64,000 bases of DNA from NCBI RefSeq assembly GCF_030811595.1, contig NZ_JAUSRB010000002.1:1550001-1614000 (forward strand), given 5' to 3'. Below the pieces are notes generated by a model, which was not told where the DNA came from, did not search any database, and was given only the letters and a program-made list of their open reading frames with translations. This stretch comes from Streptosporangium brasiliense (GTDB lineage: Bacteria > Actinomycetota > Actinomycetes > Streptosporangiales > Streptosporangiaceae). The position numbers were made by a program, and so were the translations under genes. Positions 1 through 64,000 of the stretch are shown here, in pieces. Each line of letters begins with the position of its first letter. Positions within the stretch are counted from its first letter, which is position 1.

Positions 1-82
1 TGAACTCGTCCCCGCCTAGACGGGCGAGGTCGGCCCCGTGTCCACGGGGATGGTCTATGAAATGGGTGGAACACGTCAGTCA

Positions 83-137
83 ACGTCCAGCCAGGGGTTT
101 GTCTGGGAGCCCAGGAGATGGGCGAAGGGTTGTGGTC
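83..137 (+). repeat. 55-bp direct repeat, left copy
   Basis: This copy matches 2847-2901 in the same orientation at 52 of 55 positions. The pair brackets the IS3 remnant and the TcmP/DUF5131 gene pair. Confidence 0.85.
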
Positions 138-254
138 GCCCCTTAGAGCTGAGGAACGCACCCACGCATATCCTCGACGCCTGCAGAGGAACTTTGAACC
201 ATCCCGAGATTGATGCACACCTCCTGCTTGAAACTTCTTGGAAAGGTTGTGTCT

Positions 255-688
255 CATGCCGAGCATGTACAACCCGGGACCCGGGCCAAGGCGGTTCGTT
301 TGGTGCTCGACCACCGCGGCGGCTATCCGACCGATGGCGCCATTCATCGCTCGGTCACAGGCTCGCTATACACGTTGGTGAGCTTCGGCGAGACGCTGTC
401 GCTGTCCGGGCTGCGGCTCTAGATCGGCTCTGTCGGGGACGCGTTCGATAGCGTCCTGACCGAGACCACGATCGGGCTGTACAGGAACGAGTGCATCCGC
501 GCCGACGCGGCCCGCTCCGCAGCCCTCGGCGACGTCCAACTGATCACTGCCGATTACGTCAGCTGGTAAAACCAGCAGCGCCTCATGCACCGCCTCGGCC
601 GAGTCCCACCGCCGAAGCCGAGGCTCGCTATTATGCCGAGCATGTGACCGACCAACCGGCCGACTCACAGAACCCCGAGGGTACATAA
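255..688 (+). pseudogene. IS3-family transposase remnant (orfA start and orfB end)
   Basis: Two pieces of an IS3-type element survive. From about 257 the sequence encodes the start of an OrfA (RAKAVRLVLDHRGGYPTD), which normally carries the helix-turn-helix. From about 423 it encodes the end of an OrfB DDE integrase (SVGDAFDSVLTETTIGLYRN) with the last catalytic Glu region and, later, the NQQRLMHRLGRVPP tail. The OrfA end and most of OrfB are missing. A TAC-to-TAA change gives a stop in the YVSWYNQQR stretch near 567, and a later frameshift puts the AEARYYAEH tail in another frame. It cannot make transposase. No terminal inverted repeats could be identified. Confidence 0.75.
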
Positions 689-735
689 CCCAGGACACTT
701 CAGGTTGTTCATGGGCTCATAAGCCGATATCGGTT

Positions 736-1851
736 TCAAAATAATCGATCTTGTACGGGCGCTAGCGGCCGCGGCACCGCAACCCGGATCAAGGTCTTTT
801 CAGATAGTTGACCTTGGATAGGATCGCGCTCGATGCTCCCATCCTTGAGGAGCTGGCGCACCACTGCAGTGGCATGCGGAGGCCGGTAGACGGTTTCTAA
901 AAGCGTGTATTCCCTCAGATTGGCCAGTGTGTGGTCTCTGGAACTGAGTTCGGCAAGCAGAGCCCGCCGCAGTGGAGCAAGACTCGCATGTTCTCCGAAC
1001 TCGAAGGCGAGCTGATCAGGATCTCGGGGGTCACGGTAGCTGACTCCCCGAACCGGATCGACCTGCCACATGGCCTCCTTCATCTTCTCCAGTCCTTTGA
1101 GGCTGCTCGTCCCGAAGACCAGGTGAAGGTCATGCCCTTGCTCATCAAGCATTTCGAACGAGATTACGAATTTGAAGCCTGCAGCCTTCAGGGAACGCCG
1201 GTACTCGCTCACCAGGAAAGCCTTCTTAGCATGTGATGGCTGCTGGTGAACTTCACGCCACGACTGACCTCCGAAGGCAAGATCACCGCTCTCTTGGTGA
1301 AGACTGACCTTGCCGAACTGTATGAGGAAACGAGTGCCGAATGTGAGTAGAACCTCACTGGAAGGAACCGCAGCGATCCGACGAGCCACATCCAGGGGGA
1401 TGTCGGGACCACCGAAGCTGTCAAGAAATGCAAAGATCGGCCCTTGAGTAACGTTCAGCCTGGTCATCGCTGGGAACAGTACGCTCTCGTAGCCGGCGTT
1501 GTGGTACTCGATATGCATGCCGCCAGGCTGGCCTCCGCGTCTGGAGAGCGTTTGGGCCATCTCCAAGCACAGGCGCTCCATCCTGTCCCGCCGCTCCTCG
1601 ATCAAAATGAGGTTGACACGACGCCCTGGGGTGAAGAACCGACGTTGTCGGAGGAATGCTTCGGTAGCCACTACAGGAGAGCCTGGCTCTCCCTTCTCGT
1701 AGATGCCGGGACCAGCGAACGCCTCAACGTAGGTTATGGGAGACTTCCGGGCCTGCGCGAGGATCGGAAACCAAGCGTCAAGGTAGTGGCGAAGGATTTG
1801 GTGCTTGGCAACGGTGTGAGGATCACAGATCCATAGCGTCTTGTCTGGCAC
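736..1851 (-). CDS. tcmP: three-Cys-motif partner protein (TcmP family)
   Basis: A 371-residue protein. The N-terminus (T-x2-K-x2-IL-x2-YL-x-AW-x-PIL, then YVEAFAGPGIY and GEPGSP) is typical of the TcmP family, which is named for its constant pairing with proteins carrying a three-Cys motif. A FLDSFGGPDIP stretch near residue 145 resembles the D-P-F-G loop of Rossmann methyltransferases; the Pro is Ser here. The C-terminal third looks like a winged-helix tail. The gene follows the DUF5131 gene by 42 bp on the same strand, so they probably form one operon. Base composition is clearly lower in GC than the chromosomal genes to the right, consistent with transfer. The biochemical function is not established; a nucleic-acid-modifying or defence role is inference. 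Confidence 0.8.
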   Translation of the reverse strand: MPDKTLWICDPHTVAKHQILRHYLDAWFPILAQARKSPITYVEAFAGPGIYEKGEPGSPVVATEAFLRQRRFFTPGRRVNLILIEERRDRMERLCLEMAQTLSRRGGQPGGMHIEYHNAGYESVLFPAMTRLNVTQGPIFAFLDSFGGPDIPLDVARRIAAVPSSEVLLTFGTRFLIQFGKVSLHQESGDLAFGGQSWREVHQQPSHAKKAFLVSEYRRSLKAAGFKFVISFEMLDEQGHDLHLVFGTSSLKGLEKMKEAMWQVDPVRGVSYRDPRDPDQLAFEFGEHASLAPLRRALLAELSSRDHTLANLREYTLLETVYRPPHATAVVRQLLKDGSIERDPIQGQLSEKTLIRVAVPRPLAPVQDRLF

Positions 1852-1893
1852 ATTATTGTCGTACCTCTGAAGACGCAGGACGTCTATCCCTTG

Positions 1894-2649
1894 TTATCTT
1901 GCCGCAGCAACAACTGTCGCAGGAATCTCATCCCACGTGCGCTCGTCCAGAGCCCTCCCTCCCGACTTCGGTGTACGTCCACCCCACTGCTTGAAGAAGA
2001 AGGGCACACCTGCCTGCTGGCACGTATCCCGAACTTCACGCACCCAGGACGGGTTGAGAAGGCGATGGTTTGGGCCGCTTTCACCGCCAACAATCACCCA
2101 GTCGATTCCCACTAGATCCAGGCCAGGTAACGGGCCCAGCAGCGGCTCGCAGGACAAGAAGCGTAGAGCTGCTGGTATGCGGCGTAGATCGTCGATCCGG
2201 TGCATGGTGTCGATGTTCTCGACTGAGGTTCCCATCCAGACGTTGGCGGGCCAGTCGATCTTGTCGGCGAGCAGCAGAGCACGATGGGCCCGTTTGGTCA
2301 GCAGCTGGTATGTGTGCTGCGGAGTGCCGGCCATCACCTCGAAGACCTGCCGGACGAAGTCCATAGGGACTCGGGCGTGGAACAGGTCACTCATGGAGTT
2401 GACGAAGATGAGACGAGGCTGTTTCCAGCGACGGGGTACCTCTAAAGCATCGGGGTGAAGGGTGATTCCAAAGCCAGGACCCGAGGTGCGAGGGTCACCG
2501 TCGTTCTGGTACTTCTGAGCCCCCATCGCCTTGAGCCGGCGAGCGAGAGTGAGCGCATAGCAGTTATCACAGCCTGTTGAAATCTGGTCACAACCGGTCG
2601 TAGGGTTCCAAGTTGCCTCAGTCCACTCGATAGGACTTCTGTCAGACAC
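1894..2649 (-). CDS. phage Gp37/Gp68 family (DUF5131) protein with three-Cys motif
   Basis: A 251-residue protein starting at a GTG at 2649; a purine-rich ribosome site (GGAAGGGGGG) lies about 6 bases upstream, and the longer ATG at 2673 would put that site inside the coding region. The N-terminus has IEWTEATWNPTTGC followed by C-x5-GC-x2-CYA, the three-Cys motif that recalls radical SAM cluster sites. Later motifs are FVNSMSDLFH, LLTKRA, VWMGTSVEN, LSCEPLLGP and VIVGGESGP, all characteristic of the Gp37/Gp68 family found in phages and islands. The C-terminus keeps FFFKQWGG. It is first in the operon with the TcmP gene. The fold suggests an iron-sulfur or radical enzyme acting on nucleic acid, but the substrate is unknown. 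Confidence 0.85.
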   Translation of the reverse strand: MSDRSPIEWTEATWNPTTGCDQISTGCDNCYALTLARRLKAMGAQKYQNDGDPRTSGPGFGITLHPDALEVPRRWKQPRLIFVNSMSDLFHARVPMDFVRQVFEVMAGTPQHTYQLLTKRAHRALLLADKIDWPANVWMGTSVENIDTMHRIDDLRRIPAALRFLSCEPLLGPLPGLDLVGIDWVIVGGESGPNHRLLNPSWVREVRDTCQQAGVPFFFKQWGGRTPKSGGRALDERTWDEIPATVVAAAR

Positions 2650-2846
2650 TGCAGACCCCCCTTCCTTCAGCACGATCAGTTCTACGCTGCATCCGAGGTG
2701 AAATCAGAGCTATACCGAAGATCTCCAGAAAAGGTGAAGCTATCGTCACAGTCCGATCGCTTCTGACCTGTTATCTCGCCATGCCTACCTGCAACAAGGT
2801 GCAAGTGATCTAGAACTTGGTGTTCCGCGCCTGGTCTAGTCATTCG

Positions 2847-2901
2847 ACGTCCAGCCAGGGGTCCGTCTGGGAGCCCAGGAGATGGGCGAAGGGCTGTGGT
2901 C
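2847..2901 (+). repeat. 55-bp direct repeat, right copy
   Basis: Partner of the repeat at 83-137, with three mismatches. It lies just beyond the 3' end of the serine recombinase remnant on the minus strand, which suggests that the repeats came with, or were made by, mobile DNA. Confidence 0.85.
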
Positions 2902-2929
2902 CCCCCCGGACACAAACCCTCGGCCTATG

Positions 2930-2963
2930 AAGTCCTGGTCACCACCAGTGGTGACCAGGACTT
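2930..2963. terminator. perfect 16-bp inverted repeat, possible terminator
   Basis: Arms at 2930-2945 and 2948-2963 are exactly complementary with a 2-base gap, and four T residues begin at 2962. On the plus strand it could work as a terminator. On the minus strand it lies within the end of the recombinase remnant, so it could also be a coding-end hairpin or a recombinase binding site. Confidence 0.6.
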
Positions 2964-3189
2964 TTCGGTTTCTCGGGTGATAGACGAGCCGCAAACCCAG
3001 ATCTGCGTAGATCTTCCCCTTCCGCAGTGGATCCGCCTGGGCGAGAATTCGGACCGCGTCACCGAATTCCTGCATGACGGACGCCAGCTGATCCCGGTCG
3101 AGCTCACGCTCACGGACCGGCGGCATCCGGCGGAGCCTGCTCTCGGCCTCCGTCCGCCGGACCTGCTCCTCCGGGATCCACCCGGCGAC

Positions 3190-3658
3190 CACCGCGAAGC
3201 GGGCGGATGTTCTCCAGGCGGGCGGCGGCCGGGGTCTCGGGGTCGAGGACAGCGACGCCCTGCCATACGGTCTCGCCGAGATGGGCGGTGGCACAGGCGC
3301 CGGCGATCACCGCCTGGCACCAGAGTCCGTCGACGACGTAGCGCTCGCGGCGGCGTTCGTCGCGTTCGCGGCGGATGAGGCCCTGGCTCTCCAGGAACGT
3401 GACCGCTTTGGAGATGGACGCCGGGCTGACCTGGAGGCGCTGGACGAGTCCGGGCACGGTGAGGCTGCCGGTGTCGGTGGGGTAGGGGCAGGCCAGCGCC
3501 CGGGACGTCATCTTGGGCAGGCCCGAAGCCATGAAGACGGTGGCGAACACCGCCTCGTACTCACGCACCGCCTCGGCGTCGCGTCCGTGCGCCTGCCTGT
3601 CGGCATCGCGTTCGCCTCCGCATTCCTCGGGTTCCTCCGCGATAGCGTTCACTCTCAA
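3190..3658 (-). pseudogene. GbsR/MarR-family regulator, C-terminally truncated
   Basis: The protein begins MRVNAIAEEP and has a winged-helix core: AVFATVFMASGLPKMTSRAL, then VPGLVQRLQVSPASISKAVT and the wing LIRRERDERRRERYVVD. This is the GbsR-like MarR type usually encoded divergently from the DUF4097-ABC transporter genes it controls, exactly the arrangement here. After the AARLENI helix the expected C-terminal dimerisation part is replaced by sequence from a serine recombinase tail, and the open frame runs on as Gly/Pro-rich noise to 3110. The DNA-binding half is intact, so some binding may remain, but the protein is probably not normal. Confidence 0.65.
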
Positions 3659-3685
3659 TTCAGCGCAACGAGCAAAGGGGTTAGT

Positions 3686-3761
3686 GTTGCGTTATGTTCA
3701 TAGTCATCGCAACGATTCTGTGGCTTCTACCTGCATTGATGCTGATTATCTGCAACGTTGC
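3686..3761. promoter_or_regulatory. operator-like inverted repeats between divergent genes
   Basis: The 171-bp divergent region contains GTTGCG (3686-3691) facing CGCAAC (3708-3713), and a perfect 10-base palindrome GCAACGTTGC at 3752-3761, with another GTTGCG beside it. Repeated GCAAC/GTTGC half sites between a MarR-type gene and the DUF4097 operon are what an autoregulated operator would look like. The assignment to this regulator is inferred from position. Confidence 0.55.
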
Positions 3762-3829
3762 CGTTGCGGGATAAGTGAAGGCAACGTAGCGTTTCCGACA
3801 TCAGAAACAACGAGCGCACGGAGCCCACC

Positions 3830-4498
3830 ATGCAGAAGTTCGACACCCCCACCCCGATCTCCGCCATCCTGGACATCCCCGCCGGACACATCCGCCTCAT
3901 CGCCGCCGACCGCACCGACACCACCGTCGAGATCCTCCCCGCCGACCCCACCAAGCCCCGCGACGTGAAGGCCGCCGAGCAGACCACCACCGAATACCGC
4001 GACGGCACCCTGCGGATCAAGACCACCGCCACCAACCAGCTCCTCGGCCCCTCCGGATCCCTCGAGGTGACGATCCAACTGCCCGCCGACTCCCACCTCC
4101 AGACCAAGGCCGCCAGCGCCGACCTCCGCGCCGTCGGACGCCTCGGCGACGTCACCGTCGAGACCGCCCACGGCCCGATCAAGCTCGACGAGACCACCGC
4201 CGCCCACCTCACCACCCTCGCCGGCGACATCACCGTCGGCCGCCTCACCGGCCCCGCCGACATCACCACCGCCAAGGGCGACATCCGCATCACCCAGGCC
4301 GTCCGCGGCACCCTCACCCTGCGCACCGAAGCCGGCAACATCTCGATCGACACCGCCCCCGGCGTCTCCGCCACCCTCGACGCCGGCACCTCCTACGGCC
4401 GCATCCACAACGCCCTCAACAACACCGAAGGCACCGCCGCCCAGCTCACCATCCACGCGACCACCGCCTACGGCGACATCACCGCCCGCAGCCTCTGA
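3830..4498 (+). CDS. DUF4097 family beta-helix protein
   Basis: A 222-residue protein made almost entirely of short beta-strand repeats of the DUF4097 (adhesin-like) type: an N-terminal IPAGHIRLIAADRTDT, a GSLEVTIQLPADS centre and late repeats such as GDITVGRLTGPADITTAKGD. No signal peptide or membrane span is visible. In actinomycetes this gene commonly sits between a GbsR/MarR regulator and a daunorubicin-resistance-type ABC transporter; here the ABC genes follow after 38 bp but are broken. Its molecular role is not known. The frame is intact, unlike its neighbours on both sides. Confidence 0.85.
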   Translation: MQKFDTPTPISAILDIPAGHIRLIAADRTDTTVEILPADPTKPRDVKAAEQTTTEYRDGTLRIKTTATNQLLGPSGSLEVTIQLPADSHLQTKAASADLRAVGRLGDVTVETAHGPIKLDETTAAHLTTLAGDITVGRLTGPADITTAKGDIRITQAVRGTLTLRTEAGNISIDTAPGVSATLDAGTSYGRIHNALNNTEGTAAQLTIHATTAYGDITARSL

Positions 4499-4536
4499 TC
4501 CACAACCTCTGACCACAGCCTCCGAGGAGCACCAGC

Positions 4537-4667
4537 ATGAGGAATCTGGCCATCGCGGCGAACGGGCTGCGCAAGTCCTACGGCGACAAGGTCGTGCTCG
4601 ACGGCGTCGACCTGACCGTCCCCGAGGGACGATCTTCTCCCTGCTCGGCCCGAACGGCGCGGGCAAG
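4537..4667 (+). pseudogene. DrrA-type ABC transporter ATPase, 5' fragment split by the integrative element
   Basis: It starts at ATG 4537 behind a GAGGAG ribosome site and encodes MRNLAIAANGLRKSYGDKVV, then LDGVDLTVPEG, the usual start of a daunorubicin-resistance-type ATPase. One base is missing after GAGGG near 4629: restoring it gives TIFSLLGPNGAGK, the Walker A loop. The reading then breaks at the GGGCAAG core, where the element is inserted. The sequence continues at 19474 with TTTVQILSTL. So the gene has at least two lesions here, one of them the insertion exactly after the P-loop Lys codon. Confidence 0.85.
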
Positions 4668-4693
4668 CCCGATGCAGGATTGTGACACTTCTT
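4661..4693 (+). other. attL (core GGGCAAG plus right half of attP)
   Basis: The core at 4661-4667 is followed by GCCC (4667-4670, sharing the core's last G), and then by an arm at 4679-4693 (ATTGTGACACTTCTT). The arm is the inverted partner of 19444-19458 at the other end. Left of the core is chromosomal ABC-gene sequence (half of attB). Confidence 0.8.
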
Positions 4694-5068
4694 AATGAAG
4701 TCTCCACAGGTCAAGGGCCTTAGGTCTTGCCACGCGATCACCCGCACACTTACCCCGTCTGCTATTGCTCCGCTCTCCGGGAGCGGGCCGGTTGTGGCGG
4801 CGTTGCCTGACCGTGCACCATACGCGAACGCCCCACATCCCCCCGCCCCCATAGCTGCCGACACCGGGACTGCGACCGGGTTCCGTCAAGTTCGGCTTCG
4901 TGTGTACCTTGCCCGGTGACCTTCCGGTCAAGCTGGTTGCCCTACCGGTACAGCCGTGCTTGACGGGTTCCGGGAGCCCCGGACAATTGGGCGGCGGGGG
5001 CACCTACCCGCACGCGCCACGCGAATCGGCACGCCGAGCGGGCCGTGTAGCCCGAGCAGACGTAGCCG
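4694..5068. other. 375-bp gap at the left end of the element
   Basis: Only short, overlapping frames on both strands without ribosome sites occur here, and none resembles a known protein. Apart from the att arm, I see no convincing gene, terminator or repeat. It may include outward promoters or integrase-linked sequences. Confidence 0.4.
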
Positions 5069-5542
5069 TTAGCGCTGAGCACCTTTAGGCCAGATGACAT
5101 GAACCTTTAGCCCTCGCTCTCTGGCTTCACCTACGACATCTGCCGTTCCGCCGTATCCCCTGGCAGGCTTGCCGTCCCAGACGGCGAGTAGTTCGTCAGC
5201 GTGATCAAGCATGAAACGGCTGGCCACCATGTGTGACTCAGATGTGGATTCGATGAAATCCATCGCGTGAACCTGCTCGGCTCTGACGAGTAACGCGTCG
5301 TACTCCTGATGCGCCTCGGCGGGTAATCCTTCTCGGTACCGCCTGGCGGGGGTTACGACCTCCAGCACTCCGCCTAGGTCAATGACGGCTCGGGCGAAAA
5401 TCTGATCCGCTCCGTCCGCGAGACATGACAGACCCGTGAGCGTAGGGGCATGCTCGGCAAGCCGTGAGCGAATAGCATCGTCGATCAGGGTAGCGGTCGC
5501 GGCGGAAAGGCCCCGGTGTCCGGAGACGGCGATACGGATCAT
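5069..5542 (-). CDS. SLOG/Rossmann-like nucleotide-binding protein
   Basis: A 157-residue protein that opens IRIAVSGHRGLS, has LTGLSCLADGADQIFARAV in the middle and ends with a LLAVWDGKPARGYGGTADVV segment and the strand LKVHVIWPKG. This pattern (Gly-rich first loop, acidic GADQ helix, D-G-x-P-x2-G-x-GGT near the end) fits the SLOG superfamily of nucleotide- or ligand-sensing Rossmann proteins. It lies 10 bp after the XRE-TPR gene on the same strand, so the two are probably co-expressed. SLOG domains often act as sensors in defence or stress systems; a specific role here is inference. Confidence 0.6.
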   Translation of the reverse strand: MIRIAVSGHRGLSAATATLIDDAIRSRLAEHAPTLTGLSCLADGADQIFARAVIDLGGVLEVVTPARRYREGLPAEAHQEYDALLVRAEQVHAMDFIESTSESHMVASRFMLDHADELLAVWDGKPARGYGGTADVVGEARERGLKVHVIWPKGAQR

Positions 5543-5552
5543 GGCCTTCTTT

Positions 5553-6806
5553 CTAAAGGAGAGTCGCGCGAAGACGTTCGTCGAACGCGCGGGCGCTGCT
5601 TGTCATTGGACCGCCATAGGTTCGGCGGAACCGTCTAGCACGTTGGATGATCCGCTCTGAGCCGTAGGTGATCCCTACCGTCAGGGCGTTTGACACCAGG
5701 TGAAAAGCCTCGTCATAGTCCCCGGACATGGCCTTGGCAGTGGCGATCTCAGTCATGAGCACTCCACGTTGCTTGATGGCTGGTTGGACCGATGACAACG
5801 ACTCAGCGAACGCGGCCACGGCTTCGTCTGCGCGGCCGAGTCGCACCATAACCAGTGCGCGATAGCCCGCGAGCTTCGCATCATCGAACGGGAAGACCCA
5901 AGGCCATGGTGGTGCTGCTGCTCGTTCGCTAGCAATTACTGCGGATTCAGCCTCTCGTAATGCGGCTACAGCGGCGGGGGCGTCATAGGCGGTCGCGTGG
6001 CCGAGTGCCTCAATGCTGCACAGCCATGCTCGTGCGGTTGCCGGTGGCTGTTCACCTAGTTCCCTCCGCGCTTGGGCGAGTAGGTCTAGCGCCAACATGG
6101 GATCATCGGCGTCGATCTCGAAGGCGGCCAGACTGCCGATCATGTAAGCCGCCAACAGGGAGTGTTCGGCCTGACGGGCGCTGTCGATCGCCAAACGGTA
6201 GTAGGTGCGCGAGGTGCCGATGTCGTGCATGTCGGCATGAAGCCATGCGGCGAAGCCAGCGGCTTCGCTCATCACTGCACGGATGTCATTGGCGAAGTCG
6301 GACTGGGTAGCGCGTCCGAGGACACGGTTCGCCAGATTCACATGGGCTACGGCTCCTCGGGCTAGCTCATTAGCGGGCGTCGTTGCCTCTAGGCGTCGTT
6401 GAGCGCCGGTGATGTTGGTCAAAGTAGGTGCGGTGGTTTCGTCTACCTCCGCACGCTTAGGCAGGGGTAGGGCTGCGAGAGCCGTGAAAGCTACCGCCTT
6501 ACCGAATTCTCTGCGTTTCGTTGGATCGTCATCCCCTCGGGCACCGAATCGGAGCAAATGAAGCGGAAGTCCGATTCGGACTGATATTTCCCGGACCTGG
6601 TCCACCGTGAGCGGCTGACGATTCCGCAGCACTTTAGAAACCCAGCTCTGGGAGTAGCCGACCGCCTCGGCTAGTTGGCCCTGCGTCCATCCGTTGGCCC
6701 GCTGTACCTCAGCGAGGACGGCGGGGATGTCGCACTCCGCGAGAGCGGCTGCTACGGCGGGCGTGGACCAGAACTGAAGCGAGGGACGGCCTTGGTCCTG
6801 TCTCAT
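5553..6806 (-). CDS. XRE-family regulator with TPR-like C-terminus
   Basis: A 417-residue protein. Residues about 25-85 form a Cro/CI helix-turn-helix (WTQGQLAEAVGYSQSWVSKV). The rest is helical, with repeated A-rich pairs resembling tetratricopeptide repeats (for example AHLLAAYMIGSLA-like and LALDLLAQARRELGEQ). This architecture is abundant in mycelial actinomycetes and in their integrative elements, where some members respond to ligands or small proteins. The start at 6806 has no clear ribosome site; the mRNA may be leaderless. It is divergent from the peptide cassette (7102 onward) and may control it. Confidence 0.8.
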   Translation of the reverse strand: MRQDQGRPSLQFWSTPAVAAALAECDIPAVLAEVQRANGWTQGQLAEAVGYSQSWVSKVLRNRQPLTVDQVREISVRIGLPLHLLRFGARGDDDPTKRREFGKAVAFTALAALPLPKRAEVDETTAPTLTNITGAQRRLEATTPANELARGAVAHVNLANRVLGRATQSDFANDIRAVMSEAAGFAAWLHADMHDIGTSRTYYRLAIDSARQAEHSLLAAYMIGSLAAFEIDADDPMLALDLLAQARRELGEQPPATARAWLCSIEALGHATAYDAPAAVAALREAESAVIASERAAAPPWPWVFPFDDAKLAGYRALVMVRLGRADEAVAAFAESLSSVQPAIKQRGVLMTEIATAKAMSGDYDEAFHLVSNALTVGITYGSERIIQRARRFRRTYGGPMTSSARAFDERLRATLL

Positions 6807-7101
6807 AACGTTAGGTTAGGCGCGGAAGTGCTACCGCACGGATATTCGTGAGAAGAATAATCCCAGTGCTGCCAGTGCTACGGCATTAACTAGGGCCAAT
6901 GCCCGCAGCGATGATCGCCCCATGAGTGCTTCTCCGCTCTGTACAGCAGGGGCTACGGCTTGCGCTCAAGAGTCGCGACGCTCCTGTCTGCACTAGAGGC
7001 ATGGCGTAGCTCTCGCTCGCATCCAAGCTCATATAAGAGCGGACCCGCCTCAGTGATTGCGCACTGGACGGGTCCTTGACCGCACACTGGAGGTGCGACC
7101 C
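6807..7101. promoter_or_regulatory. divergent intergenic region, XRE gene / cassette
   Basis: This 295-bp space separates the XRE-TPR gene from the forward cassette and must hold promoters in both directions. Repeats such as CAGTGCT/CAGTGCTA (6865-6882) and TTAGGTTAGG (6812-6821) are visible, but no operator can be assigned with confidence. Confidence 0.4.
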
Positions 7102-7395
7102 ATGGACAACTCTAGAGCTGTCCCGCTTGCAGAAGGAACTTATCCACAGCAGCAATACCTTCACCTGGTGCGGCTGGCGTGGGATCTGCGCTGGCTGGGC
7201 GTCGGGGTGCGGGTAGAACTCGCGCCGTCCCAAGAGCCGTGCCTAGTGGTGTCGCGCGCGGCGGGACCGGTGCGGGTGCTCGCCCTGCTCCGTGGCGGCA
7301 GGTGGGTCTACTCGTGGGGGCGGGGCCGCAATCAGTGGATTGCCGCCCTCAGTGAGGACGCGGCGCCGACCATTCGCAAGGTAGCTGCAGAGTGA
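7102..7395 (+). CDS. hypothetical protein of the cassette
   Basis: A 97-residue protein starting at ATG 7102 behind a GGAGGTG ribosome site at 7089-7095. It is mixed alpha/beta with a Trp/Arg-rich core (LRWLGVGVRVELAP, then a VLALLRGGRWVYSWGRGRN stretch), no signal peptide and no membrane span. The stop overlaps the next gene by 4 bases (GTGA), so the two are translationally coupled. Its pairing with an anti-sigma-type ATPase recurs in actinomycete accessory regions, but I do not recognise a function. Confidence 0.7.
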   Translation: MDNSRAVPLAEGTYPQQQYLHLVRLAWDLRWLGVGVRVELAPSQEPCLVVSRAAGPVRVLALLRGGRWVYSWGRGRNQWIAALSEDAAPTIRKVAAE

Positions 7396-7841
7396 CCAGG
7401 GAAAGCGTCTACGCGGCGTTCGAGGCGATGGTCAAGCGCTGGGCTGGCCTGCGGGTTCTGGGTCAGCGGAGTTTCTACGGAGTTCCGCAGTCGGCCGGGC
7501 GGGCGCGCAAGTGGGTGGTGGGCGTACTGAGTGCTCACGCCTCAACGGAGGTCTTAGAGACGGTGGAGCTGCTAGTGAGTGAGGTCGTCACCAACGCGAT
7601 CCTCCACAGTGACGCGGGTCCCGATGAAGTGATCACAGTCCGTGTGGGACTGCGCGACGATCTGCTCCTCATCGAAGTGATCGATGGAGGGTCGGTGTTC
7701 AACGTTCCTGCGATGCGGCCAGCCGATGACGGCCTCAGCGGACGGGGTCTGACCTGGGTGAACTCCCTGTCTAGCGGATGGGGCACCGACTACGACCCGG
7801 ATATTGGCCGGGCGGTCTGGTTCCATCTCGCCGCTGGCTAA
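7392..7841 (+). CDS. RsbW-type ATP-binding protein (HATPase_c_2)
   Basis: A 149-residue single-domain GHKL ATPase. The N-box is ELLVSEVVTNAILHS, the G1 box EVIDGGS and the G2 region DGLSGRGLTWV. There is no histidine-phosphoacceptor domain, so it resembles RsbW/SpoIIAB serine kinases or anti-sigma factors rather than sensor kinases. Its GTG start overlaps the preceding stop. Two strong hairpins follow it, so it probably ends its own transcript. In actinomycetes such stand-alone proteins number in the dozens per genome, often beside XRE regulators; the partner is unknown. Confidence 0.85.
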   Translation: MTRESVYAAFEAMVKRWAGLRVLGQRSFYGVPQSAGRARKWVVGVLSAHASTEVLETVELLVSEVVTNAILHSDAGPDEVITVRVGLRDDLLLIEVIDGGSVFNVPAMRPADDGLSGRGLTWVNSLSSGWGTDYDPDIGRAVWFHLAAG

Positions 7842-7854
7842 TCCCATAGAGCTG

Positions 7855-7892
7855 GTGCGGCGGCGCGGCTTCCCCAATTGCCGCCGCCGCAC
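7855..7892. terminator. 11-bp perfect hairpin after the ATPase gene
   Basis: Arms GTGCGGCGGCG (7855-7865) and CGCCGCCGCAC (7882-7892) with a 16-base loop. No U tract. Probably terminates the two-gene transcript ahead of the radical SAM operon. Confidence 0.6.
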
Positions 7893-7894
7893 CT

Positions 7895-7923
7895 GGCCAG
7901 GAGTCATCCGGGGGCTCCTGGCC
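7895..7923. terminator. second hairpin, 9-bp arms
   Basis: GGCCAGGAG (7895-7903) pairs with CTCCTGGCC (7915-7923). Together with the hairpin just upstream it isolates the radical SAM operon, whose promoter should therefore lie in 7924-7987. Confidence 0.55.
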
Positions 7924-7997
7924 CTATTCCTACCCCGTCGAAGGCCGCCGGTCGGCGGGACTAACAACCGCAACAAGTGAACAACCTGGAGGGCGAC

Positions 7998-9119
7998 ATG
8001 ACCACCATGCACAAGCTCATCGTGAGTCCGTTCCTCGGCGAGTACGTGGTGCTCCGGCCCGGAAGTCCTGGAGGTTTGAAGATCTCCGAGGGTAAGTATC
8101 GGGAGCTCGCGGAAGCCGCGTCGTCGCCTTCGTGGTTCACCGATGCCGTCTCCGCGTCCTGGGGGTACGACCTCTCCGGGAGTTCGTTCGCCGAAACGGT
8201 GCTTATCAGGCCGGAGTCTCCTTACGGGTATGTCCGGGCGACGTACGAACTCAACCTGGGCTGCAACTACGAGTGCGAGCACTGCTACCTCGGGCTGAAG
8301 AAGTTCGAGGGACTGTCCTGGCCCGAGCGGGAAAAGTTGCTCTACATCCTGCGTGACGCCGGGGTGTTATGGCTCCAGCTCACCGGTGGCGAACCGATGA
8401 TCGACAAACTCTTCCCCGAGGTGTACGGCCTGGCCTACGAACTCGGCATGATGCTGACCATCCTGTCCAACGGCTCCCGCCTGGCTAACCCGAAGATCCT
8501 GGAACTGCTGACCACCCATCGGCCGCACGACATCACCCTCAGCATGTACGGCGCGACTGAGGCGAGTTACGACGGGCTGACCCGTCGCCGGGGTGCCTAC
8601 CGGCTGTTCACCAAGGGTCTAGCGGCGGCGCGTGAGGCCGGTCTGCCTCTGAAGCTCAGTCTGATCGTGACCAACACGAACAAGGACGAGCTAGAACAGA
8701 TGCAGGCGATGGCTGACGCGTGGGGGATTCCGCACGACGCCTTCGTGAACATGTCTCCGACGATCTACGGCGGTCCGGAGACCCTGCCAACGCAGTCGAT
8801 GGAGCATCTGCGCAAGCGCAAGCCGTTCACCGGCTGCCATGCGGGCCACACCTTCTTCCATGTCGACCCGCACGGCATGGCCAGCATTTGCAAGATCGGC
8901 CGTGATCCGCAGATCCCGCTCATGGACGAGGGCGTCGAAGGGCTGACCCGGCTGGGCGCTATCGCGGACTCCCTGCTGCTGCGGCAGGGCGGGTGTACCG
9001 GCTGCACCCTGAGCGGTTCGTGTGGGACCTGCATGCCGCTCGTCACCCTCTACCGCAAGGCGAAATCGCCTCTGCGGAACTACTGCCAGCACCAAGAAAG
9101 AGAGGAGGTGAAAGCCTGA
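7998..9119 (+). CDS. radical SAM/SPASM peptide-modifying enzyme
   Basis: A 373-residue protein from ATG 7998 (ribosome site GGAGGG at 7988-7993). The radical SAM cluster motif C-x3-C-x2-C is C89, C93, C96 (CNYECEHCY), followed by a Gly-rich LTGGEP motif. The first ~85 residues resemble a peptide-binding N-terminal domain. The C-terminus has a SPASM-like set of cysteines (GCHAGH, SICKIG, then C-x2-C-x5-C-x2-C and a last C), expected to bind auxiliary iron-sulfur clusters. This layout is typical of enzymes that crosslink or otherwise modify ribosomal peptides. The stop overlaps the start of a 43-residue peptide gene, the probable substrate. Confidence 0.9.
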   Translation: MTTMHKLIVSPFLGEYVVLRPGSPGGLKISEGKYRELAEAASSPSWFTDAVSASWGYDLSGSSFAETVLIRPESPYGYVRATYELNLGCNYECEHCYLGLKKFEGLSWPEREKLLYILRDAGVLWLQLTGGEPMIDKLFPEVYGLAYELGMMLTILSNGSRLANPKILELLTTHRPHDITLSMYGATEASYDGLTRRRGAYRLFTKGLAAAREAGLPLKLSLIVTNTNKDELEQMQAMADAWGIPHDAFVNMSPTIYGGPETLPTQSMEHLRKRKPFTGCHAGHTFFHVDPHGMASICKIGRDPQIPLMDEGVEGLTRLGAIADSLLLRQGGCTGCTLSGSCGTCMPLVTLYRKAKSPLRNYCQHQEREEVKA

Positions 9120-9250
9120 TGACCGCTGTTTCCGTCGAAATCGGGGCAAGACCCGTCGACAAACCAGAGATCGAGTTCATCGCGGACCTGGACATGCTTG
9201 TTGACTCCAACAAGTGTTCCTGCTCTGCCGGTGACGACGCTCCGTACTAG
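9119..9250 (+). CDS. putative RiPP precursor peptide, 43 residues
   Basis: ATG 9119 overlaps the TGA of the radical SAM gene (TGATG) and has a perfect AGGAGG ribosome site 10 bases upstream, stronger than that of any neighbour. The peptide is an acidic leader (MTAVSVEIGARPVDKPE, IEFIADLDMLVD) followed by a short core SNKCSCSAGDDAPY with two cysteines, Ser, Asn, Asp and a terminal Tyr. The FIADLDMLVD segment recalls the FxLD-like recognition motif of some actinomycete leaders, but no lanthionine synthetase is present. A hairpin follows the stop. Size, position and composition support a precursor; the modification is unknown (thioether or cyclophane-type links are possible). Confidence 0.75.
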   Translation: MTAVSVEIGARPVDKPEIEFIADLDMLVDSNKCSCSAGDDAPY

Positions 9251-9265
9251 AAGGTGCTGAGGTGA

Positions 9266-9295
9266 GGGCCGCCCTACGATGGCGTGGGGCGGCCC
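9266..9295 (+). terminator. attenuator-like hairpin after the peptide gene
   Basis: Perfect 9-bp arms GGGCCGCCC (9266-9274) and GGGCGGCCC (9287-9295) with a 12-base loop, followed by TTCGG. Partial termination here would raise peptide mRNA relative to the downstream kinase gene, a common arrangement in RiPP operons. Confidence 0.6.
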
Positions 9296-9318
9296 TTCGG
9301 CGTGAGGAGTGGAGAGTT

Positions 9319-10134
9319 ATGGCGGTTGCGCGCATCCACTGGGACGATCTCCCGAACGAGACCAGGGCTGCCGTCGAGAAGCACACAGGCTCGGTGTGGT
9401 CGTCGCAAACGGTGTCGGAAGGGCTCAATTCTGCGGTCGCGGCGCTGCTGGACACCGTCTCGGGCAAGGTGTTCATCAAAGGGCTGCACCGAGACTATCC
9501 CCGTCGATGGACCCAAGACATGGAAGCAATGATCAACCCGCACGTCCACGGTCTAGCGCCTCGCCTGCTGTGGCGGGTCGAAGGCGAGTGGGATGTTCTC
9601 GGATTCGAGGCCGTCGACGGCCACCACGCCGACTTCGGGCCCGGATCATCGGATCTTCCCCTGCTTGTCGGCACCATGATGGCGCTCGGGAAACTCTCCT
9701 GTCCCAATCTGCCGATGAAGGTCGCTGAGCATCGCTGGCGGACGTATGTGGCTGCTCCGGAGGAGTTGAAATGGTTGAGGGGTGATCGGCTTCTGCACAC
9801 CGACTACAACCCGGTCAATGTCCTGATAGCCGATGGCAGAGCCCTGCTCATTGACTGGGCATGGCCTACCCGAGGGGCCGGTTGGATCGATCCGGCGTGT
9901 CTCATCCTGCGCCTGATGGCCGGGGGCCATACCGCAGAGGAAGCGGAAAGAGTTGTCGCGCAGACGCCTGCCTGGTCGAGTGCTCCCGAGGAAGGCATAG
10001 AGGTCTTCGCGCGGGCGAACGTGAGGCTATGGGATGAGATCGCGGGCAACGATTCGGCTCCCTGGATTAAGCGGATGACACGTGTAGCGCATGAATGGCT
10101 GGAGTATTGGGCCTCAACGGACAGGCTTGGTTGA
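9319..10134 (+). CDS. APH/choline-kinase-fold phosphotransferase
   Basis: A 271-residue protein; ATG 9319 is preceded by GGAGTGGAGAG and is preferred over the GTG at 9262, which would start inside the hairpin. It has the bilobal kinase signature: a KVFIKG strand (ATP-lysine), then LLHTDYNPVNVLI (catalytic loop, with D and N) and ALLIDWAWP (metal-binding D). It most resembles aminoglycoside/macrolide phosphotransferase-like proteins. It is 68 bp behind the peptide gene on the same strand. It could phosphorylate the peptide, confer self-resistance, or act on an unrelated small molecule; sequence alone cannot decide. Confidence 0.8.
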   Translation: MAVARIHWDDLPNETRAAVEKHTGSVWSSQTVSEGLNSAVAALLDTVSGKVFIKGLHRDYPRRWTQDMEAMINPHVHGLAPRLLWRVEGEWDVLGFEAVDGHHADFGPGSSDLPLLVGTMMALGKLSCPNLPMKVAEHRWRTYVAAPEELKWLRGDRLLHTDYNPVNVLIADGRALLIDWAWPTRGAGWIDPACLILRLMAGGHTAEEAERVVAQTPAWSSAPEEGIEVFARANVRLWDEIAGNDSAPWIKRMTRVAHEWLEYWASTDRLG

Positions 10135-10824
10135 AAGGAACGTGGGCACGGAGGCTCGCGCGGGGTAGGACAACTCTGCTCTACGGGGAGACGGGAGCAC
10201 CGAGCGGTGTGGCCGGCGGAATGACCGCAGGTCACCCGTAGGGCGACCGCGAGGGAGTTCGGCCGGCGACACTGCGGCGGAAAGTTGATCATGGCCGGTC
10301 CCGCGGCCTGGGGTTAAAAGATCTTGGTTGGGTGCTGTGGCCGGGAGAACGGCACGGCGCCCCCTGAATCTGAGCGCCAATCTTTCGGCAACTTGAGCCC
10401 TGTCATCGCATGATGGCGGGGCTCTTGTCGCGTCTGATTCGGGTGGCCTTGGCGGCGGCGCGTACTTCGGTCGGCGGGTGCGGTTGGCTGCGGCGGGCGG
10501 GGTGGTGCGGCGGGCGGCGGGGTCTGCCCGTTCCGCCGGGCGGGCGCGGGCCGGGACCGGCCCCCAGGCCGCATGCCCGGTCCCGATGTCCGCGCGGCGT
10601 GGGCGGGCACGCCGCGCCGTGCGGCGGCGCGGAGCGCTGCCGCCTTGATATCTATAAGAACAATTCGGCAATGTGTTGCGGTGGTGTTATGCCCTGTATC
10701 GCTTGACGCTGTGACTTCGGCTGATGCTTTACACCCCATTGGCTGCCCTGGTTTCCACAAGGTGAGCCGTGATCTTCATGCATGAGTGAGGTGGTAGACC
10801 CTTGCGTGAGTCAGACTGGCCGAT
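10135..10824. other. 690-bp gap without a supported gene
   Basis: The centre (10440-10640) is extremely GC-rich with runs of GGCGG/CCGCC, and the flanks are lower in GC. Frames that cross it are low-complexity Arg/Gly/Pro strings without ribosome sites. I see no gene; it may hold the promoter of the S33 peptidase gene near 10650-10800 and could be an insertion scar or a transfer-related site. Confidence 0.4.
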
Positions 10825-11670
10825 GTGGAGCAGACAGTGATTACCGACGACGGGTGTCGGCTGTGGGCAGTTCGTGTCGGCCAGGGCGATCCAGTCGTGT
10901 TCTGCCACGGTGGTCCGGGACTGTGGGAGACCTTGGGCGAGGTGGCCCAAATGCTCTCATCAGTGGCCACCGTGTATCGGTGGGATCAGCGGGGATGCGG
11001 CCGGTCTGAGCGTCTCGGCCCCTACTCGATGGCGCGGTCAGTGGCGGATCTGGATGCTGTTCGCCGCCACTTCGGGCTGCTGCGAATGACCGTGCTAGGC
11101 CATTCGTGGGGAGCGCAGCTCGCGTTGCAGTACGCGTTGGCCTACCCGGAGCGAATCACCAGACTGATCTACGTGTCCGGGACCGGAATTGATCCGGAGT
11201 CGACGTGGCACTCCGCCTATGAGAGGAACCTGCGGACTCGTCTGGGTGAGGGCCTGGAGCGTTGGCAGGAGCTGAAGCGGCGGGAGAGGACTCCTAGGGA
11301 GGATCGCGAGTTCGCGGTGTTGCAGTGGTCGGTGGACTTCGTCGATCGCACCCTGGCGCTGAGTCACGCGGAGCAGATGGCCACGCCATGGCTAGGGGTG
11401 AACTTCGAGTGCAACCGTGTGCTCAACGCCGAAACTAAGCGGTCCCTGGAAGGGAACACACTGACGTCAGTCTGCCGCACGCTTGATGTGCCCACCCTCA
11501 TCGTGGACGGCAGCGAGGACATCCGGCCCCGCTGGGCCGTCGACTCGCTGCAAGACGCGCTTCCGCAGGTATCGAGGGTGACTCTTCAAGGCGCTGGACA
11601 TCTGCCATGGACGGAAGATCCTCATGGTTTCCGGTCGGCGGTTGCTGGCTTTCTGACAACGGATGTATAG
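10825..11670 (+). CDS. alpha/beta hydrolase, proline iminopeptidase-like (S33)
   Basis: A 281-residue protein from GTG 10825. It has the S33 oxyanion motif HGGPG, the nucleophile elbow GHSWGAQLA, the acid region VDGSEDIRP and the base in GAGHLPW. RWDQRGCGRS is the usual prolyl aminopeptidase-family stretch. No signal peptide, so it acts in the cytoplasm. It is the last cargo gene before the transfer genes. Members of this family remove N-terminal residues, often Pro, from short peptides, so trimming the modified peptide is conceivable; nothing in the sequence links it directly to that pathway. Confidence 0.8.
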   Translation: MEQTVITDDGCRLWAVRVGQGDPVVFCHGGPGLWETLGEVAQMLSSVATVYRWDQRGCGRSERLGPYSMARSVADLDAVRRHFGLLRMTVLGHSWGAQLALQYALAYPERITRLIYVSGTGIDPESTWHSAYERNLRTRLGEGLERWQELKRRERTPREDREFAVLQWSVDFVDRTLALSHAEQMATPWLGVNFECNRVLNAETKRSLEGNTLTSVCRTLDVPTLIVDGSEDIRPRWAVDSLQDALPQVSRVTLQGAGHLPWTEDPHGFRSAVAGFLTTDV

Positions 11671-12089
11671 CCGCACGATGGGTGACGTCGACACGGGGCA
11701 AGTCTCGCTGTTGGTCACCGCATCTATAGCTGACCTTGTGAAGCTGGGGCCTGGCCTATCTGTCCAGCAAGACAGGACAGGTGCGGTGGTGTTATGTAGG
11801 CCGGTCGCCCGATAATGTGACGCAGATCACAAACAGCCGTATTGGTAACGGAGTGGCCTGCGGGTCGGGAGACCTCTGGGCGGACAGTGTGCGCCTAGGT
11901 GCACGTCAGGGGCGGAATGCTCCCATTGGGGCGCGAGGTCACGGCGCAACCGACCTTGACAGCAGCGATTTAGGACAGTCGTATATCACAGTAAATGCAT
12001 TTGTGTGGCGATTCCGTGCGGAACTTAATACGTCATTGATTCGTTTAGCAGGTACCATAGTCACTCCACCGAAACGGGAGGCGTTGCAA
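11671..12089. promoter_or_regulatory. 419-bp region upstream of the activator gene
   Basis: Lower in GC than its surroundings. A consensus-like TTGACA lies at 11956-11961 with an AT-rich GTATATC at 11981-11987, a 19-base spacing that is long for a housekeeping promoter but plausible with slippage. It likely drives the replication/transfer genes. The open frame that starts at 11781 is probably not translated from there. Confidence 0.45.
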
Positions 12090-12554
12090 TTGGCTTTACA
12101 GGGTCCGATCCCTGTATCCCATCACCTAGTGTTCCCTCACGGCTGTTATGTCGTGGGTGAAGTTAGCCCGGTGCTCGACTTTGAGGCGAGTACCCCGGAA
12201 AGGCCGGTGCCCGCTCGCGATAAGGCGACGGGTGAGCTGATGTGGTCGGTTCCGGTGATGGATGCCGACCCCACGGTCAAGGCGGCTGCCAAGTCGGTCG
12301 CGGTGAAGATCATCTCCCCTGTTGAGCCGGTGATTCCTCCGGTTCCTCCCGCGCTGGCAGTGGTGGGGGTGTCGTTCGTCCCGGTGGAGTTCGACGGCCT
12401 GATGGTCGTCCCCTGGGTCAACGGCAGTAACCGGCTGGCGTATTCGTTCAAGGCGCGTGGGCTGCGTGGGGTGGCCCTGCCTGACGGCGCGGCGGGTAAG
12501 GGCAGCGCTCGGGACGCTGACGGCGCGAAGCGCGGTAACCCGATAACGCAGTAG
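12090..12554 (+). CDS. plasmid replication, integration and excision activator (Pra-like)
   Basis: A 154-residue protein. The TTG at 12090 is preferred because GGGAGG lies at 12076-12081 and because the protein then begins MALQGPIPVSHHLVFPHG, the usual start of this family. It continues with the YVVGEVSPVLDFE strand and, near the end, a conserved VPWVNGSNRLAYSFKARGLR. Such proteins are encoded next to the tra and rep genes of actinomycete integrative elements and activate replication and excision (Pra of pMEA300 is the named example). It precedes the FtsK-like gene by 137 bp. The C-terminal tail is charged and probably disordered. Confidence 0.75.
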   Translation: MALQGPIPVSHHLVFPHGCYVVGEVSPVLDFEASTPERPVPARDKATGELMWSVPVMDADPTVKAAAKSVAVKIISPVEPVIPPVPPALAVVGVSFVPVEFDGLMVVPWVNGSNRLAYSFKARGLRGVALPDGAAGKGSARDADGAKRGNPITQ

Positions 12555-12691
12555 CCGGTTAGGCGCGGGCCGCTGGATCAGCAATTCCGGTGGCCTGCGC
12601 TAATCGCGCCATTTCTCAAATTACGGCTGCTAGGCGAGGGCAGCCGAATTCACGAATTCTTTCGGGGTCATCAGAGAGGGTGGCTTAGTTC

Positions 12692-14125
12692 GTGCTGCGC
12701 AAAATGCCGGGGGCAGAGGTTCAGGGGGTCGTCTCCACGACTCCGGACACGTCGGTGGTGTTCTCGCCGATGGTCGTCAAGACTCCCGCGATCGTCGTCA
12801 TCGTGGTCTGGCTGTGGCGGCTGGTCGCGGGCCTGGTCAAGGCGGTGTGGCGGCATCCGGTCGCCTGCGTGCTGACCGGGGGGACAACGACGCTGGTCTC
12901 CCTTCTGGGCTGGCAGACGGCGGTGATCGTCTGGGGAGCGGGAGTGAGCGTGGTCTCCTCCTGGGCGGGGCTGTGGCCTGCGGCGGGGATGCGCTGGGTG
13001 GTGTGGCCTGCGCTGAGCTGGTGGCGCTGGGTGTGGGTCTACCGGCGTAAGTGGCGCTCGGTGGTGGCGGTGGCCGGGCTGGGCCGGGTGGTGCGGGGGC
13101 GCGGATATGCCCCTGATCTGGTGCGGGTGGTGTCCGATCGGTGGGTCGACCGGGTCACGGTCAAGATGCTGGACGGCCAGAGCGATGAGGAGTACGCCGA
13201 CGCGTCCGGGAATCTCGCACATGGGTTCGGCGCGGCGGGCTGCCGGATCTCCTCGCCGAAACCGGGCTGGGTGGTGCTGACCTTTCCTCGGCGGGATGCC
13301 TTGGCGAAGGTGGTGGCCGCGCGACCGTACCCGGATGCTCCGGTGGTCACCACGGTGGATGTGGGGATGGGTGAGAACGGCAGGCCGTACCGATTGCAGG
13401 TGCACGGCACGCATGTGCTGATCGCCGGGGCGACCGGTTCGGGGAAGGGCTCGTGGTTGTGGTCGGTGGTGCGGGGGCTGCTGCCCGCGCGGCAAGTGGG
13501 CCTGGTGCGGCTGTGGGCGCTGGATCCCAAGCGGATGGAACTGTCCTTCGGTCGGCCACTGTTCGATCGGTACGCGGCGACCCCGGAGGACTGCGCGGAG
13601 ATGCTGGAAGGCGCGGTGAAGGTCATGCAGGAACGGGCGGACCGGTATGCGGGGGTGCGGCGCTCGCACGTGCCGACCGAGCGTGATCCGTTCATCCTCG
13701 TCATCGTCGATGAGGTCGCGTTCCTGACGGCCTATCAGCAGGACAAGGCGCTGCGGGCGCGGATCATGGCGGCGCTGGCGACGCTGACCACGCAGGGCCG
13801 GGCGGTCGGGGTCGGTGTCATGGCGGCGTTGCAGGACCCGCGTAAAGACGTGCTGAGCATCCGCAACCTGTTCCCCGATCGGGTCGCGCTGCGGCTGGAT
13901 GAGCCGGAACAGGTGGACATGGTCCTCGGCGACGGGGCGCGGGATCGGGGCGCGCTGGCCGATCACATCGCCCGTGACCCTGCCGACCCCAGCGTCGGCG
14001 CGGGCGTGAGTTACGTGCGGCTGGAGAACGCCCCTGATCCGATCCGGGTCCGGGCGGCCTACGTCTCCGATGACGACATCCGCCACATGGTCCTTCAGTA
14101 CTCGACCGTTAGTGAGGCTGTGTGA
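12692..14125 (+). CDS. FtsK/SpoIIIE-type DNA translocase (TraSA-like)
   Basis: A 477-residue protein. Hydrophobic segments at about residues 30-120 form the membrane anchor. The motor has Walker A AGATGSGKGS near residue 240, Walker B FILVIVDEVAFL, and a TTQGRAVGVGVMAALQ sensor region. In actinomycete elements one such hexameric translocase suffices to move double-stranded DNA between hyphae, unlike relaxase-based conjugation. The GTG start at 12692 has an AGAGAGGG ribosome site. The stop overlaps the next gene by 4 bases. Length is normal for the family. Confidence 0.9.
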   Translation: MLRKMPGAEVQGVVSTTPDTSVVFSPMVVKTPAIVVIVVWLWRLVAGLVKAVWRHPVACVLTGGTTTLVSLLGWQTAVIVWGAGVSVVSSWAGLWPAAGMRWVVWPALSWWRWVWVYRRKWRSVVAVAGLGRVVRGRGYAPDLVRVVSDRWVDRVTVKMLDGQSDEEYADASGNLAHGFGAAGCRISSPKPGWVVLTFPRRDALAKVVAARPYPDAPVVTTVDVGMGENGRPYRLQVHGTHVLIAGATGSGKGSWLWSVVRGLLPARQVGLVRLWALDPKRMELSFGRPLFDRYAATPEDCAEMLEGAVKVMQERADRYAGVRRSHVPTERDPFILVIVDEVAFLTAYQQDKALRARIMAALATLTTQGRAVGVGVMAALQDPRKDVLSIRNLFPDRVALRLDEPEQVDMVLGDGARDRGALADHIARDPADPSVGAGVSYVRLENAPDPIRVRAAYVSDDDIRHMVLQYSTVSEAV

Positions 14126-14397
14126 CTGTCTCCATCGTTCTGTACGGGCTGAACTGCTCGCTGTGCGGAGAACCCGATCAGCTCTGGCAAGACCTGGTCC
14201 GGGGTCTCATCGAGTGCCGGGCTTGCGGGGCGCGGGCCTTCGCCGCTGACGGGGACATCGATCACGAGGAGTTCGACGGCGCGGAGGTGGCGGCCGAAGC
14301 GCTGGCCGTATGGGGCTTCGACGGCACGGAGTTCGACGGGGCGGGGCTCGACTTCGACGGCGGGGAGTCCGAGGTCGGGGGTTTGCTTGACCGCTGA
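14122..14397 (+). CDS. small acidic zinc-ribbon-like protein
   Basis: A 91-residue protein coupled by a GTGA overlap to the translocase gene and overlapping the replication gene by 11 bases. The N-terminal half has two C-x2-C pairs (NCSLCG and ECRACG), enough for one zinc site. The C-terminal half is an acidic low-complexity tail with FDG repeats (EEFDGAE, WGFDGTEFDGAG, DFDGGE). Small proteins like this are common between tra and rep in these elements; the function is unknown. Confidence 0.7.
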   Translation: MTVSIVLYGLNCSLCGEPDQLWQDLVRGLIECRACGARAFAADGDIDHEEFDGAEVAAEALAVWGFDGTEFDGAGLDFDGGESEVGGLLDR

Positions 14398-16015
14398 GGT
14401 TGAGCGGGGGCCGCGTGTCCTGCGGGATGCGCGGCTCCTGGCCCGTGAGGTGGCCGAGCAGGTAGCGATCGACAACGGGGTGTGTATCCGGCCGGTGCCC
14501 TATAAGCGGCTGGACTCGCTCACCGGTCTTACCGAGGTGGTGAACGTCGCGTGCGGGGCGACGCTAGAGAGCAAGTGTCCGCCGTGTGCCAAGCGTAATC
14601 GTCAGGTTCGGCGGGCGCAGTGCCGGGAGGGCTGGCATCTGGAGGCCGAACCCGTCGCGGCGGCGGTGGAGGCGAGCGAGGATCAGCGGTGGCTGATCGA
14701 GTTCCGGGCGAACCTGCAAGGTCAGCGGGATGAGGCCGAACACGCGGGCGCTGATGCGGCTGTGGCTGACCTGGACGCGGCGATCGACGCCGTTGACGCC
14801 GAGATCAACGCGGCCGGGATGTCGGGCAACGTGCTGGGGCGCACGGCCGGGCAGCGGTCCCGCTCGACGCGGCGGCGGCAGGATGCGCCGGACCTGCCTC
14901 GGCGGGTCATGCGAGACACAACGCTGGGGCGGACGTTCACCGGATCGGACGGCAAGACCTACCGGCCGTCGATGTTCGTCACGCTCACGCTGCCCTCCTA
15001 CGGGCGGGTACGTGGTGGTGTGCCGGTCGATCCGAGCACGTATGACTATCGGCGAGCGGCGCGGGATGCGCTGCACTTCTCCAAGCTCGTGGACCGCTTC
15101 GTGCAGAACTTGCGCCGGGTCGCCGGGTATGACGTGCAGTACTTCGCCTCCGTGGAGCCTCAGAAGCGGCTAGCTCCTCATCTGCACATGGCGATTCGGG
15201 GGACGTTGCCGCGTGCGGAGATGCGGCAGATCGTGGCGGCGACGTATCACCAGGTGTGGTGGCCTGCGGCGGATGAGGTGGTCTTTGACGGCGAGCATCG
15301 GCCGGTGTGGTCGGCGGGCGGGTACGTCGACCCGGTCTCGGGTGAGGTGTTGCCGACGTGGGATGAGGCGCTGGATCGGCTGGACGCTGATGAGGACGCC
15401 GAACCTCTGCATGTGGTGCGCTTCGGTGCTCAGTTCGATGTGCAAGGGGTGCTGGCAGGCAGCAAAGACGCTGATCAGTGCATCCGCTACCTGAGTAAGT
15501 ACCTGACCAAGAGCCTGGGCGACCCGATCGGGGACGGTGGCGATGGTGCGGCGCGGCGGGCGCATGCGGCGCGGCTGGTGGAGGCGCTGCGCTTTGAGCC
15601 GTGCTCGCCGGGGTGTGCGAACTGGTTGCGGTATGGGGTGCAGCCGAAGAACGCCAGAGCGGGGTTGATGCCGGGGCGGTGCCGGAGCAAGGCGCACAAG
15701 CCGGAGCACCTGGGTTATGCGGGGCGGCGGGTGCTGGTCTCGCGTAAATGGTCGGGCCGGACCATGGGCGAGCACAAGCGGGACCGGCGCTCGTGGGTGC
15801 TGGCGGCGCTGGGGCTGGATGAGGCGTCGGCCGACCCGCATCGGTATGTGTGGCAGCGCGCGGCGACGGGTGATCCGGATGTGGGCTCTGCTGCGCTGCG
15901 GCTGCTGCGGGAGGTGGCGGCCCGTCAGCGCTGGCGGGCGGAGCTGGAGCGGCTGAGAGCGCGGGCCGATGCGGCCGATATGGCGGGCCTGAGCGGTTCG
16001 GCAGTGGCCGGATGA
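14387..16015 (+). CDS. rolling-circle replication initiator (RepSA-like)
   Basis: A 542-residue protein from TTG 14387. It has the three motifs of a rolling-circle (HUH) initiator: FVTLTLPSYG (motif 1), PHLHMAIRGT (motif 2, the His-x-His metal site) and YLSKYLTKSL (motif 3, catalytic Tyr). An N-terminal Cys cluster (NVACGA, KCPPCAKRN) and a second one (FEPCSPGCANWL) probably bind zinc. RepSA-type proteins replicate the excised circle and sometimes the transferred form. A double-strand origin was not identified; in this family it may lie within or near the rep gene. Confidence 0.9.
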   Translation: MTAEVERGPRVLRDARLLAREVAEQVAIDNGVCIRPVPYKRLDSLTGLTEVVNVACGATLESKCPPCAKRNRQVRRAQCREGWHLEAEPVAAAVEASEDQRWLIEFRANLQGQRDEAEHAGADAAVADLDAAIDAVDAEINAAGMSGNVLGRTAGQRSRSTRRRQDAPDLPRRVMRDTTLGRTFTGSDGKTYRPSMFVTLTLPSYGRVRGGVPVDPSTYDYRRAARDALHFSKLVDRFVQNLRRVAGYDVQYFASVEPQKRLAPHLHMAIRGTLPRAEMRQIVAATYHQVWWPAADEVVFDGEHRPVWSAGGYVDPVSGEVLPTWDEALDRLDADEDAEPLHVVRFGAQFDVQGVLAGSKDADQCIRYLSKYLTKSLGDPIGDGGDGAARRAHAARLVEALRFEPCSPGCANWLRYGVQPKNARAGLMPGRCRSKAHKPEHLGYAGRRVLVSRKWSGRTMGEHKRDRRSWVLAALGLDEASADPHRYVWQRAATGDPDVGSAALRLLREVAARQRWRAELERLRARADAADMAGLSGSAVAG

Positions 16016-16049
16016 CAGATCACACGGGATGGATCAGGGAGGTATCGGG

Positions 16050-16253
16050 ATGAGTGGTCACCTGGTGGCGGTGGCGGGAATCGTGGCGTGCTTCGCGGTC
16101 ATGGATCTGTTCCACAGGGCGATCAAACGAGACGAAAGGTGGACGTCGAAGGAAGCGCGGCAGGCCAAAGCGGCGGGCAAGGCGCTGAAGGCGCAGCAGG
16201 CACGGGAGGCGTGGCGCTCACGCGGGACGGGGACCTCTGGTCCCTTCGGATAG
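16050..16253 (+). CDS. small membrane protein of the transfer region
   Basis: A 67-residue protein starting at ATG 16050 (AGGGAGG at 16036-16042). One N-terminal membrane span (HLVAVAGIVACFAVMDL) is followed by a highly basic Ala/Lys/Arg-rich cytoplasmic helix. Small proteins of this form after rep are typical of actinomycete elements and are often called spread (Spd) proteins, helping plasmids move within mycelium. The assignment rests on size, topology and position, not on a conserved motif. Confidence 0.6.
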   Translation: MSGHLVAVAGIVACFAVMDLFHRAIKRDERWTSKEARQAKAAGKALKAQQAREAWRSRGTGTSGPFG

Positions 16254-16417
16254 TCGGCGCTGCGGGAAACGCGGTGACAAAGAGCAGAAATCCCCTGTTT
16301 CACGGGGGAAAGTGAGTCCACCAGCGCAGACGGCCGGCGTCAATGCGAAGCACCCGAAGGGCCTCGAAGAGGTTGAGGCCGGCGGTCTGCGCGGCAGGTC
16401 AACAGTCTGGAGGGTTC

Positions 16418-16864
16418 ATGGGTTTTGTTCGGGTCGTGGTGCCGTCGGAGCTGTGGATGATGCTGCTGGGGGCGGTTTTGGCGCTGCTGCTGGTGGGCTG
16501 GCTGATCCGGTTGGATCTGGCACGGCGGGCGCTGAGACGCAAAGCGGCTGGGGTCTTACCGGAGGGCGGGGCGGATCACGAGGCGCGCGAGAACGGTGCG
16601 CCGTGGCCGGTGCATGCCTATCAGGTCAGCACGGTCGATGCGGGCGGGCGGGAAAGTGAAGTGCAGGAATGGGCGCTGCCCTGGCCACAGGTGCGCGGGT
16701 GGGCGGAGGAGATCTCCAAGCGACCGGACATCCGGGAGGCATGGGTGACCTATGACGACCCAGCAGCTCGGATGACCACGGCGTGGACCTGGGCCGGTGG
16801 CAGGCAGACGGGCAAGACGGCGTTGCCGTGGAACTGGAAAGGCAAGCTGCGGACGCGTAGGTAG
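16418..16864 (+). CDS. membrane-anchored spread-type protein A
   Basis: A 148-residue protein from ATG 16418 (ribosome site CTGGAGGG). One N-terminal membrane span (LWMMLLGAVLALLLVGWLI) precedes a cytoplasmic domain containing REAWVTYDDPAARMTTAWTW. That segment is clearly related to AEAWVSRADHDGRIVRTWIW of the next gene, so the two are diverged paralogues. Both lie between rep and the integrase, where spd-like genes usually sit. No enzyme motif is visible. Confidence 0.6.
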   Translation: MGFVRVVVPSELWMMLLGAVLALLLVGWLIRLDLARRALRRKAAGVLPEGGADHEARENGAPWPVHAYQVSTVDAGGRESEVQEWALPWPQVRGWAEEISKRPDIREAWVTYDDPAARMTTAWTWAGGRQTGKTALPWNWKGKLRTRR

Positions 16865-16886
16865 CAACACGACTGGCGGAGGTGTC

Positions 16887-17309
16887 ATGAACACGGTAGG
16901 GATCTTGGCGGGGGCCTTTGTCCTGCTGGCGGTTGGCCTGTTCATTCTCGTCGTGCGGGCGCAGAGAGGGGCCGCCAGTGACGAGATGGCCTACAGCGGC
17001 GCTTACCTGGGGCATCGGCCCATGGGGATGATCTCGCCTGAGGCATCGGTGATCTATGCGGTCGGTACCACCATGGTGGACGGCACCGAGGGTATCGGCG
17101 GGGTACTCAATTCCACGTGGGAGCAGACCTCGGACTGGGCGGTGGTGCAGTCGCAGCTTCCCGGGGTGGCTGAGGCGTGGGTGAGCCGGGCCGATCACGA
17201 TGGGCGGATCGTGCGGACCTGGATCTGGGCCGATGGTGTGCATCTGCGCAGAACAAGTAGCGCGGTGGGTGAGCTGCGCCCGATGGATCAGCCCTCGGCG
17301 GAGGAGTAG
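16887..17309 (+). CDS. membrane-anchored spread-type protein B
   Basis: A 140-residue protein from ATG 16887 with a GGCGGAGGTG ribosome site, 22 bp after its paralogue. N-terminal membrane span (VGILAGAFVLLAVGLFILVV), then a soluble domain ending in an acidic tail. It shares the EAWV-x8-R-x3-TW-x-W pattern with the preceding protein. The pair may form a complex at the hyphal membrane during intramycelial spread; this is inferred from position. Confidence 0.6.
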   Translation: MNTVGILAGAFVLLAVGLFILVVRAQRGAASDEMAYSGAYLGHRPMGMISPEASVIYAVGTTMVDGTEGIGGVLNSTWEQTSDWAVVQSQLPGVAEAWVSRADHDGRIVRTWIWADGVHLRRTSSAVGELRPMDQPSAEE

Positions 17310-17323
17310 CGCGCCGGGAGGAC

Positions 17324-17818
17324 GTGCGGAGCACCTTCGAAGGTTCGGGCGGGTGGGCGGGATGCGGAGAGAGGGAGGGGCAGAAAGCGGCGACGACAGA
17401 GCGTGGGCAGAGGGAACGGAAAGTACAGGGGGACGGATCGCGGCACGGGGCGGGGGAAGTGTCGGATCTGCTGCGGGGTGAGGGTCGCAGGGAAAAGGGC
17501 AGCGCCGAAGGCTCCGACTCTGCTTGTGAGGGTGAAGGGGCACCGTTAGCGCCGACTCCAGCCACGACGGACCTTCGGGCGGGTGGGCGGGCCGAAGACG
17601 AGGCGGGGCAGGGGTCACCCCCTGTTGGTGATCTTGGTTCGGGGGGCGGGAGCAACGCGGACAGACCGGGACGCCGTTCCCCGCGCGCCCGTAGGGCTCC
17701 ACGAGGAATGAGCCACGATGATCTACGCGCGTATGCGCGGGCGCTGATCGCGGACTGGCCCGCGCTGACGCAGGAACAGCGGGATCATCTGGCCCTGGTG
17801 CTGCGTAGCGGTCGTTAG
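17324..17818 (+). CDS. hypothetical protein with low-complexity N-terminus
   Basis: The first ~125 residues are charged and Gly-rich and may not be translated. The last 36 residues (from ATG 17708, SHDDLRAYARALIADWPALT) look like a real short helical domain seen at the ends of small element-encoded proteins. No good ribosome site is visible for either start. I keep it as a doubtful gene. Confidence 0.35.
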   Translation: MRSTFEGSGGWAGCGEREGQKAATTERGQRERKVQGDGSRHGAGEVSDLLRGEGRREKGSAEGSDSACEGEGAPLAPTPATTDLRAGGRAEDEAGQGSPPVGDLGSGGGSNADRPGRRSPRARRAPRGMSHDDLRAYARALIADWPALTQEQRDHLALVLRSGR

Positions 17819-17830
17819 AGTGAGCCTCGG

Positions 17831-17868
17831 TGCGCCCCTGCCGTCTAGGACTCGGCGGGGGCACACCG
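17831..17868. terminator. imperfect hairpin between convergent transcripts
   Basis: TGCGCCCCTGCCG pairs with CGGCGGGGGCA across a short loop, with small mismatches, between the forward element operon and the converging integrase gene. A bidirectional terminator is plausible. Confidence 0.4.
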
Positions 17869-17880
17869 GTGTGTGCGGGC

Positions 17881-19398
17881 CTACCGGGGGCTACTCGGCT
17901 TGACTGGGTCGATCCGTACGCGGTCGGTGATGGGCACGCGCCTGCCTCGCCCGATCGGCTGCAACGTCACAGCCATGATCGACTTGATGACCTCGCGCCG
18001 TTGGGTGTGCCCCAACGACTTCCAAACCTTCAGGGCTTCCTCCTCCGACTCCACCCCGGCGAAGGGAGCCAGCGGATCGGTTGCACTCTGGGTGGCCTCG
18101 GCGAACCGGCGTTCTAGCTCCTCAATCCTGGCCTGTAGTTTCTTCGCCCGGCGAAGGTATTCCGGGCGTTCCACGATCCCTAGGTCACGATCTTCCCCAA
18201 GCTGGGCCTTACGTTCGCGGATCACCGCCAGTTCCGCCCGGATCTTGCCCACGTCGGTGGTGCCCTGAGACGGCTTGATCAGGTCGGCCGCGTCCCGTGC
18301 GAGGATGACCACCGCGAGCGCTTCCACGAAGTCGTCAAGATCGGCTTTCGGTGCGGTCGCGTGCGGACCGGGAGCGCGATTAGAGCCCCCCTGACAGGCG
18401 TACACCGGCCGGTCTTTCTTCCCGCTCGATCCCGAGACGCGGACCACTGCGCCACACGGGCAGGCCGCGATGCCGGACAACAGGTGATGGGGCGCAACGC
18501 CGGGATTCGTCCGCCGGTGCGGGTCGGTCAGCTTGCCCGTGATCACCCAATGCTCCTCCGGGGTCACGATCGCCTCCCACGGCGCGACGCCGATCACGTC
18601 TTCCGGCGTGTAGGTCTTGCGGCCCTCGCCCGGCTTGTAGACCATGAGCGCGGCGTTGCGGGGGCGCAACAGCACATCGCGGACGGTCGGCGCGATCCAT
18701 GGCCCCCCGTCGGCCGCCATGATCCCTTCAGCGCGAAGATCACCCGCGATCCCCGCCAGGGTCGGACCCTTCGGCGTGCCGAACGCCGGGAGCAGAACCA
18801 CATCCGCCATGCGCCGGATAACGGCTATCTCGGCGGGGATCGGGGTCTCGCCGTCCGCTTCGAACCCGTACGGCCGTCGCCCGCCGCCGAACCGTCCCTC
18901 TTCGGCCTGACGTTGACGAGCCCGGCTCACGCGCCGCGCGGTGTCCTTGCTCGACTTGTTGGCCACCGCGCACATGATCCGCGCCATCGTGATCCCGGCG
19001 TCGCTGGTGAGCTGGCATGACCCCGTCAGGCTCTCGCACGTGACGGCGAACTTTGAAGCTTCCACAAGGTCAATCAGGTCTTCGAGATCGCGCGGCTGAC
19101 GGGCAAGCCGGTCAAGATCGAGCACCACTAGGACGTCAACCTGACGGGTCGCCAGAAGATCAAGCCCTCGGCGGAACTCCGGCCGTACGGTCCGTAGCTC
19201 GCTCTGGCCGTTCGGAAGCTTAATCTTCCGGCGCTTGAACGCGCTGGTGTCGTTCTCGACCAACACGTGATCTTCGCTGAGTGACCAGCCTCGGCGAGCG
19301 ACGAACGCGCGCATGTCCTTGACCTGGTCGTCCACACCGGCCGTCTCCCCGTCGTCCGCGTCGCTGATCCTGGCGAGGATGGCCGCTCGCTTGCTCAT
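17881..19398 (-). CDS. int: large serine integrase
   Basis: A 505-residue protein; ATG 19398 has a GGGAG ribosome site, and upstream extension would run into the attachment arm. The resolvase-type catalytic domain starts RAAILARISD (nucleophile Ser12) and includes the VLVVLDLDRLARQ loop; the recombinase domain has GGGRRPYGFE and LAGIAGDLRAEGI; a zinc-ribbon region has ACPCGAVVRV; a coiled coil (IRAELAVIRERKAQLGED and KKLQARIEELERRF) follows. It lies 68 bp from attR, pointing away from it, as expected for an enzyme acting on the adjacent attP. It catalyses integration into the ABC gene; excision would need a directionality factor not recognised here. Confidence 0.95.
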   Translation of the reverse strand: MSKRAAILARISDADDGETAGVDDQVKDMRAFVARRGWSLSEDHVLVENDTSAFKRRKIKLPNGQSELRTVRPEFRRGLDLLATRQVDVLVVLDLDRLARQPRDLEDLIDLVEASKFAVTCESLTGSCQLTSDAGITMARIMCAVANKSSKDTARRVSRARQRQAEEGRFGGGRRPYGFEADGETPIPAEIAVIRRMADVVLLPAFGTPKGPTLAGIAGDLRAEGIMAADGGPWIAPTVRDVLLRPRNAALMVYKPGEGRKTYTPEDVIGVAPWEAIVTPEEHWVITGKLTDPHRRTNPGVAPHHLLSGIAACPCGAVVRVSGSSGKKDRPVYACQGGSNRAPGPHATAPKADLDDFVEALAVVILARDAADLIKPSQGTTDVGKIRAELAVIRERKAQLGEDRDLGIVERPEYLRRAKKLQARIEELERRFAEATQSATDPLAPFAGVESEEEALKVWKSLGHTQRREVIKSIMAVTLQPIGRGRRVPITDRVRIDPVKPSSPR

Positions 19399-19443
19399 GT
19401 CCGCTCTCCCGTCGTGTTGACTGCTTGGTTCCATTTTACGTGG

Positions 19444-19473
19444 AAGAAGCGTCATAATTCAGGGTTGGGCAAG
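19444..19473 (+). other. attR (left half of attP plus core GGGCAAG)
   Basis: The arm AAGAAGCGTCATAAT (19444-19458) matches the inverted arm at attL at 13 of 15 positions. If the ends are joined, the arms and the inner GGGC-AA-GCCC are both symmetric about the AA dinucleotide (19471-19472, equal to 4665-4666), the layout expected of a serine integrase attP with an AA crossover. Confidence 0.8.
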
Positions 19474-19735
19474 ACCACCACCGTCCAGATCCTCTCCACC
19501 CTGATCCCCGCCGACGGCGGCGCCGTCCAGGTCGCCGGCCATGACCTGGCCCGCAGGCCGGACGACGTGCGCGGCGCGATCGGCGTCACCGGCCAGTACT
19601 CGGCCGTCGACAAGCTGCTCACCGGCGAGGAGAACCTGCTCCTCATGGCCGACCTCAAGCACCTGTCCCGCAGGGACGGCAAGCGCAGGGCCACCGAACT
19701 GCTCGCCCGCTTCGACCTGGTCGACGCGGCGCGTA
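19474..19735 (+). pseudogene. DrrA-type ABC ATPase, middle fragment
   Basis: Continues the gene split at 4667: TTTVQILSTLIPADGG, then HDLARRPDDVRGAIGVTGQ (Q-loop region) and ELLARFDLVDAA. Sequence is then lost: the signature LSGGM-type motif, Walker B and the rest of the ATPase are missing, and the text jumps near 19736 into the permease. So the gene is also deleted internally, independently of the element. Confidence 0.85.
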
Positions 19736-19739
19736 AACC

Positions 19740-20330
19740 AGCCGCGACGCCTACGTCAACTACGTCGTCCCCGGCATCCTGCTCATGGCGGCGGCCACCG
19801 CCGCGACCGGGACCGCCGTCATGGTCGCCACCGACATGACCGAAGGCATCATCGCCCGTTTCCGCACCATGCGGATCTCCCGCGCCTCGGTCCTCACCGG
19901 CCACGTCGTCGGCAGCGTCATCCAGCAACTGCTCGGCATGGCCGTCCTCATCGGCATCGCCCTCGCGGTCGGCTTCAGCCCGGACGCCACCGCCGCCGAG
20001 TGGCTGGCCGCCACCGGCCTGCTCACCCTGTTCGCCGTGGCCGTCACCTGGCTCGCGGTCGCCCTCGGCCTGAAGTCCCCGACCCCGAGGCCGCCGGCAA
20101 CGCCCCGATGCCCCTGATCCTGCTGCCCTTCCTCGGCAGCGGCTCCGTCCCCACCGACTCCATACCCACCGCCCTGCACTGGTTCGCCGAATACCAGCCC
20201 TTCACCCCGATCATGGAAACCGTCCACGGCCTCCTCCTCGGCACCCCGATCGGCAACAGCGCCGCCATCGCCGCCGTGTCCTACCTCTGGCCTCTGGGCC
20301 AAGAACACCTTCAACCAGGCCAGACCATGA
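19740..20330 (+). pseudogene. DrrB-type ABC-2 permease, broken
   Basis: The N-terminal part is missing; it enters at RDAYVNYVVPGILLMAAA. The conserved permease segments TEGIIARFRTMRISRASVL and LLILLPFLGSG-type follow. One base is missing near 20087 (LGLKSPTPEAAGNAP needs the extra base), and near 20285-20300 a short CTCTGGC duplication breaks the YLWAKNTF end. With the ATPase lesions this makes the whole efflux pair non-functional. Confidence 0.85.
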
Positions 20331-20341
20331 AACCGGCCGAA

Positions 20342-20375
20342 CAGGGCCGTCGGACCAGTGGGTCTGACGGCCCTG
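20342..20375 (+). terminator. terminator of the broken ABC operon
   Basis: 15-bp arms (20342-20356 and 20361-20375) with one mismatch and an AGTG loop, followed by AGCCTTTTCC. A strong intrinsic terminator. Confidence 0.8.
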
Positions 20376-20634
20376 AGCCTTTTCCCGGCCGGGGATCGCG
20401 GGAGACTTCCTTCCGCCCGGCGACGGCCAGGCACCGGGGCGCGCGGCGATGCGTCGCCCTTGAGACCGCCGTCGTTGCTTGAGGACCCGACCGAGCGGTT
20501 GGCCTGACCGGCTCTGACAGGCGCTGAGAGCGTGTGTCAGCCCGTGATGCGCGTGGTGTCAGCGGTCACCGGCATCGTCTTGCCCATCGGGAGGGACGGA
20601 CCGCCCGAGGCCACCTGACAAGGAGAACCCCGCC

Positions 20635-20736
20635 ATGATCGCGTTCGCCGCGGCGCTGCAACTGCTCATCGCGCTGGCCTTCCTGAGCATCCCGCTGGTG
20701 CGTCACCGCTACGGGGGCGACGCGAAGGCGAACTGA
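20635..20736 (+). CDS. 33-residue hydrophobic peptide
   Basis: ATG 20635 follows an AAGGAG ribosome site. The peptide is a single membrane helix (MIAFAAALQLLIALAFLSIP) and a basic tail (VRHRYGGDAKAN). It resembles the N-terminus of longer actinomycete small membrane proteins and may be a truncated member. No function is known. Confidence 0.5.
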   Translation: MIAFAAALQLLIALAFLSIPLVRHRYGGDAKAN

Positions 20737-20978
20737 GCGGGGGTGGAGGCTGATGGGTGCAGGTCGCCCTGCTCGGTCCGGTCAGAGCCTTCTCCGATGA
20801 GGCAGCGCCGATCGGCATCGGCGGTGTCCGGTTGTGAATGTCGCAGGCCAGGCTCGCCCTTGAGGCGGGCCGTACGGTCTCCGGCGGCCTGCTCATCGAC
20901 CGGCGATCCGGGCCGGACGGCTGCGGGCCCGCAGGCGGCTGCCGTCGGGGGCGTCCCCGCCGGCGGGGAATGCCTGGT

Positions 20979-21650
20979 ATGGGTGGAACCATGGTCTTCT
21001 TGAGGCGGACGGTCCGAGTCGCCGTACTTACCCTTCTGGTCACCCCGATCATCGCCGTCACCACTGCCTCGCAGGCGGCGGCCGACGCGCGCAAGCGGCC
21101 ACAGGCCGATGCCGGGGCGCCGGCCCGCCGCATGCTGGCCCAGCTGAAAGTCGCCGGTCCATTGTCGATCCGTGGTTACAGCCACCGGCGGTTCCAGCCC
21201 CGATGGGCGCACCACAGGGGCAGGTGCGACGCACGAGAGGTGGTCCTGGCCCGCGACGGGCGACGGGTGCGCAGGAACGCGGCCTGCCACCCGGTCAAGG
21301 GGGTCTGGTACAGCCCATACGACGGCAAGTGGTTGAAAAGCGAGAAGCAGGTCGACGTCGACCACGTCGTGCCGCTGGCGTACGCCTGGCGCTCCGGCGC
21401 CAGCAGATGGAGCCAGGCGCGGCGGCGCGCCTTCGCCAACGACCTCACCCGCCCCGAGCTGGTAGTGGTCAGCCACTCCGTCAACATCGCCAAGGGTGCC
21501 CAGGGGCCGCAGAGCTGGCGGCCGCCACGCCGCAGCTACTGGTGCCGCTATGCGACCTCATGGATCACCGTGAAGCATCACTACCGGCTCTTCGTGACCC
21601 GGGAGGAGAAGGTGGCCCTGCTCAACATGCTCCGCACCTGCCGAAGGTAG
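20979..21650 (+). CDS. secreted HNH endonuclease family protein (DUF1524)
   Basis: About 223 residues. The N-terminus is a clear signal peptide (RRTVRVAVLTLLVTPIIAVT, cleavage likely near ASQAAADA). The nuclease core has CDAREVVLARDG, the HNH-type VDVDHVVPLAYAW and, 45 residues on, VVVSHSVNIAKGAQGPQSW, the DUF1524 pattern of extracellular actinomycete nucleases. It should act outside the cell on DNA, for nutrition or competition. Starts at 20979 and 20991 are both possible; the first has the better-spaced GGGGA. Confidence 0.85.
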   Translation: MGGTMVFLRRTVRVAVLTLLVTPIIAVTTASQAAADARKRPQADAGAPARRMLAQLKVAGPLSIRGYSHRRFQPRWAHHRGRCDAREVVLARDGRRVRRNAACHPVKGVWYSPYDGKWLKSEKQVDVDHVVPLAYAWRSGASRWSQARRRAFANDLTRPELVVVSHSVNIAKGAQGPQSWRPPRRSYWCRYATSWITVKHHYRLFVTREEKVALLNMLRTCRR

Positions 21651-21697
21651 TGATTCCGCGTCGGCGGTGATGAGGACCGCGGACGGCGAGGTCCGGG

Positions 21698-22381
21698 TCA
21701 ACCGGCCGCGGTTCCTCCGGGCACCGCCCGTGGCGGCGTTGGACGCCCCTCCTTCCGGAGTTCCTGCCGCCGGAGCGCGCCTGAGGCCAGGAGGTACTGG
21801 GCGGCGATGTAGGTGGTCATCACCAGCGGACCGTGCAGCGGGAGGTCGATCCCGGCCAGCCCCAGCGCGATCAGCCCGTCCGAGAGCAGGAACAGCGCGC
21901 CGCCGGCTCCGGTCCGCCGGCCGTGCCAGGCGGAGGTGACGGCGGTCGCGGTGAGGATCAGGGAGTAGACGCCCACGGGGATCCGCAGGTCGCCCAGGCG
22001 CGGCCAGAGGGCGGCGACGAGGACCAGCCAGAGCACGCCGTACCCGATGAGGACCGCCCACCGCCGCCCGCCGCCTCCCCCTCCCCGCAGGAAGCGGCCG
22101 CCTCCCCGCAGGAAGAACGTCACGTAGCACACATGCGCGACGGCGAAACAGACCATGCCCGCGACGAAGAGCCCGTCGATCTCGAGCGCGACGTCTCCCG
22201 CGGCGGAGGCGAGCAGACCCGCCGCGACCAGCCGTGGGCCGCTCCGGCTCAGCAGCCAGGCCGCCAGCAGCGGCATCAGCAGCGCCTTGCTCACCCACTC
22301 GACCGTGGTCAGGCCCGTGACCAGGGACAGCAGGTGGAGCGCCGAACAGGCCCAGAAAGCGGTCAGCAGATTACGGGACAC
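21698..22381 (-). CDS. YhhN-family lysoplasmalogenase-like membrane protein
   Basis: A 227-residue protein; GTG 22381 is chosen because VSRNLLTAFWACSALHLLSL is the natural start and GAGGGA lies upstream; the longer frame to 22891 is repetitive and lacks homology. Eight or so membrane spans follow, with motifs of the family: WVSKALLMPLLAAWLL, the ASAAGDVALE segment, FAVAHVCYV and LFLLSDGLIALG. YhhN/TMEM86 proteins hydrolyse the vinyl-ether bond of lysoplasmalogens; the bacterial substrate is uncertain. A Gly/Arg-rich cytoplasmic loop (FLRGGGRFLRGGGGGGRR) is unusual. Confidence 0.75.
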   Translation of the reverse strand: MSRNLLTAFWACSALHLLSLVTGLTTVEWVSKALLMPLLAAWLLSRSGPRLVAAGLLASAAGDVALEIDGLFVAGMVCFAVAHVCYVTFFLRGGGRFLRGGGGGGRRWAVLIGYGVLWLVLVAALWPRLGDLRIPVGVYSLILTATAVTSAWHGRRTGAGGALFLLSDGLIALGLAGIDLPLHGPLVMTTYIAAQYLLASGALRRQELRKEGRPTPPRAVPGGTAAG

Positions 22382-22912
22382 GGGCGGATCCCTCGGCCGT
22401 GGGCGCGAGGCCCGACAGGACGTCGAACGCGGGTCCGCCGATTCCCATGCCCGCACTTGCCGCGGCGCCCTTGGCGGAGCGGCCGGGTCCGCCGCCGTCC
22501 GGATGCGAGCGGCAGGAAGGGATCTCCGGCACTGTGTGCGGGATGAATCCGGGTGCGGCCCGCAGAACGACATCCGGGATATTGGGCATGGCGGGATACT
22601 AGCGAGTAACTTACCGATCCGGTAAGAGCCGCCCAGCCTCCCTTCCGGTCCGGTAAGAGCCGCCCAGCCTCCCTTCCTGGGCCGCCGTCGACCTCGGGGC
22701 GGCGGAGTGATCGGCGCCACCGACCAGCCGGGGCCGGCCTCGCCGAAGTCCGGCGACGCCGGCATGACCCCGGCGACTCCCCGATCCCGCTCCGGCGACT
22801 CCTGATCCCGCTCTGGTGACTTCCTGATCCTCGCTTGCGCTGTCCGGCCCACAGAGTAGATAGTTCTCGTACCGATAGCGAAACTATCCACTATCTATTT
22901 AGGGGAACAGGG
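22382..22912. promoter_or_regulatory. 531-bp divergent region with tandem repeats
   Basis: Two perfect 29-base copies lie at 22618-22646 and 22649-22677 (31-bp period). GATAGTT (22859-22865) faces AACTATC (22882-22888), followed by ACTATCTA, just ahead of the MMPL gene. This fits a TetR- or MarR-type operator controlling the exporter. Between 22740 and 22830 shorter degenerate repeats of CGGCGACTCC-type occur. Confidence 0.5.
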
Positions 22913-25108
22913 ATGCTTGCAGCGTTGGGACGGCTGGCGGGACGGCGCCGCTGGTGGGTCGTCACCGCCGCGGTGCTGTTGGCACTGCTGGGCGGCGTCT
23001 GGGGGACGGGGACCTTCGGCGCGCTGACCGGCGGGGCCGGGTTCGACGACCCGGGCAGTGAGTCGGTCCGCGCCGACGAGCTGCTGGCGGGCCCCCTGGG
23101 CCGGTGGTCCGCCGATCTCGTCGTGCTCTACGACAGCGAGAACGCCACCGTCGACGACCCCGAGTTCGCCGGCCCCGTCCGCAGGGCCCTGGACGGTGTG
23201 CCACGCGAGGGCATCGCGCGCCTGGAGTCGTACTGGCCGGCGAAGACCGGGCAGTACGTCTCCCACGACCGCCACGCCACCTACGTCACCGTTCAGTTCG
23301 CCGAGGACGGCGACCGGGAGCAGGTCGCCGAGCTGGCCAGGATCAAGGCGCGGTTCCAGGTGCCCGCCGCGTCCGGGATCACCGTCAGGTTCGGCGGCAC
23401 CGTGGCCATGACCGAGCAGGTCAACGCGCGGACCGGGGGCGATATCGCGCGGGCCGAGATCCTCTCCGTGCCGGTCCTCCTGGTGCTGCTGCTGGTCGTC
23501 TTCCGCAGCGCCGTGGCGGCCGCCCTGCCGCTCGCGGTGGGCACGACGGTGGCGCTCGGCTCGCTGGCCGTCCTGCGGGTCCTGACCGCGTTCACCGAAC
23601 TGTCCAGCTCCGTGATCAACGTGATCACCATTCTCGGGCTGGGGATGGCCATCGACTACGCGCTGTTCATGGTCGGCCGGTTCCGGGAGGAGCTGGCCGC
23701 GGGGGCCGGCGTGGACGAGGCCGTGGAGCGCACCACCGCGACCGCCGGGCGGACGGTGGCCTTCTCCGGCCTGGCCGTGGCGATCTCCTTCGCCGGTCTG
23801 GCCCTGTTCCCCTCGCGTTTCCTCAGCTCCATGGGGTTCGCGGCGGTCTCGGTGGTGGTCTTCGCGGTGATCGGCTCCCTGACGCTGCTGCCCGCCCTGC
23901 TGCGGTTCGCCGGGCACCGCATCGACGCCTGGCGCGTCCCGCTGCCACGCCCCAGGGCCCGGGCCGCGGTCTCCGGGCGCGGGCGCTGGTACCGCATGGC
24001 ACGCACCGTGATGCGCCGCCCCGTGCCGGCCACCGCCGTGCTCGTACTCGTACTGGTGGGGCTGGGGGCACCGGCGCTCGGGGCGAACTGGGCGCGTCCG
24101 GCCGACTGGGTGCTGCCCGCGGACGCCGACGCGCGCGCCGTCACCGCGCAGCTCCGGCAGCGCTTCGACCGCGATCCGGCCAAGGTGGTCACCGCCGTGG
24201 TGACGATGCGTGAGGCCGCCGACGGGCAGGACTCCCGTCAGCGGCTGGACGCCTACGCCCGGCGGCTCGACGCGGTGGACGGCGTCGAGGGCGCGGCCGT
24301 GACCGGGACCCATGGATCGCTGGCCCGCCTCACCCTCTCCTACGCCGTGGACCCGATGTCCCCCCAGGCCCGTGACATGGTCGCCCGGCTCCGGGCACAG
24401 GACCCGCCCGCGGACGCCGAGGTGCTGTTCACCGGCATGCCCGTCTCCCGGGTGGACATCGTGGACATGATCGGTGCGCGGGCGCCGTGGATGGCCCTGT
24501 TCGTCAGCCTGGTCTCGGCCGCCGTGCTGTTCCTGGCGTTCCGTTCGGCGGCACTGCCCCTGGTCACCGTGTTCATGAGCGGGCTGTCCCTGCTGGCCGC
24601 CTTCGGCGTGGTCACGCTGATCTTCCAGGACGGCGTCGGGGCGGCGCTGCTGGGGTTCGAGCCGATCGGCGCGATCGACGCGAACTTCCCCGTGCTGATC
24701 GTGGCCATCGCCTTCGGGCTGGCCATGGACTACCAGGTGTTCATGCTCTCCCGCGTGCGCGAACACTACGAGGCCACCGGCGACCCCGTGGAGGCGGTGG
24801 CGGTGGGCGCGCAGCGGACCGCCTCCGTGATCACCAGTGCCGGCCTGCTGCTGGCCGTGGTGGTCGGTGGGTTCGCCGCTTCGTCGATCATCTTCATGAA
24901 GATGATCGGTGTCGGGCTGGTCCTGGCCGTCGCGATCGACGTCTTCCTCGTCCGGGCGCTGTTGCTGCCCGCCGTCCTGGGGCTGCTCGGCCACCGGGCA
25001 TGGTGGCCCAGGTCTCCCGCGGCCGGTGCGGGCGGGATCGGCGCGGCAGCCCGGACCGGGGCCCGGCTGCCCGCCCGACCAGGCCAGGGTCACGCAGCGC
25101 GGAGGTGA
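22913..25108 (+). CDS. MMPL-family (RND superfamily) membrane exporter
   Basis: A 731-residue protein from ATG 22913 (AGGGGAACAGGG upstream). Twelve membrane spans in two halves with large extracytoplasmic loops after TM1 and TM7. The proton-relay type segments GMAIDYALFMVGRFREE and GLAMDYQVFMLSRVREH are in the expected places of each half. MMPL proteins export lipids or small molecules using proton flow. It has no operon partner; the operator-like repeat upstream suggests drug- or lipid-responsive control. Convergent with the next gene. Confidence 0.9.
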   Translation: MLAALGRLAGRRRWWVVTAAVLLALLGGVWGTGTFGALTGGAGFDDPGSESVRADELLAGPLGRWSADLVVLYDSENATVDDPEFAGPVRRALDGVPREGIARLESYWPAKTGQYVSHDRHATYVTVQFAEDGDREQVAELARIKARFQVPAASGITVRFGGTVAMTEQVNARTGGDIARAEILSVPVLLVLLLVVFRSAVAAALPLAVGTTVALGSLAVLRVLTAFTELSSSVINVITILGLGMAIDYALFMVGRFREELAAGAGVDEAVERTTATAGRTVAFSGLAVAISFAGLALFPSRFLSSMGFAAVSVVVFAVIGSLTLLPALLRFAGHRIDAWRVPLPRPRARAAVSGRGRWYRMARTVMRRPVPATAVLVLVLVGLGAPALGANWARPADWVLPADADARAVTAQLRQRFDRDPAKVVTAVVTMREAADGQDSRQRLDAYARRLDAVDGVEGAAVTGTHGSLARLTLSYAVDPMSPQARDMVARLRAQDPPADAEVLFTGMPVSRVDIVDMIGARAPWMALFVSLVSAAVLFLAFRSAALPLVTVFMSGLSLLAAFGVVTLIFQDGVGAALLGFEPIGAIDANFPVLIVAIAFGLAMDYQVFMLSRVREHYEATGDPVEAVAVGAQRTASVITSAGLLLAVVVGGFAASSIIFMKMIGVGLVLAVAIDVFLVRALLLPAVLGLLGHRAWWPRSPAAGAGGIGAAARTGARLPARPGQGHAARR

Positions 25109-25941
25109 GCGGCGTGATCGCGGGCGAACTCGGCGAAGGCGCGGGCCTCGCGGCCGACCACGTCGGGGAAGTCCGTGGTGGTGAAGTCGCCCCAGCCGCC
25201 CGCGTAGGCCCTGCCGTACTCGACGCTGACCGCGGCGATCCACTCGGGCACACCGAATCCGATCATGGACTCGTAGACCTGCTCGTCCGGAAGGGGCTGG
25301 TAGGTGATGGGGGCGCCGAGCACCGGTCCCAGGGTGGCGGCGGCCTCGTGCAGGGAGATCGCGGCCGGGCCGGTGAGGGTGTAGGTCTTGCCCGCGTGGG
25401 CCCGGGGGGCGGTCAGGACACGCGCCCCGAAGTCGGCGATGTCGCGGACGTCGATCAGGCCCAGACGCCCCTCGCCGAGCCCGCCGTACAGGACGTCGCC
25501 GTTCACCGAACCGAGCAGGTTCTGCATGAAGAAGTGCGGCTTGATGATCGTCCAGTCGATGCCGGAGGCCCGCAGCTCGTCGTCGGACAGGGCGTGCAGG
25601 CGGCCGTTGCGGGTGGGGGCGTCGTGGGCGGCGCCGACGGCCGACAGGCGCACGATGTGCCTGACCCCGGCCTGGCGGGCGGCCCAGACGGCGTTCATAC
25701 TGGCGTGCGGCGCCTGGGGGCCCATCGCGGTGAGCAGCCACAGGGTGTCGACGCCGGAGAACGCCTCGGTCAGCGTGTCGGGCCGGTCCAGGTCGCCGAC
25801 CGCCACCTCGACGCCGGGCAGCGCCGGAGCCTTGACCGGGTCACGGACCAGGGCGCGTAGCTTGACGTCGGGGACGGCGCTCAGGGACCGGAGCAGGGCT
25901 CCGGAGACGTTGCCGTTGGCGCCGGTGATCAGGATGGTCAT
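25090..25941 (-). CDS. NmrA-like NAD(P)-binding protein
   Basis: A 283-residue protein from ATG 25941 (AAAGGG upstream). It begins with the Rossmann motif MTILITGANGNVSGALL, then VEVAVGDLDRPDTL and a GIDWTIIKPHFFMQN segment typical of atypical short-chain dehydrogenases (NmrA/YtfG type, often NADPH quinone reductases or sensors). No catalytic Tyr-x3-Lys is obvious. It overlaps the end of the MMPL gene by 19 bp. The neighbouring monooxygenase and MarR genes suggest a quinone or oxidative stress set. Confidence 0.85.
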   Translation of the reverse strand: MTILITGANGNVSGALLRSLSAVPDVKLRALVRDPVKAPALPGVEVAVGDLDRPDTLTEAFSGVDTLWLLTAMGPQAPHASMNAVWAARQAGVRHIVRLSAVGAAHDAPTRNGRLHALSDDELRASGIDWTIIKPHFFMQNLLGSVNGDVLYGGLGEGRLGLIDVRDIADFGARVLTAPRAHAGKTYTLTGPAAISLHEAAATLGPVLGAPITYQPLPDEQVYESMIGFGVPEWIAAVSVEYGRAYAGGWGDFTTTDFPDVVGREARAFAEFARDHAAHLRAA

Positions 25942-25961
25942 GGCAGTGGTCCCTTTCATGG

Positions 25962-26054
25962 TGTTCCGCGGTCGGGTGGCAGCCCGGCCGGTGGTGTTCC
26001 GCAGTACGGCCCGGTCCGTGGTGTTCCGCGGTCCGGTGGCAGCCCGGACGGTGA
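25962..26054. repeat. imperfect direct repeats in the intergenic region
   Basis: GTGTTCCGCGGTC-GGTGGCAGCCCGG occurs twice (about 25962-25990 and 26020-26050), with a third GTGTTCCGCAGTA between. These lie upstream of the NmrA-like gene and may be a slippage product or regulator sites. Confidence 0.5.
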
Positions 26055-26111
26055 CCGAGCCGCAGTGGGCGGCGGCGCCGCTCCCGGCGGTCAGCCGCCT
26101 TCCTCGGCCGG

Positions 26112-26417
26112 TCAGGCGCCTTCCTCGGCACCTTCCTCGGCACCTTCCTCGGAGCTGACCAGTGCGTCGATCGCGGCGAAGAAGGCCGCGATCCCCGGCA
26201 GGTTGGCCCCCTTGGCGCGTGAGGCCGCGAAGTCCTCCGACGAGCGCCAGTCGACGATGTCCAGCCACTCGTCCCCGGCCAGGCGGATCAGCCGGGCGCC
26301 GAGGAACCCCGCGCGGTCGGCGCGGAAGTCCGCCAGCATGGCGGGCCGCGCTTCCAGCAGTGCTCCGGCACGGTCCGGCGCCACCCGGAAACGAGTGATC
26401 TCCACGGTTGCCGTCAT
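26112..26417 (-). CDS. antibiotic biosynthesis monooxygenase (ABM) domain protein
   Basis: A 101-residue ferredoxin-fold protein: TATVEITRFRVAPDRAGALL, then GARLIRLAGDEWLDIVDW and the closing SSEDFAASRAKGAN helix. ABM proteins act as cofactor-free monooxygenases or as quinol-handling proteins. The C-terminus ends in three EEGA repeats encoded by a slippage-prone CCTTCCTCGGCA repeat. It probably forms one unit with the NmrA-like gene and is divergent from the MarR gene across an operator. Confidence 0.8.
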   Translation of the reverse strand: MTATVEITRFRVAPDRAGALLEARPAMLADFRADRAGFLGARLIRLAGDEWLDIVDWRSSEDFAASRAKGANLPGIAAFFAAIDALVSSEEGAEEGAEEGA

Positions 26418-26462
26418 CGCTCTCTCCTGTCTCGGTGGTACGGCTCGACCATATAGTAAAAA

Positions 26463-26489
26463 TTAGTGACCATCAAGATTGGTGACTAA
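26463..26489. promoter_or_regulatory. MarR-type operator
   Basis: TTAGTGACCA (26463-26472) and TGGTGACTAA (26480-26489) are inverted with one mismatch and a 7-base spacer. Its position between the divergent MarR and ABM genes makes it the likely operator for both. Confidence 0.7.
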
Positions 26490-26509
26490 ATTAGAGTGAG
26501 GGGGTGGAG

Positions 26510-26989
26510 ATGACGCGGAGCGCGCGCAAGCAGGCGGAGCCCGACCTAGGCATCCTGGCCGGCCAGGTCCTGTTCGCCATGCAGAAGGAGCTGTTCGAGA
26601 CTCTCGCCGAGCAGGGACACCCCCGGCTGCGGCCGCGGCACGGTGCCGTGCTGGCCTATCTCGACGCGGAGGGCAGCCGCGCGACGGAGCTGTCCCGGCT
26701 GTCCGGCCAGCACAAGCAGGTGATCGGCACCCTCGTCGACGAGCTGGTCGAGCTGGGCTACGTGCGCCGTGAGCCCGACCCGGAAGACCGCCGGGCCAAG
26801 CTGGTGGTCCCCACCGCGCTCGGGCTGGACGAGATGACCCGTTCGGACGCCATCATGGCGGCCATCGAGCGGCGCCACGCGGCGGCCGTCGGCGAGCAGG
26901 TCTACGCCGACTTCAAAAACATTCTTCAGGAGGTCGCCCGGCTCCAGATCGGCTGGCGCGCGACCGGCGCCGACGCGGCCGACCGCTGA
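26510..26989 (+). CDS. MarR-family transcriptional regulator
   Basis: A 159-residue protein; ATG 26510 follows a GGGGG run with good spacing, though GTG 26504 is possible. The winged helix is complete: RLRPRHGAVLAYLDAEG, then ATELSRLSGQHKQVIGTLVD and the wing VRREPDPEDRRAKLVVPT. Helical dimerisation segments flank it. The divergent ABM and NmrA-like genes across a palindromic operator are the likely targets, probably de-repressed by a phenolic or quinone ligand (family knowledge). Confidence 0.9.
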   Translation: MTRSARKQAEPDLGILAGQVLFAMQKELFETLAEQGHPRLRPRHGAVLAYLDAEGSRATELSRLSGQHKQVIGTLVDELVELGYVRREPDPEDRRAKLVVPTALGLDEMTRSDAIMAAIERRHAAAVGEQVYADFKNILQEVARLQIGWRATGADAADR

Positions 26990-27138
26990 AAGGTCAGCGC
27001 GGCACCGCCCCGGCCGTCCCGCCCGATCGCCCGGATTGCGGGATTGTCGGTGGCGGCTGGGATAGTCAGAGGGTGGTTCACACTTCCTCCCTCCTTCCCT
27101 GTCACGTCCGGCACCTGCCCGGCGGCGTGGTTGAGCTG

Positions 27139-27270
27139 ATGCCGATCGTCATGCCCATGAACCTTGATCCCGCCCAGCGGCGGGCCCTCGCGGCCGAGCT
27201 CCTGCGCGGGCTCGACGGCGAGGACTACGCGCCCCACGCGCGCCGCGGCCTGGAGCTGTGCAACGCCTGA
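27139..27270 (+). CDS. small hypothetical protein
   Basis: A possible 43-residue protein with a helical, charged sequence (LDPAQRRALAAELLRGLDGE). Ribosome sites are weak for each of the in-frame starts (27073, 27139, 27157). Composition looks coding, but no family is recognised. Confidence 0.35.
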   Translation: MPIVMPMNLDPAQRRALAAELLRGLDGEDYAPHARRGLELCNA

Positions 27271-27391
27271 GTGGCCCGTGGCCAGACCGGCCGTCAAGGC
27301 GACCCGCGCGGGTCGGCCAGGGCGCACCCGGGCGACCACCGCGGCCCGTGGGCGCCGGCGGCCGGAGCGGAGGGGCCGGGGCCCCACCGGC

Positions 27392-29821
27392 TCACTGCCG
27401 CGCGCCGACGGCCTCCGCCGGGTGCTCCCGCAGCAGGAGCCGGGCCGGGAGCACGGTCGCCACCAGGGCGAGGACCGCCGCGGCGGCGACCACCGCGACA
27501 TAGCCGAGCGGGTCGACGTACGGCACGGCCGAGCCGGTCATGCCCAGACTGAACGCCGCCAACGTGACCAGCGCGATCCCCGTACCGAGGACCACCGCGA
27601 CCACGACCGCCACGAGCGTCTCCAGCCGGAGCATCCGCAGCACCTGCCGCCGTGTGGTGCCGACCAGGCGGAGCAGCGCCAGCTCGCGAGACCTGTCCGA
27701 GGTCGACATGGCCAGCGTGTTGACCACGGCGATCGCGGTGAAGGCGACGATCAGGCCCATCGCCACGTAGTTGACCCCGGCGTTGGACGCCACCGCCTCG
27801 ACCGCCTGGGCCCGGTCGAGCACGACGGCCCCGGGGGCCGCCCCGGCGATCGCGGCGCGGGACACGGAGGGCGCCGAGACGAGCAGGGTCCCGAGCGGGT
27901 CGTCCACGTGCTGGGCCACCAGCGCGTGGGAGAGGGTGAGCTCGCCGAAGCCCAGGCCGCGGGCGTAGATCGCGACGACCCCGAGCGTGACCGGGGTGCC
28001 GTCGCCCAGCGTGAGGCTCACCCGGCCGCCGACGGCGACGCCGAGCCGCCCGGCCGCGTTCTCACTGACCGCGATGTCTCCCTGGCCGAGACGGTCGAGC
28101 GAGCCCGACACCACGTCCAGGTCGACCGTCCGGTCCAGGCCGTCGGCGGTCACCGCCTGCGCGCCGTACTTGTCGAGACCGACCCGCACCGAGGTGTGCA
28201 GCACCTCGGTGACCGCCTCGACGCCGGGCATCTCCCGCAGCGCCTGCGCGACGACGCCCGGGACCCGCGGGCCGAGGACGTAGTCGGCGCGGCTGCCCGC
28301 GCCGGCCTGCTCCTGCGCGGCGTGCCCCATCGTGGTCTGGACGGACAGGATCGTGCAGGTCATCGCGGTCATCAGGCCGAGCGACGTGACGACGGACGCC
28401 AGCCGCGCGGAGCCGGCGCGCAGGTTGGCCGCGGCCAGGTGACCGCCGGCCCCGGCCGCCCGCAGCAGCGGCCCGAGCACGGCCGTCGCCGCCCGCGCGA
28501 CGACCGGGCCGAGCAGCGCCACGGCGGCCGTCCACACCAGCGCGGTGAGCATGGTGACCGGGCTGGAGGCCGCCTCGGTCGACAGCGCCGACAGCAGGAG
28601 GGTCAGCGCGACGCCGCCGCCGGTGAGGAGCAGACCGGCGACCGTCCGGGCCCGGGGCAGCCGCGCCGCCGGCAGGGCCGCCTCGCCGAGCGCCTCCACG
28701 GGCCGGATCCTGATGACCCGCCGGGCGGACAGGAGCGCCGCGACCCACGCGGCCAGCACGGTGGCCGCCAGCGCGACGATCACCGGGAACGGGCTGACCA
28801 CCAGCCGCAGGTGCTCGGGCATCGCGCCCAGCGCCACGAACCTGGAGCGCAGCCAGAAGCCCAGCCCGACACCCGCGCCGGAACCGATGAGCCCGGCGAC
28901 GCCGGCGACCAGCAGGGCCTCGCCGCCGAGCAGCCTGCGCACCTGTCCGGGGGTGGCCGCGACGGCGCGCAGCAGGGCGATCTCGCGTCGGCGCTGCTGG
29001 ATGGACAGGGAGAACGTGCCGGTCACGACGAGGACCGCGACGAGCAGCGACGTGCCGCCCAGCGCGCCGCCCAGGCTGACCAGCGTCGCCCGTGCCTTCT
29101 CGGCGTCGAGGAACTCGACCGTGCCTCGGCCGTCCCCGGTGTGGGCGAGCGCCTTGACGTCCTTCAGCGCGGCGGACACGTCCACCTGCGGGAAGACGCC
29201 GATGGCGCTGACCTGCCCCGGCCGGCCAGCCAGCCGGCGGGCCTCGGCGGGGGCGAAGAAGAGCGTGGCCTGGCCGGGCAGGGCCTGCGCGGTGACGCCC
29301 GTCACCCGGTAGCTCCGCGCTCCCTCCCCGGTCACCACGTCCAGCCGGGCGCCCACGGCCAGGCCAGAACGGGCGTCCACGACCACCTCGTCACCGGCCC
29401 GCGGCCCGCGGCCCGAACGCAGCGTGAACGGGGTGAGAGCAGCCGACTCCCAGCCGTGGCCCTGCGCCCGGCCCGCCCCGGTGTAGACGGGGAAGATCAC
29501 TTCGGTGACCACCCGCTCGACCCCGGGGACCCGGCGCAGCCGCTCGGCCAGCGAGGCGGGGATCCACGCCCGTTCGGCCAGCGGCTTGGCCTTGGTCTTC
29601 GACTTCCCCTCGGATCCGCCGACCGTCCGGCGGACGGACTGGTCACCGGCCACGATCACCGGGGCACCCGCGTAGCGCTCGGGCGCGACGGCGCCGCGCA
29701 ATCCGGTCTCCAGCAACATCCCGCAGGCGCAGACCAGCGCGGCGGCGCAGAGCAGGGCCACGAAGGCGCCCGCGAACCCGGCCTTGCGGTGCCGGAGTGT
29801 CCGCAACGCGAACCCGATCAT
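27392..29821 (-). CDS. FtsX-like ABC transporter permease
   Basis: An 809-residue protein starting at ATG 29821, which overlaps the ATPase stop (TGATG). It has a duplicated MacB/FtsX plan: TM1, a large extracytoplasmic domain, three spans with the REIALLRAVAATPGQVRRLL coupling segment, then a second half ending with RELALLRLVGTTRRQVLRML and three more spans. Such mechanotransmission-type transporters act from the periplasmic or outer face on peptides and antibiotics. It works with the MacB-type ATPase and is probably controlled by the adjacent two-component system, as is common for bacitracin- or lantibiotic-sensing modules. Confidence 0.9.
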   Translation of the reverse strand: MIGFALRTLRHRKAGFAGAFVALLCAAALVCACGMLLETGLRGAVAPERYAGAPVIVAGDQSVRRTVGGSEGKSKTKAKPLAERAWIPASLAERLRRVPGVERVVTEVIFPVYTGAGRAQGHGWESAALTPFTLRSGRGPRAGDEVVVDARSGLAVGARLDVVTGEGARSYRVTGVTAQALPGQATLFFAPAEARRLAGRPGQVSAIGVFPQVDVSAALKDVKALAHTGDGRGTVEFLDAEKARATLVSLGGALGGTSLLVAVLVVTGTFSLSIQQRRREIALLRAVAATPGQVRRLLGGEALLVAGVAGLIGSGAGVGLGFWLRSRFVALGAMPEHLRLVVSPFPVIVALAATVLAAWVAALLSARRVIRIRPVEALGEAALPAARLPRARTVAGLLLTGGGVALTLLLSALSTEAASSPVTMLTALVWTAAVALLGPVVARAATAVLGPLLRAAGAGGHLAAANLRAGSARLASVVTSLGLMTAMTCTILSVQTTMGHAAQEQAGAGSRADYVLGPRVPGVVAQALREMPGVEAVTEVLHTSVRVGLDKYGAQAVTADGLDRTVDLDVVSGSLDRLGQGDIAVSENAAGRLGVAVGGRVSLTLGDGTPVTLGVVAIYARGLGFGELTLSHALVAQHVDDPLGTLLVSAPSVSRAAIAGAAPGAVVLDRAQAVEAVASNAGVNYVAMGLIVAFTAIAVVNTLAMSTSDRSRELALLRLVGTTRRQVLRMLRLETLVAVVVAVVLGTGIALVTLAAFSLGMTGSAVPYVDPLGYVAVVAAAAVLALVATVLPARLLLREHPAEAVGARQ

Positions 29822-30552
29822 CACTTCCACGCCCCCAGCCTCGTCATCCGCTCGGCGACCTTCTCGGAGGTCGGCGCGGCCATGGCGTCCACGATCCGGC
29901 CGTCGGCCAGGAACAGGACGGTGTCGGCGTACGACGCCGCCACCGGGTCGTGCGTCACCATGACCACCGTCTGGCCCATCCCGTCGACGACCTCGCGCAG
30001 CAGCGTCAGCACGTCGCGGGCGGTCATCGTGTCGAGCGCGCCCGTCGGCTCGTCGCCGAACACCACCTCGGGCCTGGTGACCAGCGCCCGCGCGATCGCC
30101 ACCCGCTGCTGCTGGCCGCCGGAGAGCTGGGCCGGCAGGTGGCCGGTCCGGCCCTCCAGGCCGACCCGCCGCACGACCTCGGCCAGCCACGCGCTGTCCA
30201 CGCGGACGCCGGCCAGCCGCAGGGGGAGCGTGACGTTGTCGAGCACGGTGAGCGACGAGACCAGGTTGAACGCCTGGAACACGAACCCGACCCGCTGCCT
30301 GCGCAGCACCGTCAGCGCCGTCTCGTCCATCCCGGCCAGTTCGGTGCCGCCCAGCCGTACCGAGCCGGAGGAGGGCACGTCCAGCCCGGCCGCGCAGTGC
30401 AGGAACGTGCTCTTGCCCGATCCGGAGGGGCCCATCACCGCGGTGAAGCTCCCCCGGGTGAAGGCCGCCGACACCTCGCGCAGGGCGGCCACGGCCCCCT
30501 GGCCTTTCCCGTACACCTTGCTCACCGCGTCCAAGCGCACCGCATCCGTCAT
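29821..30552 (-). CDS. MacB/LolD-type ABC transporter ATPase
   Basis: A 243-residue ATPase with Walker A MGPSGSGKST, Q-loop FVFQAFNLV, signature LSGGQQQRVAIARAL, Walker B VVFGDEPTGALD and H-loop VMVTHD, all intact. It is the first gene of a two-gene operon with the FtsX-like permease. It lies divergent from the response regulator gene with a 92-bp gap that includes the palindrome ATGACGTCAT (30610-30619), a possible regulator site. Confidence 0.95.
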   Translation of the reverse strand: MTDAVRLDAVSKVYGKGQGAVAALREVSAAFTRGSFTAVMGPSGSGKSTFLHCAAGLDVPSSGSVRLGGTELAGMDETALTVLRRQRVGFVFQAFNLVSSLTVLDNVTLPLRLAGVRVDSAWLAEVVRRVGLEGRTGHLPAQLSGGQQQRVAIARALVTRPEVVFGDEPTGALDTMTARDVLTLLREVVDGMGQTVVMVTHDPVAASYADTVLFLADGRIVDAMAAPTSEKVAERMTRLGAWK

Positions 30553-30644
30553 GGCTCCAACCCTGCCGACCTGCTGCGACGCGGGCCAGAGACGCGATCA
30601 CGCGTGCATCATGACGTCATCATGATCCGGACACTGATAGACAT

Positions 30645-31259
30645 ATGCCTGTGATTCGCGTGCTTCTGGCAGAGGACCAGCACGTCATCAGGGGAGCCCT
30701 GGTCGCGCTGCTCGGCCTCGAACCGGACCTTGAGGTCGTCGCCGCGGTCGAGTCCGGCGACGCCGTCGTCCCCTCGGCCCTGATCCACCGTCCGGACGTC
30801 GCGGTGCTCGACATCGACATGCCCGGCACCCTGGACGGCCTGGCCGCCGCGGCCGTGCTCCGCGCCGAGCTGCCCGGCTGCCGGGTGCTCATGTTGACCG
30901 GGTACGGCAAGCCCGGGCACCTGCGCAGGGCACTCGGCGCGCAGGTGGACGGGTTCCTGCTGAAGACCGCGCCGCCCGAGGAGCTGGTCTCCGGGATCCG
31001 CAAGGTGGCGGGCGGGGAGCGGGTGCTCGATCCCTCGCTCGCGGTCACCGCGTGGGATCTGGCCGACAACCCGCTCACCCCCCGCGAGGCCGACGTGCTC
31101 CGGCTGGCGGCCGAGGGGGCGGAGGCCACCGAGATCGCCGGGCGGCTCTATCTGAGCGCGGGGACGGTGCGCAACTACCTCACCACGATCGTCACCAAGC
31201 TCAACGCCCGCAACCGTACCGACGCCGTCCGCATCGCCTCCGAGGCCGGCTGGATCTGA
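30645..31259 (+). CDS. NarL/LuxR-type response regulator
   Basis: A 204-residue protein with an N-terminal receiver (RVLLAEDQHVIRGALVALL, phospho-acceptor in VLDIDMPG, conserved MLTGYGK) and a C-terminal GerE helix-turn-helix (LTPREADVLRLAAEGAEATE through VRNYLTTIVTKLNARNRTDA). It resembles DesR. The 3' end overlaps the converging kinase gene by 59 bp. It most likely regulates the divergent ABC exporter. Confidence 0.95.
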   Translation: MPVIRVLLAEDQHVIRGALVALLGLEPDLEVVAAVESGDAVVPSALIHRPDVAVLDIDMPGTLDGLAAAAVLRAELPGCRVLMLTGYGKPGHLRRALGAQVDGFLLKTAPPEELVSGIRKVAGGERVLDPSLAVTAWDLADNPLTPREADVLRLAAEGAEATEIAGRLYLSAGTVRNYLTTIVTKLNARNRTDAVRIASEAGWI

Positions 31260-33336
31260 CCGGCTCCGGAGGCCGGCCGGTCCGGCCGGGGAGAGGCGCT
31301 CCGGCGGGCCCGTGGGGCGCCCAGGCGTCCAGCTCGAACCAGCCGTCGTCCGCTCCGGCCGTGAGCGTCCCGTCCAGGGCCGCCAGGCGGGTCGTCAGGT
31401 TGCCGATCCCCGACGACCCCCTCCTGCCGGTGGAAGGGGGCGCCCCGTCGTTCCGGACGCGGAGCCGTACCCCGCCGCCCCCCGGCTCCGTCGAGATCGC
31501 GCAGGAGCCGGCGGCGCTGTGCCGCAGCACGTTGGTCACCGCCTCCCGGAGCACCGCGCTCAGCACGGTCTCGACCTCGGCGGGGAGCGCGCCGTGCGCC
31601 AGGTCGACCGCTGTCTCGATGCCCGCGGCGGCCAGCACCGACCGCGCCGACTCCGCCTCCACGGCCAGGGACATGCCGTGCGCGTCGCCGGAGACGGCCC
31701 GCACGTCCGCCTCGGCCCGCCCGGTCATGGTCAGTACGTCCTCCAGTTCGGCGCGGGCCGGTCCGGGTCCCAGGCGGCGGGCGAGCTCGCACTTGAGCAG
31801 GATCGCGGCCAGGCTGTGCCCGAGCAGGTCGTGGAGGTCACGGGCGGCGCGCAGGCGTTCCTCGACGACCGCCGAGCGGGCGAGCTCCTCCCGGGCGGCC
31901 TGGAGCTCCTTCACGAGCTGGGCCAGGCGCTGCAGGCTGTAGACGACCAGGCCGGTCACCAGCGTGCTCACGACGTAGTTGACCGTCAGCGGGAGCGGCA
32001 GGCCGAGCAGTACGGCCATCACCCCGACACTCGCCGTCACGCAGGCGACCAGCGGCACGGCCACCGCCCAGGGGAGGGCGAGCAGGAGCGGCCCGGCGAG
32101 GAAGCCCGCCACGCCCAGCCACGCGCGCCCGAACACGGCGACCGGCAGGTAGGTGAGCAGCGCCATCAGGACGAGCGCCACCGTGTGCCGCCCGTTGACC
32201 GAGCGGAGCTGCATGACGACGATCACGGCGAGGCAGGCGGCGGCGGGCAGGGCCAGGTCCGCGGGGACGGCCAGCAGCGCCTTGATCGAGAAACCCACCA
32301 GCACGGCGCCCAGCAGGGCGACGGAGAGCCCGTAGGCGCTCCGGTCCTCGGCCGCCGCCACGGGCCTGCGGACGTCGGGGAGCATGACGTCGACGACCAG
32401 CCGGCCCTCGGGAGTGAGCCCGGTGGACAGGGTGCCGCCCGCGGCGGCGACCTGGGCGGGCAGGTCGCCCAGATTCTCGTCCTCGGCGGTGGGCGCGTCG
32501 TCGCTGACGACGCGGAGCCCCGCCCTCCCCTCCTCGGCGACCGTCTCGATCAGGCACGTCCTGGCCGTGCCCCGCCGCACGATCTCGGTCACGGCCTCCC
32601 GCAGCACGGTGGCCAGCAGCGCGCCCGCGGGCCCCAGCGGCTCCGCGTGACCGATGCGCACCTCCACCGGAACCCCCGCGGCGGCCAGCATCGCGCGGGC
32701 GGTGGCCACCTCGGGCGCCAGCGACATGGCCCGGTAGCCGGCCGCGGCGTTCCTGGCGTCGGCCAGGCAGGCGCGGGCGGTGCCGACGACCTCGCCGAGC
32801 ACCTCCGCCACGCGGTCCGGCTCCTCAAGGGCCAGCCGGACACCCCTGGTGATCTCGGCGAGCCCCCTGCCGAGACCGTCGCTGAGCCCGGCGGCGATCC
32901 GCAGCCGCTCCTGCGCGACCGCGGCCATCGCCAGGGCGAGCCGGGCGGCGTGCACCTCGTCGACCCGCTCGGTGAGCCTGGTGAGGCCGTAGACGACCAG
33001 ACTGATCAGCACCATGCTGATCGCGGAGTCCGCGGGCCCGATCAGGGCGGCGCTGAGCACGACGGGCAGGACGAGCGGCCACCACGGCGTCAGCAGCAGC
33101 GATCCGCCCAGGAAGCCGAGGATCCCGACGGACGTGCCGGAGCCGAGCGTCGCGGCGTAGACGGCCGCGGCCTGTACGGCGAGCAGCCACCATCCCCTGA
33201 ACCTCCGCAGGGAGGGGAACACGTAGCAGAGCTGGAGCCCGAAGACCACGATCGCGAGCGGCGAGCCGGCGAAGACGTAGACGGCCGCGAACCCCGCCAG
33301 CACCACGGTGACGATCCCCCGTGCCAGACCAGTCAT
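31201..33336 (-). CDS. tandem-duplicated histidine kinase, first half degenerate
   Basis: A 711-residue protein from ATG 33336. Two copies of a DesK/NarL-type kinase lie in series, each with about five membrane spans, a dimerisation helix and a GHKL domain. The second copy keeps the phospho-acceptor: ERLRAARDLHDLLGHSLAAI, plus an N-box LREAVTNVLRHS. In the first copy the corresponding stretch is ERLRIAAGLSDGLGRGLAEI, with Ser in place of His, and the N-box is LREAVTEIVRRG, so it should not autophosphorylate. The dead half may be a sensor or allosteric partner. The gene converges on the response regulator. Confidence 0.85.
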   Translation of the reverse strand: MTGLARGIVTVVLAGFAAVYVFAGSPLAIVVFGLQLCYVFPSLRRFRGWWLLAVQAAAVYAATLGSGTSVGILGFLGGSLLLTPWWPLVLPVVLSAALIGPADSAISMVLISLVVYGLTRLTERVDEVHAARLALAMAAVAQERLRIAAGLSDGLGRGLAEITRGVRLALEEPDRVAEVLGEVVGTARACLADARNAAAGYRAMSLAPEVATARAMLAAAGVPVEVRIGHAEPLGPAGALLATVLREAVTEIVRRGTARTCLIETVAEEGRAGLRVVSDDAPTAEDENLGDLPAQVAAAGGTLSTGLTPEGRLVVDVMLPDVRRPVAAAEDRSAYGLSVALLGAVLVGFSIKALLAVPADLALPAAACLAVIVVMQLRSVNGRHTVALVLMALLTYLPVAVFGRAWLGVAGFLAGPLLLALPWAVAVPLVACVTASVGVMAVLLGLPLPLTVNYVVSTLVTGLVVYSLQRLAQLVKELQAAREELARSAVVEERLRAARDLHDLLGHSLAAILLKCELARRLGPGPARAELEDVLTMTGRAEADVRAVSGDAHGMSLAVEAESARSVLAAAGIETAVDLAHGALPAEVETVLSAVLREAVTNVLRHSAAGSCAISTEPGGGGVRLRVRNDGAPPSTGRRGSSGIGNLTTRLAALDGTLTAGADDGWFELDAWAPHGPAGAPLPGRTGRPPEPVRSSRPRRRCGRRRYGCGR

Positions 33337-33410
33337 CCGGCTCCCCCAAGTGCGCAGACCAGGGCAGAAGCCTAGTGCTCGGCACGATGGTGACGGACAG
33401 CCGGTCAAGC

Positions 33411-33560
33411 GGCCAGAACGGCCGGGGCGGTCAGAACGACCGGAGCAGCCGGAGCGGTCAGGACGACTGGAGCGGTCAGGACGGGAGGGGGCAGCCAGGA
33501 CGGCCAGAGCGGTCAGGACGGGAGGGGACAGCCAGGGCGGGAGGGGGCGCGACCCGCGGC
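33411..33560. repeat. degenerate tandem repeats between kinase and SARP genes
   Basis: The region is built from imperfect CGGTCAGGACGG / GGAGGGGGCAGCCAGG-type units in a row. It is upstream of the kinase gene and downstream of the SARP gene. No gene or clear terminator is seen in 33337-33622. Confidence 0.5.
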
Positions 33561-33622
33561 CGACCGGCCGGACGGACGTGGACGGCCGCGGGTCCGGGGC
33601 TCACCCGCCGCGGGTCCGGGGC

Positions 33623-36600
33623 TCACCCGGTGAGGCGGGCCAGGAGCGCCCGGCTCTCCTCCTCCAGATGCGTGAGACCGAGGTCGCGGTGCGTCTCAAG
33701 TGCGGCACGGGCGTGGTCACGGGCCGCCGCCGTACGGCCCAGCCGCCCGGCCAGCTCGGCGAGGACCAGGTGGGTGGAGCCCCAGCCCGCACTGCCCATC
33801 CCGGCGACGATCAGCTGGTCCGCGTACGGCAGGAGCCTGTCGTAGCACTCCCCGGGATCGGGGACCCCCAGCCCGGCGGCGACCAGCCCCCAGACGGGGA
33901 TGAGGAAGTCGGCGATCCAGTCCTCCCCGACCTCGGTGCCCCAGCGCCCGACGAGCTCACGGGCCAGATCGGGCCGGCCCGCCTCAAGGGCGGCCAGGAC
34001 CGCGACCGGCCGGAGCGGGACCAGCTGCGGATCCTCGGCCGCGGCGACCAGCTCGTCGACGACCTCGGCGGCCCGGCCCTGCCCCCGCCTGCACGTGTAG
34101 GTCGTCACCAGCAGGCGGAAGCGCTCACCCCAGCGGCTGGAGCCGAACCGCATCGCGCCGAACCTGCCCAGCAGCGACTCCGCCTCCTCCCACCGCCCGT
34201 CGAGGGTACGGCGGGCGGTCTCGGCGATGCGCACCATCCCCTCGAGCTCCGGGCGGGGCGCCTGGCCCAGCAGCCGCCGGCAGCGGGCCAGGTCACGGTC
34301 CCATCCGGCCAGGTCCCCCATGCGCAGCAGGCACGCCATCCGGGAGATCCTGGCCACCAGCTCGGCCGCCCGCGGCAGGCCCGGCAGGGCGAGCATCTCC
34401 TCGGCCGCCCGCAGCCGCTCCGGAGTGCTGCCGGGGACCCAGACCGCGGTCATGTAGTTGTTGAGGGTGCGGGCGAGCAGCGCGGTGTCCCCCACCCGGC
34501 GGGCGATCTCCACCGCCTCGGCCGCGTGCCGTTCCCCCTCGGCGCGGCGCGGCCCGTAGTACAGCTCCAGGGCGAGCGTGCCCAGCAGCGCCGCCCGGTC
34601 GCGCTCGGTCAGCGGCCCGGCCAGCAGGTCCTCGATCACCTCGACCATCCGCCCGTCCACCTCGCCGTAGGAACGCCAGTGCCACATGGCCGGCCCGCCG
34701 AGCACGGTGATCGCGGAGACCAGCGCGGCCCGGTCCCCCGCCCGCAGGGCCAGCTCGACCGCCTCCTCCAGGTCGCGGTGGGCCGCCTCGGCCTGGCCCA
34801 CGGTACGGCGGGCCTCTCCCAGCCCGGCCAGCAGCGTGGACCTGGCCACGCCGTCACCCGGCGGCAGCGCCGCCAGCGCGAGCTCCCAGAACTCCACGGC
34901 CTCGGTGTAGGCGAGCTGCGCCGTCGCGTGCCGGGCCGCCCGGGAGGCGTGCTCCACCGCCTTGGCCGCGCCGCCCACCTTCGCGGCCAGGGCGAAGTGG
35001 TGGGCCAGCGTGGCCGACTCGGCCTCGGGCAGCAGGGGCTCCAGCGCCCGGCCCGCCCTGAGGTGCAGCCGGGCCCGCTCCAGGCGGCTCAGCCCGGCAT
35101 ACAGCGCGTCGCGCACCAGCGCGTGGGAGAAGCGGTAGTCGAAGCCGCCGGGCGTCTCGGCCAGCAGGCCGGTCGCCACCGCCGGTTCCAGCAGCGACAT
35201 CACCGGCTCGGCGGGGAGGCCGGTGATGGCGCCGAGCAGGTCGACGTCCACCTCGCGGCCGGTCACCGCGGCGGCGCGCAGCAGCTCGCGCGTCTCCTCC
35301 GGGAGCCGGGCGACACGGCGTTCGATGACGTCGCGCGCCCCCGGGGGGACGGCGTCCAGCAGGCCCTGCTCGCTCTCCCGCAGGCGCAGCAGCTCGCCGA
35401 GGTAGAAGGGGTTCCCGCCGGTCCGCTCCAGCAGCAGGGCGACCAGCTCCGGCGCCCCGTCGATCCGCCGCGAGCGCAGGTAGGACGAGACGCCGGCGGC
35501 GTCGAACGGGTCCAGCGCCACCCGCTCGGTCGCCTGCTCCCTGGACAGCGCGGCGAGGGTGTCGCGCAGCTGCCCGGGGTGCTCGCCGGGCTCGGGGCGG
35601 AGCGTGGCCACCACCAGCACCGGGTGGCCGGCCAGCTCGCCGGCGACGAAGCTCAGCAGTCCGAGCGAGGAGGCGTCGGCCCAGTGCAGATCCTCCAGGA
35701 GCACCAGCAGCGGCCCGCCGGTCGAGGTCAGCGCGGACACGACCCGCCCGTACAGCTCGAACAGCGCCGCGTCGGGGTCCTGGCCGCGCGGCGTCTCACC
35801 CGTGAGCAGGCCCGCGTCGGCCCCGAGCTCGCGCAGCACCTGGGTCCAGGGCCAGAAGGCGGGGGCCGTGCCGTCGACGGAGCGGCCCCAGGCCGTTCCG
35901 AAACCGCGCGCGGCCGCCTGGTCGGCCGCGGCCTGGGCGAGCCGGGTCTTACCGATCCCCGCCTCCCCGGTGATCAGCACGGTGCCGCCGTGGCCGCGCC
36001 GTACCTCCGCCAGCCGCTCCTCCAGCCGCAGGAGCTGCTCCTGCCGTGCCACCAGCCCCTCCCGCGCCCGCGCCGCGACCGGCCCCTCCCCGGCCGCCGC
36101 CCCGGCGGGCCAGGGCGCGACGGCCGCGACCGGCGGGGCGGGGGCGGCGGACGTGCCGGAGCCGTCGGGGGCGACGGACGTGCCGAGGACGGCGGGGACG
36201 GCGGGCGTGCCGAGGACGGCGGGCACGACGGGCCGCGCCTCAAGCCCGCTCGCCTGCTCGAACACCGCCTGTTCCAGCCGCCGCAACTCGGGGCCCGGCT
36301 CGATGCCGAGGTCGCCGGCGAGCCTGGCGCGGACCCTGCGGAGCGCGGCCAGCGCGTCGGCCTGCCGGCCCGCCCGGTACAGCGCCAGCACCAGCAGCCC
36401 CCACAGCCGCTCCCGGTAGGGGTACGTCTCCACCAGCGCCTCCAGGTCCGGCACGCACGTGCCGCTCTCGCCCAGCGCCAGCCTGGCCTCGAACCTGTCC
36501 TCGACGGCGGTGTCACGCAGCTCGCCCAGCCGCGCCACGACCGGCTGGGCGAACTCCTGGTCGGCGAACTCCCCCAGCGGGTCCCCCCGCCACAGACCCA

Positions 36601-37015
36601 GCGCCCGCTCCAGCACCCGGAGCGCCTCGGCGTGCGCGCCCCGCGCCAGCGCCCTGCGGCCCTCGTCGGCCCAGGCGGTGAAGCGGGTCAGGTCGACCTG
36701 GCCGGGAGCGACGGCCAGCAGGTAGCCGGGTTCGCGGGTGAGCAGGATCCGGGGCGGCGTGCGGGGCGGCCGGTCCGGCTCCAGCACCTTGCGCAGGTGC
36801 GCGATGTAGGCCTGGAGCGTCCTGGTCGCGCCCGCGGGCGGCTCACCGGTCCACAGCTCGTCGATCAGCCGGTCGAGTGAGACCACCCGGCCGGGCTCCA
36901 GAGCCAGCATCGCCACCAGCGCGCGCTGCTTGCGGGTGCCCAGGTCGAGCGGCCGGCCCGAGCCGTCGGCCACCTCAAGCGGACCGAACAGCCGGAAGGT
37001 CATATCGGTCGGCAT
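33623..37015 (-). CDS. SARP-type regulator (BTAD-AAA-TPR, AfsR/large SARP)
   Basis: A 1130-residue protein from ATG 37015 (AAAGAGG upstream). Residues 5-95 are an OmpR-type winged helix (FRLFGPLEVADG, KQRALVAMLALEPG, RTLQAYIAHLRKVLEP); 100-250 are the bacterial transcriptional activator domain. A Gly/Pro/Ala linker with PAVLGT repeats follows. The AAA/STAND ATPase has ITGEAGIGKTRLAQ and LLVLLEDLHWAD. The last 500 residues are TPR-like. Large SARPs activate specialised-metabolite genes. It is divergent from an FAD oxidase gene and close to a candidate biosynthetic cluster. Confidence 0.9.
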   Translation of the reverse strand: MPTDMTFRLFGPLEVADGSGRPLDLGTRKQRALVAMLALEPGRVVSLDRLIDELWTGEPPAGATRTLQAYIAHLRKVLEPDRPPRTPPRILLTREPGYLLAVAPGQVDLTRFTAWADEGRRALARGAHAEALRVLERALGLWRGDPLGEFADQEFAQPVVARLGELRDTAVEDRFEARLALGESGTCVPDLEALVETYPYRERLWGLLVLALYRAGRQADALAALRRVRARLAGDLGIEPGPELRRLEQAVFEQASGLEARPVVPAVLGTPAVPAVLGTSVAPDGSGTSAAPAPPVAAVAPWPAGAAAGEGPVAARAREGLVARQEQLLRLEERLAEVRRGHGGTVLITGEAGIGKTRLAQAAADQAAARGFGTAWGRSVDGTAPAFWPWTQVLRELGADAGLLTGETPRGQDPDAALFELYGRVVSALTSTGGPLLVLLEDLHWADASSLGLLSFVAGELAGHPVLVVATLRPEPGEHPGQLRDTLAALSREQATERVALDPFDAAGVSSYLRSRRIDGAPELVALLLERTGGNPFYLGELLRLRESEQGLLDAVPPGARDVIERRVARLPEETRELLRAAAVTGREVDVDLLGAITGLPAEPVMSLLEPAVATGLLAETPGGFDYRFSHALVRDALYAGLSRLERARLHLRAGRALEPLLPEAESATLAHHFALAAKVGGAAKAVEHASRAARHATAQLAYTEAVEFWELALAALPPGDGVARSTLLAGLGEARRTVGQAEAAHRDLEEAVELALRAGDRAALVSAITVLGGPAMWHWRSYGEVDGRMVEVIEDLLAGPLTERDRAALLGTLALELYYGPRRAEGERHAAEAVEIARRVGDTALLARTLNNYMTAVWVPGSTPERLRAAEEMLALPGLPRAAELVARISRMACLLRMGDLAGWDRDLARCRRLLGQAPRPELEGMVRIAETARRTLDGRWEEAESLLGRFGAMRFGSSRWGERFRLLVTTYTCRRGQGRAAEVVDELVAAAEDPQLVPLRPVAVLAALEAGRPDLARELVGRWGTEVGEDWIADFLIPVWGLVAAGLGVPDPGECYDRLLPYADQLIVAGMGSAGWGSTHLVLAELAGRLGRTAAARDHARAALETHRDLGLTHLEEESRALLARLTG

Positions 37016-37111
37016 ACATCCTCTTTCATCGTCTTACATCGGTACCTCAACTGGACCCCAGCTCGATCCCATACCGGCCGGCCCAAACTAGGGCCAACGG
37101 AAGGAGAGATC

Positions 37112-38488
37112 ATGACGATTGGGAACGAGCTGAGGAACGCGGTCCGGGGCCGGGTCCTGGTGGCGGGCGACGAGGGGTTCGAGCAGGCCGGGCGGCCGTG
37201 GAACCTGGCGGTGGAGCAGCCGGTCCGGGCCGTGGTGGAGGCCGAGGACGCCGATGACGTGGCCGCGGTGGTCGGCTACGCCCGGCTGGCGGGGCTGGCG
37301 GTGGCGGCCCAGCCCAGCGGGCACGGCGCCAGTGGTTCGGCCGACGGGGTGATCCTGCTGCGCACCGGGCGGCTCGGTGACCTGGAGGTGCGGCCGGCGG
37401 AGCGGGTGGCCCGGGTGGGCGCGGGGGTGCAATGGGGGCAGGTGCTGGCCGCGGCGGGCCCGCACGGCCTGACCGGGCTGGCGGGCAGCTCGCCGGTGGT
37501 CAGCGTGACCGGCTACACCCTGGGTGGCGGGCTGAGCTGGTTCGGCCGCCGTCACGGGTTCGCCGCCGACAGTGTGCGGGCCTTCGAGGTGGTGGACGCC
37601 GAGGGGCGCCGGGCGCGGGTGAGCGCCGGGTCCGATCCGGAGCTGTTCTGGGCGCTGCGTGGCGGTGGTGGGGACTTCGCGTTGGTGACGGCGGTGGAGT
37701 TCGAGCTGTATCCGGCGCCGCGGTTGTACGGCGGGCGGGTCATGTGGCCGGCCGAGCGGGCGGCGGAGGTGCTGGAGGCCTTCCGGGAGATCACCGCGGA
37801 CGCGCCCGAGGAGCTCAGCGTCTGGTTCGATCTGTTGAGTTTCCCGCCGCTGCCCTTCCTGCCTGATCTGCTGCGGGGGAAGGCGCTGGTGGCGGTGGAC
37901 GCGACCTTTTTGGGGGAGGGCGGGGAGGGGCAGGACCTGCTGCGCCGCCTGGACAAGATCGGCGGGGCCGTCATGGACAGCCGGGGCGTCCTGCCGGTGG
38001 CCGAGCTGGGCGGCATCTGCGCCGAGCCGACCGACCCCGGGGCGGGCCTGTCGCGCGGGGAGCTGCTGACCGGTCTCGACGACGCGGCGGCCCAGGTGCT
38101 GCTGTCGCGGCCCATCGACCCGCTGCTCAGCGTGCAGATCCGGCACCTGGGCGGCGCGCTGGCCCGCCCGGCGGAGGGCGGCGGCGCCTGCGGGCACCTG
38201 ACCGAGCCGTACTCGCTCTACATGTTCGGCATCCCCTCGACGCCCGAGGCCGCGGCGGCCGTCGGGGAACGCCAGAGCGAGATCGCGGCCGCGCTCGTGC
38301 CGCACACCAGCGGGCGCAAGCCGTACACCTATCTCGCCCCGGGCGAGCGGGCCGCGGCGGCCTTCACCGGCGACACCATCACCCGGCTCCGCGACCTCAA
38401 GCGCGCCCGCGACCCCCACGGCGTCTTCCGCAGCAACTACCCGGTCCTCGACCAGCGGCCGGAGCGGCCGCACGGCGGCACGCGGTGA
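37112..38488 (+). CDS. FAD-linked oxidase (PCMH/BBE type)
   Basis: A 458-residue protein with AAGGAGA ahead of ATG 37112. The FAD domain (PCMH) has AAQPSGHGASGSADG, in which the His is the usual 8-alpha-histidyl attachment site, and SVTGYTLGGGLSWFGRRHG. The C-terminus ends with the berberine-bridge-like YxxLAPGER and DPHGVFRSNYPV motif. The Cys of bicovalent members is not visible, so attachment is probably single. Such enzymes oxidise sugars, alkaloids or polyketides. It is divergent from the SARP gene, whose product may control it. Confidence 0.85.
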   Translation: MTIGNELRNAVRGRVLVAGDEGFEQAGRPWNLAVEQPVRAVVEAEDADDVAAVVGYARLAGLAVAAQPSGHGASGSADGVILLRTGRLGDLEVRPAERVARVGAGVQWGQVLAAAGPHGLTGLAGSSPVVSVTGYTLGGGLSWFGRRHGFAADSVRAFEVVDAEGRRARVSAGSDPELFWALRGGGGDFALVTAVEFELYPAPRLYGGRVMWPAERAAEVLEAFREITADAPEELSVWFDLLSFPPLPFLPDLLRGKALVAVDATFLGEGGEGQDLLRRLDKIGGAVMDSRGVLPVAELGGICAEPTDPGAGLSRGELLTGLDDAAAQVLLSRPIDPLLSVQIRHLGGALARPAEGGGACGHLTEPYSLYMFGIPSTPEAAAAVGERQSEIAAALVPHTSGRKPYTYLAPGERAAAAFTGDTITRLRDLKRARDPHGVFRSNYPVLDQRPERPHGGTR

Positions 38489-38545
38489 CGGTGTGGCCCG
38501 GCACACACAGTTAACTGCCAGGAAAGCTGAGTAACCTCCCTCGGC

Positions 38546-38728
38546 ATGAACTGGCGGCGCACGGTCGACAACGTCCTGGTCAGGTTCACCGGACTCCAGG
38601 TCAGCCGGGCCGGCGGAGCGGGCCCCGCGCCCGCCGCGACACCCGCCGCCGCGGCCGTCACCCCCATGTGGGAGCGGCTGTTCGCGGAACTCCTGCGGGG
38701 CGGCGCGGCCGGGAAAACCCGAAGTTAA
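38546..38728 (+). CDS. small hypothetical protein
   Basis: A possible 60-residue protein beginning MNWRRTVDNVLVRFTGLQVSR, which resembles the short N-terminal segment that precedes domains in some actinomycete glycan-related proteins; then an Ala/Pro linker and a helical end. No good ribosome site except weak GCTGAG. Function unknown. Confidence 0.4.
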   Translation: MNWRRTVDNVLVRFTGLQVSRAGGAGPAPAATPAAAAVTPMWERLFAELLRGGAAGKTRS

Positions 38729-38731
38729 CAG

Positions 38732-38767
38732 TTCTGACCATTCTGACCGCGTTCTGACCAAACTGAC
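38732..38767 (+). promoter_or_regulatory. CTGAC direct repeats, SARP-box-like
   Basis: TTCTGAC occurs at 38732, 38741 and 38752 and AACTGAC at 38761, so copies 1/3 and 2/4 are each 20 bp apart. SARP regulators bind direct heptamer repeats upstream of targets. The MFS gene starts 240 bp downstream and a large SARP is encoded nearby; the link is inference. Confidence 0.4.
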
Positions 38768-39004
38768 CGCAGCACGGATTGCGGGGGAGCGCGCGGGTGG
38801 GGTTCACTTCTTGAGAGTGCTCTGAATGGGCCGGCGGGAAATCAATATGGCCGGCGACCGGATCGGCACCGTAGCCGAACAGGTTTTCCCGGTGAGAGCG
38901 GCCCCCGTTCTCCCCTCATTCACGTGCCCGATGAAAAACCGTCCGTTCAAATGATGTCCGGTGCCGCCCATCAGCCGTCATACGCATCAAGGGAGCCCGC
39001 TGGA

Positions 39005-40201
39005 ATGCCGCTCGCCCTGCTCGCGCTCACATTGAGTTCTTTCGGGATCGGGACCACGGAATTCGTGGTCATGGGGCTGCTGCCCAACGTCGCCGGCGAC
39101 CTTTCGGTCAGCATCACGACAGCCGGTTTCCTCATATCCGGATACGCGCTGGGCGTCGTCGTGGGCGGGCCGCTGCTGGTCGCGGCCGGCATCCGGATGC
39201 CCCGCAAGAACATGCTCCTCATCCTCATGGTGATTTTCATCTGCGGCAATCTGCTGTCGGCCCTGGCGCCCGGCTACGCGCTGCTGATGCTGGGCCGGAT
39301 CACGACCGCGATCTGCCACGGCGCCTTCCTGGGAGTCGCCTCCGTCGTGGCCGCCGACCTGGTCGAGGAGAGCAGGAAAGCCCGCGCGATCGCGATGGTC
39401 TTCACCGGTGGCGCCGCCGCCAACGTCGTCGGGGCGCCGCTGGGCACCTGGGTCGGGCAGAACTTCGGCTGGCGTGTCACCTTCTGGATGCTCGTCGGCA
39501 TCGGGCTGGTCGGCCTCGCCGGCATCGCCCGGCTGATCCCCGCGCAGCGGTCGCAGGCCGATGCCCGGCTGGGCCGGGAGCTGGCGGTCCTGCGCCGGCC
39601 GCAGGTGGGGCTGGCGCTGGCCATGACCGCGCTGAGCCTCGGCGCGCTGTTCGCCTCCTTCAGCTACGTCGCGCCGATGCTGACCGAGGTGACGGGGTAC
39701 TCGGAGGAGGCGCTCACCCCCCTGCTCGCCCTCTTCGGCGTCGGCCTGGTCGTGGGCAACACGCTCGGCGGCCGGTACGCCGACCGCGCGCTGCTGCCCA
39801 CCCTCGGGGCCGCGCTCGCCGCGCTCACGGCCGTGCTGGCCGTGTTCGCCTTCACCGCCCGCTCCCCGGTGCCGGCGGCGATCACCTTCGCGCTGCTCGG
39901 CGTCGCCGGGTTCGCCACCGTCCCGGGGCTGATGACCCGGGTGATCAGCAAGGCCGAGGGGGCGCCGACCCTCGCGGCGGTCGTCACGGTCTCGGCCTCC
40001 AACGTCGGCATCGCGCTGGGCGCCTACCTCGGGGGCCTGAGCATCGACGCCGGATACGGCTACACCTCGCCCAACTGGATCGGCGCGATCATGGCGGCCG
40101 CCGCGCTCGCGCTGACCATCGCCTCCGGCGCGCTGGAGACGCGCGGCGGACCCACACGCGGGATCAACACCCCCGTCCCCTCTCGCGGACATCGGTCCTG
40201 A
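39005..40201 (+). CDS. MFS transporter (DHA1, YdhP/AraJ type)
   Basis: A 398-residue protein with twelve membrane spans. ATG 39005 is chosen because AAGGGAG lies at 38987-38993 and the family normally starts MPLALLALTLSSFGIGTTEF; an in-frame GTG at 38924 would add 27 residues. Characteristic segments include TEFVVMGLLPNVA, the loop GIRMPRKNMLL and GAFLGVASVVAADL. These pumps export sugars, amino acid derivatives or drugs. As the first gene of the 39005-45105 run it is the probable exporter or resistance gene for the pathway product. Confidence 0.9.
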   Translation: MPLALLALTLSSFGIGTTEFVVMGLLPNVAGDLSVSITTAGFLISGYALGVVVGGPLLVAAGIRMPRKNMLLILMVIFICGNLLSALAPGYALLMLGRITTAICHGAFLGVASVVAADLVEESRKARAIAMVFTGGAAANVVGAPLGTWVGQNFGWRVTFWMLVGIGLVGLAGIARLIPAQRSQADARLGRELAVLRRPQVGLALAMTALSLGALFASFSYVAPMLTEVTGYSEEALTPLLALFGVGLVVGNTLGGRYADRALLPTLGAALAALTAVLAVFAFTARSPVPAAITFALLGVAGFATVPGLMTRVISKAEGAPTLAAVVTVSASNVGIALGAYLGGLSIDAGYGYTSPNWIGAIMAAAALALTIASGALETRGGPTRGINTPVPSRGHRS

Positions 40202-40342
40202 CGGTCAGGACTGTTCCGACGCTTGTCCAGTCACATGCGTTCGCCAGCCACAGCGAGCCCGGCTCCGAAGACGTCCGCCCGACCGCCCCGGTGGCGGGAC
40301 ACCATCACGGTGAGGGCGGAGGACAATCAGCGAAGGATGCGC

Positions 40343-41545
40343 ATGCCCACAAAAGTCCCCACCCGGCCCCACGTATTCGAAACATTTGCGAAAAAGCTCC
40401 AGGAGCTCAAGAGCAAGGGCCTTTACCGGCACTATTTCTCCACCGCGCACATGGCCGCCAGCCCGGGGCAGACCCTGCGTATGGGCCATGAGGTCCAGGT
40501 GTGGTGCAGCAATGACTATCTCGGCCTGAGCCAGCACCCGGATCTCATCAAGGCACAGATCGACTCGACCGCGCTGCACGGCACCAGCATGGGCGGTTCG
40601 CGCAACATCGGCGGGACGAGCGTCACTCATGTCGAGCTGGAATCAGAGCTGGCCGGCTGGCACGGGAAGGAGCGCGCGCTCATATTCTCCAGCGGCTACG
40701 TGGCGAACTTCGAGACGCTCAGCGTGCTGCTGTCGGCGGTCCCGGACATGGTGGTCATCTCGGATGAGAACAATCACCGCTCCCTCATCGAGGGGATCCG
40801 CCGGGCGAAATGCGAAAAGCGGATATTTCAGCATAATGATCTGGTCGAGCTTGAGCGCTGCCTGGCCGAGTACGACAGGTCGCGGCCCAAGATGATCGTC
40901 TTCGAGTCGGTGTACTCGATGGACGCCGACGCGTCCCCGATCAGCGCCATATGCGACCTGGCCGAGCAGTACGACGCCCTGACCTACCTCGACGAGACGC
41001 ACGCCATCGGGGTCAAGGGCCCGACCGGCGCGGGGATCTGCGAGGAGATCGGAGAGACGCGGCCGACCTTCGTCCAGGGCGTCTTCGGCAAGGCCATCGG
41101 GACGGTCGGCGGATACGTCGCGGGCCCCGACACGGCCCTGGACTACGTGCGCTCCTACGCCCCCGGCTTCATCTTCACCACCTCCCTTCCGCAGGCCTGC
41201 ATGGACGCCACGATGAAGGGCCTGGACCTCGTCCGGCGCGGCGACGACCTGCGCCGGGCGCTGACCGACAACTCACTGCGCATGAAAGCCGCCCTGCGGT
41301 CGGCCGGCATCCCCTTCATCGACGGGGAGCACCACATCATCCCGGTGATGGTGCCCGGCAGCGACCGCGTCCGCAAGGTGGCCGACCTCCTCCTGGAGGA
41401 CCACCTCATCTACGTCCAGCCGATCAACTTCCCGTCCGTCCCGCTCGGGACGGAGCGGCTGCGCGTCACCGTCGCCCCGTACCGGACGGCCGAACAGATC
41501 GAACACTTCGCGTACGCCCTGGAAGACAGCCTCACCCGCGTGTGA
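40343..41545 (+). CDS. 5-aminolevulinate synthase-like PLP enzyme
   Basis: A 400-residue alpha-oxoamine synthase from ATG 40343 (GAAGG at 40332-40336). It matches ALAS better than KBL or AONS: WCSNDYLGLSQHP, GTSMGGSRNIGGTS, the IFSSGYVANFETLSVL stretch, SDENNHRSLIEGIRR, FESVYSMDADASPI and the PLP lysine K250 in GVFGKAIGTVGGYVAG (most ALAS have TLGKAFG). Actinomycetes make haem precursors from glutamyl-tRNA, so an ALAS usually marks specialised metabolism, where it makes ALA for C5N units. The AMP ligase and amide synthase of C5N pathways are not visible here, so the product may differ. Confidence 0.85.
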   Translation: MPTKVPTRPHVFETFAKKLQELKSKGLYRHYFSTAHMAASPGQTLRMGHEVQVWCSNDYLGLSQHPDLIKAQIDSTALHGTSMGGSRNIGGTSVTHVELESELAGWHGKERALIFSSGYVANFETLSVLLSAVPDMVVISDENNHRSLIEGIRRAKCEKRIFQHNDLVELERCLAEYDRSRPKMIVFESVYSMDADASPISAICDLAEQYDALTYLDETHAIGVKGPTGAGICEEIGETRPTFVQGVFGKAIGTVGGYVAGPDTALDYVRSYAPGFIFTTSLPQACMDATMKGLDLVRRGDDLRRALTDNSLRMKAALRSAGIPFIDGEHHIIPVMVPGSDRVRKVADLLLEDHLIYVQPINFPSVPLGTERLRVTVAPYRTAEQIEHFAYALEDSLTRV

Positions 41546-41560
41546 ACCAAGGAGACGGCA

Positions 41561-42415
41561 ATGGACAGGATCGACCTGACCCCCTTCATCGGCGCGGAAC
41601 TGACCGGCGTCACCTACGAGGACCTGCAGCGGGACGACGTCTTCGACGAACTGGTCACCGCTCTCCACCAGCGCGAACTCGTGATCATCCGGGGGATCGA
41701 GGTGACGCCCCGGCAGCAGGTGGACCTCGCGGTCCGCATCGGCAGGCCCATCCCCTTCGTGCTGGAGCAGTACCGCTACCCGGAGCTGCCGGAGATCATG
41801 ATCTCCTCCAACGAGGTGCGGGACAACAAGTCCATCGGCGTGGCCCGGGTCGGCAACTTCTGGCACCAGGACTCGTCCTTCGTCGCCAAGCCCGCCGAAT
41901 ACACCATGCTGCACGGCGTGAACGTCCCGCAGACCAGCGGCCACACCCTGTTCGCCAGCGCCGTCGACGTCTACGACCGGCTGCCCGACGACTGGAAGAA
42001 GAAGATCGACGACCGCAAGGCGTGGCACACCGTGGCCAAGCGCCTGCGCATCCGCAGCGAGCACGTGGGACTGTCGACGGCCGAGTACAGGGCCTGGATC
42101 GAGGAGAAGCACCCGAAGGTCGAGCACCCGCTGGTGCGGCAGGACCCCTTCACCAAGCAGACGTATCTATACGGCGCCCCGGAGTACATGGACTCGGTGC
42201 AGGGCTTCGACGCCAACGAGAACGAGGCGTTCTTCACCCTGCTCGACAGCCTCATCCAGGACCCGGACCACGTCTACACCCACCGCTGGACCCCTGACGA
42301 CCTCGTGGTGTGGAAGACCTCCACGACCCTGCACGCGGCGACCGACGTCGAACCCGGGGTGGCCCGGACCGTGCACCGGGTCAGCATCGAAGCCGAGCAG
42401 CCGTGGGCGGAATAG
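41561..42415 (+). CDS. TauD/TfdA-type Fe(II)/2-oxoglutarate dioxygenase
   Basis: A 284-residue protein 15 bp after the ALAS-like gene. The iron ligands are H102 and D104 (FWHQDSSF) and H258 (TLHAATD), with the 2-oxoglutarate Arg region ARTVHRVSIE at the end. N-terminal IIRGIEVTPRQQVDLAVRIG and HRWTPDDLVVWKTSTTLH are family hallmarks. It should hydroxylate, desaturate or cyclise a small molecule, likely the amino ketone or its conjugate. It overlaps the next gene by 13 bp, indicating a single operon. Confidence 0.9.
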   Translation: MDRIDLTPFIGAELTGVTYEDLQRDDVFDELVTALHQRELVIIRGIEVTPRQQVDLAVRIGRPIPFVLEQYRYPELPEIMISSNEVRDNKSIGVARVGNFWHQDSSFVAKPAEYTMLHGVNVPQTSGHTLFASAVDVYDRLPDDWKKKIDDRKAWHTVAKRLRIRSEHVGLSTAEYRAWIEEKHPKVEHPLVRQDPFTKQTYLYGAPEYMDSVQGFDANENEAFFTLLDSLIQDPDHVYTHRWTPDDLVVWKTSTTLHAATDVEPGVARTVHRVSIEAEQPWAE

Positions 42416-43374
42416 CCGACCTGGAGGTCGCCTTCCCCACCTCGCGCGTCAGCGTGCGGCACATGTCCGCCATGTCGGGGGTCCCGGTCCCCGAGATCCT
42501 GGAGATCACCCATTCCAGGAGCTTCCCGGTCCTCGGCCCGGACGAGCGGTCGTGGGAGCTGGCGCTCGAAGCGGCCAGAGCCGTCCTGAAGCGCACGCAG
42601 GTGGAGCCCGGCGCCATCCGGCAGGTGATATTCGCCGGCTCCGGCGAGTGGGACGTCCCGTTCTGGTCGCCGGCGGCCAGGGTGGCCCTCGGACTCGGCA
42701 TCGAGCGCGCCCACTGCTTCGAGATCGGCAACTTCTGCAACGCCGGGATGACGGCGGTCCGGACCGGGCTGGACGGGATCGCGGCGGGCCGCGCCGAGTA
42801 CGTGCTGGTGCTCGTCGGCGACCGGCTGGGCACGATGGTCGACTACCGCGATCCCGGTTCCAAGGCGCTGTTCAACCTGGGCGACGCCGCCGCGGCGATG
42901 CTCCTGGCGCGTGAGGACTACGCCTTCGAGGTGCTGCACTCGGCCATGCGGACCGATCCGAGCTGGTCGGACTACTACACCGGCGAGCACCGGCCGGACC
43001 GGGTCGTGATCCGCCGCAACGGGCACCGCGGCGGGCTCGCGGCGGCCTACGTGGAGAACTTCACCGCGCTCGTCGGCGAGACGCTGGGCGCGCTCGGCGC
43101 ACGGGCGTCGGATGTGTCCCACTTCCTGATCAACCAGGGGGACAGGTCCATGCACGAGCGGCTCCTGCGGGAGACCGGCATCCCGGCGGACCGCAGCGTC
43201 TTCAACTACGACCGGCTGGGCCACATGGGCGGCGCGGACACCATGATCGCCCTCCGCGGGCTGCTGGACGGCGGCGGCCTCCGGCACGGCGACCTGATCC
43301 TGCTCGCCACCAGCGCCATGGGCTTCAGCTGGGGCGTCATGGCCCTGCGGTACCGGCCGGACGGCCAGGTGTGA
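42403..43374 (+). CDS. KAS III-like acyl-transferring enzyme with altered catalytic residues
   Basis: A 323-residue thiolase-fold protein from GTG 42403. The nucleophile is kept, C112 in EIGNFCNAGMTAVRTG. The usual HQAN motif reads FLINQGDRSMHERLL (His replaced by Asn) and the usual NxGNTSAAS region reads YDRLGHMGGADTMIAL (Asn replaced, His nearby). FabH normally needs Cys-His-Asn for decarboxylative condensation, so this enzyme may transfer acyl groups or condense without decarboxylation. No acyl carrier protein is encoded nearby; CoA substrates are likely. It is the third gene of the pathway operon. Confidence 0.8.
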   Translation: MGGIADLEVAFPTSRVSVRHMSAMSGVPVPEILEITHSRSFPVLGPDERSWELALEAARAVLKRTQVEPGAIRQVIFAGSGEWDVPFWSPAARVALGLGIERAHCFEIGNFCNAGMTAVRTGLDGIAAGRAEYVLVLVGDRLGTMVDYRDPGSKALFNLGDAAAAMLLAREDYAFEVLHSAMRTDPSWSDYYTGEHRPDRVVIRRNGHRGGLAAAYVENFTALVGETLGALGARASDVSHFLINQGDRSMHERLLRETGIPADRSVFNYDRLGHMGGADTMIALRGLLDGGGLRHGDLILLATSAMGFSWGVMALRYRPDGQV

Positions 43375-43383
43375 TCTCCGCGG

Positions 43384-43424
43384 GGACGGCGGCCGCCCGC
43401 CGTGAGCGGCGGGCGGTCCCGTCC
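43384..43424 (+). terminator. GC-rich hairpin between KAS III and methyltransferase genes
   Basis: 19- and 18-base arms, with one bulge and one mismatch, around a TGAG loop (43384-43402 / 43407-43424). No U tract follows. It may terminate or attenuate the upstream operon before the methyltransferase gene. Confidence 0.5.
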
Positions 43425-43447
43425 CCCACGACAGGGAAGGGCTGGAC

Positions 43448-44239
43448 ATGAGACACGATCCCTATGGCACGGGTGTCCTGAGCAAGGACATCCCCACCGA
43501 ACTGCGGCGGCTCCAACTGCTGGAGAACGCCCTGGACCCGCTGAGCATCGCGGCCGTCGAGAAGCTCCCCCTGGGCTCCGCCCCGAGGATCCTGGACATG
43601 GCCTCGGGAGCCGGCTCCATGTCCTACTGGCTGGCGGACCGCTACCCGGGAGGGAGCGTGGTGTCGGCGGACATCGACCCGCGCTACCTCGACGCGGAGC
43701 GCGCGCCGAACCTGACGGTGCGCACCTTCGACATACGTGAGGAGGATTTCCCCGAGGGCTCCTTCGACCTCATCCACGCCCGGTCCGTGCTCAAGCACCT
43801 GCCCGAGCGCGAGGACGTGCTGGCCCGCCTCGTCGACTGGCTGGCGCCGGGCGGATGGCTGGCGGTCGTGGACGGCTACTGGTTCCCCTCCGACGACACG
43901 GCCCATCCGGAGTGGGGCGGGGTCCTGCGGGCGATCGTCGAGCAGATGAACTCGCAGGGTGGCGACATGCGCTGGACCCGGCGGCTGCCCGGGCTCGTCG
44001 CCCGGCTGGGACTGACCGAGGTCGACGTACGGCTGACGCCCTCGCTCGCGGGCTGGGAGGGCTGGGGCGAGCAGTTCCACCGGTGGATCCGCCCGACGAT
44101 CCGGCAGACGGGGCCGACCCTGGTGGAGAAGGGCTACGTCACCGCGGAGGAGGTCGAGCGCTTCCTCGCCTCCGAGGACGGCCCGCACATGGCCGAGTGG
44201 TTCGGCGTGGTGGCGTCGGTCGTGGGCCGTCGGCCGTGA
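43448..44239 (+). CDS. class I SAM-dependent methyltransferase
   Basis: A 263-residue protein behind a GGAAGGG ribosome site. Motif I is ILDMASGAGSMSYWLAD, the acidic loop VVSADIDPRYL, then FDLIHARSVLKHLPERED and the motif APGGWLAVVDGYWFP. The C-terminal half resembles small-molecule O- or N-methyltransferases. The stop overlaps the GTG of the GNAT gene (GTGA). It is probably a tailoring enzyme of the ALAS/KAS III pathway. Confidence 0.85.
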   Translation: MRHDPYGTGVLSKDIPTELRRLQLLENALDPLSIAAVEKLPLGSAPRILDMASGAGSMSYWLADRYPGGSVVSADIDPRYLDAERAPNLTVRTFDIREEDFPEGSFDLIHARSVLKHLPEREDVLARLVDWLAPGGWLAVVDGYWFPSDDTAHPEWGGVLRAIVEQMNSQGGDMRWTRRLPGLVARLGLTEVDVRLTPSLAGWEGWGEQFHRWIRPTIRQTGPTLVEKGYVTAEEVERFLASEDGPHMAEWFGVVASVVGRRP

Positions 44240-45105
44240 CGGTCCCGCGGGAGGCGGTCCCGCGGGAGGTGGTCCCGCGGGAGGCGGTCCGGCGGCTGGG
44301 TTATGAGGATTTCGCCGACTGCCTCCGGCTGGCCCAGGATCGTGGCTGGCCCGCCGAGTACCGTGCGTGGGACCTGCTGTTCGCGCTCGGTGAGGTGTAC
44401 GGGATCGACGACCCCGCCGGAGGGCTGGCCGCGACGGTGGCGCTGGCCCGGTACGGCGGCACGCTCACCACGGTCGGTGGGCTGCTGGTCGCCCGCCGGC
44501 ACGGCCGCCGCGGCCTCGGCCGCGGGCTGATGAGATACGCGACGGAGCGCGCCGAGGCCGCGAGCATCTGGCTGACCGCGACCGAGTACGGGCGGCGGAT
44601 GTACGCGGACCTCGGTTTCCGGGTGACCGGCACGTGCACCAGGTATGCCGGCCGCCTGCGCTCCGGCGGCCGGCCGGGGGGACCGTCCCGCGAGGCGGAC
44701 CCGTCCGACCTCCCCGCGGTGGTCGCCCTGGACACCGAGGTCTTCGGCGCCGGCCGTACCGAGCTGTTCACCCGCCTGTTCTCCGCCGCCGAGCAGATCC
44801 GCCTGGTCGAGGGGCCGGCGGGCGTCCGCGGGTTCGCGGGCCTCTGGCGCGGGGTCGACGGCCCCGTCGTCGGGCCGCTGGTCGCCGAGGACTCCGGCAC
44901 CGCGGCGGCGCTGCTGTCCGGCCTGGCCCCGGCCGTCGACGGCCCGGTACGGATCGACCTCGACGGCCACCGGCCGGAGCTGCGCGCCTGGCTGGAGGAG
45001 CACGGCCTCCGGGAAACGGGCGGCACGGCGGTCATGGTCCACGGCGACGACCTCCCCGGCGACCGCACCCGGCTGTTCACGCCGGTCACGGGGGCGATCG
45101 GCTGA
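44236..45105 (+). CDS. GNAT-type N-acetyltransferase with N-terminal repeats
   Basis: A 289-residue protein coupled to the methyltransferase gene. The first residues are three tandem 5-residue repeats (VPREA, VPREV, VPREA) encoded by perfect or nearly perfect 15-bp DNA repeats (44238-44284). The first domain has LVARRHGRRGLGRGLMRYA (the acetyl-CoA loop R/Q-x2-G-x-G/A) and MYADLGF; a second, more diverged GNAT-like half follows from about residue 155. Such double-GNAT proteins acetylate amines and often confer self-resistance. Confidence 0.8.
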   Translation: MTVPREAVPREVVPREAVRRLGYEDFADCLRLAQDRGWPAEYRAWDLLFALGEVYGIDDPAGGLAATVALARYGGTLTTVGGLLVARRHGRRGLGRGLMRYATERAEAASIWLTATEYGRRMYADLGFRVTGTCTRYAGRLRSGGRPGGPSREADPSDLPAVVALDTEVFGAGRTELFTRLFSAAEQIRLVEGPAGVRGFAGLWRGVDGPVVGPLVAEDSGTAAALLSGLAPAVDGPVRIDLDGHRPELRAWLEEHGLRETGGTAVMVHGDDLPGDRTRLFTPVTGAIG

Positions 45106-45158
45106 CCAGGGGCCCCGGGAGACGTCCCGGGGCCCGTGCCGGTCCGGCGCCGGCTATG

Positions 45159-45275
45159 CCGTACCGGCGGACGCCGGCGCGCCCGTGCGGGGAGCCGCCG
45201 GCCGGCCGTACCGGCGGGTGTCGGCGCGCCGGCCGGTGGGCGTCGGCCCGCCGTACCGGTGGGCGTCAGCGTGCC
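45159..45275. repeat. GC-rich tandem repeats between convergent genes
   Basis: Four imperfect copies of a roughly 25-30-base unit CCGTACCGGYGGGYGTCGGCGYGCC lie between the GNAT and XRE genes. Internal complementarity (GCCGGCCGGC and similar) could form hairpins and end both converging transcripts. Confidence 0.55.
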
Positions 45276-46552
45276 GGGCCGGTGCGGGACAGGAACCTCT
45301 CCGTCCGCTCCGCGAGGTCACGGACGCGCGCGTCCGCGTCCGGATACCGCCTGAGCTCGCCGAGCGCCTCCCGCAGCGCGATCTGGATCATGTTGATGGT
45401 CTTCTCGGGCCGCAGGTCGAAGACGGGCCCGACCGCCCCGGCCGCCTCGTCGACCTCCCCGTACCGCAGGTGGGCGCGGAGGGCGTCGATGCGGGTGAGA
45501 GCCTCTACCCCGTAGAAGCGCCGGCCCGGCGCGAGCGCCTCGAAGTGGTCGAAGAACCCTCGGAACTCCCGCAGCGCCCGGTCCGGCTGGTCCAGCGCGA
45601 GGTAGGTGGCGCCGACGAGATAGGACTGCCGGTCCCTCTGCAGGACGAAGACGCCGCCGTCCCGTGCCGGGGCGTCGCGCGGGCCGTCCAGCCAGCCGGC
45701 CACGGCCTGCTGCGCGTCCTTCTCCAACCCGATGGCGGCCCACGACCGGGCCCGCAGGAGCGTGAGGAAGGCGTCGAGGCCGTCGTCCGCCCGGTAGGTC
45801 AGCGCCTCGCCGGTGCGCTGGGCCGCCTCCATGAAGTCGCCCATCCAGAACGCCTGCCTGGCCTGGGCGAGACGGACCCAGCGCCGCGCCTCATGGTGGT
45901 CGGCCAGCTCCGCCAGCTCCCAGGCGGCCGAGGCGTGGTTCTGGGCGGCCCGCGGGTCTCCGAGGTCGTCGGCCATCCACGCCAGCAGCGCGCAGCACTT
46001 CGCCCCGAGCGAGAGCAGCTTCCTCTTCTGTGACGGCCGCTGGGGCCCTGCCAGCGACGTGGCTATGCGGTCGCGCAGGAGCACTGCCCGGTGGATGAGG
46101 GAGCCGGGCGGCACGTGGAAGTAGGAGACGGAGATCGCGACGAGCTCGCTGTTCACCCGTTCCAGGGCGGCCTCGTCCATGTTGGTCACCGACACGCGTC
46201 TGGCCAGCCTGATCGAGTCGCAGGAGTCCCGGATCAGCGGCGTGAGGTCGGAACGGCCGGCGGAGGGATCCGGGGCGGCTCCGGCAGGGGCGATCATCCG
46301 GGAACCGATGTTCGGCATGGACCGGTCAGGCCAGATCATGCTGACGTCGATCGGCTCACCGAGGCGCTCGGACAGGACCTTGGCCACCGCGTGCGGTATG
46401 TCGCGCCGCGGGTAGGCCCCTCTGAGCCAGTGGTAGGGCGCCTTCGGGCTGATGCCCTCACTGCCGCGGATGTGGTTGATCTCTCGCGCGAGCTGCTCGG
46501 GCGACCAGCCGAGCCTGTCGAGGAAACCTTGGAGCTGCGTGGTAGCGCACAC
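45266..46552 (-). CDS. XRE-type regulator with TPR-like C-terminus
   Basis: A 428-residue protein. The N-terminal ~75 residues form a helix-turn-helix unlike canonical Cro/CI in length (QLQGFLDRLGWSPEQLAREI, then KAPYHWLRGAYPRRDIPHAV). The rest is helical with TPR-type Ala pairs (HASAAWELAELADHHEARRW, YLALDQPDRALREFRGFF). This class is frequent next to biosynthetic genes in mycelial actinomycetes. It converges on the GNAT gene and is divergent from the epoxide-hydrolase-like gene, so it may control the pathway. Confidence 0.8.
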   Translation of the reverse strand: MCATTQLQGFLDRLGWSPEQLAREINHIRGSEGISPKAPYHWLRGAYPRRDIPHAVAKVLSERLGEPIDVSMIWPDRSMPNIGSRMIAPAGAAPDPSAGRSDLTPLIRDSCDSIRLARRVSVTNMDEAALERVNSELVAISVSYFHVPPGSLIHRAVLLRDRIATSLAGPQRPSQKRKLLSLGAKCCALLAWMADDLGDPRAAQNHASAAWELAELADHHEARRWVRLAQARQAFWMGDFMEAAQRTGEALTYRADDGLDAFLTLLRARSWAAIGLEKDAQQAVAGWLDGPRDAPARDGGVFVLQRDRQSYLVGATYLALDQPDRALREFRGFFDHFEALAPGRRFYGVEALTRIDALRAHLRYGEVDEAAGAVGPVFDLRPEKTINMIQIALREALGELRRYPDADARVRDLAERTERFLSRTGPAR

Positions 46553-46727
46553 GGAAGCCGCCTCCTTCTGCGCTGCTGCCGGCTTTACCCACTGCTGTCA
46601 CATCGGAGCCTAATCCACGTCCACCATATCGGACACAACCTACCGGTTTAGTATAGATTACGCGATCCCCGCACGTACAGCGGCGCCCCCTCACCACCAT
46701 CCATCCCCACAGGTGGCCTAAATTTGT

Positions 46728-46742
46728 GGAATGAAGCATTCC
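46728..46742. promoter_or_regulatory. palindrome GGAATG-AAG-CATTCC near the next promoter
   Basis: A perfect 6-bp inverted repeat with a 3-base spacer, 48 bp upstream of ATG 46790; an additional ACATTCC half site lies just before the start codon (46783-46789). Probable regulator site. Confidence 0.45.
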
Positions 46743-46789
46743 GTTCTGATAGACTGAGGTCAGCAAGAACGCCTCGAAGGGAACATTCC

Positions 46790-47914
46790 ATGAGCACCGA
46801 GATCCGCCCCTTCCGCATCGAGATCTCCCAGGCCGACCTCGACGATCTGCGTAAGCGCCTCGGCCGCACCCGCTGGAGCGGCGAGATCCCCGGCACCGGC
46901 TGGAGCCGGGGCGTGCCGGTGGACTACCTGAAGGGGCTGGCCGACTACTGGGCCGACGGCTACGACTGGCGCGGGGCCGAGGCCCGGCTGAACGAGTTCC
47001 CGCAGTTCACCACCGAGGTCGACGGGCAGAACATCCACTTCGCGCACGTGCGCTCGGCCAACGCCGACGCCACGCCGCTGCTGCTCATGCACGACTGGCC
47101 CGGTTCGTTCACGCAGTTCACCGAGGTGATCGAGCCGCTGTCGCGGGACTTCCACGTGATCGTCACCTCGACGCCCGGGGTCGGTTTCTCCGGCCCGCTC
47201 AGCGGCCCCGGCTGGAACACCGGGAAGATCGCGAGCGCGTTCGTCGAGCTGATGGCCCGCCTCGGCTACGAGCGCTACGGCGTCCAGGGCGGCGGCGGGG
47301 GCGCCTGGATCGCGATCGAGATGGGCCGCCAGGCCCCCGACCGCGTCATCGGCGTCCACGTCAACGGCCTGGTCACCTTCCCCTCCGAGGACCCGGCCGA
47401 CTTCGCCGGCCTGACCGGAGGCGAGCAGGAGCGCCTGGCCCGGCTGCAGAACTTCCGGGACGACATGATGGGCTTCAACGTCATCCAGTCCACCCGCCCG
47501 CAGACCCTCGCCTACGGCCTGCACGACTCGCCGGTCGGGCAGCTCGCCTGGATCACCGAGAAGTTCAAGGAATGGACCGACCCGGCCGCCGAGCTGCCCG
47601 AGGACGCCGTGGGCCGCGACCACCTGCTGACCAACGTCAGCGTCTACTGGTTCACCGGCACCGCGGGCTCCTCGGCCAACCTCTACTACGAGATGGCCCA
47701 CGACCCGGGAGCGTGGGCTCCCAAGGAGCGCGGCACCGTCCCCACCGGGGTGGCCGTCGCCCTCGGCACCGACGTCGCCATCCGCCGCTTCGCCGAGCGC
47801 GACAGCAATGTCGTCCACTGGACCGAGTTCGAGCGCGGCGGCAACTTCCTCTCGCTGGAGCAGCCTGAGCTGCTGGTCGGCGACGTCCGCGAGTTCTTCG
47901 GCAAGCTCGGCTGA
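46790..47914 (+). CDS. epoxide-hydrolase-like protein lacking catalytic residues
   Basis: A 374-residue protein of full normal length with the microsomal-type N-terminal EHN domain (IRPFRIEISQADLDDLRKRL and TRWSGEIPGTGW) and an alpha/beta hydrolase core. The nucleophile motif, normally GGDWG, reads GGGGG at residues 167-171, so Asp169 is Gly. The base motif, normally RGGHF, reads RGGNF, so His352 is Asn. The oxyanion HGWPGS is HDWPGS. FTGTAGSSANLYYE is retained. It cannot work by the known Asp-ester mechanism; a binding or sensing role, or new chemistry, is possible. Confidence 0.85.
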   Translation: MSTEIRPFRIEISQADLDDLRKRLGRTRWSGEIPGTGWSRGVPVDYLKGLADYWADGYDWRGAEARLNEFPQFTTEVDGQNIHFAHVRSANADATPLLLMHDWPGSFTQFTEVIEPLSRDFHVIVTSTPGVGFSGPLSGPGWNTGKIASAFVELMARLGYERYGVQGGGGGAWIAIEMGRQAPDRVIGVHVNGLVTFPSEDPADFAGLTGGEQERLARLQNFRDDMMGFNVIQSTRPQTLAYGLHDSPVGQLAWITEKFKEWTDPAAELPEDAVGRDHLLTNVSVYWFTGTAGSSANLYYEMAHDPGAWAPKERGTVPTGVAVALGTDVAIRRFAERDSNVVHWTEFERGGNFLSLEQPELLVGDVREFFGKLG

Positions 47915-48003
47915 CCTCCGGATCCGGTCGCAACCGATCTGTTACGTGTCAGCCGCCTCTCCCAGGGCACTCGTCTGTCACCCGACCTACAGGGAGCGTG
48001 AAC

Positions 48004-48276
48004 ATGACGGTTACCGGCATCATCACCGCCATAGTCATCGGAGCCATCATCGGGGCCCTGGGCCGTCTGGTGGTCCCGGGCAAGCAGAACATCCCGATCT
48101 GGCTGACCATCGTGATCGGAATCGTCGCCGCCCTCATCGGCACCGCCCTCGCGGGGGCGCTGGGAGTGGCCTCGACCGGCGGCATCGACTGGATCGAGCT
48201 GCTCCTGCAGATCGGCCTGGCGGCGGTCGGCGTGATCCTGGCCGTGAGCATGTACGGCAGGCGCCGCGTCCACTAG
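48004..48276 (+). CDS. GlsB/YeaQ/YmgE-type membrane protein
   Basis: A 90-residue protein from ATG 48004 with GGGAG seven bases upstream. Three membrane spans with the family pattern: IITAIVIGAIIGALGRLVVPG, then IPIWLTIVIGIVAALIGTAL and a final LLLQIGLAAVGVILAV span. Members are called transglycosylase-associated but have no proven enzyme activity; they are often stress-induced. Confidence 0.9.
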   Translation: MTVTGIITAIVIGAIIGALGRLVVPGKQNIPIWLTIVIGIVAALIGTALAGALGVASTGGIDWIELLLQIGLAAVGVILAVSMYGRRRVH

Positions 48277-48332
48277 AAAGTCCGCCTCGACAGGGGCGAC
48301 CGCGGGACGGTGACACCGACCGGCGGGCATCC

Positions 48333-48377
48333 GGCGGCCCCGGTCCAGGAGCGACCCGCTCCCGGACCGGGGCCGCC
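48333..48377. terminator. 21-bp hairpin after the YeaQ-type gene
   Basis: Arms 48333-48353 and 48357-48377 with one mismatch and an ACC loop: one of the strongest hairpins in the window. No U tract follows. Confidence 0.7.
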
Positions 48378-48439
48378 GCCTGTCCGCTTGCCCCCGCGTC
48401 GAGGAGAGGGGTTAACTGGATGAGGCGCCGCATGACCTC

Positions 48440-48487
48440 GTGGTGAGAGGTCGTCGTGGTGAGAGGTCGTCGTGGTGAGAGGTCGTC
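48440..48487 (+). repeat. three perfect 16-bp tandem repeats
   Basis: GTGGTGAGAGGTCGTC occurs three times without change (48440-48455, 48456-48471, 48472-48487) ahead of the DUF2267 gene. It could be a regulator array or a slippage product. Confidence 0.85.
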
Positions 48488-48645
48488 GTGTGCGCCGGCA
48501 GGTGGTCGCGCCGCGGGGGCCTCGCGGTGGCCCGCTCCCCACACCGGCGCGGGCGCAGGGCCCTGCGGTCCCGGATCCAGCGGCACCGGCCGCCGCCGTC
48601 GGCCGGCCCCGCCTGACAGCCGCCCCGCGGCCGAGGCAGGACGAC

Positions 48646-49452
48646 ATGGACTACCAGGAGTTCGTCACGATCGTCGGGCAGGTCGCCGACATCTCGGACG
48701 AGGAGGCGGAGAGCGTCACCCGTCTGACCCTCCGCACGCTCGCCCGGCGCGTCACCCCCGGGGAGGCCGAGCGGCTCGGCCGGCGCCTTCCGGAACCGCT
48801 GCGCCCGTCCGTCGAACCCACCGGTCCGCCCGAACGGTTCCACGTCGACGAGTTCGTCCGGCGCATCGCGGAGCACACCGGGCTCGACGCCGAGGCGGTC
48901 GCGGAGCAGGCGCGCGGCGTGCTGGCCGCGCTGTGGCGGGCGGTGGGTCCCGACGGGTTCGAGGACCTCCGCGCCGAGCTGCCCCCGGACTTCTACCCGC
49001 TCATGGACACCGCGGTGGCCGCGGCGCCCCCGCCGGCCGAGGACGAGCCGCCGTTCACGGGCCGCCTGTCCGGCGAGGAGCTCCTCGACCGCGTCGCGGA
49101 AGGCGCCCCGACCGACCGCGCCCGCGCTCGCCGCGCCACCGAGGCGGTGCTGGAGATGCTGGGCCTGCGGCTGCCGGCGGGCCAGGCCGACGGCCTGACG
49201 CCGCTCCTGCCCCCGCCGCTCCGCCCCGCCCTGCGGCGGGGCCGGGCCAGGGGGCGCGGCGGCACCGTGCCGCTGTCGCCCGACGTCTTCCTGCACGACG
49301 TCGCCATGCGCGCCGGGGCCGACCGGGCGGAGGCCGCCAGAGACGTGCGGGCCGTGTTCGCGGCGCTGCGCGAGACCATCGGCGACAGGGAGTACCACGA
49401 CACGGTCGCCCAGCTCCCCGGCGAATACCGGCCGCTGATGAGGCAGGGGTAA
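48646..49452 (+). CDS. DUF2267 family protein, two domains
   Basis: A 268-residue soluble protein. The first DUF2267 domain begins MDYQEFVTIVGQVADI and includes TLRTLARRVTPGEAERLGRR; a second copy-like segment starts RLSGEELLDRVAEGA and ends with DREYHDTVAQLPGEYRPLM. DUF2267 proteins are helical, frequent in actinomycetes and linked to stress or phosphate regulons, without a known activity. The ATG at 48646 is preceded by AGGACGAC. Confidence 0.85.
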   Translation: MDYQEFVTIVGQVADISDEEAESVTRLTLRTLARRVTPGEAERLGRRLPEPLRPSVEPTGPPERFHVDEFVRRIAEHTGLDAEAVAEQARGVLAALWRAVGPDGFEDLRAELPPDFYPLMDTAVAAAPPPAEDEPPFTGRLSGEELLDRVAEGAPTDRARARRATEAVLEMLGLRLPAGQADGLTPLLPPPLRPALRRGRARGRGGTVPLSPDVFLHDVAMRAGADRAEAARDVRAVFAALRETIGDREYHDTVAQLPGEYRPLMRQG

Positions 49453-49454
49453 CA

Positions 49455-49489
49455 GGCGGGGCCCGTCCGCCCGGCGGACGGGCCCCGCC
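49455..49489. terminator. perfect 16-bp hairpin after DUF2267 gene
   Basis: Arms 49455-49470 and 49474-49489 are exactly complementary with a CCG loop, starting 2 bp after the stop codon. A further direct repeat (GGTGCGGACCGCCTGCGGGCACG, in two copies within 49517-49591) follows. Confidence 0.75.
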
Positions 49490-49679
49490 GTACGGACGCG
49501 CGGGACGGGCGCGACCGGTGCGGACCGCCTGCGGGCACGCGGGACGGGCACGCGGGACGGGCACGGCCGGTGCGGACCGCCTGCGGGCACGCTCCTGCTT
49601 CCGGTGGATCCGTGCCGTCACCGGTGGACCGTCAGCGTCCGGTCAGCGGTCCGTCAACGCCGGGGCCGACGCTCCTCAC

Positions 49680-51239
49680 ATGGCTTCTCCCTCACCCCGC
49701 AAATGGGGCACGCTGGCGATCGCCTGCCTCGCCGTGTCGCTGCTCGCCGTCGACCTCACGGTGCTGCACCAGGCCGCGCCCAAGCTGGTCGAGGCGATGC
49801 GCCCCTCGGCCCCCCAGTTCCTGTGGATCGTCGACGTGTACGGCTTCGCGCTGGCCGGGCTCCTGGTCACCATGGGCAACCTCGGCGACCGGATCGGCCG
49901 CAAGCGGCTCCTGCTCGTCGGTATGACGGCCTTCGGGACCGCCTCGGCCCTGACCGCCTACGCGCCGACGCCGGAGTCGCTCATCGCGGCCCGGGCGCTG
50001 CTCGGCGCCGCGGGCGCCACCATCATGCCGTCCACCCTGTCGATGATCAGGAACGTCTTCACCGACCCGAGGGAGCGGACCACCGCGATCGGCATCTGGA
50101 GCAGCGTCTCCGCGCTGGGCTTCGCCCTCGGTCCCATGGTCGGCGGAGCGCTCCTCAACTCCTTCTGGTGGGGCTCCGTCTTCCTCGTCAACGTGCCGGT
50201 CGCCGCGCTGATCGTCATCGTCGGCTCCGTCGTGCTGCCCGAGTCGCGCGACCCCGGGCCGGGCCGGATCGACCTGGTGAGCGTGCCGCTGTCGGCCGCC
50301 GGCGTCGTCGGTGTCGTCTACGCGCTCAAGACCGCCGTCCACGACGGCCTCGCCGAGCCCGGCGTCTGGGTGGCCGCCGCGGTCGGCATCGTCTCGCTCG
50401 TCCTGTTCACCCGGCGGCAGACCCGGCTGGCGGAGCCCCTCATCGACGTCCGGCTCTTCCGGCACCGCGCCTTCTCGGCGGCTGTCGGGGCCAACGTCGT
50501 CTGCATCTTCTCGATGCTCGCCGCGTCACTCGCCTTCGCCCAGTATTTCCAGCTCGTCCTGGGCTGGTCGCCTCTCATGTCGGGGCTGGCGGGCCTGCCC
50601 GGCGGCCTGGGCGCGGCGGTGGGCGGGGCGCTGGCGGGCCCGCTGGTCACCGTCCTGGGCCGGGCGCGGGTCGTCTCCCTCGGGCTCGCCCTCACCGCCG
50701 CCGGATTCTTCCTGTACGGCCGGCTCGACGTGGACACGGTCTACGCGTACATGGTGACCGCGATGATCGTCGCCTCGGTGGGCACCGGATTCACCTTCGC
50801 CGTCACCAACGACACCATCCTCGCCTCGGTCCCCAAGGAGCGGGCGGGCGCGGCGTCCGCGATCGCGGAGACCGGTCAGGAGATGGGCGGCGCGCTGGGC
50901 ATCGCCGTACTCGGGAGTGTGCTGACCGGCGCCTACCGCGCCGACCTGAGGCTCCCGGTCGAGGTGCCCGCGGAGGCGGCGGCCCAGATCAGGGAGTCGC
51001 TCGGCGGGGCGTTGGAGGTCGCCGCCGCCCTGCCCGCGCGGCTGGCGGAGACGGTCGCCGAGGCCGCCAGGCAGACCTTCGTCGACAGCATGCAGACGAC
51101 CGTGACGACCGGCGCGGTGCTGCTCGCGCTCCTCGCGGCGGCCACGCTGCCCGCCCTGCGCGGCGTCCCCAAGGTGATCTCCGAGCCGGCCCCCGCCGAC
51201 GGGGACAGGACTCAGGACGGGCCCGCCGCGCTCCGCTAG
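49680..51239 (+). CDS. DHA2-type MFS multidrug efflux pump
   Basis: A 519-residue protein with fourteen predicted spans. Motifs: LLAVDLTVLHQAAPKLVEAM, GNLGDRIGRKRLLLVG (motif A), RALLGAAGATIMPSTLSMIR (motif B/C region) and ALGPMVGGALLNSFWWGSVF (motif C). It resembles QacA/SmvA-type exporters. The start has no obvious ribosome site, so the mRNA may be leaderless. No regulator is adjacent. Confidence 0.9.
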   Translation: MASPSPRKWGTLAIACLAVSLLAVDLTVLHQAAPKLVEAMRPSAPQFLWIVDVYGFALAGLLVTMGNLGDRIGRKRLLLVGMTAFGTASALTAYAPTPESLIAARALLGAAGATIMPSTLSMIRNVFTDPRERTTAIGIWSSVSALGFALGPMVGGALLNSFWWGSVFLVNVPVAALIVIVGSVVLPESRDPGPGRIDLVSVPLSAAGVVGVVYALKTAVHDGLAEPGVWVAAAVGIVSLVLFTRRQTRLAEPLIDVRLFRHRAFSAAVGANVVCIFSMLAASLAFAQYFQLVLGWSPLMSGLAGLPGGLGAAVGGALAGPLVTVLGRARVVSLGLALTAAGFFLYGRLDVDTVYAYMVTAMIVASVGTGFTFAVTNDTILASVPKERAGAASAIAETGQEMGGALGIAVLGSVLTGAYRADLRLPVEVPAEAAAQIRESLGGALEVAAALPARLAETVAEAARQTFVDSMQTTVTTGAVLLALLAAATLPALRGVPKVISEPAPADGDRTQDGPAALR

Positions 51240-51813
51240 CCGCTCCCGGCGGGCGTGGGCCGGCGCGAGTGAACACGGACGCGAGCGGGTACAGGTGAGC
51301 GCGGACGGGTGTGGCGGGCGGCCGGTGGAGCGGACGGAGAGGTCATCCGAAATCGAGTTCGATCGCCGTTCCGGACCGGAAAGACGGTGACCTGATTCCT
51401 CGATCCGGTGGCCCGGCCGGACGGGCCGAATACGTGAAGGCCATTCATATCGGATCCCGGCAAGCGCCCGCGGCAATCCGTTCCGCGAAAACGAAGCCGC
51501 CTCCGCGGATCCTCCTCTTGACACCCCGCCGGGGAACCGGAAACTCAACATAGGGCGAACATCAAGCCCACCCCAGGGAAATAACAGATCAACGGGAAAG
51601 CCGGAGTGTCAGCTGAGCGCAGAGGGTGCAGGTAAATCTCTAGAGAAGTGCCGATATGACCTGTTGGCACGAGATCGGCAGGTCAGCATGGCACCTATTT
51701 CGGACATGCCCTATTATGGCTTATGTGTTATTTATAAACCAATAGCCATAAGTGCCAATTACTCAACCCCTTTACCTTCCCAATAGATCACGGTCAGTCT
51801 AATATTTGGACCT
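51240..51813. promoter_or_regulatory. 574-bp region upstream of the membrane-protein locus
   Basis: No gene is seen. 51690-51790 is strikingly AT-rich compared with its surroundings and contains TTATGGCT (51713-51720) facing AGCCATAA (51745-51752). It likely holds the promoter of the following seven-gene run; the abrupt composition change may mark an island edge. Confidence 0.5.
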
Positions 51814-53298
51814 ATGTCATGGCGCGCATCAGATTTCCCAGATAGGCAGCCTGGGCCCTCTGGCCGCGGTGACGCTTCCGCCCAGCACGAATCGGACCAC
51901 TCGTCCGACTGGCATCCCGAGCGACTCGCCGCATTCGATTGGCGGAAGGTCATTCTGTCCGGGGCGATTTTATCGATCTTCGCCGGGGCGGGGGTCTGGC
52001 TCACCACGAGAGACACCTCCGGGCCGCAGGCCCTGGTCGCCAACCCGACCCCCCGGCCCTCCGTGACGGGCTGGGAGGCGGCGGTCCCTCCGCCCTCGAC
52101 ACCGGCCCCCTCCACACCGGCCCCGAGCGGGAAGGGCACGCCGTCCCCCTCCGCCTCCGACAGCGGGCGCACACCGGCGCCCTCCGCACCGGCCCCCGGC
52201 GGGAAGAGCACAGCGGCCCCCTCCGCCCCGGACGGCGGGCGCACACCGGCGCCCTCCGCACCGGCTCCCGACGCCGAGGGCACCGCCGCGCCGTCCCCCA
52301 GGCCCAAGGCCGCCGGCACCGAACAGGCACGGATCAGGGCCAGGGTCACCGTCCCGCCATCCATCACCCCGGTGCCCCTGCCCCCTCCGCCCGTCGGCTC
52401 CCCGTCCGCCGCCCCTCCGGCCAGAGCCCGCTCGTCCCAGCTCTCCACCAAGGAGGTCTACCGCATCCACGGCCGCTACCAGCGGGGGCTGTCAGCGGCC
52501 CAGGCCACCCTGGACCAGGCCGCGATGGGCAAGCTGGAGCACGGGCTCGCGCTGGAGATGACGCGGGCGAGCTTCAAGACCGCCCGGCTGGAGGGCGAGT
52601 CGGTGGCGTCGGGGATCTGGCCCAATCCGCAGGTGTGGATCCCCCGCCATGTCGAGGGCACCCCCGACTGGTTCGTGGCGGTCTCCTACGAGCCGGGGGT
52701 CGCCCGGATCACCGACGTGATGAGCTCCACCCCCGCCGGATGGCGGCTGGTGGCGTCGGCGGCGGACACGCGGGCCACCCCCGCCCGGTTCCCCAAGATC
52801 GCGACTGACGCCGACGGCTACGCCACGAGCCTGCCCGAGAACACCTCCGAACTGCTCGCGACCCCGCGTGAGGTCGCGAGCGCCCACCTGGCGAGCCTGG
52901 CGGGCGCCGAGCTGGACCCGACCTTCGCCGACGGGCCGTGGACGAGCGAGACCGTGGAGTTCTGGCAGCAGGAACGCGCCCAGTTGGAGGAGGCAGGCTG
53001 GTCCCTCAGGCTGTCATACCAGCTCGAAGGCCCGGTGCGCTCGTTGAGGACCAGCGACGGGGGCGCCCTGATCTGGTACGCGGCCCGCTCCGTCGACGCG
53101 CGCAAGGCTGAGCGCGTGGGAGCGAAGGTCACCCTGAAGGGGTCGGCCGCCGTCCGCACCGGGAACCGGTCCTTCACCCGCTCGGTGAGCGCGACCTACG
53201 GACGCATGTACGTAGCCCATGTCCCTCCCGCCGGTTCCATCGAGCCCGTCCGCGTGCTGGGCGAGTGGAGCGACGTCCTGGAGAGCCACGGCGACTGA
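51814..53298 (+). CDS. single-span membrane protein with Pro-rich linker
   Basis: A 494-residue protein. A short cytoplasmic segment (to ~45) is followed by one membrane span (KVILSGAILSIFAGAGVWL), a ~140-residue Pro/Ala/Ser linker with repeats such as TPAPSAPAP, and an extracytoplasmic domain from about 205 (STKEVYRIHGRYQRGLSAAQ to the end). The last domain has alternating strands and helices but no motif I recognise. It opens a same-strand run with short gaps, so a joint function with the following genes is likely. Confidence 0.75.
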   Translation: MSWRASDFPDRQPGPSGRGDASAQHESDHSSDWHPERLAAFDWRKVILSGAILSIFAGAGVWLTTRDTSGPQALVANPTPRPSVTGWEAAVPPPSTPAPSTPAPSGKGTPSPSASDSGRTPAPSAPAPGGKSTAAPSAPDGGRTPAPSAPAPDAEGTAAPSPRPKAAGTEQARIRARVTVPPSITPVPLPPPPVGSPSAAPPARARSSQLSTKEVYRIHGRYQRGLSAAQATLDQAAMGKLEHGLALEMTRASFKTARLEGESVASGIWPNPQVWIPRHVEGTPDWFVAVSYEPGVARITDVMSSTPAGWRLVASAADTRATPARFPKIATDADGYATSLPENTSELLATPREVASAHLASLAGAELDPTFADGPWTSETVEFWQQERAQLEEAGWSLRLSYQLEGPVRSLRTSDGGALIWYAARSVDARKAERVGAKVTLKGSAAVRTGNRSFTRSVSATYGRMYVAHVPPAGSIEPVRVLGEWSDVLESHGD

Positions 53299-53325
53299 CA
53301 CCCCCCTGGAAGAAGAGGAACATCC

Positions 53326-54957
53326 ATGATGACACCCTCACGTAAGGCATCACGCGCGACGGTGATCACTGCAAGTATTGCGATCGGCGTGTTCGGGGCC
53401 GGTGCCGGGCTGGGAACCGTCATCGCCGCCCGTTCGCATCCCGCCGAGGAGAGGGTGATGCGCCTGGCGGCCGGCACCTACCACCTCGACGACGGCGAGC
53501 AGGCGTGGAAGTCCCGTGGCTCGGCCGACGGGGACCCGACTCTCCCGCTCTCCGGCGCCGACGAGGGCAGCACCATCACCGGCGACGGTCCCAAGGAGTC
53601 TCCCCGGGTCTGCCTGACCACCACCACCGACGGGCACGCGGTCGGAGGCGGCGGGGGAGGCTGCGTCTCGCTCGCCGTCCTGGCGAGTGCCGCCTCCGCC
53701 CTGCAGCGGCCCGGAAACCCCAAGAGCACGGCGTCGTCGCCGCCCAAGCGGGAGTCCTCGGCCCCGGAGCCCCGCCGCTCGACGGCGGCGCAGCCCGCTC
53801 CGGAGCCCCGCCGCTCGACGGCGCCGCTGCAGCCCGCCCCGGAGACCCGCCGCTCGACGGCGGCGCAGCCGCCACCGGCGAAGTCGGGCCGCTCCACGCC
53901 TCCCCCCGCGCCGGCGCCGACGAAGAAGATCGCCGGTGACATCTCGGAGAGCGGCAGCCGGATCGAGCAGGCCGAGAAGAAGACCGAGAAGAAGGTCGAC
54001 GTCGAGCGGGAGAAGGAGCAGCCGACCCCCAAGCCCGCCCAGCCCTCGGACACCGGCACGCCGGCCCAGCCCACGGACGTCGCCAAGCCCACGGTCCCCG
54101 CCGAGACACCGAAACCTCCGGCGGACTCGGCGACGCCCACCCCGTCGGCGAGCGCCGGTGAGCAGGCCACGCCCACGGCGACCCCCGGCCCCTCGGACAC
54201 CCGCCCTCCGGGGACTCCCACCCCCGCGCCGTCCCAGGACACGCAGCTCCCCCAGCCCGACCAGCGCACGGCCCAGAACCCGTCCCAGGCTCCCGACGGA
54301 AGCGTGCTGCAGCCCGCCACGCCGCTTCCGAACGGTGAGGTCTCCGGAGACGGCGACTCCCTGCCGATCTTCCGGGACCCGGAGCTGCTCCGGCGGGCCC
54401 AGGAGGCCCTGGGGCTGGACAAGAACATGCGCTACACGGACGAGAACGGCGTGTGGGACCTCAACATCGCCCCGCCGGGCACCCCTCCGTGCCGGGACTA
54501 CTCGGCCGCCGAGCTTCAGCGGCTGGGCGCGTCCCAGGACGGCGGCCCGGCCATCCCCCGCGACTCCTGCCAGTGGCCCGCCTTCATCCGCTGGCTCTAC
54601 GCGGAGCCGGCACCCGGTGAGGTCAGCAACTGGACCAAGTTCACCGGTCTACCCGAGCGGAACCTTGAGCTCGTGGTGACCGACCCCTCCACCGCCCCGC
54701 CCGCCCGGCCCGACAACGGCCAGGTCCAGCCGGACAACGACCAGGTCCAGCCCGACACCCGCCAGGTCCAGCCGGACAACGGTCAGGTCCAGCCGGACCA
54801 GCCGGACCAGGCCGTCCTGCCCGACACCCAACGGGTCCAGCCCGACACCCGCCAGGTCCAGCCCGACAACGGCCCCGGCCAGATCCAGCCGGACCCGGCC
54901 GTCCAGTCCGATACCAGTCAGGTCCACCCGGACCCGTTCGGATACACCGGCCCATGA
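53326..54957 (+). CDS. membrane-anchored repeat protein with QVQPD repeats
   Basis: A 543-residue protein from ATG 53326. The N-terminus is a signal anchor (VITASIAIGVFGAGAGLGTV). A long disordered part has EPRRSTAAQPAP-type repeats and a charged EKKTEKKVDVEREKEQ stretch. A small folded part around 360-445 contains C-rich PPCRDYSAAELQRLG and ends with SCQWPAFIRWLYAE. The tail is a run of 7-residue repeats (QVQPDN, QVQPDT), suggestive of cell-wall crossing or multivalent binding. The stop overlaps the next start by 4 bases. Confidence 0.75.
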   Translation: MMTPSRKASRATVITASIAIGVFGAGAGLGTVIAARSHPAEERVMRLAAGTYHLDDGEQAWKSRGSADGDPTLPLSGADEGSTITGDGPKESPRVCLTTTTDGHAVGGGGGGCVSLAVLASAASALQRPGNPKSTASSPPKRESSAPEPRRSTAAQPAPEPRRSTAPLQPAPETRRSTAAQPPPAKSGRSTPPPAPAPTKKIAGDISESGSRIEQAEKKTEKKVDVEREKEQPTPKPAQPSDTGTPAQPTDVAKPTVPAETPKPPADSATPTPSASAGEQATPTATPGPSDTRPPGTPTPAPSQDTQLPQPDQRTAQNPSQAPDGSVLQPATPLPNGEVSGDGDSLPIFRDPELLRRAQEALGLDKNMRYTDENGVWDLNIAPPGTPPCRDYSAAELQRLGASQDGGPAIPRDSCQWPAFIRWLYAEPAPGEVSNWTKFTGLPERNLELVVTDPSTAPPARPDNGQVQPDNDQVQPDTRQVQPDNGQVQPDQPDQAVLPDTQRVQPDTRQVQPDNGPGQIQPDPAVQSDTSQVHPDPFGYTGP

Positions 54958-57050
54958 GCACTCGCCCCCGAGCTGGGCGCGCCGTGCTCGGTCCCGGCCA
55001 GGGGGCGACCTGGGTGGGTGAGCACGGCGCGCACCTGATGGACTACGCCGCCTACCATCTCGCCCCCGACCGGGCGCTGGCGGCGGTCACCTCCGCGCTG
55101 GCCGCCTGCCAGGCCCAGCCGGCGCCCCGGGACATCACCGCCCGGGGGTGGTTGCTCGCCGTGCTCCGGCGTGACTGCCGCGCCGCGCCCGGCTACCGGG
55201 AGCAGTACGTCCCGGAAGCCGGGCCGGGCATGCCGGACGCCCGGCTGATCGAGCGCGTCTGGACGATCGTCGACCCGCTGGGCACCGAGACGCTCAGGTT
55301 GATGTACCGCCACGAGCTGGCCCCCCTCGACCTGTCCCACATGCTGGCGATGCCCGTGGAGGAGGTCGGCAGGCTGGCGACACGCACCCAGGACCTGATC
55401 GAGACCCTCGTGAGCGGCCTGGACGCCATCCAACACGGCCGCGGCACCTGCCCGGAGCTCCCCCCGCTGATCGAGGCCCTGTTCCCCGGCGGGCTCGGTG
55501 AGCCCGCCGACCCCGACGGGTTCGACGGGCCTGACGGGTTCGACGAGTCCGACGGGTCCGACGGGCGGCGGACGCTCTCTACCGCCGAGTTCGAAGAGGC
55601 CCGTACGGACCTGCTGTCCCACATGATCAAGTGCTCCGCGTGCACGCGGCCGATCAACATCCGCTACACGGTCCCGCAGATGATCTCCCACCCGCGGATC
55701 CCGCCCCTCACCGCCGAGGTGCGGCGGCGGCTCCTCGACTCCCTCCCGCCCCCCACGCAACCGCCCGAACCGAAGAGCGCTCCCACGCCCGCCGAGGCGG
55801 CGGACCCCGGAGCGCGCACGCCGCCGCAGGAGGAGACCCGGCCCGGCCGGGCCGTACGGCCGGGCCGTACGGCCAGACCGGACCGCTCCACCCTCCCGTA
55901 CCTCCCCGTCCGCCCGGACCGTTCCACACCCCGCCGTCCTGCCAGTCCCCCCCGGCCCGACCGCCCTGACCGCGCGGACCGCCCCGACCGTCCAGACCGC
56001 ACGGATCGCACGGATCGCCCAGAACGCGCGGACCATCCGGACCGTTCAGACCGCACGGACCGGGGGGACCGCACGGACCGGATGGACCGGGCGGACCGCA
56101 CGGACCCGGGGGACCGGGCGGATCGCATGAACCGCACGGATCGCACGGCCCCGGCGGACCGCACGGACCCGGGGGACCGCGCGGGCCGCGCGAGCCGGGT
56201 GGACCGGGTGGAGCGCGCGGACCGTTCGGACCGCTCCACGCTTCCGTACCTTCCCGTGCTGCCGGAGCGTCCCACCTTTCCGTCCCTGCCGACGCTGCCG
56301 GCAGGGACGGCCCGGCCGCGCTCCGCTCTGTCCCCGCCCCCGGCCCCGTCCTCACAGGACACCCCCCTGTACGACGCGCTGCTCTCGCAGACGCGGGTGC
56401 GCGAGAACGACATGACCGCCACCAACCCCGCCATCCCCGCCATCACCGGCCAGCCGTCCGCCGGCAGGTCCGGCGACAGGCGGGCGCCGGCGGTCCGGGC
56501 CTACGCCAGAGCGACCGGCGAGCCCGAGGGGGTGCGCTTCGGCCCCGGCGTCCGGTTCGTGGAGGCGCTCGCATGGGCGGGGGAACGGGTCCGGAGCACC
56601 ACCATCAAGATCGTCATCATCGTGGTCGCCGGGGCCGCGGGCACCCTGACGGGCATGAACCTCCTCGGGCCCGCCATCGGGACCGAGCGGCCCGCCGGTT
56701 CCCTGCAGTCCTCCGCCGTCCAGGACACCACGGCCGGCACCGCCCCCGCCCCCCGGAGCGGGCTCGCCGCACGGCTGCGGATCCCCCCTGTGGTGACCCT
56801 GGACGAGTTCGGCCAGGGCAGCCTGGTCCTCACCATCTCCGGGGCCGCCCTCGACTGGCGGATAACGGCGCCCGGGCTGGCCGTGAGCCCGTCCAACGGC
56901 ACCCTGGAGCAGGGACGGACCAGTGTGATCACGCTGCGCGCCCATCGGATCCGCCAATGGTGCGGCGTCCCCTCCTCCGTCACCGCCCCCCTGACCGTCC
57001 ACGGACCCGACGACTCGATCACCACGACGGTGCGCTGGCTCACCTGCTGA
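54954..57050 (+). CDS. membrane-tethered sigma-like protein with anti-sigma zinc motif and BACON-like domain
   Basis: A 698-residue protein. Residues 28-76 resemble sigma region 2 ([31 protein letters not shown]) and 98-153 resemble region 4 ([39 protein letters not shown]). H223-x3-C227-x2-C230 (HMIKCSAC) is the zinc anti-sigma signature. Residues ~335-425 are a long RxD repeat (DRTDR, DRADR). One span follows at about 550-570, then an all-beta C-terminus ([27 protein letters not shown]) similar to BACON/Ig-like domains. Sigma activity is not proven; region 2 is diverged. A one-chain signalling protein is inferred. Confidence 0.7.
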
Positions 57051-57099
57051 CAGCCCCGTCCCCCCTGCTCTGCGAAAGTTCTCTGAAAGGACCTTGGCC

Positions 57100-58092
57100 A
57101 TGACGGAGACGTCCCCCCGGATCCAGAGCTCGCCGTCCGCTCCGGCGGAGCAGTTCCAGGAGACGGTCCCCCTCACCGCCGAACACCTGCTCATCAACCG
57201 GCGCCCCGAGCCCACCGGCGGGTGGCGGCGGCTCATCTGGCAGCTCTCCGGCGGGAAGATCATCCCGGCGGAGTCGGCCACGGAGGTGGAGCGCCGCACG
57301 CTGATAGCCCAGGCCCAGACCCCCGTGGCGAGCGGGCACCACCGGATCGCGGTCATGAGCCTCAAGGGCGGGGTCGGCAAGACCACGACGACCGCCGCCC
57401 TGGGCAACACCCTGGCCTCCCTGCGGGGAGACCGGGTCATCGCGATCGACGCCAACCCCGACCGGGGGACCCTCGGGATCAAGGTCAAGTCCGAGACGGC
57501 GGCGACCATCCGCACGCTGCTCGCCGAAGCCCCCCACATCGTCCGCTACGCCGACGCGCGCGCCTTCACCTCCCAGTCGACCGCCCGGCTGGAGGTTCTC
57601 GCCTCCGACACCGATCCCGCCGTGAGCGAGGCGTTCAACGCCGAGGACTACCGCACGGTCGCCGGGCTCATCGAGCGCTACTACTCGATCTGCATCACCG
57701 ACTGCGGGACCGGGCTGCTCCACGGGGCCATGGGGGCGACGCTGGAGCTGGCCGACCAGATCGTGCTGGTCAGCCTGGTCGCGGTGGACGGGGCGAGCTC
57801 GGCCGCCGCGACGCTGGACTGGCTCACCGCTCACGGGTACGCGGACCTGGTCAAGAACGCCATCGTCGTGCTGAACGCCGTGGAGCCCAAGTCCGACGTG
57901 GACGTGGAGCTGCTGGAACGTCATTTCGGCTCCCGCTGCCGCACCGTCATCCGCGTCCCCTACGACCCGCACCTCAAGGAGGGCGCCGAGGTCGACCTGG
58001 CCCGCCTCCGGCCCACCACCCGGGGTGCCTACCTGCGCCTGGCCGCCGCCGCCGGCCAGGCGTTCGGCCAGCGTCCCGATCGGGGCAAGTAG
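57100..58092 (+). CDS. MinD/ParA-type ATPase
   Basis: A 330-residue protein; ATG 57100 has GAAAGGAC upstream. The deviant Walker A is [10 protein letters not shown] (K89 is the signature Lys), the A' region [11 protein letters not shown], and [12 protein letters not shown] fits the Walker B/switch area. It differs from chromosome-partition ParA in its N-terminal 80-residue extension (with [14 protein letters not shown]) and lacks a ParB partner, resembling the ATPases of actinomycete envelope or type VII secretion loci. It may organise the neighbouring membrane proteins. The stop overlaps the next start by one base. Confidence 0.85.
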
Positions 58093-58847
58093 TGAGGCCA
58101 GCCGCCGAGGACCCCGTGCTCGACTGGGATCTGGGCCCCCCGCCCCACAACTCCCGGCGGATGATCGTCGTGGTCGTCTCCATCGTGGGGGCGATCCTGC
58201 TGATGATCGGCGCGTGGCACTTCCTGCGGCCCGAGCCCGTCACCTCGACGGCCCGGACCGCGGACCCGGCCGCCGCCGGCACCGTCGCGCTCGCCCCGCC
58301 CTCCGGCTACGAGGGCGACGCCGGCTATCCCGTCGGGTTCCCCCACACCGAGCTGGGGGCGGTCTCGGCGGCGGCCGCCACACTGGAGGCGGCGTGGACA
58401 CTGGACATCGAGCAGGCCGAGCAGGCGGCGGTCCTGTACGCCCCGCCGGAGCAGCAGGAGGCGGCCCGGGCCGGCGCGCGGGCCGCCGTCGCCGGATGGC
58501 GCGAGACCCTCGGCCTCCCCAAGGCCGGCAAGCTCCCCGACGGGGCCGCCATGCGGACGAGGACGATCGGGGTCCAGTGGCGGGCCCGTGCCAAGGACCA
58601 GATCCAGGTGTCCGTCCTGGTCCAGGTGACCGCGACCAAGGGCGCCCAGGACACCGACCCGACCTACTCCAGCCCGTACGCCATGAGTCTGCTCATGGCG
58701 TGGCATCCCGGCATGCGGGGCCGGGGCGACTGGGTCAACATCCCCGATCCCGTCTCCGCCGCGGTGCCCGAGGTCGCCCTGCCCGGCACCCCCGAGTTCA
58801 CCGCCGCGGGCTGGAAACCCATCTCCGGCCCCGAGCCCACCTCATAG
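58092..58847 (+). CDS. single-span membrane protein of the same locus
   Basis: A 251-residue protein from GTG 58092, overlapping the ATPase stop. One membrane span at 24-45 (MIVVVVSIVGAILLMIGAW), a short linker and an extracytoplasmic domain with HTELGAVSAAAATLEAAWTL and QWRARAKDQIQVSVLVQVTA. The layout (N-in anchor plus an NTF2-like/cystatin-like outer domain) recalls TcpC- or VirB8-like assembly proteins, but similarity is only structural guesswork. Confidence 0.7.
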   Translation: MRPAAEDPVLDWDLGPPPHNSRRMIVVVVSIVGAILLMIGAWHFLRPEPVTSTARTADPAAAGTVALAPPSGYEGDAGYPVGFPHTELGAVSAAAATLEAAWTLDIEQAEQAAVLYAPPEQQEAARAGARAAVAGWRETLGLPKAGKLPDGAAMRTRTIGVQWRARAKDQIQVSVLVQVTATKGAQDTDPTYSSPYAMSLLMAWHPGMRGRGDWVNIPDPVSAAVPEVALPGTPEFTAAGWKPISGPEPTS

Positions 58848-58862
58848 ACCGAGGAGGCACCC

Positions 58863-60266
58863 ATGCCCCCACGTAACTCGTCTCGGCGCGTCACCTTGGT
58901 CTCCGGCCTCCTCCTGGCAGGGGTGTCCGCGACGGCCGGCGCGGTCGTCGCCCAGCCGTGGTCCGCCATGGCGGACCACGGCCGGTCCGCCGCCGCGCCC
59001 CCGACGACGGCGCCGGTGGTCGACCCTCCCGTCGCCGGGCAGCCCCCGCAGCCGGAGCCGGAGCCGCCGTCCGCGGAGGCGGAGAGCCCGTCCGAGATCG
59101 AACCCTCCGGTCCCGAGGGAGGGACGCCGGACGGTGCGGAGAGCCCTCCATCGGAGGACGCCGGAGGCCCCGCCCCGGACGGCGGTGAGGGCGGGGAGGC
59201 TCCCACACCGGACAGCGGCGGGGAGGATCCCGCGCCGCACGCCTCCAGCAGGCCACCGGAGCGCGAGGCCGCACGCTCCTCGGAGCCACCGGCACACAGG
59301 CGTCCCCGGAGCGGGGACAGGAGCGCCCCGGCGCGTCCGAAGGGCACCGACCCGGAGATGTATCTGGCGAAACTCCCCGAAGCCGGCACGTCATCGGCCC
59401 CGGCCAAGAACGGCGCGCCGGAGCCGGCCCCGGACGGGAGCGACAGGCCCGGCGGCGGGTCCTCCGCCGAGCCCGCCCCCACGCCGGCCCCGGCCACCAC
59501 GGCCGAGCCCGGCGGCACACCCGGACCGGGCGCCACCGCCGGACCCACCTCCGCGCATACGGCCGGGCCGGGCCGGACCGGCGAACCGGACCCGCCGGAC
59601 AGGCCCGCCAAGCCCGCGCCGGAGCCGGCCGCCAGCGCGAGACCCACGACCTCCCGGCCGGCCACCGCACGCCCCACCTCCAGTCCGGCCCCGCCGAAGG
59701 AGCAGGAGAAGGGGGAGAGGAAGGGGCAGGAGAAGGAGAAGGCCAGGTCCACGCCGAGCCCGACGACCGGCGCCACGGCCACCTCGGCGCCCCGCGCCAC
59801 CTCGACGGCTCAGCAGACCGCCGCTCCGGAGCCGGCCCCGCCGGCGCGGACGGCCGAGCCGGCGTCCAACCCGACGACCTCCCTCGTCCCGGACGCCCCC
59901 GCCGAGGAGGCGACCGGGGGACCCGGGGACCGCCGGCCTCTCGTGGCGCCGACCTCGCCCCTGCCGCTCCAGGCCGTCCTCCCGCTGCCGCCGCTGGCGC
60001 GCACCTCCGCCACGGACTTCTGCCGCCCCCAGGACGCCTCGTGCTGGAGCCTCGCGCCCTGGCGCGGCCGCACCTGGGAACTGCCCGGTAACCCGCTGAC
60101 CGCCAGGCGGCAGGCGGCGCCCCTGTGGGCCTTCGCGCCGCCGCCCTTCCCCCTCGCCTCCGTGCCAGGCGTCTCCGCCCTGTGGGCCCCGGCCCCCGTC
60201 AGGGCCGGCTGCTGGAGTTTCAGCCCCTCGGCGCTCTGCGCGAGATCCTGGGAGCAGCAGTCATGA
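58863..60266 (+). CDS. exported Pro/Glu-rich protein with Cys-Trp C-terminus
   Basis: A 467-residue protein with a signal peptide (VTLVSGLLLAGVSATAGAVV) and about 350 residues of Pro/Ala/Glu/Ser low complexity. The end is distinct: FCRPQDASCWSLAPWRGR, then WAPAPVRAGCWSFSPSALCA, with four Cys that could form disulfides and several Trp. It overlaps the next gene by 4 bases. No family is recognised; it may reach across the cell wall with a small C-terminal head. Confidence 0.7.
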   Translation: MPPRNSSRRVTLVSGLLLAGVSATAGAVVAQPWSAMADHGRSAAAPPTTAPVVDPPVAGQPPQPEPEPPSAEAESPSEIEPSGPEGGTPDGAESPPSEDAGGPAPDGGEGGEAPTPDSGGEDPAPHASSRPPEREAARSSEPPAHRRPRSGDRSAPARPKGTDPEMYLAKLPEAGTSSAPAKNGAPEPAPDGSDRPGGGSSAEPAPTPAPATTAEPGGTPGPGATAGPTSAHTAGPGRTGEPDPPDRPAKPAPEPAASARPTTSRPATARPTSSPAPPKEQEKGERKGQEKEKARSTPSPTTGATATSAPRATSTAQQTAAPEPAPPARTAEPASNPTTSLVPDAPAEEATGGPGDRRPLVAPTSPLPLQAVLPLPPLARTSATDFCRPQDASCWSLAPWRGRTWELPGNPLTARRQAAPLWAFAPPPFPLASVPGVSALWAPAPVRAGCWSFSPSALCARSWEQQS

Positions 60267-61135
60267 TCACTCGATCGCACGTGCGGCTGGCCGTGTTCAG
60301 CATGGTGGCCATGCTGACGGTGAGCGCCCTCGGCTCCGCCCAGGGCGAGGTGGTCTCCGGCACGGCCGAGGCGGCTCCGTGCGCTCCCTCGACCGGCCCC
60401 ACCGACTCCACCGAATCCACCGAATCCACCGGTTTCACCGACTCGACCGACTCGGTCGATCCCACCGGCTCGGCCGGCGATTCCAGCGCCGCCGCGATCC
60501 ATGGCTGAGGGGCGCCGGCCTGGTGCGCGGAGTTCGACGACTACCTCGATCCGGCCGAATGGGTGATCTACGACTCGCCCGGACACGACAACAAGGGCCG
60601 CCGCTCTCCCGACCAGCTCTTCATCGGGAACGGATCGCTCTACCTGTACGGCCGCGCCGACGGCACCACGGCCGGACTGGGCCGCCGGCACAGCGCGGCG
60701 TACGGACGCTGGGAGACCCGCGTCCGGATGTACGAGGGGGCGGACTCCTACCACCCCATCGCCCTGCTGTGGCCGGACGGCGGCGGCGGAGGCGTGCACA
60801 GCGCCACGGGCGAGGAGATCGACTTCCTGGGGGTGATGGACCGTCCCGGCAGGTGGCGGGCGAACTTCTTCCTGCAGACCCCCCAGGGCGAGGAGCAGTC
60901 CTACTCCGAGGTGGACATGACCGACTGGCACACCTACGCGGTGGAGAACAGTCCCAGCGGGGTCGTCGGCTATCTCGACGGGCGGGAGTGGTTCCGCTCG
61001 TCCATGTCCACCCGCAGCCCGATGTCGGTCTGCCTGCAGCTGGACTGGTTCCCCGGTCACGGCAGCCCGGGGGAGGCGTGGATGGAGGTCGACTGGCTCC
61101 GCTTCCACCCGCTGGAGTCCGGCGGCACGGGATGA
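60263..61135 (+). pseudogene. secreted GH16-like protein interrupted by an in-frame TGA
   Basis: The first part (60263-60508) is a signal peptide (VRLAVFSMVAMLTVSALGSA) and a Thr/Ser-rich STES-type linker. TGA at 60506-60508 ends it. The same frame then continues without break as a GH16 (concanavalin-like) domain: AWCAEFDDYLDPAEWVIYDS, YGRWETRVRMYEGADSYHP, GEEIDFLGV and VDMTDWHTYAVE. A TGG-to-TGA change would explain the stop. The GH16 site normally reads E-I-D-x-x-E; here it is EIDFLG, so the acid/base Glu is missing. Either a pseudogene, a read-through product, or two proteins. Confidence 0.75.
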
Positions 61136-61185
61136 TGAGGCCCGCGGGAAGAGCACGGGATGAGGCCCGTGGGAAGGGCACGGGA
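61133..61185 (+). repeat. imperfect 25-base tandem repeat
   Basis: GATGAGGCCCGCGGGAAGAGCACGG and GATGAGGCCCGTGGGAAGGGCACGG lie in tandem after the GH16-like gene, followed by ACCGGGTCCCGCG that can fold with them. Possibly a terminator region for converging genes. Confidence 0.5.
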
Positions 61186-61211
61186 CCGGGTCCCGCGCCC
61201 TCCGGGGGCTC

Positions 61212-61970
61212 CTAGGCGCTCAGCAGCCCGGCGTAGACGCCGCGCAGCCGCAGCAGCTCCTCGTGGGTGCCCACCTCCTCGATCCCGCCGTCGCGCATGA
61301 CCACGATGCGGTCGGCGCCGCGGATGGTCGACAGCCGGTGGGCGACGACGAAGACCGTGCGCCCGGCGACCAGGCGGGCCAGCGCCTCCTGGATGAGCGC
61401 CTCCGGCCGGTTGTCCAGGGCGGAGGTCGCCTCGTCCAGGATCAGTACGCGCGGGTCGCGGATCAGGGCGCGGGCGACGGCCAGGCGCTGCTTCTGCCCG
61501 CCGGACAGGCGGGCGCCCCGCTCTCCCACCACCGTGTCGAGCCCGTCGGGCAGCCGGTCGATGAACTCCAGCGCGTTGGCGTCCCGGAGCGCCTGCCGTA
61601 CCCGGTCCTCGGAGACGTCGGCCATGCCGTAGGTGACGTTCTCCCTGATGCTGCCCTCGAACAGGATGGACTCCTGCGGCACGACCGACAGGAACCTGCG
61701 GTAGGTGCGCAGGTCCAGCGTCTCCATGTCACGGCCGTCGAGCAGGATCCGGCCGGAGGTGGGCCGCAGACCCCCGATGGGGCGGTGGCCGACCACGATG
61801 TCGACGACGTTGGCGGTGACGAGCGGCAGCAGCCAGGTGGGGCTGTGCTTGACCAGGAAGGCGAAGACCCCGACGAGAAGCTTGAGGCTGTCTTCCTTGA
61901 AGAGGTAGGCGAGTGTGCGGATGGGATGCTCGCCCCGGTAACGGGGATCGAGAGCGCCGACCGCAGATCC
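61212..61970 (-). pseudogene. ABC exporter (MdlB type) with large internal deletion
   Basis: Reading the minus strand from about 61970: HPIRTLAYLFKEDSLKLLVG and PTWLLPLVTANVVDIVVGHRPI, the first transmembrane part of an ABC exporter, run in frame directly into GGLRPTSGRILLDGRDMETL. The rest of the membrane domain and Walker A are gone (about 400 residues expected). The remaining ATPase half is intact: LSGGQKQRLAVARALI, VLILDEATSALD and VAHRLSTI. No start codon is available upstream (in-frame TGA). It cannot be a transporter; the GTG at 61796 could still give a 194-residue fragment. Confidence 0.8.
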
Positions 61971-62045
61971 CCCAAGTCACGATAAATACCTGGTCAATCC
62001 TCCTCTCCTGATGTTTCGTGCGTGTGACGTCCGCTCGTAGGGCGC

Positions 62046-62720
62046 TCAGCGGATGTACGGCCGGGCCGCCCGGCCCTCCCGCAGGGTGGTCGCCCACCAG
62101 GTGAGCTGGTCGAGCATGACCTTGACCGCACCCTCGGCGCCCTCCAGCTCTGCCTGCCGCCCCGCCGCGTCGGACCGGCCGTGCGCCAGTTGGAGGCTGA
62201 CGGTGTCGCGCAGGGAGACCACGTGCAGCTCGGCGAAGACCAGGCGGAGCTGCTCCACCGCGTGCAGCCCCCCGGAGCGCCCGCCGTACGAGACGTAGCC
62301 GACCGGCTTGGCCGCCCACTCGTGGCGGACCGAGTCGATGACCAGCTTCAGCGCGGCGGGGTAGCCGTGGTTGTACTCCGGGGTGATCACGACGAAGCCG
62401 TCGGCGGCGCCGATCCTGGCGGCGAGCTCACGGGTCTCGCTCCCGGTGCCGCCGGAGGCCCCGGCACCGTCGGGACGACCCTCACCGCCGGGACGCCCTT
62501 CACCTCCGGAGCCCGCACCGTCGGGACGGCCCGCACCGCCGGAACCCTCGGCGCCGCCGGAGCTCATGGGCCGGAGCGGGGGGAGCGGGGTGCGGCCCAG
62601 GTCGATCACGTCCACGTTCAGGTCGGCCCGCCGCCCGATCCGCTCCAGGAACCACCGCCCCACCGTCGTCCCGAGACCGCCCTCCCGGGTGCTTGCGATG
62701 ATGACTGCGATGTCCGGCAC
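62046..62720 (-). CDS. NADPH-dependent FMN reductase
   Basis: A 224-residue flavodoxin-fold protein: PDIAVIIASTREGGLGTTVG (FMN phosphate loop), DGFVVITPEYNHGYPAALK (signature), VGYVSYGGRSGG. Between the second strand (VIDLGRTPLPPLRP) and the ELAARIGAADGF helix is a ~45-residue insert of Gly/Pro/Asp/Glu repeats (GRPDGAG, GGEGRP) not normal for the family. It probably reduces quinones or azo compounds. Same strand as the following GNAT gene. Confidence 0.85.
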   Translation of the reverse strand: MPDIAVIIASTREGGLGTTVGRWFLERIGRRADLNVDVIDLGRTPLPPLRPMSSGGAEGSGGAGRPDGAGSGGEGRPGGEGRPDGAGASGGTGSETRELAARIGAADGFVVITPEYNHGYPAALKLVIDSVRHEWAAKPVGYVSYGGRSGGLHAVEQLRLVFAELHVVSLRDTVSLQLAHGRSDAAGRQAELEGAEGAVKVMLDQLTWWATTLREGRAARPYIR

Positions 62721-62793
62721 GGCGGCCTCCTCCTACAGGTCGATCGGGTCGATGCCCTGAGGGACCACCGTGCAACCTCCAGTGCGGTTGAGG

Positions 62794-63306
62794 TCAAGCG
62801 GGACCGGTGGGCAGGCGCATCTCCAGGAGCTGGCCGGGCCACTCGTTCACCTTGAACGGCTCGGTCCTGGTGAAGCCCTGGCTCTCGTAGTACTTCACCA
62901 ACCGGCCGTCGTCACCGGCGTAGCAGTCGACCCTGAGCAGCGGCACCCCCAGCTCCACCGCCTCGGCGCGGGCCCGCTCCAGCAGGGCGGAGCCGACGCC
63001 GCGGCCGTGGAAGCGCTGGTCGATGACCAGCCCCTGGACGTACAGCTCCGGCTCCGAGGCCGGGGTGACGTAGTCCATCGCGGGACCCAGGACCACGCAT
63101 CCGGCGGGCTCGCCGTCGATCTCGGCGATGCGCATCCCGCCGGAGGACGCCCAGGAGGTGACCCGCTCGACGCGGGCCGTGCTGGCGGAGAACGGCTCAC
63201 TGCCCCACTGGCCGGTACGGCCCTGCGCGGTCAGCCACGCCACCGCACTGTCGAACATCCCGAGAACCGCCGGAACGTCGTCAAGATTCCCATCGCGGAT
63301 AATCAT
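62794..63306 (-). CDS. GNAT family N-acetyltransferase
   Basis: A 170-residue single-domain GNAT: MIIRDGNLDDVPAVLGMFDS, the acceptor strand MRIAEIDGEPAGCVVLG, acetyl-CoA loop VIDQRFHGRGVGSALLERAR and the closing YYESQGFTRTEPF. Substrate unknown. It is upstream of the FMN reductase gene by 73 bp and probably co-transcribed with it. Confidence 0.9.
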   Translation of the reverse strand: MIIRDGNLDDVPAVLGMFDSAVAWLTAQGRTGQWGSEPFSASTARVERVTSWASSGGMRIAEIDGEPAGCVVLGPAMDYVTPASEPELYVQGLVIDQRFHGRGVGSALLERARAEAVELGVPLLRVDCYAGDDGRLVKYYESQGFTRTEPFKVNEWPGQLLEMRLPTGPA

Positions 63307-63519
63307 CGGCGGATCGTAACAGGCGTCGCAGGACGGACCGTGGCTCGGCCGTCCCGGGGCGGGACCGCCACCGGGCCGTCCGGCCCGGGAGGTCCGGCTC
63401 GGAGGGGCCTGTCGCGGGTTCTTATCCGCCCTTTATGGGTGATTAGTACACTCGGCGACGGCCGGAATCCGGCCCATCGGCCACGGGTGCCCACCCAGGC
63501 CCATCCCCTCAGGAGTCAC

Positions 63520-64000
63520 GTGAGCAGCGGGTTGACCGACGCGCCCCCAAGGCCCGCGGAGCAGCGGCCGCCCCGGCGGCGCCGCAGGTGGCTGTGGTGG
63601 CTGGTGGCCGCCGTCACCGTCGTCGTGGTCGCGGTGGCGGCGACGGTCGGCGGTGTCTACGTCAAGCTGGCCGGGAACGTCAAGCACACCGACGTCCAGG
63701 CGGACGACCTGGGGAAGCGGCCGGTCAAGGTCGCCACCAAGGCACTGAACGTCCTGGTGGTCGGCTCGGACCAGCGCGGCGGCAAGAACGCCAAATACGG
63801 CAGGTTCCCCGGCGAGCGGACCGACACCATCATGCTGGCGCACATCTCGCCGAAGCGGGACAACGCGATGGTCGTCAGCTTCCCCCGGGATTCGATGGTC
63901 CAGCTCCCCGAGTGCCGGGCCAGGCAGGGACTCCCCGGCCAGCGGGCGCACCTGGGCATGATCAACGAGTCGTTCAACTCCGGCGGGATCGCCTGCACCT
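63520..64000 (+). CDS. LytR-CpsA-Psr (LCP) family protein, N-terminal part
   Basis: The gene starts at GTG 63520 (AGGAG at 63511-63515) and runs off the window after 160 codons. Basic N-terminus (PRRRRRWLWWL), one membrane span (VAAVTVVVVAVAATVGGVYV), then the LCP domain: LNVLVVGSDQRGG, ERTDTIMLAHISP and SFPRDSMVQLP, which hold the conserved Arg and Asp residues that bind pyrophosphate. LCP proteins attach glycopolymers to peptidoglycan. The catalytic domain is only partly visible. Confidence 0.9.
   Translation, partial: MSSGLTDAPPRPAEQRPPRRRRRWLWWLVAAVTVVVVAVAATVGGVYVKLAGNVKHTDVQADDLGKRPVKVATKALNVLVVGSDQRGGKNAKYGRFPGERTDTIMLAHISPKRDNAMVVSFPRDSMVQLPECRARQGLPGQRAHLGMINESFNSGGIACT

Follow-up and report, generated by a model that had tools for sequence, protein, structure and literature searches.

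Several described peptide systems are built around a radical SAM enzyme with a SPASM domain, recognised by the pattern GX4C ... CX2CX5CXnC ... C. In mycofactocin the SPASM enzyme acts near the C-terminal Tyr, with MftB as a separate protein. Streptide is a Lys-Trp link, and SuiB is a maker of carbon-carbon bonds; the usual cyclophane unit is aromatic-X-X. Group transfer in RiPP pathways is known from a lasso-peptide kinase (paeninodin) and from the acetyltransferases of albusnodin and goadvionin, and class V lanthipeptide and thioamitide loci place a HopA1-type partner beside an APH-like kinase.

The window analysed here, 64,000 nucleotides of the Streptosporangium brasiliense genome, carries a three-gene cassette at 7998-10134 that combines a radical SAM/SPASM enzyme, an overlapping 43-residue peptide and an APH-like kinase. 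The enzyme (7998..9119, forward strand, 373 aa) has the radical SAM cysteines C89-x3-C93-x2-C96 and seven SPASM-type cysteines (C280, C298, C333, C336, C342, C345 and C363), as the preliminary description had read from the sequence. These are the marks of a SPASM enzyme, with the last pair spaced CX2C versus CX3C in the usual pattern, and across a 73-row alignment none of the ten cysteines varies and G293 hardly does. The enzyme stop and peptide start share bases as TGATG, bearing out the overlap described earlier, and an AGGAGGT ribosome-binding sequence read at 9103..9109 (forward) precedes the start. The putative precursor, MTAVSVEIGARPVDKPEIEFIADLDMLVDSNKCSCSAGDDAPY, lies at 9119..9250 (forward, 43 aa) and ends in the conserved core CSCSAGDDAPY (9215..9247, forward), whose final Tyr is the proposed kinase target. 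The third gene (9319..10134, forward, 271 aa) likewise agrees with the kinase fold first noted. It scores only E 0.001 and 19.3 bits against Pfam APH, below the 23.2 cut-off, so the kinase assignment rests mainly on its intact catalytic residues: K54, H160-T-D162, N167 and D179 do not vary among the 20 sequences aligned.

The structure model of the enzyme (pLDDT 87.2, pTM 0.88) places it close to known peptide maturases. SkfB aligns with Z 22.6 over model residues 6-350 and SuiB with SuiA at Z 21.9 over residues 5-366, these ranges giving the first and last aligned residue only; Foldseek returned SkfB at 7.1e-16. An RRE-like N-terminal domain is predicted at residues ~5-70 (8010..8207, forward), with three strands followed by helices in the model; the SkfB and SuiB alignments begin at residue 5-6, and by the tool's own warning the stretch before residue 73 was barely tested. 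In one locus, L094, the peptide is fused in frame to the enzyme, a natural enzyme-precursor fusion. The model of this fusion is confident for the leader segment at 391-400 (pLDDT 87), which contains a strand, while the linker and the core end on either side of it fall below pLDDT 50.

In 164 of 165 distinct loci a peptide with the motif comes directly after the enzyme; 162 of them were scored by script and two, L083 and L094, by eye. In the sole exception the enzyme gene is truncated at a contig end. The two genes mostly overlap or touch, with the start and stop joined as ATGA in 87 of the 162 scored loci. The strict C-terminal motif [DENS][DENS]xP[YFH] occurs at 161 of 165 loci versus 2 of 1,583 random positions, and on this we rejected a chance ORF; the loose pattern by itself turns up often (at 414 of the 1,583). 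At eight further radical SAM loci in this genome the search was empty seven times and hit only the loose pattern once, a weak check in that a fixed place and not the gene stop was searched. Every one of the 162 scored peptides has Tyr, Phe or His at the aromatic position, followed in 46 by a tail of one or two residues, and every one has Cys. The search pattern demanded both Pro and Cys, and the conservation of these two is therefore partly by construction; by eye, L211, scored as a Tyr locus, has Val in place of Pro.

Selection on the peptide was estimated from 50 independent pairs of loci whose enzymes are 80-98.5% identical. dN/dS is 0.33 for the whole peptide and 0.10 across the last 12 residues; a value of 0.79 obtained from equal-length peptides was discarded because unrelated sequences had been paired. 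Conservation is strongest in the last 9-12 residues, and the leader/core boundary of the 14-residue core proposed earlier is putative. By these genomic measures, enzyme and precursor form a constant pair, and selection acts on the precursor at the protein level, most strongly at its end. The preliminary description had made its reading of a RiPP precursor and its enzyme depend on a conserved downstream peptide beside homologous enzymes and on selection at the peptide level. Both were found, and the pairing, the motif, the dN/dS values and the likeness to SkfB and SuiB strongly support that reading; a genetically encoded, conserved precursor next to a modifying enzyme is what a RiPP requires in general.

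The enzyme falls outside the known families compared here. Its highest NCBIfam score, 61.1 bits versus a cut-off of 265, is for the mycofactocin maturase; the sactipeptide maturases SkfB (33.9/300), AlbA (33/850) and StsB (54.9/625), PqqE (44.8/381.35) and viperin (47.4/180) are likewise below their cut-offs, and on these scores we rejected viperin, mycofactocin, PQQ and the known sactipeptide families as its identity. The window precursor has two Cys, no Trp anywhere and no Lys within CSCSAGDDAPY, so a streptide core is absent. Among the matches listed, neither an NCBIfam nor a Pfam model describes the precursor, and no description of it appeared among the PMC matches listed, including the portions consulted of PMC12710340, PMC7470986, PMC9062424 and PMC8326336. 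PMC9062424 reports 22 putative pathways, some of them in its supplement only, and the present family could be among them. The scope of the earlier word 'undescribed' is thus the NCBIfam and Pfam results and the PMC listings, and not the whole literature.

Comparison of the third genes revealed a further regularity: the core aromatic residue predicts the type of the third gene, and the kinase is seen only where the core has Tyr. Across 176 loci, 131 have a Tyr core and 127 of these carry the kinase; of the 45 with Phe or His, none carries it and 43 have a GNAT acetyltransferase. The four Tyr loci lacking a kinase are L030, L073, L086 and L206; the count omits enzyme fragments <240 aa, L035 and L083, and the IMG/VR loci L207, L213, L214, L221 and L223, which were regarded as duplicates. 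Only five independent contrasts are available on the tree, and the link is therefore not significant (on average 3.9 in the same direction, 0 opposite and 1.1 without difference; p 0.125). On smaller trees, which offer fewer contrasts, the direction was unchanged (2.9/4 and 2.9/3), and the GNAT follows the aromatic residue less tightly (1.8/5). The flank families, taken from an all-against-all ORF comparison since codon-score gene calling missed even the kinase here, have the kinase (67) and the GNAT (19) as the commonest downstream members in 88 loci; kinase sequences were collected by profile search. The two-domain GNAT can occur together with the kinase. Its profile has as best PDB match the tabtoxin resistance protein (E 0.0037), with nourseothricin acetyltransferase at E 0.032, and its extra N-terminal part of ~170 aa has no Pfam match. 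Four points are absent from the preliminary description: the link between kinase and tyrosine, which is new here, the GNAT as the other third gene, the natural fusion and a phage-borne copy of the cassette.

Overall, we consider a compact RiPP cassette of maturase, precursor and transferase to be the probable explanation. The RRE-like domain probably holds the acidic leader around IEFIADLDMLVD, so that the radical SAM/SPASM centre would receive the core CxCxxxDDxPY and alter it. The kinase may well phosphorylate the phenol of the core Tyr, as we infer from its never being found beside Phe or His cores; with such cores the two-domain GNAT usually takes its place. In the radical reaction the conserved Cys might be joined by a thioether to a residue within the D-D-[NQ]-P-[YFH] tail, and the product might be finished or silenced by phosphorylation or acetylation, which would protect the producer. 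Against this explanation we count the five contrasts, the looser tracking by the GNAT, the four Tyr loci lacking a kinase, the Pfam APH score below cut-off and a product that is predicted from genes. The flanks also offer no frequently recurring peptidase or exporter family to which leader removal and export could be assigned.

Many actinomycetes carry the cassette, as does one actinomycete phage. Of 394 genomes in one family, 77 have the enzyme, and a small order-level search found nothing in 6 genomes. In the window, an FtsK/SpoIIIE-type transfer gene (12692..14125, forward) and a RepSA replication initiator of pSAM2 type (14387..16015, forward), both profile matches, stand together with a serine recombinase (17881..19455, reverse), a gene content that identifies the element as a predicted AICE. 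Streptomyces phage Success, isolated on S. lividans, has the complete cassette near recombinase and HTH genes. The mobility proposed earlier fits this window's element and the phage. Among the relatives, an element hallmark within ~6 kb was found at 4 of 80 genome loci, a weak test, and the view that the cassette is usually on mobile elements is not supported.

It is possible, and we think doubtful, that mobile elements use the cassette inside the cell as a module for addiction or defence, the enzyme producing an active peptide to which the kinase or GNAT would serve as chemical antitoxin. The phage copy and the window element fit such a module, as do eight PLSDB records with the enzyme (one of 11.85 Mb, two from the same strain) and 20 close IMG/VR contigs. 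Both third-gene types are group-transfer enzymes, and no peptidase or exporter family recurs frequently in the flanks of 88 loci, where one ABC-ATPase family, named by eye, flanks 5. Members of two HTH-type families, both identified through representative sequences, lie near 31 and 22 of the 88 loci, mostly upstream; a relative of the first in the window is the divergent HTH/TPR regulator at 5553..6806 (reverse). Immediately upstream of the cassette, and at most a putative part of it, a HATPase_c_2 (anti-sigma-like) gene (7392..7841, forward, profile match) is a possible regulator. The scarcity of element hallmarks speaks against the module, and the PADLOC matches were confined to viperin models, covering the radical SAM core, with none for kinase, GNAT or peptide.

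Similarly doubtful is a cyclophane-like product, in which the enzyme would make a carbon-carbon bond to the terminal aromatic ring and not a thioether. The invariable presence of Tyr, Phe or His and the rank of SuiB among the best structure matches favour it; the constant Cys, though demanded by the search pattern, does not, an aromatic at the extreme end cannot open an aromatic-X-X unit, and a Tyr kinase would require a free phenol. Very unlikely, in our judgement, is the peptide as the source of a small redox cofactor in the manner of mycofactocin or PQQ, with the C-terminal aromatic as material: the mycofactocin maturase is the best NCBIfam match and the aromatic lies at or near the C-terminus, but the score is far under its cut-off, cores end in any of three residues and bear a tail in 46 of 162, and no recurring set of partner oxidoreductases or peptidases lies nearby. 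A prokaryotic viperin partnered by a kinase, with the small ORF incidental, is hardly credible and already contradicted by selection on the peptide. In its favour, the PADLOC pVip match (E 5.8e-16) covers residues 83-231 and viperin structures align to the core; against it, the NCBIfam score is low, the SPASM cysteines and N-terminal domain are additional, the peptide is strongly conserved and the kinase has no PADLOC match.

It is tempting to speculate, with low expectation of being right, that actinomycete chromosomes, elements and phages share a peptide system in which a small peptide of the cytosol is armed by the radical SAM enzyme and disarmed chemically by a transferase matched to its core residue, serving addiction, superinfection exclusion or defence and including a dedicated RiPP tyrosine kinase. 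In such an arrangement the match would be of the kinase to Tyr cores and of the GNAT to most Phe/His cores. Our literature search found no example of a dedicated RiPP tyrosine kinase among the matches listed. If the transferase is a chemical antitoxin, RiPPs would be tied to conflicts between mobile elements and their hosts. The family is common yet unnamed, and the relation of core residue to third gene is a built-in genetic prediction of the residue modified by the kinase; with this prediction, the natural fusion and the phage-borne copy, the radical SAM reaction is directly testable by mass spectrometry.

Set beside known systems, the proposed RiPP cassette resembles several in part. With SkfB and the sactipeptide maturases (sporulation killing factor) a single alignment takes in the radical SAM core, SPASM and an N-terminal domain, but the SkfB score is far below the cut-off, and the precursor and third gene of SkfB systems are unlike those here. 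Its enzyme aligns with SuiB almost end to end at Z ~22, whereas its core offers neither residue of the streptide link. A HopA1-type partner was not noticed among the recurring flank families of 88 loci. Lasso-peptide kinases and RiPP acetyltransferases offer the likeness of tailoring by group transfer, but no lasso genes were seen here and the kinase follows Tyr, not Ser. Self-resistance enzymes such as the tabtoxin resistance protein and nourseothricin acetyltransferase weakly match the GNAT profile, whereas the GNAT here has its additional N-terminal part. Mycofactocin (MftA/MftC) is alike in giving the best NCBIfam match, in its SPASM enzyme and in its C-terminal Tyr; unlike it, the present family has the RRE-like domain fused to the enzyme and cores that also end in Phe or His.

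The arrangement set out in the preliminary description, an enzyme gene whose stop overlaps the start of a short peptide gene, with a kinase-like gene next, was borne out. A 373-aa radical SAM protein (7998-9119, + strand; Pfam Radical_SAM, 47.3 bits against a cut-off of 29.5) ends in a TGA overlapped by the ATG of the 43-aa precursor peptide MTAVSVEIGARPVDKPEIEFIADLDMLVDSNKCSCSAGDDAPY (9119-9250). AGGAGGT stands upstream of the peptide start, and the kinase-like gene lies downstream (9319-10134). By the description's own test, the RiPP reading would fail if homologous enzymes lacked a conserved downstream peptide; the relatives we collected do carry one. From 196 loci, the window included, we retained 165 distinct loci, and in 162 of them a script located, immediately after the enzyme, a peptide bearing the C-terminal pattern. 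Inspection revealed the motif at two more, L083, where the frame stays open past the motif until the contig breaks off, and L094; at the remaining locus, L035, the contig end interrupts the enzyme gene. The strict ending, [DENS][DENS]xP[YFH] plus at most three residues, occurs at 161 of 165 loci; among 1,583 random positions drawn from those loci it turned up twice. One later IMG/VR locus (L211) has Val in place of the motif Pro.

The cores fall into two classes. CxC (113/162) reads C-[SNA]-C, followed in most cases by xAGDD[NQ]P[YHF]; GCx (49/162) is mostly GC[GNS][DNE]DNP[YF], and 41 of the 49 extend one or two residues further as a tail. Among 50 independent locus pairs with enzyme identities of 80-98.5%, dN/dS came to 0.33 for the whole peptide, to 0.41 for its leader part and to 0.10 for the final 12 residues; the peptide is therefore conserved at the protein level, and its dN/dS is not near 1, the value named in advance as refuting. 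Judged from these sequence comparisons, the peptide is real and not a chance ORF.

An all-against-all ORF comparison around 88 loci, certain flanks being shorter than 6 kb, shows two families dominating the position directly downstream: the kinase (67/88) and a two-domain GNAT acetyltransferase (19/88). The kinase keeps K54, H160-T-D162, N167 and D179 in all 20 aligned members, and the GNAT keeps R239, G242, G244 and R245 in 12 of 12. Both GNAT members scanned match Pfam GNAT, and no Pfam family covers their N-terminal part, where about 170 conserved residues (LPYDKDxRW, for example) precede the acetyltransferase domain in the protein of L010 (5394-6275) and its relatives. A small protein family (cluster 8; L014 5346-5858 and nine more loci) recurs at 10/88 loci, mostly downstream; L014 is a Phe-core locus with neither kinase nor GNAT. 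Representatives were used to name the families by eye; none recurring at 4 or more of the 88 loci was a peptidase, and the sole transporter-like one was an ABC ATPase (5/88). Just past the cassette in the window (10825-11670, + strand) lies an alpha/beta hydrolase similar to proline iminopeptidases, which could trim a peptide at this locus; no such family is recurrent near the cassette's relatives.

Which third gene is present largely goes with the aromatic residue of the core. Among the 165 loci, Tyr cores (119) accompany the kinase at 108, kinase and GNAT at 8, GNAT only at 2 and neither at 1; all 31 His cores accompany GNAT, as do 11 of 13 Phe cores, the other 2 having neither, and two loci were unscored. 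A larger set of 176 loci, which takes in 15 IMG/VR loci and the phage and leaves out fragments, has a kinase at 127 of 131 Tyr cores (119 alone, 8 with GNAT; GNAT alone at 3, neither at 1) and at 0 of 45 Phe/His cores (GNAT 43, neither 2). Thus no kinase was seen without a Tyr core in the 176 loci, and GNAT is not confined to Phe/His cores, given the 8 Tyr loci with both genes. On an enzyme tree from a quick search the residue changed at least six times, and well-supported branches supply five independent pairs that contrast in it. On average, the kinase differed in the same direction in 3.9 of these, in the opposite direction in 0.0, and showed no difference in 1.1 (paired sign test, p 0.125); the figure for GNAT was 1.8 of 5. 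With five pairs the test cannot reach 0.05, so the kinase-Tyr pattern, though striking, may formally still reflect common ancestry. On the simplest interpretation, the kinase would act on the phenol of the core tyrosine. A small enzyme clade (L058, L026, L204, L206) switches between Tyr and Phe cores and lacks the kinase, while near relatives carry kinase and GNAT; a recent loss is possible.

The AlphaFold model of the enzyme (67-row alignment, pLDDT 87.2, pTM 0.88; weak at residues 329-340) comprises an N-terminal unit of three strands and then two helices, followed by a radical SAM barrel and SPASM tail. Its top Foldseek matches are SkfB, BlsE, 5WHY, 5WGG, SuiB and EpeE, 5WHY and 5WGG being structures out of sactipeptide thioether work. 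VIA-align 2 alignments with SkfB (Z 22.6, rmsd 5.5, 306 residues) and with SuiB and its peptide (Z 21.9, rmsd 4.6, 328 residues) begin at model residue 5-6 and thus cover the N-terminal residues; most other rows begin at 73-79, and per the tool the region outside 73-366 is barely tested. We take SkfB and SuiB to have RRE domains. At L094 (6001-7251; Streptomyces sp. APSN-46.1) maturase and precursor are naturally fused in frame as a single ORF (417 aa in our reading), which makes a convenient test protein. Its model was built on 48 alignment rows, 21 of them extended past the stop. Leader residues 391-400 average pLDDT 87 there; a strand covers 394-396 and a helix 399-407. Residues 401-410 average 60, and pLDDT is below 50 both in the linker before the leader (371-388) and at the core end (411-417). 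The model suggests that the leader docks on the enzyme, because a strand needs a pairing partner.

The most likely pathway is one in which, from the sequence, the gene overlap couples enzyme and precursor; from the models, the RRE-like domain would hold the leader; from the enzyme family, the radical SAM/SPASM centre would modify the Cys/Asp/Asn/Pro/aromatic core; and, from co-occurrence, the kinase would phosphorylate Tyr or GNAT acetylate the product. We lean to a Cys thioether as the bond made, because of the SkfB and 5WHY/5WGG neighbours and the Cys in all scored cores. Alternatively, the core change may be a C-C link, epimerisation or oxidation. Phosphorylation or acetylation may silence the product or may complete it; silencing is slightly favoured because the GNAT weakly resembles tabtoxin and nourseothricin resistance enzymes (E 0.0037 and 0.032).

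The cassette had also been described as mobile, which fits the window and one phage. In the 10.49-Mb host genome (window at G000:C2:1550001-1614000), the cassette's surroundings include HATPase_c_2 and FtsK/SpoIIIE genes, a RepSA initiator (326 bits), a divergent HTH/TPR regulator and a serine recombinase gene, which together resemble a pSAM2-type integrative element. Also there (736-2673, - strand), a DUF5131 gene (331 bits) adjoins a GMT-like winged-helix gene, and the two may form a separate pair on this element with an accessory or defence role. Streptomyces phage Success, which was isolated on S. lividans, encodes the enzyme as gp3 (50.1% identity), a precursor, MNTATTTTEETGTVVLVDDVEALTGDITPGCGDDNPYN, as gp2, annotated merely as a hypothetical protein, and an annotated kinase as gp1. 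Its cassette (L284 6001-8115) is complete, lies at the left end and is annotated as oxidoreductase, hypothetical protein and kinase. Such phage positions are a frequent home of lysogenic accessory genes. Success is probably temperate, because HTH and tyrosine-recombinase genes lie near the cassette. Near other relatives, element hallmarks (six query proteins, flanks up to about 6 kb) were found at 4/80 genome loci, and general mobility is therefore not proved.

Enzyme matches occurred in 17/200 genomes of the window's own family, 17/394 of its class, 77/394 and 6/35 of two genome families searched (f18, another family, and f17) and 6/396 of a phylum-wide sample, with none in the 10 other genomes listed for its own genus; the cassette family is therefore patchy in distribution. 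A genome-contig scan returned 216 relatives, and we worked with the 80 best. PLSDB held 8 records at 80% coverage or more, one being an 11.85-Mb record and two the same strain; IMG/VR gave 20 close contigs among 80 retained, and cultivated phages gave Success (two records) and one distant phage record. These genome, plasmid, IMG/VR and phage samples overlap one another. Wherever a close relative's record carries a name, it is an actinomycete or phage Success.

None of the best 25 of 43 matched NCBIfam models reaches its cut-off for the enzyme, peptide and kinase have no NCBIfam match at E 1, and the peptide has none in Pfam. Among the open PMC papers searched we found no description of the cassette and nothing pairing DDNPY with radical SAM. 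A 2022 survey presents 22 unreported radical SAM RiPP pathways, part of them in its supplements (PMC9062424), among which the cassette may have had prior notice. We rate it as a radical SAM/SPASM RiPP family whose precursor is new and which has a residue-matched transferase and a phage-borne form.
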